This document shows, piece after piece, positions 1 through 20,501 of a DNA stretch of 20,501 bases (its first letter is position 1; each line of letters begins with the position of its first letter). The notes under the pieces were generated by a model. The model searched no databases and had not been told where the DNA came from. It saw nothing but the letters and a program-made list of their open reading frames with translations. A program made the position numbers and the translations under genes. This DNA comes from a virus, in the IMG/VR virus record IMGVR_UViG_3300012357_000016, positions 1 to 20,501 of that record; one strand, given 5' to 3'.

Positions 1-1
1 A

Positions 2-244
2 ATGAAAAGGGCATGGGAGCGAAGCGTGCTGTCGGTCCTGTGGTGGGACGGGCTGGCGCCGATGCCGGGGGACGCCGTGGGGACGTCAACCGGCCGGCGG
101 TATCTCGTCCTGCGGCTCCGGTTTGGCCGTTCGACGAGGCCGGGAAAGCTCGGGCCGCTCCGAGCGCTGGAGACGCTCGTCCTCCCGAAGGGCGAGCCGG
201 TCGAGGGGAAGATCCATCGCTGGACCTGGGCGAGGCGAGGCTGA
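2..244 (+). CDS. Hypothetical protein, possibly cut at its 5' end by the window edge
   Basis: This 80-residue frame starts at the first ATG of the window, so the true start may lie upstream. I do not recognise a family. The middle and C-terminus look like a folded basic protein, with a beta-like stretch (RYLVLRLRFG) and the ending KIHRWTWARRG. Codon choice (ctc gtc ctc ccg aag ggc) matches the confident genes downstream, and third positions are mostly G or C, which is why I prefer it to the overlapping frame that opens at 13. Its stop falls where the winged-helix homology of the next frame begins, as expected for the tight packing seen throughout. It could be a small phage regulator, but nothing in the sequence proves this. 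Confidence 0.5.
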   Translation: MKRAWERSVLSVLWWDGLAPMPGDAVGTSTGRRYLVLRLRFGRSTRPGKLGPLRALETLVLPKGEPVEGKIHRWTWARRG

Positions 245-528
245 GCGGCGTCAGGGCGACGAGCATCGAGGCGTACCAGGCTCATCGCGCCTCGGGGAAG
301 TTGACCGCTCAGCAGCTAGTCGTCGTGATGCACTTCGAGGCGACGCCGGGCTTGCGCGCGACGCGGCAAGAACTCGCGCGCGATCTCGCGCTCGGGATCA
401 ACGTCGTCTGCGGGCGCGTGAACGAACTCCTCCGCGCCGAGCCGCCGGTCCTCGTGGAGCGCGGCCGGAAGCGCTGCGCCGTGACCGGGAACGACGTGAA
501 CGCGCTCGAACTCGCGGGGCTCGCGTGA
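241..528 (+). CDS. Winged-helix/HTH DNA-binding protein, start uncertain
   Basis: The frame encodes a compact winged-helix-like domain: a lead-in ATSIEAYQAHR, a helical stretch around TAQQLVVVMHF, a helix-turn-helix-like ELARDLALGINVVCGRVNELL, and a beta wing around VLVERGRKRCAVTG. Such proteins are common in phages and probably act as DNA-binding regulators. The open frame extends upstream to ATG 13, but that part overlaps the gene ending at 244 and is Arg/Ala/Gly-rich shadow-like sequence. No ATG or GTG lies near 245. I place the start at the CTG that overlaps the previous stop (CTGA at 241-244); GTG about 40, TTG 301 and ATG 13 are alternatives. The 3' end overlaps the next gene by 4 bases. 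The domain call is moderately sure, the start is not. Confidence 0.6.
   Translation: MSGVRATSIEAYQAHRASGKLTAQQLVVVMHFEATPGLRATRQELARDLALGINVVCGRVNELLRAEPPVLVERGRKRCAVTGNDVNALELAGLA
516..528 (+). repeat. Recurrent gene-junction sequence (GGGG variant)
   Basis: GGGGCTCGCGTGA combines the last two sense codons, the stop of the upstream gene and the GTG start of the next. It is a one-mismatch variant of GAGGCTCGCRTGA, found at three other junctions (946-958, 1116-1128, 9489-9501). The purine run lies about 5 bases before the start, so it may act as a weak ribosome-binding site. Confidence 0.5.
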
Positions 529-707
529 GCGTCAACTTTTCGGCGTTGTTGTTCGATCCGCGGATCTTCAACTACGTCATCATGACGCTGTATTTTCTGA
601 ACTCCGTCCGCTGGGCGTTCGCCGGAAGTTGGGCCGACGTTTCATATTGGCTTTCCGCGCTCGCGATCACGGCCACGGTCACCTTCGGGTATCGGCACGG
701 CGCATGA
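525..707 (+). CDS. Small membrane protein with two predicted transmembrane segments
   Basis: This is a 60-residue protein starting at GTG 525, which overlaps the previous stop as GTGA. I see two hydrophobic segments: IFNYVIMTLYFLNSVRWAF near residues 14-32 and VSYWLSALAITATVTFGY near residues 40-57. The short polar link between them (AGSWAD) suggests a hairpin in the inner membrane. It matches no family I know. It sits in a chain of tiny genes, with another two-helix protein of similar size at 955-1128, and ends in a 4-base overlap with the Cys-rich gene. Tiny membrane proteins in phages can act in lysis or superinfection exclusion, but nothing here identifies a role. Confidence 0.65.
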   Translation: MSVNFSALLFDPRIFNYVIMTLYFLNSVRWAFAGSWADVSYWLSALAITATVTFGYRHGA

Positions 708-958
708 AATGCTCGAAGATGCCTCTCCCGGGCGGCGGCGTCGCCATCGTCTGCTCGGCCGGCGCGCGCCAGATTCGCTGCGGCTGCGGGAACGTCTCGA
801 CGCTGCTCTGCGACTGGAAGACGCCGACGCCGAAGAATCCGAACAAGACTTGCGACGAACCGCTCTGCCCGAAATGCGCGACCGAAGTCGGTCCGGACAA
901 GCACCTTTACCGCGATCACAACGGTGCCTGGGAAGCTCGCCTCGCGAGGCTCGCATGA
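704..958 (+). CDS. Small Cys-rich zinc-finger-like phage protein
   Basis: The protein has 84 residues from ATG 704, overlapping the previous stop as ATGA. It is rich in paired cysteines: C3, C17, the pair CGC in RCGCGNVSTLLC, the pair CDEPLCPKC, and a late CAT. Together with a downstream H (DKHLYRDH) these could form one or two zinc-binding knuckles. Proteins beginning with a CSKMPLPGG-like segment and containing a TLLCDWK core occur in other phages as hypothetical proteins, to my recollection. A structural zinc role, or nucleic-acid or protein binding, is likely, but the function is unknown. Both ends overlap neighbouring genes, which supports the start. Confidence 0.75.
   Translation: MKCSKMPLPGGGVAIVCSAGARQIRCGCGNVSTLLCDWKTPTPKNPNKTCDEPLCPKCATEVGPDKHLYRDHNGAWEARLARLA
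946..958 (+). repeat. Recurrent gene-junction sequence GAGGCTCGCATGA
   Basis: This junction couples the end of the Cys-rich gene to the ATG of the next gene. It is identical at 9489-9501 and has one R-position change at 1116-1128. GAGG gives a Shine-Dalgarno-like element 5 bases from the start codon. Confidence 0.6.
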
Positions 959-1128
959 TGGCTGGAGGCATAATCCTCGTCGGCATCCTCTTGATGATGA
1001 GCGTGATCGCCGGAGGATTGCTCGAACGCGCGCGAGCATCGGCTTGGCTCTTCTGGATCTTGGGTTTGGCGACCGGCGCGATCGGGTCGGCCATCGTCAC
1101 TGCGTTCTTTTTCCTGAGGCTCGCGTGA
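955..1128 (+). CDS. Tiny two-helix membrane protein
   Basis: A 57-residue protein that starts at ATG 955 inside the junction motif (ATG at 958 is an alternative start). It is almost entirely hydrophobic: GGIILVGILLMMSVIAGGLL (residues about 4-23) and AWLFWILGLATGAIGSAIVTAFFFL (about 30-54), joined by a charged ERARAS turn. This is the layout of an inner-membrane hairpin. No family is recognised. It is the second such protein within 500 bases. A holin-like role cannot be excluded by topology, but no endolysin is visible nearby, so I leave it as hypothetical. Confidence 0.65.
   Translation: MMAGGIILVGILLMMSVIAGGLLERARASAWLFWILGLATGAIGSAIVTAFFFLRLA
1116..1128 (+). repeat. Recurrent gene-junction sequence GAGGCTCGCGTGA
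   Basis: This is the third copy of the junction motif. It ends the small membrane gene (last residues Arg-Leu-Ala) and supplies the GTG start of the next gene in frame-shifted overlap. Confidence 0.6.
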
Positions 1129-1343
1129 CCGACGAGCAAGCTCAGGCGATTCGCTCCGAAGTATCTGCGCTCCTTGCGCGACTTTTTGGAAAGCCGCTTG
1201 CAATCGTGATCGTCACCCAAGACGAAGCCGGTCTCGTCGAAGTCGTCACGAACGCGAAGAACGTTAATCTAGTTCCTTCGCTTCTCGAAACTGCGGCAGA
1301 GATTTCGCGCGCGAGTCCCGACGGGACGACGAGGCGGCATTGA
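1125..1343 (+). CDS. Small conserved-looking phage protein of unknown function
   Basis: The product has 72 residues from GTG 1125, in GTGA overlap with the upstream stop. It has an N-terminal helix (TDEQAQAIRSEVSALLARLFG), a hydrophobic strand (LAIVIVTQ), a second strand (LVEVVTNA) and a C-terminal helix (SLLETAAEISR). This alpha-beta-beta-alpha order suggests a compact soluble domain. I recall similar short phage hypotheticals with an LVTN-like motif but can assign no function. The stop overlaps the TTG start of the next winged-helix gene. Confidence 0.65.
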   Translation: MTDEQAQAIRSEVSALLARLFGKPLAIVIVTQDEAGLVEVVTNAKNVNLVPSLLETAAEISRASPDGTTRRH

Positions 1344-1696
1344 ATCTCGCTCAATGCCTCATTCCAGGGAGCGACGTCGTTTCGCGCGACCTCGCCGGCT
1401 GCGAGCCTCGGGCACCGCGCGGGCACGTCCCGGAAGCGACTCGGGTCCGCGTTCACGAGGCGCCGGACCTCTCCGCGTACGCCTGCCAGCGCGTGACGGA
1501 GTTTCACGAGAAGATCATCGAACTCGTCGAGCGCGCGACCCGGCCGCTCTCGGTCGCGGAGATCAGCGAGGAGTTCCGCCGATCTCACAGCCGAAAGCGG
1601 ATCATGATGGCGCTGTGCTATCTCGCAAAGATCGGGCGCATCACGCGGCGCGAGGACGGGAGACGGCACCGCTACGGGCCGCCGGAGGTCGCATGA
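1340..1696 (+). CDS. Winged-helix protein, second in the window
   Basis: The frame encodes 118 residues. The TTG at 1340 overlaps the previous stop as TTGA, the same arrangement as at 2603. The N-terminal 50 residues are polar with scattered Cys and His. The C-terminal part is a winged helix: a first helix VTEFHEKIIELVER, then PLSVAEISEEFRR, the recognition-like helix SRKRIMMALCYLAKIG, and a wing RITRREDGRRHRYG. This fits a small DNA-binding regulator. It ends in an ATGA overlap with the next gene. The HTH call is fairly secure; the target is unknown. Confidence 0.65.
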   Translation: MNLAQCLIPGSDVVSRDLAGCEPRAPRGHVPEATRVRVHEAPDLSAYACQRVTEFHEKIIELVERATRPLSVAEISEEFRRSHSRKRIMMALCYLAKIGRITRREDGRRHRYGPPEVA

Positions 1697-2106
1697 ATTT
1701 TCAGCCACTCGCCATCGCTCTCGGAATGATCGGCGGATTTCTCTTCGGCTTCTACTTGGGGGCGCGGTGGAAAGCCGAGAGGCTCAACGCCAAGCGGATC
1801 GACTCGCTCGGCGCCTTCGTTCTCGGGGAGTTGGAGCGCTGGGACTCCATTTCGATCCCGAGGGTCCCCGAAGTCTCGAACCGCGAAGCGCTATGGGCGA
1901 TCGAGCTGTGCTTCCCGCTCGCAGAAGTTCAGCGCTGCGCGACGTTCGGCTGGCCGCTTGAGCCCGATCGGCACGACGCGATGCTCGCGAAGGCGCGCAT
2001 CGACTTCGGCGGCCTCCCGGCGCTCCGGCGAAAGGCGGTCGTGTTCTCGCCCGAGCGCCGCGGATTCCTCGTGACGTATTATTCGGCGGTAGATCGCGGC
2101 ACGTGA
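1693..2106 (+). CDS. Membrane-anchored hypothetical protein
   Basis: This 137-residue product from ATG 1693 begins with one clear transmembrane segment, LAIALGMIGGFLFGFYLGA, followed at once by a positively charged stretch (RWKAERLNAKR), suggesting a cytosolic soluble domain. The rest (about residues 30-137) has WAIELCFPLAEVQR and a C-terminal beta region, VVFSPERRGFLVTYYSA. No family is recognised. The start overlaps the winged-helix gene by 4 bases and its stop overlaps the GTG of the RusA-like gene, so it belongs to the same translational chain. Confidence 0.65.
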   Translation: MNFQPLAIALGMIGGFLFGFYLGARWKAERLNAKRIDSLGAFVLGELERWDSISIPRVPEVSNREALWAIELCFPLAEVQRCATFGWPLEPDRHDAMLAKARIDFGGLPALRRKAVVFSPERRGFLVTYYSAVDRGT

Positions 2107-2606
2107 GCGACCGCTTCATCTATTGTCTCCCGTGGCCACCGTCGCTCAACGAGCAATATGTCAACCGGCGCGCGAAGGTGAAGAAGGGACCGAAGGCGGG
2201 GAAAGTCTACATGGCGCGGATGGGCTCCGACGAGGCGAAGGCGTACAAGCACCGCGTAACGGTCGAGGTCCGTCGCGGGCATCAAGTCCCGCCTCGGCTC
2301 TCCGGGCGCCTCGACGTCGTCATGCTCGCCTACCCGCCGGCGTCGTTCGGCGCGCGGCGGTTCGACCTTGACAACTATTGGAAGCTCGTCCTGGATTCGC
2401 TGAAGCTCGCCGGCGTCATCGCCGACGATTCGCTCTTCGACCGCGAGGAGGTCTTCCGCGGGAATCCGGTCAGCGACGGTCGGCTGCTCGTCTCGATCGG
2501 GCGCTACGATCCGGAAAGGGCGAGATTCTCGCTCAACGAGGTCGGCCTCCCGGGACCGGCCGAGGCGATGGCGACCGCCGACCTGCTCTCCGCAGCGCCA
2601 TTTTGA
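2103..2606 (+). CDS. rusA: RusA-family Holliday junction resolvase-like endonuclease
   Basis: RusA enzymes are small dimeric, metal-dependent nucleases that resolve four-way DNA junctions formed in phage recombination and replication. This 167-residue protein begins with the family's PWPPSLNEQYVN segment (residues 10-21) and carries the acidic core RFDLDNYWKLVLDSL (86-100) followed by GVIADDSLFD (104-113). D88, D90 and the D108-D109 pair are in the places expected of the catalytic aspartates, with K94 nearby. The length is slightly above the E. coli protein (about 120 residues) because of a Pro/Ala-rich tail. GTG 2103 overlaps the previous stop. It fits with junction clean-up before packaging. 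The family call is confident. Confidence 0.88.
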   Translation: MSDRFIYCLPWPPSLNEQYVNRRAKVKKGPKAGKVYMARMGSDEAKAYKHRVTVEVRRGHQVPPRLSGRLDVVMLAYPPASFGARRFDLDNYWKLVLDSLKLAGVIADDSLFDREEVFRGNPVSDGRLLVSIGRYDPERARFSLNEVGLPGPAEAMATADLLSAAPF

Positions 2607-3499
2607 GTGGGAAATGGATCGGGGGACTCGCGGAGTGGCAGGAAGGCGACACGACGTTCCTGTCGATCGCCTTCACGTGGAAGCTCGACGAAGCGTACTC
2701 ACGCGCGCTTTTCGCCAAGGCGTGCGGTCGGCGGGTGATCGCGGGTGGGCCAGCGCTGTTCCTGAGCAAGATGAAGCACGAACTCGCTGACGTGGCCGAG
2801 ATCCGAGCCGACTATCCGGACGCGATCGCGCGCCACAATCCGGACGCGACGATTGCGAGCCGCGGCTGTCCAGTCGGCTGTTGGTTCTGTATCGTCCCGG
2901 CGATGGAAGGGCGCGAATTTACGCTGCTGCCAGACTTCCCGGTGCGGCCGGTCCTCTGCGACAACAATCTGTCGGCCCTGCCGGCCGACTACCAGGATCA
3001 TATTATCCGGCGCTATCAAGAAGTGGGCATGCCGCTCCGGGACGCGAACTCCGGATTCGAGCCGATCACGTTCACCGAGGAGGTCTATCGGCGCTGGAAG
3101 CCGCTCCTGAACGCTGGCGGGGGTCCGTGGCGCTTCGCCTACGACGAGATGAAGGAAGGACCTCAAGTGCGCCGTGTGATGAAGATGCTCGAAGCCGAGC
3201 GACCCAAGCGAAAGCGGGTCTACGTCCTGATCGGAAACGAACCATATGCCGAATGCATGGCGCGCATCCAAGAAGTGATCGACGCGGGCTGCGAGCCGCA
3301 CGTCCAACCGTACATCAAGCTCTCCTCGTTGCATCGAGAGCCGCACGTGCGCTTCGACTGGACCGCCCAGAAGCTCGCCGACGTAGTCCGTTGGGCGAAC
3401 GGCTTCGTCTGGAAGAGCGCGCCGTTCGAGGAGTACGATCGGTATCGAAAGAACGTCGCGTCTGAGAGCTATGATGAGCAACAGGGACTCTTCATCTAG
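2603..3499 (+). CDS. Radical SAM superfamily enzyme, substrate unknown
   Basis: Radical SAM enzymes use a 4Fe-4S cluster to cleave S-adenosylmethionine and start radical chemistry. The 298-residue product has the cluster motif CxxxCxxC at C89, C93 and C96, in ASRGCPVGCWFCIVPA. This context resembles the RGCP..C.FC form seen in radical SAM proteins that carry a cobalamin-binding N-terminus. The preceding 80 residues include FTWKLDEAY and VIAGGPALF, reminiscent of a shortened B12-binding fold, but I cannot confirm that. Downstream LCDNNLSALP and ANSGFEPITF lie where the barrel strands should be. TTG 2603 overlaps the RusA stop as TTGA and is the first start after it. It is not QueE-like, whose Cys spacing differs. 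Possible roles are nucleotide or tRNA modification. Confidence 0.85.
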   Translation: MSGKWIGGLAEWQEGDTTFLSIAFTWKLDEAYSRALFAKACGRRVIAGGPALFLSKMKHELADVAEIRADYPDAIARHNPDATIASRGCPVGCWFCIVPAMEGREFTLLPDFPVRPVLCDNNLSALPADYQDHIIRRYQEVGMPLRDANSGFEPITFTEEVYRRWKPLLNAGGGPWRFAYDEMKEGPQVRRVMKMLEAERPKRKRVYVLIGNEPYAECMARIQEVIDAGCEPHVQPYIKLSSLHREPHVRFDWTAQKLADVVRWANGFVWKSAPFEEYDRYRKNVASESYDEQQGLFI

Positions 3500-3755
3500 G
3501 AAGTCATGGTCCAAGACCTACGAGTTCGACGGGCGTCGCATGACGGTGCGCGCCTGGGCCCGCGAACTCGGGTTGACTTACCAAGGACTCTACAGGCGGC
3601 TCGCCAAGTGGTCGATCGAGCAAGCTCTCGGGCTCCCGAGGCGGCCCGAGCGACCGGAGGCGCGAGCGGCGCGGCGCTCGGCGCGGCGCCTCCGCGAGAC
3701 GCGCGAGATGATCCTCGGCGGCGCCCGGCCTGGTCATGCGGTTTATCGATCGTGA
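3471..3755 (+). CDS. Small basic HTH-like protein
   Basis: The product has 94 residues from ATG 3471 (a second ATG follows at 3474). It overlaps the 3' end of the radical SAM gene by 29 bases in another frame. The core is YEFDGRRMTVRAWARELGL, then TYQGLYRRLAKWSIEQALGLP, a helix-turn-helix-like layout typical of phage proteins often found beside HNH nucleases. The C-terminal 40 residues are very Arg-rich (PERPEARAARRSARRLRE) and probably nucleic-acid binding or disordered. It is followed directly, in GTGA overlap, by the HNH gene, so the two may work together. The regulator/DNA-binding role is inferred from the HTH alone. Confidence 0.65.
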   Translation: MMSNRDSSSRKSWSKTYEFDGRRMTVRAWARELGLTYQGLYRRLAKWSIEQALGLPRRPERPEARAARRSARRLRETREMILGGARPGHAVYRS

Positions 3756-4297
3756 GTTCCGTCCGGCGCTATCCGCTGATCTCCGACGCGCTCCGCCGCG
3801 CGGGGTTGGCTCTGCCGCCGAGCGCCGACGCGCCATCGAAGCGGGTCCGTCAGGCGAGGCGACCCGCGCCAGTCCTCGTGGTACTCGGCAGGAAGCTCCC
3901 GATGGAAGCGGCGCGGTTCATCGCGACCTCGAAGAACGGCTGGTCGAAGAAGCGCGTCGTCCTCTGGCACGAGCAGGACGGACTGTGCCACTGGTGCCGC
4001 CGGCCGATGGTCCTCGTCGAGCCGAGCGCGAAGTCGGGTCGCCTGCCGCCGAACGCCTGCACGATCGATCACCTCCGGTCGCGGCTCGATCCGACCCGCC
4101 GAATCCCGCCGCGGGACAACGAGCGGCGCCTCGTCGCCGCGTGTCACGGCTGTAATACTTCGCGCGGGGCCAGAGAAGACGCCGAGCGAAACCGCGCCCT
4201 GAGCCGTCAGGAACTTTGGCTGCGGAGCGGGAATCTGTACAAGATCGCCAAAATGACCGGCGCGCTGAACGAGGTCGACGACCTCGCTCCTCGATGA
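3752..4297 (+). CDS. HNH endonuclease
   Basis: HNH nucleases are metal-dependent DNA nickases or endonucleases; in phages they occur as homing enzymes or packaging partners. This 181-residue protein shows the zinc-ribbon type: C79 and C82 in LCHWCRRP, the catalytic D106-H107 in TIDHLRSR, N123 in RDNERRLVAAC, and C131/C134 followed by N135 in CHGCNTSRG. The N-terminal 50 residues are basic and may bind DNA. GTG 3752 overlaps the HTH gene's stop. The gene lies about 3 kb before the large terminase, not directly beside it, so a packaging role is possible but not shown. All core residues are present, so it should be active. Confidence 0.88.
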   Translation: MSSVRRYPLISDALRRAGLALPPSADAPSKRVRQARRPAPVLVVLGRKLPMEAARFIATSKNGWSKKRVVLWHEQDGLCHWCRRPMVLVEPSAKSGRLPPNACTIDHLRSRLDPTRRIPPRDNERRLVAACHGCNTSRGAREDAERNRALSRQELWLRSGNLYKIAKMTGALNEVDDLAPR

Positions 4298-5040
4298 CTT
4301 CGCCCGACAAAGATCGCGTGCCGATTTGCGGGACCCGCGGCCTGACCGTCTCGCGCGCCATTTGGGACGAGGCATGGATCGCCTACGTCAAGCGGTACGG
4401 AAGCGGCGCGCAGGATCGTCAGCACGCGCGGCTGCTCGCCGAGGGCTTCTATGCCAGCGAGCTGGACGACCTCCGCCCCGGCTGGCGCCCCATCGATCAG
4501 AGGATCGCGGCGCTGGAGGGGTCCCTCGCCGAGGCGAACCGCGTCTGGTCGGAACTTTCGGCGCTCGTCGCCTGCAGCTCGCCGGATGGCAGCGCCGAAC
4601 TCGGTCAGGTGAAGCATCTTCAGGAGCGGTTCGCGAACCACACGAACGCGGTGGCCGACTTCCTGAACGAACTCTACGCGATCATGGTCGATCCGTGTGC
4701 CGAGGGGACGACGAGCGTCGAGGACGTCAAGGCCGCGCTCAAGGCTGCTGCGCTTCGCGATCGAGAACGCTCGGCGTCGCCGGCCACGCATTTCGCGATC
4801 GAGCACCGCGGGCTCTACTTCTGCGCGCTCGACATCGGGACGCGACCGCCGAATCTCGTCTGGTCGCCTCCCGGAGCTGTGAACGAGCGGAGGCCGGCGC
4901 ACGTCTTTCAGACGAAGGTCGACGCCGAAGAGATCATGAAGCTGTGCCCGCCGGGATCGGAAATCGTCCCGGTTCGGGTCGAACTCGGCCGTTCCGATCG
5001 CGCGGCCTCGAACGATTCGGAAGGAGGCGCCCTTGACTGA
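4294..5040 (+). CDS. Hypothetical phage protein, two-part
   Basis: A 248-residue product from ATG 4294 (ATGA overlap with HNH). The N-terminal part (about 1-150) is helical, with RAIWDEAWIAYVKRYG, then a long helix IDQRIAALEGSLAEANRVWSE and another, HLQERFANHTNAVADFLNEL. The C-terminal part (about 165-235) is beta-rich: HFAIEHRGLYFCALDIG, NLVWSPPGA, HVFQTKVDAEEIMKL and EIVPVRVEL. This suggests a helical region joined to a separate small domain. I recognise no family. The 3' end contains the strong ribosome-binding site of the next gene. It could be two ancestral phage genes fused, but no in-frame start strongly supports a split. Confidence 0.7.
   Translation: MTSPDKDRVPICGTRGLTVSRAIWDEAWIAYVKRYGSGAQDRQHARLLAEGFYASELDDLRPGWRPIDQRIAALEGSLAEANRVWSELSALVACSSPDGSAELGQVKHLQERFANHTNAVADFLNELYAIMVDPCAEGTTSVEDVKAALKAAALRDRERSASPATHFAIEHRGLYFCALDIGTRPPNLVWSPPGAVNERRPAHVFQTKVDAEEIMKLCPPGSEIVPVRVELGRSDRAASNDSEGGALD
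5021..5027 (+). promoter_or_regulatory. Strong Shine-Dalgarno site AAGGAGG
   Basis: AAGGAGG is a near-perfect ribosome-binding site ending 5 bases before TTG 5033. It decides that TTG is the start of the next gene, and it lies inside the coding sequence of the previous one. Confidence 0.8.
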
Positions 5041-5479
5041 CGATCTGGACTTCGACGCCCCGCCGCGCGGGCGAATCGGCGGGCCGCGTCCTCGCCGGGG
5101 GCGCGGATCGACGTCGAGGGCGAAGCACGGCCTCTTGATCATGGTCCCCCCGTCGGTCCGGCGCGCCGCGCGCGAGAAGCTCTCGCTGATTCACGGCGTG
5201 AACCTCTCGCCCCAGTGCGGCATCGCCTCGATCGCCCGAGCGATCGCGAAGGCGCTCGCGCTGCCCCTGCCAGATGACTTCGGCGCCTCGACCCGGCTCG
5301 TGACCGGCTTCGTCGGGAAGCCGCTCGCCGATCCGGTTCCGCCGCCCGCCGAGCGCCCGTTCGTCCCGCTCCGCGTCTCCCCGGAGATGGAGCGCGCGCT
5401 CGCTCGGACCCGCGCTGCGCGCGAGGTAGGAACGCCGTCGAGCGGCAGTTCGATTCGCCCTCGAACGGTTCCGGAGTAG
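5033..5479 (+). CDS. Hypothetical basic protein
   Basis: The protein has 148 residues from TTG 5033, chosen because AAGGAGG sits 5 bases upstream. The first 30 residues are acidic and then Arg/Gly-rich (RGRIGGPRPRRGRGS). A middle segment, HGLLIMVPPSVRRAAREKLSLIHG, is followed by IASIARAIAKALALPLPDD; the strand-helix-helix order resembles a ribbon-helix-helix or similar DNA-binding unit, though weakly. A second segment, RPFVPLRVSPEMERALARTRAAR, has a similar strand-helix character. No family is recognised. It is the last gene before a short AT-richer gap that precedes the packaging genes. Confidence 0.65.
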   Translation: MTDDLDFDAPPRGRIGGPRPRRGRGSTSRAKHGLLIMVPPSVRRAAREKLSLIHGVNLSPQCGIASIARAIAKALALPLPDDFGASTRLVTGFVGKPLADPVPPPAERPFVPLRVSPEMERALARTRAAREVGTPSSGSSIRPRTVPE

Positions 5480-5520
5480 AATCGGCCCCGTGACAAGTGC
5501 TTGGTTGAAATAAATCTATC
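5480..5520 (+). promoter_or_regulatory. AT-rich leader before the packaging genes, possible promoter
   Basis: This 41-base gap contains an unusually AT-rich stretch (TTGGTTGAAATAAATCTATC) in an otherwise very GC-rich genome. TAGAAT at 5477-5482 resembles a -10 box, and GTGACA at 5490-5495 weakly resembles a -35 box. No good pair with standard spacing is present, and there is no Shine-Dalgarno site before ATG 5521. A promoter giving a short or leaderless message for the packaging genes is possible, but support is weak. Confidence 0.25.
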
Positions 5521-5982
5521 ATGCCCAAGGGCGGTGCTAGACCTGGTGCGGGACGTCCTCCCGAGGCCACCACGCTCGTCTCTCGGCGCCGAGCGGATCA
5601 GTACGCGCGTGACGGCGGCGTCCTCCCCGTCGACGTGATGATGAGGACAATGCGCGCGCTCTGGGATGAGGCGACCCTCGACCCGACCGCGAAGAAGTCG
5701 AAGGATCAGAGGCAGCGGAAGGAGCGCAAGCCGAAGGAATTCGACCGGCGACTCATGCGAGAAGCCTGCGAGATCGCGAAGGACGCCGCGCCGTACATGC
5801 ATCACAGGCTCGCGACGATGGAGCACACGGGGAAAGATGGCGGCTCGATCGAGGTGCTCGTGAAGCGCGCGGCGGCGAGCCTTCAGGCGCTTTCGCAGGC
5901 GGAGTTCGACACGCTCCTCGGGCTGATGCAGAAGATCGGGATGGTGAGCGCCTCCGCCGGCGAAGGTAGCGAGAATAGCTAA
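5521..5982 (+). CDS. Probable terminase small subunit
   Basis: The small terminase recognises the phage DNA and hands it to the large subunit. This 153-residue protein begins MPKGGARPGAGRPP, a basic, Gly/Pro-rich opening common on phage small terminases and related DNA-binding proteins. The helical middle includes REACEIAKDAAPYMHHRLATMEHTG, resembling a segment I recall from small-terminase-like proteins, and a helical tail LQALSQAEFDTLLGLMQKIG suited to oligomerisation. It lies about 1.2 kb before the large terminase, a usual order. The ATG is fixed by an in-frame stop (TGA 5506-5508) just upstream. The role is inferred from opening, helical make-up and place, not from a decisive motif. Confidence 0.6.
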   Translation: MPKGGARPGAGRPPEATTLVSRRRADQYARDGGVLPVDVMMRTMRALWDEATLDPTAKKSKDQRQRKERKPKEFDRRLMREACEIAKDAAPYMHHRLATMEHTGKDGGSIEVLVKRAAASLQALSQAEFDTLLGLMQKIGMVSASAGEGSENS

Positions 5983-6104
5983 TGATCCCCGCCCCGCCCG
6001 TTCCTCCGTCGCCTCGAATAGTCTGCGCCGCTTGCGGTCTTGTGGTAGACGGGCGTCACGCTAGTTGGGTATGTCGTTTCCTAGCTTGGCTAGATCGAAT
6101 ATGA
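5982..6104 (+). CDS. Very small Cys-containing protein, 40 codons
   Basis: This short frame begins at an ATG that shares one base with the previous stop (TAATG at 5980-5984) and ends in an ATGA overlap with the next gene (6101-6104). It encodes 40 residues: a Pro-rich start (MIPAPPVPPSPR), a CAAC pair (C15, C18), and a hydrophobic end, ASWVCRFLAWLDRI, with C31. The CxxC pair and later Cys could bind zinc. The exact stop/start coupling at both ends, the same pattern as neighbouring real genes, is the main support, because the coding signal of so short a frame is weak. If it is not translated, this stretch would be a gap of about 120 bases in an otherwise gap-free operon. Confidence 0.5.
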   Translation: MIPAPPVPPSPRIVCAACGLVVDGRHASWVCRFLAWLDRI

Positions 6105-6388
6105 AGTGCGCGCGCATCGACTGCCAGGAACAAGCTCTCGTGAGTTCCGTCTATTGCGTGGCGCATGATGAAGACCCTTCGGCCGTCGTCTTGCAGATGA
6201 AGCGGGCCGACGAGCAGAACGTCGAAGAGGCGAAGAAGATCAGGGCCGAGATCGAGGTCACGCTGAAAGCGCTCGCGGCTCAAATGGACGCGGCGAAGAC
6301 GGCGGGGTTCATCGTCTCGTTCAACGTGGACCTCGATCGAGGTGGGAGATACTACGTCTCGAACTTGATCCTCGCGAGGCACTATTGA
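6101..6388 (+). CDS. Small protein with N-terminal Cys/His cluster and coiled coil
   Basis: A 95-residue product from ATG 6101, chosen over ATG 6065 because it overlaps the preceding 40-codon gene as ATGA and begins right at the conserved-looking KCARIDCQEQA. C3, C8, C19 and H22 (SVYCVAHDE) could bind a zinc ion. A helical, highly charged segment follows (VEEAKKIRAEIEVTLKALA), then a C-terminal beta part, FIVSFNVDLDRGGRYYVSNL. The layout of zinc knuckle, coiled coil and beta tail suggests protein interaction. No family is recognised. It precedes a second coiled-coil protein and may belong with it. Confidence 0.7.
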   Translation: MKCARIDCQEQALVSSVYCVAHDEDPSAVVLQMKRADEQNVEEAKKIRAEIEVTLKALAAQMDAAKTAGFIVSFNVDLDRGGRYYVSNLILARHY

Positions 6389-6397
6389 CCAACCCGG

Positions 6398-6404
6398 AAA
6401 GGAG
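6398..6404 (+). promoter_or_regulatory. Shine-Dalgarno site AAAGGAG
   Basis: AAAGGAG ends 10 bases before ATG 6415. It supports that ATG as the start of the coiled-coil gene rather than TTG 6385, which would overlap the previous stop. Confidence 0.65.
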
Positions 6405-6414
6405 CGCAGTACCC

Positions 6415-6822
6415 ATGTTCGAGAACCTGAAGACGAAGCTCGAAGAGATCGGCCACGGCTTGGAGGACTTTCGCACCCGCGTCGAGCAGAAGCTGTTCCA
6501 CGGGCAGCCCGACTTGCTCGCGCAGCACATCGCCCTGTTGCAGAGCGAGTTCGTCGCTCACCTCGACGAGGCGCAGAGGGCGCTCGCCGAGTTCGAGGTC
6601 GAAGTCCGGAACGCGGTCAAACTCCTCGACGCCGACGTCGCCTCGCTCAAAACGGCGGTTACTCAGCTTCAAGAGGCGCTGGACGATCCGGCTGTTGCTT
6701 CCGAGATCATCCAAGCCAGGAACGTGGTACGGCAGGCTGACTTCGACGCCGAGGTGGCGAAGAAGCACGCGGCTGCCGGCGGGACCGATGCGCCGGTCGG
6801 GAAGGTCGGCTCCGGGGGCTAG
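6415..6822 (+). CDS. Coiled-coil hypothetical protein
   Basis: The product has 135 residues from ATG 6415, backed by AAAGGAG 10 bases upstream; TTG 6385, in TTGA overlap, is an alternative adding 10 residues. Nearly all of it is predicted helix with heptad-like hydrophobic spacing: ENLKTKLEEIGHGLEDFRTRVEQ, then DLLAQHIALLQSEFVAHLDE, then EVRNAVKLLDADVASLKTAVTQL. The tail is Gly/Ala-rich and probably flexible. It has no Cys and no catalytic pattern. A structural, tethering or chaperone-like part is likely; location just before the packaging genes makes a virion or assembly role plausible but unproven. Confidence 0.68.
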   Translation: MFENLKTKLEEIGHGLEDFRTRVEQKLFHGQPDLLAQHIALLQSEFVAHLDEAQRALAEFEVEVRNAVKLLDADVASLKTAVTQLQEALDDPAVASEIIQARNVVRQADFDAEVAKKHAAAGGTDAPVGKVGSGG

Positions 6823-6830
6823 GGGGGCCC

Positions 6831-7211
6831 GTGAGCATCTGCAAGGTTCACAGGGAGCGGCTTCAAGCCGCCCTTCAGAAGCGCGACCTTTGGCGGCTCG
6901 TAAAGCCCGAGCGCGCGAAGGAACTCGCGAACCGTTGGCTCTCGGGGGAGATGCGGAACGAGGGCGACTTCGATCCCTACGTCGTCTGCTGGCTGGAGAT
7001 CCACGCTCACGCGGTCGAACTCCTCCGCGACTTCGGGCCGAAGTCCCGCGCGTGCTCGCTCTGCGAAGTCGAGCGACAGACGCGCCGCGGGATCGCGGAT
7101 CAGTGGATCGACCGCTTCGCCGACCTCGTCTGGGCGCTCGCCGTGAAGATGGGCCTTGCGAAGCCGCCTCAGAGCGGGCGCTCGTTCATTTCGGAGGCGC
7201 ACCTTCACTAG
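6831..7211 (+). CDS. Hypothetical phage protein with Cys pair
   Basis: The 126-residue product starts at GTG 6831 after a short purine-rich leader (AGGGGGG). It opens SICKVHRERLQAALQKR, continues with helices (LWRLVKPERAKELANRWLSG and VCWLEIHAHAVELLRDFG), and has a CSLCEVERQTRRG segment followed by DQWIDRFADLVWALAVKMGLA. The CxxC pair followed by a tryptophan-bearing helix resembles a segment I recall from phage hypotheticals that may bind zinc. It lies directly before the large terminase. No function can be stated; an accessory packaging role is a guess from position. Confidence 0.7.
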   Translation: MSICKVHRERLQAALQKRDLWRLVKPERAKELANRWLSGEMRNEGDFDPYVVCWLEIHAHAVELLRDFGPKSRACSLCEVERQTRRGIADQWIDRFADLVWALAVKMGLAKPPQSGRSFISEAHLH

Positions 7212-7221
7212 TCGCGCGCCG

Positions 7222-8610
7222 ATGTTCGTCGACGAGGCGATCCTAGAAGAAGCCGCCCTGCCGCTCGCGGCGCTCGGAGCTGCGGTCGCCGGCGAGCGGC
7301 GCAGGCGGGAGATGGTCCGGAGCTACCAGTCGCTCGTGGAGCGGCCGGAGCACGTGTTCCACGACCTCCTTCTCCCGGCGCCGTACAAGGTCTTCTACGG
7401 CGGGCGCGGCGCGGCGAAGGACTGGGCGTTCGCCGAGACGCTCCTCAAGCGCGCGGTCAAGGAGGCGATGATCGTACTCTGCACGCGCGAGTATCAGAAG
7501 TCGATCGCGGACTCGGTTCACCGCGTGCTGAGGCACATGATCACGCGGCTCGGGCTCGACTCGCAGTTCGACGTGACGGACAAGTCGATCCGATCCTACG
7601 CGGGGACGGAGTTCATCTTCAAGGGCCTGCACCACAATTCGGAGGAGATCAAGTCGACGGAGGCGGTCAAGATCACCTGGGTTCACGAGGCGCAGAACAC
7701 GACGGAGCAGTCCTGGCTCGATCTCCTCGCGACCGTCTTCCGGCTCCCAGACTCGGAGGTCTGGGTCTCGTTCAACGTCACGGACGAGACCTCGGCGACG
7801 CACACGCGGTTCGTCACGAACCCGCCGCCCGGGGCGATCGTTCACAAGGTCAACTACACGGAGAACCCGTTCTTCCCGACGCGGCTTCGGGCGCTCATGG
7901 AGCACGACCGGGAGACGAATCCGCTCGTCTATCGGCACATCTGGCTCGGGGAGCCGCGGAAGATTTCGACGGCCGTGATCCTCGGCGGGCGGTTCCGGGT
8001 CAAGGAGTTCCCCGACGACCTCTGGAAGCAGGCCGAGCGCCTGATGTTCGGCGAGGACTTCGGCTTCGCGAACTCGCCGGCGGCGATCGTTCGGTTCTTC
8101 GTGCTCTCGAACCAGCGCTGCCGCGAACTGGGGTTGATTGAGCCGGGCGACCCGCTCGCCGACTACCCGCGGATCTTCGTCGAGCACGAGGTCGGCGGGA
8201 CCGGGGTCGACACGGAGGAGCTGCCGGCGCTTCACGACGCGGTCCCGGGCGCGCGGGAGTGGCCGATCAAGTGCGACTCGGCGCGCCCGGAGACGATCTC
8301 GTTCCTCCGCGGGAAGGGGTTCAACGCCTCGGCCGCCGAGAAGTGGAACGGGTCGGTCGAGGACGGGATCACGCACCTCCGCGGGCACGTCATCGTCATT
8401 CACCCGCGCTGCGTGCGGACCGAGAGCAACGCGGGGACGTACTCGTATAAAGTCGACCCGCGCGTCATCGACCCGGAGACGAACGCGCCGCAGGTCCTGC
8501 CGATCATCATCGACGCGCACAACGACTACATCGACGCGATCCGCTACGGGCTCGACGGGTACATCCAGCACCGCGGGGGGCTCGCGACGTGGGCGAAGCT
8601 CGCCGGATGA
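7222..8610 (+). CDS. terL: Terminase large subunit (PBSX/P22-like)
   Basis: The large terminase is the ATP-driven motor and nuclease that packs and cuts phage DNA at the portal. The 462-residue product has an N-terminal ATPase with a P-loop VFYGGRGAAKDW (residues 57-68) and Walker B KITWVHEAQN (150-159, E156 catalytic). The coupling region SFNVTDE follows near 183. The RNase H-like nuclease has its acidic residues at D279 in FGEDFGF, D352 in CDSARPET, and D435/D438 in HNDYIDAIRYG. The P-loop ends in Asp rather than Ser/Thr after the Lys. ATG 7222 starts the protein; the frame extends upstream without homology. Length matches the family. It overlaps the LuxR-type gene by 4 bases. Confidence 0.95.
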   Translation: MFVDEAILEEAALPLAALGAAVAGERRRREMVRSYQSLVERPEHVFHDLLLPAPYKVFYGGRGAAKDWAFAETLLKRAVKEAMIVLCTREYQKSIADSVHRVLRHMITRLGLDSQFDVTDKSIRSYAGTEFIFKGLHHNSEEIKSTEAVKITWVHEAQNTTEQSWLDLLATVFRLPDSEVWVSFNVTDETSATHTRFVTNPPPGAIVHKVNYTENPFFPTRLRALMEHDRETNPLVYRHIWLGEPRKISTAVILGGRFRVKEFPDDLWKQAERLMFGEDFGFANSPAAIVRFFVLSNQRCRELGLIEPGDPLADYPRIFVEHEVGGTGVDTEELPALHDAVPGAREWPIKCDSARPETISFLRGKGFNASAAEKWNGSVEDGITHLRGHVIVIHPRCVRTESNAGTYSYKVDPRVIDPETNAPQVLPIIIDAHNDYIDAIRYGLDGYIQHRGGLATWAKLAG

Positions 8611-8852
8611 ACGGCCGCGATCCCTCGACGGGGCAGTTCAAGCGCGGGGAATCGCCGAGCGCGCTCTCGCCGAAGCAGGTCGAGATCGTCCAGTACATCG
8701 CGAACGGGAAGCGGAACGAGGACATCGCGCTCCTGATGAACACGAGCGAGGCCGCGGTGACCAATCAGCTCGTTCGGATCATGAACTTGACCGGCTGCTC
8801 GACGCGCTCCGCGGTGGTCTCCTGGGCATTTCGCCGAAAGTTGATAAGATAG
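8607..8852 (+). CDS. LuxR/GerE-type helix-turn-helix protein
   Basis: This is an 81-residue, almost pure DNA-binding domain. After a basic opening (GRDPSTGQFKRGE), residues about 20-80 follow the LuxR/GerE pattern: ALSPKQVEIVQYIANGKRNEDIA (helices 1-2), LMNTSEAAVTNQLVRIMNLTG (turn and recognition helix), then STRSAVVSWAFRRKLI (helix 4). There is no receiver or ligand-binding domain, so activity would depend on expression or a partner. It starts in ATGA overlap with the terminase gene. It may switch late transcription or tweak host genes, or be a structural adaptor in packaging. The HTH call is secure; the role is not. Confidence 0.82.
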   Translation: MNGRDPSTGQFKRGESPSALSPKQVEIVQYIANGKRNEDIALLMNTSEAAVTNQLVRIMNLTGCSTRSAVVSWAFRRKLIR

Positions 8853-8857
8853 CGCGC

Positions 8858-9085
8858 GTGGCCGAAAATTTGGAACCGATCCTCGCGCCCGAGGTGCGCC
8901 TCCGCGGCAACTTCATGGGTCAGCTCGTCGTTCAGATCCGGCGACCTCGCGCGAGGCGAATCGGCCGAGGCGGTCGCTGGGAAGTGGCCGCGTTCTCGGA
9001 GTGGCGGGACGCGCGGGCAAGCGACCCGCGCGAGGTCGCCGAAGTCTTCGACGCGCTGAGCGTCTCCGACGTCAAAGCATCGTGA
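8858..9085 (+). CDS. Small hypothetical protein
   Basis: The product has 75 residues from GTG 8858, six bases after the LuxR-type gene. The sequence has a beta-like stretch (QLVVQIRRPRARRIGRGGRWEVAAF) and an acidic helical tail, DPREVAEVFDALSVSD. Its stop overlaps the next GTG start as GTGA, the operon's usual junction. I recognise no family. The start is moderately sure because no purine-rich site is obvious upstream. Confidence 0.6.
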   Translation: MAENLEPILAPEVRLRGNFMGQLVVQIRRPRARRIGRGGRWEVAAFSEWRDARASDPREVAEVFDALSVSDVKAS

Positions 9086-9501
9086 AGCTCTCCGATCTCG
9101 AAGCGACGTTCATCCGGTACGAGGCGCGAGAGCCGCACGCCGAGGCGCTCAGGCTGAACCCCGGCGCGAAGGTCGCTCACTGGGTCATCCCGGTCGAGAC
9201 GTTCGCGGAGGCGCACGGCGTTCAGTTCGCGTGCCCGAAGGCGACGGCGGAGCGCGGGAAGGCGCACGCGCACCGCGCGCGGCTCTGGTTCTGGGGCGCG
9301 CCGGTCGATCCGGAGATCGGGAAGAACAAGCTCGGGAAGCCGAAGCGCTGGCGCGTCGTCTCGGGGAAGACGCTCGACTCCTTGACGCTCGCCCCGGCGA
9401 TCGCGGAGGAGGACGACGCCTGCGGCTGGGCGGGGACGGTTCAGAACGGGGAGGTCGCCACGGCGCCGGCGGAGAAGGCGAAGAAGAAGAGGCTCGCATG
9501 A
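9082..9501 (+). CDS. DUF6527-like protein
   Basis: A 139-residue protein from GTG 9082. It follows the pattern I recall for DUF6527: an opening MKLSDLEATFIRYE, then AEAHGVQFACPKA, HRARLWFWGAPV, KRWRVVSGKTLDSLTLAPAI and a closing CGWAGTVQNGEV. Most family members have a CPxC pair in the second block; here the second Cys is Ala (CPKA), which would weaken a metal site. The function of the family is unknown to me. It lies between the terminase and the portal and ends in the recurrent junction motif with the exported HNH gene. Confidence 0.72.
   Translation: MKLSDLEATFIRYEAREPHAEALRLNPGAKVAHWVIPVETFAEAHGVQFACPKATAERGKAHAHRARLWFWGAPVDPEIGKNKLGKPKRWRVVSGKTLDSLTLAPAIAEEDDACGWAGTVQNGEVATAPAEKAKKKRLA
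9489..9501 (+). repeat. Recurrent gene-junction sequence GAGGCTCGCATGA
   Basis: This copy is identical to 946-958 although the two flanking gene pairs are unrelated and 8.5 kb apart. It ends the DUF6527-like gene with Arg-Leu-Ala and supplies the ATG of the next gene. Confidence 0.6.
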
Positions 9502-10007
9502 GGCTCGTCGCCCTGCTCCTAGCGCTCCTCTCCTCGTCGATCGCGCTCGCTGGCCCGGGAGGGTTCGCCATCATCGCGGCGTCCGCGCGGCCGTTCGCTC
9601 GCGACGTGCCTGACTTGTTCAAGACCCCAGGCTCGACGCGCCCGATCTCGTTCGTCGCGATCTGCGCGACGAAGTGGGGCCGCGACGCGCGGCACGTCAC
9701 GGCGGCGATGAGGCACGCGGTCTTCGCCTCCTACGGCCTCTCCGGGCGCGACGACCCGGCGTGCGGCGCCGAGGGCTGCGAGGTCGATCACTTGATCCCG
9801 CGCGAACTCGGCGGGGCGGACGAGGTTCAGAACTTATGGCCTCAGCCGATCGCGGGGAGCCCGTGGAACGCGCGGCTCAAGGACCGGCTGGAGAACCGGC
9901 TCCGCCGCGACGTGTGCTCGGGCAAGATCGGGCTCCGAGAGGCGCGCCTCGCGCTCGTCGGCGATTGGCGCGTCGCATATCTGAAATACTACGGCGTGGC
10001 GCCGTGA
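9498..10007 (+). CDS. HNH endonuclease with an N-terminal signal peptide
   Basis: The 169-residue product opens with a textbook signal peptide: a basic start (MRLV), a hydrophobic core ALLLALLSSSIALA and a likely cut after A18 (IALA/GPGG). The mature part carries an HNH-type fold: C94-E-V-D97-H98 in GCEVDHLIPRELGG, N112 in VQNLWPQPIAG, and NARLKDRLENRL after it. Four cysteines (C56, C89, C94, C140) could form disulfides, which suits an exported protein. It resembles exported bacterial HNH nucleases. The gene starts in the ATGA junction and precedes the portal gene. Possible roles are degrading DNA outside the cytoplasm or in the periplasm, or acting in the envelope against rivals. The nuclease call is sure; the location is predicted. 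Confidence 0.8.
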   Translation: MRLVALLLALLSSSIALAGPGGFAIIAASARPFARDVPDLFKTPGSTRPISFVAICATKWGRDARHVTAAMRHAVFASYGLSGRDDPACGAEGCEVDHLIPRELGGADEVQNLWPQPIAGSPWNARLKDRLENRLRRDVCSGKIGLREARLALVGDWRVAYLKYYGVAP

Positions 10008-10025
10008 TCGAGAGGACCTGAGCCC

Positions 10026-11951
10026 GTGGCGACCGAGAGGCGATCCGTGAGAGGCGTGGCGCTCGACGCGCGGCGCGCAGACGCGCGAGCGCGGAAGGAG
10101 GCGGCGAAGGCGCGCGACTCGAACGTGGCGAAGTTCGCCGACGCGGCGACGAGCGACTCGTTCGTCAACTTCCAGCACAAGCTCGGGATCGGGGCGGACA
10201 ACCCGCTCTCGTCGGCGACGTACGGGTTCAACCCGATCACGCGGATCAGGACGCTCCTGGAGTGGATTCACCGCGGGTCCTGGCTCGGCGGGGTCGCGGT
10301 CGACATCATCGCCGAGGACATGACGAAGATGGGCGTGGAGCTTCAGAGCGACCTCGACCCGACGGACATCCGGAAGATCGAGGAACTCGCGGTCGCGCTC
10401 CGCGTCTGGCCGAACTCCTGCTCGACGGTCAAGTGGGCGCGGCTCTTCGGCGGGGCGATAGCGGTGATGCTCGTCGAGGGGCAGAGGTTCGACACGCCGC
10501 TCCGCGTGGAGACCGTCGGGCGGAATCAGTTCAAGGGGCTCTTCGTTCTCGACCGCTGGCAGGTCGAGCCGAGCTTGAACGACCTCGTTCAGGACCTCGG
10601 GCCGGACCTCGGGCTCCCGAAGTTCTACAAGGTGCTCGCGGACGCGCCGGCGCTCTTCGGGCAGAGGATTCATCACTCGCGCGTAATGAGGCTTCAGGGG
10701 ATCGAACTCTCGTACTATCAGCGCCTGATCGAGCAGCTCTGGGGCGAGAGCGAGATCGAGCGCCTCTACGACCGCATGGTCGCCTTCGACTCGACGACGA
10801 CGGGGGCGGCGCAGCTCGCGTACAAGGCGTACCTCCGGACGTATCAGATCGAGGGCCTGAGGGACATCATCGCCGCCGGCGGGAAGCCTCTGGAGGGGCT
10901 CCTCCGCTACGTCGACATGTTCCGGCGGTTTCAGACGATGGAGGGGATGACGCTGCTCGACATGAAGGACAAGTTCGAGGGGACCGAGCGGACCGTCTTC
11001 GCCGGCCTCGCCGACCTGATGATCGCGTTCGCGCAGCAGGTCGCCGGGGCGCTCCAGATCCCGCTCGTGCGGCTCCTCGGGCAGGCGCCGGCGGGGCTCA
11101 ACTCGACGGGGGAGTCCGACCTCCGGACCTATTACGACAACATCAAGGCGCGGCAGGAGACGAGCTTCCGGGTCCCGATGACGCGCGTCTACCGCGCGCT
11201 TGCTGGCTCGGCGGGGATAAAGCTCCCGGACGGATTTTGGATTCAGTTCCGGTCGCTCTGGCAGCTCCAGGAGAAGGAGAAGGCGGAGATCGCCGAGACC
11301 GACGGGCGCTCGATCGCGGCGGCCGAGGAGCGGGGCTTCATGTCGCAGGCGACGGCGATGCGCGAGCTGAAGCAGTCCTCGCACGTCACGGGGCGCTTCT
11401 CGAATATCACGGACGCGGAGATCGCGCAGGCCGACGAGGAACTCGCCCCGCGCGGCGAGGAGGCGCTCGGGCCGGACGGAGAGCCGATCGAGACCCCCGC
11501 TCGATCGGCCGGGGCGCCGCCGAAGAAGAAGACGAACGGCGCCGCGGAGCACGCGGACGACGGCGTCACGGCGGTCCGGGACGCGGCGGTTCGGGACGCG
11601 CTCCAGCGCGCGCAGGACGCGAACGCCAAGGCCATGGACTCGCTCGCCGCCTCGAACCGCGTGCTCGCCGACGCGCTCTCGCGGCAGCGCGAGCCGATCG
11701 TCGTCCCGCCGGCCGCCGTGACGGTTCACGAGGGAGACACGCGGGTCGAGGTTCAGCCAGCGGCGGCCCCAGAGGTCAAGGTCCCCGTGACGGTCGAGGG
11801 CGCGCAGGTTCACGTCGCGCCGGCCGCCGCGCCGAGGGTCGAGGTCCCGGTCTCGCTCACGGTCAAGGGGCACCCGAAATCGACGCGCGAGACGATCAAG
11901 CGCGACGTGGAGGGCGAGATCATCGAGAGGAACATCGAGCACAAGGAATAG
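10026..11951 (+). CDS. Portal protein (DUF1073-type)
   Basis: The portal is the twelve-subunit ring through which DNA enters and leaves the capsid. The 641-residue product has the N-terminal features of DUF1073 portals: NPLSSATYGFNPITR, then LEWIHRGSWLGGVAVDIIAEDM (about residues 78-99), RLFGGAIAVMLVEGQ, HHSRVMRLQG, and TYYDNIKARQETSF further on, where portals have their wing and crown helices. Residues 480-570 are acidic and coiled-coil-like (AVRDALQRAQDANAKAMDSL). The C-terminal 70 residues hold a two-copy PAAAP repeat. GTG 10026 is preceded by GAGAGGA nine bases upstream. The core length is normal; the long tail is extra. It follows the packaging genes, as usual. Confidence 0.92.
   Translation: MATERRSVRGVALDARRADARARKEAAKARDSNVAKFADAATSDSFVNFQHKLGIGADNPLSSATYGFNPITRIRTLLEWIHRGSWLGGVAVDIIAEDMTKMGVELQSDLDPTDIRKIEELAVALRVWPNSCSTVKWARLFGGAIAVMLVEGQRFDTPLRVETVGRNQFKGLFVLDRWQVEPSLNDLVQDLGPDLGLPKFYKVLADAPALFGQRIHHSRVMRLQGIELSYYQRLIEQLWGESEIERLYDRMVAFDSTTTGAAQLAYKAYLRTYQIEGLRDIIAAGGKPLEGLLRYVDMFRRFQTMEGMTLLDMKDKFEGTERTVFAGLADLMIAFAQQVAGALQIPLVRLLGQAPAGLNSTGESDLRTYYDNIKARQETSFRVPMTRVYRALAGSAGIKLPDGFWIQFRSLWQLQEKEKAEIAETDGRSIAAAEERGFMSQATAMRELKQSSHVTGRFSNITDAEIAQADEELAPRGEEALGPDGEPIETPARSAGAPPKKKTNGAAEHADDGVTAVRDAAVRDALQRAQDANAKAMDSLAASNRVLADALSRQREPIVVPPAAVTVHEGDTRVEVQPAAAPEVKVPVTVEGAQVHVAPAAAPRVEVPVSLTVKGHPKSTRETIKRDVEGEIIERNIEHKE
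11745..11870 (+). repeat. Two-copy PAAAP protein repeat in the portal tail
   Basis: Portal residues 574-592 and 595-615 share the pattern V-x-V-x-PAAAP-x-V-x-VPV. The bases are diverged although the residues are similar, so selection seems to act on the protein. Alternating V-x-V suggests beta strands with a rigid Pro/Ala link. Confidence 0.7.
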
Positions 11952-11959
11952 AATCCGCC

Positions 11960-12424
11960 ATGATGAAGAACTTGCTCTCGCTCTTGCTCTGGCCGCTGCG
12001 CCTCGCGCTGTATCAGTACTCCGTCGGCGTCCAAAACGCGAAGCTCGACGCCGTCGAGACGACGATCGGGACCGGACCGCTCCTGAAGATATTCTCCGGC
12101 GCGGAGCCCGCGAACTGCGCGGCTGCGGACCCGGCGGGTCTGCTCGTGACGATCACGCTCCCCTCGGACTGGATGACGAACGCCGCCGCCGGCGTGAAGG
12201 ACAAGACCGGGGCGTGGTCTGCGGCTGCTACCGGCGCCGGGAACGCGGCGAGCTTCCGCATCTACGACTCGACCGGGGCGACCTGCCACGTTCAGGGAAA
12301 CGTCACGGCGACCGGAGGCGGGGGCGACATGACGGTCGACAACGTCAACATCGCCGTCGGTCAGATCGTCACGGTAACGGGCGCGACCGGGAACGGGTTT
12401 CGCATCACAGCGGGGAACGCATGA
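11960..12424 (+). CDS. Probable virion structural protein
   Basis: This 154-residue product starts at ATG 11960 or 11963, 8 bases after the portal. A hydrophobic N-terminal helix (KNLLSLLLWPLRLALYQYSV) is followed by a beta-rich domain: LLKIFSGAEPANCAAADPAG, LLVTITLPSDWM, ASFRIYDSTGATCHVQG and NIAVGQIVTVTGATGNGFRI. The second half matches a class of phage hypotheticals I recall that begin with a SG..PANCAAADP segment and sit among virion genes. Its place after the portal makes a head or decoration role likely. The N-terminal hydrophobic helix is unexplained. It ends in an ATGA overlap with the next gene. Confidence 0.65.
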   Translation: MMKNLLSLLLWPLRLALYQYSVGVQNAKLDAVETTIGTGPLLKIFSGAEPANCAAADPAGLLVTITLPSDWMTNAAAGVKDKTGAWSAAATGAGNAASFRIYDSTGATCHVQGNVTATGGGGDMTVDNVNIAVGQIVTVTGATGNGFRITAGNA

Positions 12425-12639
12425 ATCTTGAGAGAAAAGTCGAGATCGCGAAGATGGCCGTCCGCTCGATCGCGGATCACGATGACGAGCCACTAGAGCG
12501 CGTCAAGGCCGCCCTCGGGGCGGTGAAGGATTTCGCCGACGCCTCGCTCGATCCCGCGCAGCAGCGCAGGGCGAAAAAGGAAGCCTCGGCCCGCGCCGAG
12601 GAAGCGGCGAAGAAAAAGAACGCGGATCGCGGTCGCTGA
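12421..12639 (+). CDS. Small helical charged protein
   Basis: The 72-residue product from ATG 12421 is nearly all helix: ERKVEIAKMAVRSIADHDDEP, then LERVKAALGAVKDFADASL and a lysine-rich tail, QRRAKKEASARAEEAAKKKNA. It resembles small phage helical proteins of unknown function. It overlaps the previous gene by 4 bases and ends 5 bases before the next. A nucleic-acid-binding or assembly-linker role is possible from the charge but unproven. Confidence 0.65.
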   Translation: MNLERKVEIAKMAVRSIADHDDEPLERVKAALGAVKDFADASLDPAQQRRAKKEASARAEEAAKKKNADRGR

Positions 12640-12644
12640 CGATC

Positions 12645-13397
12645 GTGTTCCAGATAAAGGGCGCAACGGAGAAGCTGCAGCTCGTTAGCTCCGCGGCCGG
12701 CAATCTCGACGTCAGCGTCGATTACGCCATCTGGGACCTGACCACCGGCGCGCCCCCGGTGGACTCGATCGGCAGCCAGGTGACGAACATCATCGCCGCG
12801 GCGACGACGGACATCCTCAGCCCCGCCGGCGCCAACCTCGGGCGCAGGGCCAAGCGGATCGGCGCAAAGAACAAGCACGCGACAGTCTCCAACGCGGTGA
12901 CGCTCCAGCGCGTCACCGCTGGCCCGGTCACCACGGAGGACCTCGGACCGATCACCCTGCTGCCGAAGGAGGCGCTGGTCGTCAACGAGGCCGGGACGCC
13001 GTTCGTCTACACGGCAAACGGCGAGGTGAAGGCCGCGGGCTCGGCCTTGGGGGTCGATCCGAAGACCAACGACTTCCGCCTGTCGGGCGTCTCCGCCACG
13101 CCGATCATGACGGCGGACAATGCCGCGCTCGCGACGATCTTCCTGTGCCAGTACAAGGGCAACCGGATCGCCCTCTGGGACGGCGCGAACTGGCAGCTCT
13201 GCGTGCCGTCGGCGGAGGTCTCGCTGGCGGTCACCGGCCGCACGACCGACCTGCCCTTCGACGTGTTCGCGTTCCTGAACGCCGGCGTAGTCACGCTCGA
13301 ATTTCTCGACTGGACTAACGCCACCACGCGCGCGACCGGGCTCACGCGGCAGGACGGCGTGTGGACGAAGACCGGCGCCGCGACGAGGAACTCCTGA
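12645..13397 (+). CDS. Phage tail/fibre-like structural protein, possibly truncated
   Basis: A 250-residue protein from GTG 12645. The N-terminal part (VDYAIWDLTTGAPPVDSIGSQ, then LSPAGANLGRRAKRIGAKNK) and a middle part (ITLLPKEALVVNEAGTPFVYTANGEV) match conserved blocks of phage surface/fibre-like proteins I recall. The C-terminal block LWDGANWQLCVPSAEVSLAV, then LEFLDWTNATTRATGLTRQDG, is widespread in tail-associated proteins of alphaproteobacterial phages. In those, the segment after ATR usually continues (RYLGT and on), but here the frame stops at ATRNS. Codon use also differs: CAG, GTG, AGC and ACC are commoner. It is probably a recently acquired, shortened adhesin or structural protein placed among head genes. 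Confidence 0.65.
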   Translation: MFQIKGATEKLQLVSSAAGNLDVSVDYAIWDLTTGAPPVDSIGSQVTNIIAAATTDILSPAGANLGRRAKRIGAKNKHATVSNAVTLQRVTAGPVTTEDLGPITLLPKEALVVNEAGTPFVYTANGEVKAAGSALGVDPKTNDFRLSGVSATPIMTADNAALATIFLCQYKGNRIALWDGANWQLCVPSAEVSLAVTGRTTDLPFDVFAFLNAGVVTLEFLDWTNATTRATGLTRQDGVWTKTGAATRNS

Positions 13398-13407
13398 TGG
13401 AGCTGGC

Positions 13408-13854
13408 GTGACCCGCGTCTTCCTCGACGACGTGGACCTCACCTCCGGGATAATCGCCGCCGGGGAGATGCTCCGGGTTCACGGGATCGAGGTCGTGATC
13501 GAGAACCCGAAGGGATCGGTCCGGCGCGGAGTGGGGCCCGACGGCGAATCCTGGGAAGCCGTCCTCGCGGCCGATTACGGCTACGTCCGCCGGGTCGACG
13601 GCGGGGACGGCGAGCCGCTCGATTGCTTCGTCGGCCCGAACGCCCTGAGCGACCGCGTGTTCGTCGTCCGGCAGGTCGATCCCGAGACTCGGGAGTTCGA
13701 CGAGCACAAGGTTCTCTTCGGGTATCAGACGATCGTCCGCGCGGCGGCCGACTACGTCGCGAGCTACTCGGACGACGCCTGGCGCCGCGTTAGCGCGATC
13801 TACGAGATGTCGATGCCGGAGTTCAAGCGGTGGGCGCGCGACCCCTCGTTCTAG
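13408..13854 (+). CDS. Stand-alone inorganic-pyrophosphatase-like domain protein
   Basis: The 148-residue product has NPKGSVRRGVGPDGESWEAV, DYGYVRRVDGGDGEPLDCFVG (around 57-75), VFVVRQVDPETREFDEHKVLFGY and SMPEFKRWA. It matches the phage pyrophosphatase-like (InPase) domain. D67-G-E-P-L-D72 resembles the D-G-D-P-x-D signature of family I pyrophosphatases, with E in the second acid place. Such domains usually sit next to, or are fused to, phage head and portal proteins; here it is separate. Whether it hydrolyses PPi or another phosphoanhydride is unknown. GTG 13408 has GGAG five bases upstream. It overlaps the Mu gpF-like gene by 25 bases. Family call fairly sure. Confidence 0.8.
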   Translation: MTRVFLDDVDLTSGIIAAGEMLRVHGIEVVIENPKGSVRRGVGPDGESWEAVLAADYGYVRRVDGGDGEPLDCFVGPNALSDRVFVVRQVDPETREFDEHKVLFGYQTIVRAAADYVASYSDDAWRRVSAIYEMSMPEFKRWARDPSF

Positions 13855-14618
13855 ACCTCCGCGGGCGTCGCGAGGCGAGGCGGGCGACCCGCGAGCGCTG
13901 GCTCCGCGTCCGGCTCGCGGAGCGCCGATACGCGAAGCAGCTCCGCGGAGTGGCGCGCGAGGTCGGGCGGATCGTCGAGAAGATGGCTCCTCGCGGCGTC
14001 GTCGAGGCCCCCGCGCGGCTCGTAGAGGCGCTCCGGCGCTATCGCGACATCGTCCGGCCATGGGCCGCCGCGGTCGCCGAGAAGACCCTCGCCGACGTCG
14101 CGCTCCGCGACGAGCGCGCCTGGAACTCGCTCGCCTCGGAGATGGGCCAGGAGATCAGGTCCTCGATCCGGCGCGCGCCGATCAGGCCGACGCTCGCCTC
14201 GCTCCGCGAGGAGCAGGTCGAGTTGATCACGAGCCTCCCCGAGGAGGCGGCGGCGAGGGTTCACCGCCTCTCGATCGAGGCGCTCTCGTCCGGCGCGCGG
14301 GCAAAGGAAGTTTCCGAGGAGATCATGCGGACCGGCCTCGTCGCGAAGGCGCGCGCGAACCTGATCGCGCGGACCGAGATCGGGCGGGCGTCGAGTCACG
14401 TCGCGCGCGTCCGCGCCGAGGCGATCGGGAGCGTCGGCTACATCTGGCGGACCGCGCTCGACGCCGACGTCCGGCCGATTCACCGCAAGCTCGAAGGCAA
14501 GGTGATCTCCTGGGACGATCCGCCGATCGCCGGGGAGAACGGGGAGCGCGCTCACGCCGGCGCGATTTACAACTGCCGTTGTTATCCGGAGCCGATCCTG
14601 CCAGAGGAGATCGCGTGA
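13830..14618 (+). CDS. Mu gpF-like head morphogenesis protein
   Basis: This minor head protein helps build the capsid near the portal in Mu-like and SPP1-like phages. The 262-residue product is helical at first, with the conserved block LIARTEIGRASSHVARVRAE (178-197), then YIWRTALDADVRPIHRKLEG (204-223), VISWDDPP, and a closing HAGAIYNCRCYPEP (242-255). The C-terminal NCRCY is typical of the family. The GTG at 13830 lies 25 bases inside the upstream gene. The next gene overlaps its stop as GTGA. It is in the expected place between portal and protease/scaffold, though several genes intervene. Confidence 0.92.
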   Translation: MGARPLVLDLRGRREARRATRERWLRVRLAERRYAKQLRGVAREVGRIVEKMAPRGVVEAPARLVEALRRYRDIVRPWAAAVAEKTLADVALRDERAWNSLASEMGQEIRSSIRRAPIRPTLASLREEQVELITSLPEEAAARVHRLSIEALSSGARAKEVSEEIMRTGLVAKARANLIARTEIGRASSHVARVRAEAIGSVGYIWRTALDADVRPIHRKLEGKVISWDDPPIAGENGERAHAGAIYNCRCYPEPILPEEIA

Positions 14619-14851
14619 AGAACCGGCCGGGCTACTCCTGGGGACCTGACTTGCCGATCAACCTCATGCGTACGAGCCGCGGTTGGACGCTGATAGACTT
14701 CTCGAAGTCTCCGCCTACCATCGTCGCAGCGATCCCGAAGAAGCGCGGAGCGCTCGCGAAGGATGCCGCGCTTCGACTCGGCGATTCGTTGAATTATGGC
14801 GACTCCGTTGTCGACGCCGAAACGCTCGCCGCGATCGACGCGACCCCGTAG
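14615..14851 (+). CDS. Small hypothetical protein, last gene before a hairpin
   Basis: A 78-residue product from GTG 14615 in GTGA overlap. It opens with an NRPGYSWGPDLP segment and continues with WTLIDFSKSPPTIVAAIPKKR. Codon use is more relaxed (more T and A in third positions) than in its neighbours, suggesting a different origin or weak selection. I recognise no family. The stop lies four bases before the hairpin at 14856, so this gene closes the upstream unit. Confidence 0.55.
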   Translation: MKNRPGYSWGPDLPINLMRTSRGWTLIDFSKSPPTIVAAIPKKRGALAKDAALRLGDSLNYGDSVVDAETLAAIDATP

Positions 14852-14992
14852 AAAAAACCCGGTTTCAACCGGGTTCCGCCGGATTCTGCCGTACGAAATT
14901 CCCCGTAGGATAGTTTTCTACTTCCCGGTTCCCTCCGCGCTGCGGATATAGTCTGCCGCGATGCGCCCTCAAAACTCTCGGAGGCCCGGTCA
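14852..14992 (+). promoter_or_regulatory. Largest intergenic gap: hairpin, weak promoter candidate and ribosome-binding site
   Basis: This 141-base gap has the hairpin at 14856-14875, then an AT-richer stretch with TATAGT (14947-14952) that resembles a -10 box; no good -35 box is visible 16-18 bases before it. CGGAGG (14979-14984) is the ribosome-binding site for ATG 14993. It looks like a transcription boundary at which the envelope cassette could be started separately. Confidence 0.35.
14855..14875 (-). terminator. Intrinsic-terminator-like hairpin, best oriented for the minus strand
   Basis: AACCCGGT (14856-14863), loop TTCA, then ACCGGGTT (14868-14875) form a perfect 8-base stem. On the + strand it is preceded by an A run and followed by CCGCC, so no U tract follows. 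Read on the minus strand the same hairpin is followed by a run of T, the textbook Rho-independent form. It may still act, less strongly, on + transcripts. Confidence 0.6.
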
Positions 14993-15502
14993 ATGAGACC
15001 CTCGAAGCCCTGGAAAGCCCTGCTGATCATGCCCGTCATCGCCGTTCTCGTCGCGGCCTGGGTCGGGTTCCTCGTCTATCAAGGACCGGCGCTCGGTCAG
15101 ACTGCGGGCGCGATCCAGATCATCGGGCCGCTCACGCGCGACAACGGGGCGATTCAGACCTTGACGGCAGCGCAGGGGCCGGCGACGTTCAACTCGGCGG
15201 ATCAGTCCGGGTTCAACGTGACGCGGATCACCTGCGTGTTCCGTCAGACGACCTCGACGGGCGCGCCCACGAGCACGTTCACGATCCAGAACAAGGACGC
15301 GGCGAGCGGGGTCTATTACAACCTCATCACAAGCTCGAACGTGACCACACCGGCGACGACGAGCTTCATCGCGGCCGGCGGCGACATCGTCACGACGGCG
15401 AACCTCTCGATCGGCTATCCCGTGGCCCGGACGTGGCGGACGAGCTTGACCATAACGTCGACGGCGACCGTGACCGGCACGATCGGATGCTCGCTCCAGT
15501 GA
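14993..15502 (+). CDS. Exported or membrane-anchored beta-rich protein
   Basis: The product has 169 residues from ATG 14993, with CGGAGG eight bases upstream. A basic start (MRPSKPWK) and a hydrophobic core ALLIMPVIAVLVAAWVGFLV form a signal peptide or anchor, possibly cut near ALGQTAGA (about residue 35-38). The rest is Thr/Ser-rich and beta-rich: QTLTAAQGPATFNSADQSGF, TRITCVFRQTTSTGAPTST, VYYNLITSSNVTTPATTSF and SLTITSTATVTGTIGCSL. Two Cys could pair outside the cytoplasm. It could be a surface or decoration protein. It overlaps the O-antigen-ligase-like gene by 4 bases, which suggests a shared envelope job. Confidence 0.6.
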   Translation: MRPSKPWKALLIMPVIAVLVAAWVGFLVYQGPALGQTAGAIQIIGPLTRDNGAIQTLTAAQGPATFNSADQSGFNVTRITCVFRQTTSTGAPTSTFTIQNKDAASGVYYNLITSSNVTTPATTSFIAAGGDIVTTANLSIGYPVARTWRTSLTITSTATVTGTIGCSLQ

Positions 15503-16599
15503 ATTCGTCTTCCCAGGCGGGCTGGCGGGAACGGCCCGGGCGAGTCGGAGATCAGCCTCGCCTGCTCGCTTGGTCCCTCTTCGCGCTCGGCCTCGTCGTC
15601 GCGCTCGCGTTCTGGCCCGGCATGATCGGTCCTGCGACCGTCCCGAGGTGGGCCGCGATCGCCGCCATCGCGCCGGGCGTCTTGCTCTTTTCGCGGGATC
15701 GCGTCGGCGGAGCGGCGTGGGCGATTCCGGCCGCGCTGCTCCTGATCTCCGGGGCGTCGCTTCTCTGGGCTCCCGACGCGCTCACCGGCGCGGACGATCT
15801 CGCGCGGCTCGCCGTTCTCGGCGTCGTCTTCGCGCTCGGCGCATCGACGCCGGACCTCCGCCAGGTCTGGGTCGGCCTCGCGCTCGGGGTCTCGGCCTCC
15901 GCGGCGCTCGCGATCGCTCAGGTCTTCGGATTCGACGGCGTCTTTCAGGCGGTCCCGCCGGCCGGACTCTTCGTCAACAAGAACTTCCTCGCCGAGGCCG
16001 GGATGGTCGCCATCGTCGCCTCGATCGGCCTCGGCCTCGTCTGGGCGATCCCCGGGGCCGCGGTCGCCGCAGCGCTCGGGTCCTCGACCGCCGTCGTCGG
16101 CGCGCTCTCCGTCGTCCTCGCGATCGCGCTCTTCGACCGCGGCCGGAAGGTCCTCGCATTTTCCACCGTGACTGCCGTAGTAACCGTCGCCGCCGCGCTC
16201 TTCGTCCTCGGGACGCCGGGCGCGGCGGCGCGGCTCGACATCTGGGCGGACGCGCTCTTCGATCCGCGCTGGCTCGGGCACGGCCTCGGGGCGTTCTCGG
16301 CGACGCTCCCCTGGGTCGGATACGCTCATTCGGAGCCGATTCAACTCGTTCACGAACTCGGCGCGCTCTCGGCGCCGTTCTTCGCGGTCGCCTTCTTCGC
16401 CCTCGGAGCAAAGCATGACGCACCCGTCGAGTGGCACGTCCTCGTCGCGCTCTGCGCGGTTTCGCTCTTTTCTTTCCCGCTTCACCTGCCGCTCACGGCG
16501 TTCGCTTTCGCGCTTGCCGCTGGCCGCTGCGTGGGCGCTCGGGCTCCTCTACGCCTTCGCGATCCTTTCGTCGGAGCTTTCGCTCATGCGCGTGCTTGA
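15499..16599 (+). CDS. O-antigen ligase/polymerase-like (Wzy_C superfamily) membrane protein
   Basis: These enzymes act in the inner membrane on undecaprenyl-linked sugars, joining O-antigen to lipid A-core or polymerising it. The 366-residue product has about ten hydrophobic segments and a periplasmic-type loop near residues 235-288. Family-like marks are LFVNKNFLAE (158-166, the N-x-N site), RLDIWADALF (245-254), the Gly turn GHGLGAF (260-266), and H277 to G288 (HSEPIQLVHELG). The length is near the family's usual 350-450. GTG 15499 overlaps the previous stop. T-ending codons before CAN codons are frequent here, as in the virion genes, so it is not a very recent arrival. The superfamily call is fairly sure; ligase versus polymerase is not. 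Confidence 0.75.
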   Translation: MNSSSQAGWRERPGRVGDQPRLLAWSLFALGLVVALAFWPGMIGPATVPRWAAIAAIAPGVLLFSRDRVGGAAWAIPAALLLISGASLLWAPDALTGADDLARLAVLGVVFALGASTPDLRQVWVGLALGVSASAALAIAQVFGFDGVFQAVPPAGLFVNKNFLAEAGMVAIVASIGLGLVWAIPGAAVAAALGSSTAVVGALSVVLAIALFDRGRKVLAFSTVTAVVTVAAALFVLGTPGAAARLDIWADALFDPRWLGHGLGAFSATLPWVGYAHSEPIQLVHELGALSAPFFAVAFFALGAKHDAPVEWHVLVALCAVSLFSFPLHLPLTAFAFALAAGRCVGARAPLRLRDPFVGAFAHARA

Positions 16600-16753
16600 T
16601 GGCAACGGGCACTCGCTCGGCGAGGTCCTCGCCGCCGCGGACTCGTCCGTGAGCGCGTGGCCGCCTAGTCAAGTTCACCGCGAACTCCGGACCGGCATGC
16701 GTCGCGTCGCGGCCGAGATTCAGGCCGACGCTCGCGCGGGGAAGATCAAATGA
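16514..16753 (+). CDS. Small membrane protein downstream of the O-antigen-ligase-like gene
   Basis: A product of about 79 residues if TTG 16514 is used; ATG 16586 would give 55 residues and lose the membrane segment, while ATG 16415 would add a shadow-like Arg/Ser-rich N-terminus. One transmembrane helix, LAAAWALGLLYAFAILSSEL, is followed by a soluble tail with a helix VHRELRTGMRRVAAEIQADA. The codon pattern changes to this frame near 16515, while the upstream gene's last 28 codons lose their G/C third positions. It therefore overlaps that gene by 86 bases. It ends in ATGA overlap with the protease gene. Function unknown. Confidence 0.5.
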   Translation: MPLAAAWALGLLYAFAILSSELSLMRVLDGNGHSLGEVLAAADSSVSAWPPSQVHRELRTGMRRVAAEIQADARAGKIK

Positions 16754-18324
16754 TCGAGCAATTCAGGAAAGCGCTCAGGGAATATCTCGATTCGCCTGTG
16801 CGATTTCCGCCAATGCGATTGAGGCCGCCTCTCACGTGCGACGATTCCTCCGCGATCGACGCTCGCCGCGCGCGCTTCTACGAGGCGGCGAAGCTCGGCG
16901 AGAAGCAGGCCGTCACCCCCGAGGGCTTCCTCGTCTGCTACGACGTGCCGCTCGCGCGGACGGGGATCATGTGGTACGCCGAGAGCGAACTGATCGGCGA
17001 GGACGACGAGCCGCTCATCTCCGGGGTCGACGGGAAAGTCCAGATCACGCGCGAGGAGGACGAGGTCTTCCGGAAGGAGCACGTCGACAGCTACGTCGGG
17101 AAGCCGGTCGTGAACGACCATCCCCCGGTCGAGATCACGCCCGAGAACTGGAAGCTCTACGCGACCGGGACCGTGATCGCGACGCGCCGCGGGACCGGGA
17201 TGCAGAGCGATCTCCTCCTCGGGGACATCGTCGTCTGCGAGCCCTCGGCGATCGCCGACGTGCGCTCCGGGAAGCGCGAGGTCTCCTGCGGCTACGACGC
17301 GAAGTACGACGAGACCGGGCCGGGGAAGGGGAGGCAGCACACCATGATCGGGAATCACGTCGCGCTGGTCGACTCTGGTCGCTGCGGCCCGCGATGCTCC
17401 ATCGGCGACCGGAAGACCACAGGAGACTCGGACATGAGGACGCTCGATCACCGCACCGTCGACGACGCCAGCGGGAGCAATAAGGCCAAGGTTCAGGACT
17501 GGTTCAAGCGGTTCACGGACGGCCTGAAGGAGGCGATGAAGAAGGGTGGCGACGCGCTCGAAAAGTATCTCGGGGATGCGAGCAACTCGCCCGAGGCGAT
17601 GCTCATGCGGGACGAGGGCGGCGGACCCGGCGGCGAGAACGAGCTTCACCTTCACCTCGGGGGCGGCGGCGAGAAGGACCGCAGGATGACCGACGAGGAG
17701 ATCATCAAGCGGTTCGAGGAGTTCGGCACCGGCATGAAGAGCATCGGCGACATGGTCGCCGGGATCGCGGAGAAGGTCGGCTACAAGCCCGGCGAGAAGG
17801 GCCAGACGGATCAGCTCGGCGAGGAGGCGAAGAAGGCCGAGGGCGCCCTGAAGGAAGAGGCGCCAGCTGGGACCGGCGACGCGGCGATCAAGGCGGGGAC
17901 GAAGGACTCGGCCCTGCTGGAGGACGCCTGGCGCGAGGCGCTCTCGCTCGGCGAGGTCCTCGTCCCCGGCATCCGCCCGTCGACGACGTTCGACCGGGCG
18001 ATGGAGGCGAAGAAGACGCTCGACGCGCTCTGCGGCTTCCGCAGGACGACGCTCGACCTCGCGTATCATCAGCCCGAGGGCCGGGCGATGATCGATCAGC
18101 TCGTCGGCGGGAAGCCGCTCGACCTGGCCGCTATGCCCTGTGGCGAGATCCGCACGCTCTTCCGCTCGGCGGCTGCGATGAGGAAGACCGCGAACGACGC
18201 CATGCTCCGCGCGCGCGGCGGAGAAGGCGAGCGCGACCCGTCCCGGGGCGGCCCGGCGAAGGCGCCGAGGACCGGCGCCGAGCTGAACGCGCTCCACGCC
18301 AAGTGCTACGGGTACGCGAAATAA
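16750..18324 (+). CDS. DUF2213 prohead protease/scaffold
   Basis: DUF2213 proteins are thought to combine a maturation protease with a scaffold for capsid assembly. The 524-residue product has the protease-like N-terminus: EGFLVCYDVPLARTG (58-72), ITREEDEVFRKEHVDSYVGKP (99-119), the His in NDHPPV (H124), KREVSCGYDAKY (175-186, S179) and NHVALVDSGRCG (202-213). H124, S179 and H203 are candidates for catalysis. From about 225 on it is charged and helical (LKEAMKKGGDALEKYLGDA, then MTDEEIIKRFEEFGTG), as expected of scaffold that is removed. ATG 16750 overlaps the upstream stop. It precedes cement and capsid genes, the usual order. The family call is confident; cleavage is inferred. Confidence 0.9.
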   Translation: MIEQFRKALREYLDSPVRFPPMRLRPPLTCDDSSAIDARRARFYEAAKLGEKQAVTPEGFLVCYDVPLARTGIMWYAESELIGEDDEPLISGVDGKVQITREEDEVFRKEHVDSYVGKPVVNDHPPVEITPENWKLYATGTVIATRRGTGMQSDLLLGDIVVCEPSAIADVRSGKREVSCGYDAKYDETGPGKGRQHTMIGNHVALVDSGRCGPRCSIGDRKTTGDSDMRTLDHRTVDDASGSNKAKVQDWFKRFTDGLKEAMKKGGDALEKYLGDASNSPEAMLMRDEGGGPGGENELHLHLGGGGEKDRRMTDEEIIKRFEEFGTGMKSIGDMVAGIAEKVGYKPGEKGQTDQLGEEAKKAEGALKEEAPAGTGDAAIKAGTKDSALLEDAWREALSLGEVLVPGIRPSTTFDRAMEAKKTLDALCGFRRTTLDLAYHQPEGRAMIDQLVGGKPLDLAAMPCGEIRTLFRSAAAMRKTANDAMLRARGGEGERDPSRGGPAKAPRTGAELNALHAKCYGYAK

Positions 18325-18358
18325 ACGCCCGGGGCGCGCGCGAAAAGTCGAACCAAGG

Positions 18359-18385
18359 AATCATCACACTCATAGACCCGAGGAG
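18359..18385 (+). promoter_or_regulatory. Leader before the cement gene, motif copy 1
   Basis: AATCATCAC (18359-18367) and AGGAG (18381-18385) occur in the 68-base gap before ATG 18393. The same AATCATCAC is found before the capsid gene (19037-19045). It may be a shared leader element that tunes translation of two abundant virion proteins. Confidence 0.35.
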
Positions 18386-18392
18386 CACCTCC

Positions 18393-18998
18393 ATGAAGAA
18401 GACCCTCTTGAGCCAACTCGTCGCCGCGATCTTCGGCTCCGGCGCGATCGCCCGCGGCCGGGCGTTTACCTGCGACGCGGCGTTCGCCTTCCGGATGGGA
18501 GCCGGCTTCCCCGGGGACGTGAACCGCACGCACCCGGTCTCGATCGAGCCAGGGCTTCAGTCGAACACGCCGGTCGCGAGCTACGGCTTCCCGTGCGTCG
18601 TCGCCGGAGACGGGACGAACGGCGTTCGGCCGTTCGGAGTTGGCGACGGTGCCCTGACCACGCTCTACGGCGTCACGGTTCGCCCGTTCCCGCAGCAGGC
18701 GGCCTCGGGCGGGGCGTTCGGCGCCGCGGCCTTCGGCTCGGCGACTCCGCCGGCGGTCGGGGAGATCGACCTCATGCGGCAGGGCTACGTGACGGTTCAG
18801 CTCCCGTCGGACGCGCCGACGGCCGCGAAGGGCGGCGCGGTTTTCATCTGGATCGCGGCCTCGGCGGGAACTCACACGCAGGGCGGCTTCGAGTCCGTGG
18901 CGAGCGGCGGGAATACGATCGCGCTCGCCCCGACGCGGTACATGTTCAACGGCCCTCAGGACGCGAGCGGCTTCGTCGAACTCGTGGTCACCAGCTGA
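18393..18998 (+). CDS. Structural cement/decoration protein (Gp24-like)
   Basis: Cement proteins bind the outside of the expanded capsid and stabilise it. The 201-residue product starts at ATG 18393 with AGGAG seven bases upstream; a frame opening at 18303 adds shadow sequence. The pattern MGAGFPGDVNRTHPVSIEPGL (from about 35), then FGVGDGALTTLYGVTVRPFP, VGEIDLMRQGYVTVQLPSDA, AVFIWIAASAGTHTQGGFES and RYMFNGPQDASGFVELVV matches the phage structural cement protein family as I know it. The first 35 residues (KKTLLSQLVAAIFGSGAIAR) are unusual, a hydrophobic opening rather like a signal sequence. Its place before the capsid gene fits. The family call is fairly confident. Confidence 0.82.
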   Translation: MKKTLLSQLVAAIFGSGAIARGRAFTCDAAFAFRMGAGFPGDVNRTHPVSIEPGLQSNTPVASYGFPCVVAGDGTNGVRPFGVGDGALTTLYGVTVRPFPQQAASGGAFGAAAFGSATPPAVGEIDLMRQGYVTVQLPSDAPTAAKGGAVFIWIAASAGTHTQGGFESVASGGNTIALAPTRYMFNGPQDASGFVELVVTS

Positions 18999-19036
18999 TC
19001 CGCGGACGGCTGACGACGGACGAGACTCACAACCGA

Positions 19037-19054
19037 AATCATCACCCGAGAGGA
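19037..19054 (+). promoter_or_regulatory. Leader before the capsid gene, motif copy 2
   Basis: AATCATCAC (19037-19045) is followed directly by CCGAGAGGA, whose AGAGGA acts as the ribosome-binding site seven bases before ATG 19062. It repeats the element before the cement gene (18359-18367). Confidence 0.35.
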
Positions 19055-19061
19055 CACCACG

Positions 19062-20255
19062 ATGAAGACCTCCTTCGAGCCGCGCGAGCGGCCAATCGCC
19101 CGCGGAGTCCGCGCGTTCACGCGCGACAACATGATGACCTACGACGGGGCGGTTCCCGTGATGGACCGCTCCCCGCTCTGGGGGTGGCAGCGCGACATCC
19201 CGGTTCATCCCGGGATGCCGATCTCCTACGGCGCCGGCGGCGGGCGCGGCGGGGTCGTCACGCACGACGGGCGGACCTGCGACTCGACCGGCGCGTTCCT
19301 CGTCGGGGAGCTGGAGCGCCTCGACCCGACGATGCACGAGCCGCTCGCCGCCGTCTCCTGGGGGCGGGACATCGACGTGCGCGAGGACGTGACCGTTGCC
19401 GACGACGTCTCCTCGTTCACCCTGACGACGTTCGCCTCCCCGGGCTCGCTCGGGACGGGGAGCGGGATCGGGACCGGAAAGGCGTGGGCCGGGAAGGCGA
19501 CAGACCAGATCACGGGGATCAACGTTGACGTCGCGAAGATCGCGAACGTCTTGACGCCCTGGGCGATGGAGCTGAAGTACACGATCCTGGAGCTGGAGTC
19601 CGCCGCGAAGCTCGGCCGGCCGATCGACCAGCAGAAGTTCTCGGGCCTGAACTTGAAGTACCAGATGGACACGGACGAGCAGGTCTACTTCGGGGACGTC
19701 GGGCTCGCGGTGAAGGGGCTCGTCAACAACGCGCTCGTCACGTCCACGGGGAACGTCGCGAACGGGGCGGGCGGCTCGCCGCTCTGGACGAACAAGACGC
19801 CGGACGAGATCCTCACGGACTTCAACACGGCGCTGACGACCGTTTGGGCCGCGAGCGCCTTCGCGATCGTCCCGTCGAACGTCCTCCTGCCGACGAAGGC
19901 GTACGGGTACATCGCGACGCAGAAGGTCTCGCTCGCGGGCAACCTCTCGATCCTCGCGTACATCGAGCAAAACAACCTCTTCGCCCGCGAAGGGAAGGGG
20001 AACTTGCGCATCTTCCCGGCGAAGTTCTGCAACGGCGCGAGCGCCGGCGGAGCGATCGGGACGGGCGGCGCCGGGTTCGATCGGATGGTCGTCTACACGA
20101 AGGACAAGGATCGAGTCCGGTTCCCGATGACGATGATTCAGCGGACGCCGATCCAGTACGACGGGATGTATCACAAATGCACGTACTTCGGCCGCCTCGG
20201 CGTCGTCGAGGTCGTGTATCCGGAGACCGTCGGGTACTTCGACCAAATCTCCTGA
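19062..20255 (+). CDS. Major capsid protein (DUF2184-type, HK97-fold expected)
   Basis: The major capsid protein forms the shell. The 397-residue product matches DUF2184-type phage capsid proteins in length and layout: an N-terminal arm with PIARGVRAFTRDNMMTYDGA, the block DIDVREDVTVADDVSSFTLT, a helix WAMELKYTILELESAAKLGR with LNLKYQMDTDEQVYFGD after it, VGLAVKGLVNN, ILTDFNTALTTVWAAS, FAIVPSNVLLPTKAYGYI and a C-terminal RFPMTMIQRTPIQYDGMYHK, then GRLGVVEVVYPETVGYF. AGAGGA is seven bases upstream of the ATG. No long scaffold-like N-terminal domain is present, which fits a separate scaffold at 16750-18324. Confidence 0.92.
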   Translation: MKTSFEPRERPIARGVRAFTRDNMMTYDGAVPVMDRSPLWGWQRDIPVHPGMPISYGAGGGRGGVVTHDGRTCDSTGAFLVGELERLDPTMHEPLAAVSWGRDIDVREDVTVADDVSSFTLTTFASPGSLGTGSGIGTGKAWAGKATDQITGINVDVAKIANVLTPWAMELKYTILELESAAKLGRPIDQQKFSGLNLKYQMDTDEQVYFGDVGLAVKGLVNNALVTSTGNVANGAGGSPLWTNKTPDEILTDFNTALTTVWAASAFAIVPSNVLLPTKAYGYIATQKVSLAGNLSILAYIEQNNLFAREGKGNLRIFPAKFCNGASAGGAIGTGGAGFDRMVVYTKDKDRVRFPMTMIQRTPIQYDGMYHKCTYFGRLGVVEVVYPETVGYFDQIS

Positions 20256-20338
20256 CCGCGCGCGCATTCTTTTCGCAGGAGATCGTCGGGCGAGAGTAGA
20301 ATCTCCGCGTCGTCAACCGATCAAAAGGAGAGCGAGCG

Positions 20339-20501
20339 ATGTTCACGAAGGACGCGAGGAACGCCGAGGCGAAGGCGAAGCCGGATGCGGCGAAGGCCGC
20401 GGGCGACGAGCAGCAGCAATCTCACGCCGGGGCCGAAGGTCTGCCGCCCATCGAGAGCGTCTACGAGCGCGGAGTCGCCGAGATCGTCGCCGGGCGCCTG
20501 G
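20339..20501 (+). CDS. 5' part of a gene cut by the window end
   Basis: ATG 20339 is preceded by AAAAGGAG with an 8-base gap, one of the best ribosome-binding sites in the window. The 54 visible codons give an Ala/Lys-rich, charged N-terminus (NAEAKAKPDAAKAAGDEQQQ), then LPPIESVYERGVAEIVAGRL. The frame stays open to the end. No family is recognisable; head-completion or structural proteins commonly follow the capsid gene, so a virion role is plausible but not shown. Confidence 0.6.
   Translation, partial: MFTKDARNAEAKAKPDAAKAAGDEQQQSHAGAEGLPPIESVYERGVAEIVAGRL

Follow-up and report, generated by a model that had tools for sequence, protein, structure and literature searches.

The DNA analysed here, referred to as the window, is the IMG/VR virus record IMGVR_UViG_3300012357_000016, a 20,501-base fragment of an uncultivated phage. 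It carries a head operon in which PHROGs placed the large terminase subunit (start at 7156), the portal (10026), a Mu-gpF-like protein, a protease, a decoration-like protein (18303) and the major capsid protein (remaining starts in Table 1). The gene of interest, ORF1, lies within this operon, as had been proposed in the original prediction, and on the same strand as its genes. The gene order is Mu-gpF-like, a Ser/Thr-rich protein, ORF1, a second and overlapping frame designated ORF2, prohead protease, decoration-like and major capsid. The genes are tightly packed; the ATG of ORF1 falls inside the end of the upstream gene, whose stop occupies 15500-15502, and the stop of ORF2 overlaps the protease ATG by 4 nt. 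ORF1 had been predicted at 15499-16599, of which the stop and the open frame were right; the start was reassigned to the ATG at 15487, with the GTG at 15499 as an alternative. ORF1 is coding, as GC3 in its frame is high until about 16,510. Its GC3 (0.83) is nevertheless below that of the head genes of the window (0.905-0.947), and the enzyme gene lay below its neighbours in every relative checked. The codon context therefore resembles that of the resident genes in part, as claimed, and GC3 does not show the long residence that had been deduced from it; the lower value may reflect either later acquisition or the composition of a membrane protein.

Table 1 Features of the head operon and of the ORF1 protein, in window positions.
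Feature	Position	Strand	Basis
Mu-gpF-like head morphogenesis protein	13830..14618	+	phrog_324, E 1.3e-61
Upstream gene; N-terminal signal/anchor and Ser/Thr-rich body, overlaps ORF1 start	14993..15502	+	ORF call
ORF1; polytopic membrane protein, very probably of the Wzy_C superfamily, 370 aa	15487..16599	+	ORF call; family via relatives
GLFVNKN motif (residues 160-166); F162, N164 and N166 kept in most bacterial Wzy_C relatives	15964..15984	+	alignment
T201; takes the place of R191, the first phosphate-binding Arg of WaaL (7TPG)	16087..16089	+	alignment; role of R191 from PMC10920833
R249; aligned with WaaL R265 (pyrophosphate-binding Arg)	16231..16233	+	alignment; role from PMC10920833
GHGLGAF (residues 264-270); G264, G266 and G268 nearly invariant	16276..16296	+	alignment
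H281; aligned with WaaL H313 (proposed acceptor-activating base)	16327..16329	+	alignment; role from PMC10920833
ORF2; basic N-terminus, then a single transmembrane helix (from about 16517) and a TPR-like tail	16415..16753	+	ORF call, +1 frame, recurrence in relatives
Head maturation protease / scaffold-like protein	16750..18324	+	phrog_1961, E 2.1e-85 (no function given); phrog_530, E 3.2e-46
Major capsid protein; query for finding related phages	19062..20255	+	phrog_264, E 1.4e-71

Family assignment and predicted active site of ORF1

As a single sequence, ORF1 had no match in Pfam, PHROGs, NCBIfam or the PDB sequences, and tblastn against the INPHARED phages returned no relative. A profile search of genome contigs with an alignment of three phage proteins likewise gave no relative, and a scan of viral contigs for the motif NKNxxAEAxM returned only members already known and unrelated proteins. 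The family was assigned through relatives. The homologs from loci L109 and L112 exceed the PF04932 cut-off of 31.7 bits (33.8 and 33.4, respectively), and those from L105, L039 and L113 score below it (E 2e-6 to 9e-4). Bacterial relatives were obtained through whole-genome profile searches, and when three phage proteins were set against 12 bacterial Wzy_C proteins in hhalign, the result was 99.2% (E 3e-19); the bacterial Wzy_C profile in turn reaches the O-antigen ligase WaaL of Cupriavidus metallidurans (PDB 7TPG/7TPJ; CAZy GT121) with an E value of 1.5e-12. In a phylogenetic tree the seven phage proteins fall on one side of a branch of moderate support (92/87), and Wzy-beta of phage D3 lies on a very long branch. 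An AlphaFold model of ORF1 built without an alignment was unusable (pLDDT 44.5), and one built with three sequences was still poor (pLDDT 46.6, pTM 0.48). Comparison of the latter with about 1000 chains by VIA-align ranked WaaL (7TPG) first, ahead of the SEDS proteins, with a Z of 6.7 over 218 residues, a value within the range of common helical arrangements; Foldseek found no significant match for the same model. The original prediction had suggested a structural comparison with WaaL; the top rank of WaaL, on a model of such low confidence, corroborates the family without proving it. Together with the conserved Arg and His described below, these results place ORF1 very probably in the Wzy_C (O-antigen ligase) superfamily, as originally predicted from its residue patterns.

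The patterns themselves, NKNFLAE, RLDIW, GHGLGAF and one further pattern, are present in ORF1: GLFVNKNFLAEAGM occupies residues 160-173, RLDIW residues 249-253 and HSEPIQLVHELG residues 281-292. In WaaL (7TPG), R191 and R265 bind the phosphate/pyrophosphate and H313 is the proposed base that activates the acceptor (PMC10920833). When matched to 7TPG through the bacterial profile, R249 and H281 of ORF1 correspond to R265 and H313. These two residues had been singled out as R245 and H277; their conservation held up and their numbering changed, as they are now counted from the ATG. The Wzy_C superfamily is marked by an Arg and a His conserved in the large periplasmic loop. All seven phage proteins, and essentially every bacterial relative in the alignment, keep R249, GxGxG and H281, and it is this conservation across phage and bacterial proteins which argues that the motifs are not a product of chance. 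ORF1 may work like WaaL. It differs from WaaL in the R191 column: the window (T201) and L037 have Thr, L039 and L113 have Lys, and only L105, L109 and L112 have Arg. Since WaaL (GT121) is characterised by two phosphate-binding Args and a base His, and the first of these Args is absent from ORF1, we file ORF1 as a Wzy_C relative and not as a WaaL. The activity may be weak or altered as a consequence of the Thr; the loss of the first Arg need not abolish activity, as in the SEDS enzymes of the same clan only the second Arg aligns (PMC10920833). ORF1 further differs from WaaL in being phage-encoded, in lying within a head operon and in being accompanied by ORF2 in the +1 frame, and at 370 aa it is shorter than most of the bacterial relatives found, whose open frames span 440-590 aa.

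An overlapping frame at the 3' end of ORF1

The most unusual part of the locus, missed by the original prediction, is ORF2, which overlaps the 3' end of ORF1 by 185 nt in the +1 frame. It could start at the ATG at 16415, preceded by an SD-like GGAG, or at a TTG at 16514. At about 16,510-16,525, roughly 75-90 bases short of the ORF1 stop, the coding signal leaves the ORF1 frame for the +1 frame. The window, L039, L109 and L112 show this switch in codon score clearly, L037 and L113 weakly. A +1 frame of this type is present in all six complete phage loci (the window, L037, L039, L109, L112 and L113), and the truncated L105 has the same layout as far as it is visible. In this layout the motif FP[LF][HY]xPxT and a short hydrophobic stretch are followed, in the +1 frame, by a single transmembrane helix and a helical TPR-like tail whose length varies. 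Of 41 bacterial Wzy_C genes, seven carry a +1 ORF that reaches 100 bases beyond the stop, and three of these look membrane-spanning; the difference between the phage (6/6) and the bacterial (3/41) genes gives a Fisher p of about 8e-6, which overstates the independence of the phage loci because they share ancestry. A sequencing indel is an unlikely origin of the layout, given its recurrence in independent contigs. Taken together, ORF2 is quite likely to be a real gene or extension. The term TPR-like is our reading of the sequence pattern in the tail, and the Pfam TPR models gave no match to ORF2.

ORF2 could be translated either by separate initiation or as a +1 frameshift fusion with ORF1. In-frame starts with an SD-like sequence are found in most loci (ATG 16415 in the window, ATG 4463 in L037), and a TTG start occupies one homologous position in L039, L109 and L105. 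No slippery sequence common to the loci was seen at the frame switch. We prefer separate initiation since a fusion would join two transmembrane helices without a linker. A nested gene would also fit the expected topology better, with the C-terminus of ORF1 and the basic N-terminus of ORF2 inside and the tail outside. Separate initiation is thus probable, though not proven, and frameshifting is possible at a clearly lower likelihood.

Distribution and neighbouring genes

A search with the capsid protein found 37 related loci, one of which, L037, carries an ORF1 homolog (36% identity over residues 1-339) upstream of its portal gene. A profile of the window and L037 proteins led to L039, a phage of a different portal lineage, whose portal was then used to find L109, L112, L113 and the near-identical pair L104/L105. 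The enzyme is hence found in seven phages, counting this pair once, which belong to two head-gene (capsid/portal) lineages and carry it in different slots of the module. No enzyme was detected in 21 of the 23 virus records searched with the enzyme profile. Its scatter over lineages and slots, and its absence from these records, indicate that it is an accessory gene of head modules. Eight related virus records of 24-64 kb, six of which carry the enzyme (among them L037, L109, L112 and L113), had no match to Glycos_transf_2 or to the tyrosine integrase model Phage_integrase; all 14 control genomes were matched in this search. The absence of integrase and glycosyltransferase genes is weak evidence, as the records may be fragments.

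The gene upstream of ORF1 (14993-15502) has an ortholog at 7420-7896 in L037, with 51% identity and a clearer Sec signal peptide. The same Ser/Thr-rich signal/anchor family has a third member at 4-345 in L005 (38% identity), a fragment in which no enzyme gene was found. L037 also encodes, at 48-2636 and upstream of the slot of the enzyme, an 862-residue repetitive protein rich in Gly, Ser and Thr, which has no PHROGs match. Genes with apparent Sec signal peptides are frequent downstream of the portal in loci L103-L182, being present in 37 of the 48 loci with at least 4 kb of downstream sequence, for example at 3566-3985, 4202-5179 and 5188-6663 in L039 and at 9426-9617 and 9862-10815 in L109. 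They were counted by a simple home-made rule, for which the minus-strand control gave nearly none.

Possible roles of the enzyme

We propose that ORF1 would be an inner-membrane glycan transferase of the GT-C fold and of the Wzy_C / O-antigen-ligase type, expressed late and acting on a host-made glycan linked to undecaprenyl-pyrophosphate (Und-PP). R249 would hold the pyrophosphate, and H281 would serve as the base activating a periplasmic acceptor. ORF2, most likely translated separately as a nested gene, would add a transmembrane helix and a periplasmic TPR-like domain, the counterpart of an in-frame C-terminal extension in some bacterial Wzy_C proteins. The likeliest use of such a system would be the alteration of the O-antigen or of another surface glycan late in infection, and we may guess that competing phages, or the phage's own progeny, would then no longer bind to the dying cell and its debris. 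For this explanation as a whole, from the transferase with its nested ORF2 to the late change of the surface glycan, we consider the chances to be about even.

The layout assumed for the two proteins has known parallels. Bacterial Wzy_C-TM-TPR proteins, of which L207 is an example, continue from the Wzy_C domain into one transmembrane helix and TPRs; they do so in one frame, whereas the phages use two. Comparison of ORF2 with the TM-TPR tail of L207 gave no significant similarity (0.7%), and the correspondence is accordingly architectural only. PglL and PglS belong to the same clan as ORF1, with the same active-site plan and a periplasmic C-terminal domain after the membrane part, an arrangement that the transmembrane helix and tail of ORF2 would resemble; the phages, however, encode this additional part in an ORF of its own and in another frame.

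The likeness to PglL and PglS raises the alternative of an O-linked oligosaccharyltransferase, which would transfer the host Und-PP glycan to Ser/Thr residues of exported proteins, such as those encoded by the adjoining phage signal-peptide genes. PglS shares the active site of WaaL and has a large periplasmic C-terminal domain (PMC12800693), the shape that ORF1 and ORF2 combined would take. The appeal of this role lies in the exported phage proteins encoded alongside: in the window, L039, L109, L112 and L113 the enzyme adjoins a gene whose product begins with a signal or anchor segment. Such genes are, however, also common in loci without the enzyme (33 of 44, compared with four of four with it), so that a specific association between the two was sought and not found, and a scan of ORF1 and ORF2 with the PglL_A and Wzy_C_2 models gave no match, although even the PF04932 model misses the window protein. 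We regard protein glycosylation as doubtful. A narrower form of it, a late two-part oligosaccharyltransferase of the phage in which the Wzy_C chain and the nested TM-TPR chain, or a +1 fusion of the two, would glycosylate exported or virion proteins of the phage, appears rather unlikely; if true, it would mean that lytic phages carry host sugars. In a polymerase of the Wzy-beta kind, a new linkage between repeat units would alter the receptor, leading to seroconversion. Phages D3 and VarioGold provide precedents (PMC9658991), since D3 Wzy-beta and VG_p25 of VarioGold are, like ORF1, phage-borne membrane proteins of the Wzy_C type. These phages are temperate and carry the enzyme outside the head module: wzy-beta of D3 lies on the opposite strand beside attP and the integrase gene, a contrast that the original prediction had drawn correctly, and VG_p25 belongs to a separate, oppositely oriented cluster beside the lysis genes (PMC9658991). 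ORF1, in contrast, lies in the late head operon on the same strand, no integrase was found in the larger records of related phages, and it therefore lacks the D3-type character of a temperate-phage moron outside the late structural operon. In the column of the WaaL His, inverting polymerases of clan GT-C1 mostly carry Asp or Glu (PMC10920833), and ORF1 has His281; as D3 Wzy-beta also aligns a His in this column, which is compatible with a polymerase, we withdrew H281 as an argument against this reading, and the residue does not exclude a Wzy-beta-like enzyme. The very long branch of D3 Wzy-beta in the tree also speaks against a polymerase of this kind, which we hold to be unlikely.

ORF1 might instead act as a decoy or inhibitor: as a relative of weak catalytic power, it would occupy the Und-PP glycan, or else the polymerase or ligase of the host, and so lower surface O-antigen. 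That the window and L037 lack the first phosphate-binding Arg, and that two other phages have Lys in its place, would fit this reading. The strict retention of R249, H281 and GxGxG in the phage clade, together with the first Arg in three relatives, argues for preserved catalysis, and the SEDS precedent of a lone second Arg points the same way, which makes a decoy improbable. That ORF1 is no glycan enzyme at all, but some unrelated polytopic membrane protein (a transporter or holin, for instance) which matches the motifs by chance, would explain the lack of single-sequence matches and of a significant Foldseek match for the poor model; set against the profile comparison, the Pfam matches of the relatives, the residue conservation and the match to 7TPG, this is highly improbable.

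A late lytic enzyme acting on the host glycan is more likely than lysogenic seroconversion of the D3 type, a preference that rests on the position in the head operon and on the lack of integrase and family-2 glycosyltransferase matches in the records. The Wzy_C-type genes of D3 and VarioGold are lysogeny-type morons, whereas here one clade of the superfamily occurs in the head modules of two capsid/portal lineages; such a clade, with no integrase detected, points to glycan remodelling within the lytic cycle. With its conserved nested ORF2, the locus also lends itself to a direct test for a split membrane glycosyltransferase or for +1 frameshifting.

Elsewhere in the window, the frame at 13408-13854, within the head module and beside the Mu-gpF-like gene, encodes an inorganic-pyrophosphatase-like domain (PF18823, E 1.6e-40), and a similar ORF adjoins the portal gene in the prophage-like locus L043. 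The product of 2378-3499 contains a Cys cluster (CPVGCWFC) and a sub-threshold match to Radical_SAM (E 0.008), and is a possible phage radical-SAM enzyme. Directly after the terminase gene, 8589-8852 encodes a small helix-turn-helix protein of the LuxR/GerE type (E 5e-8).
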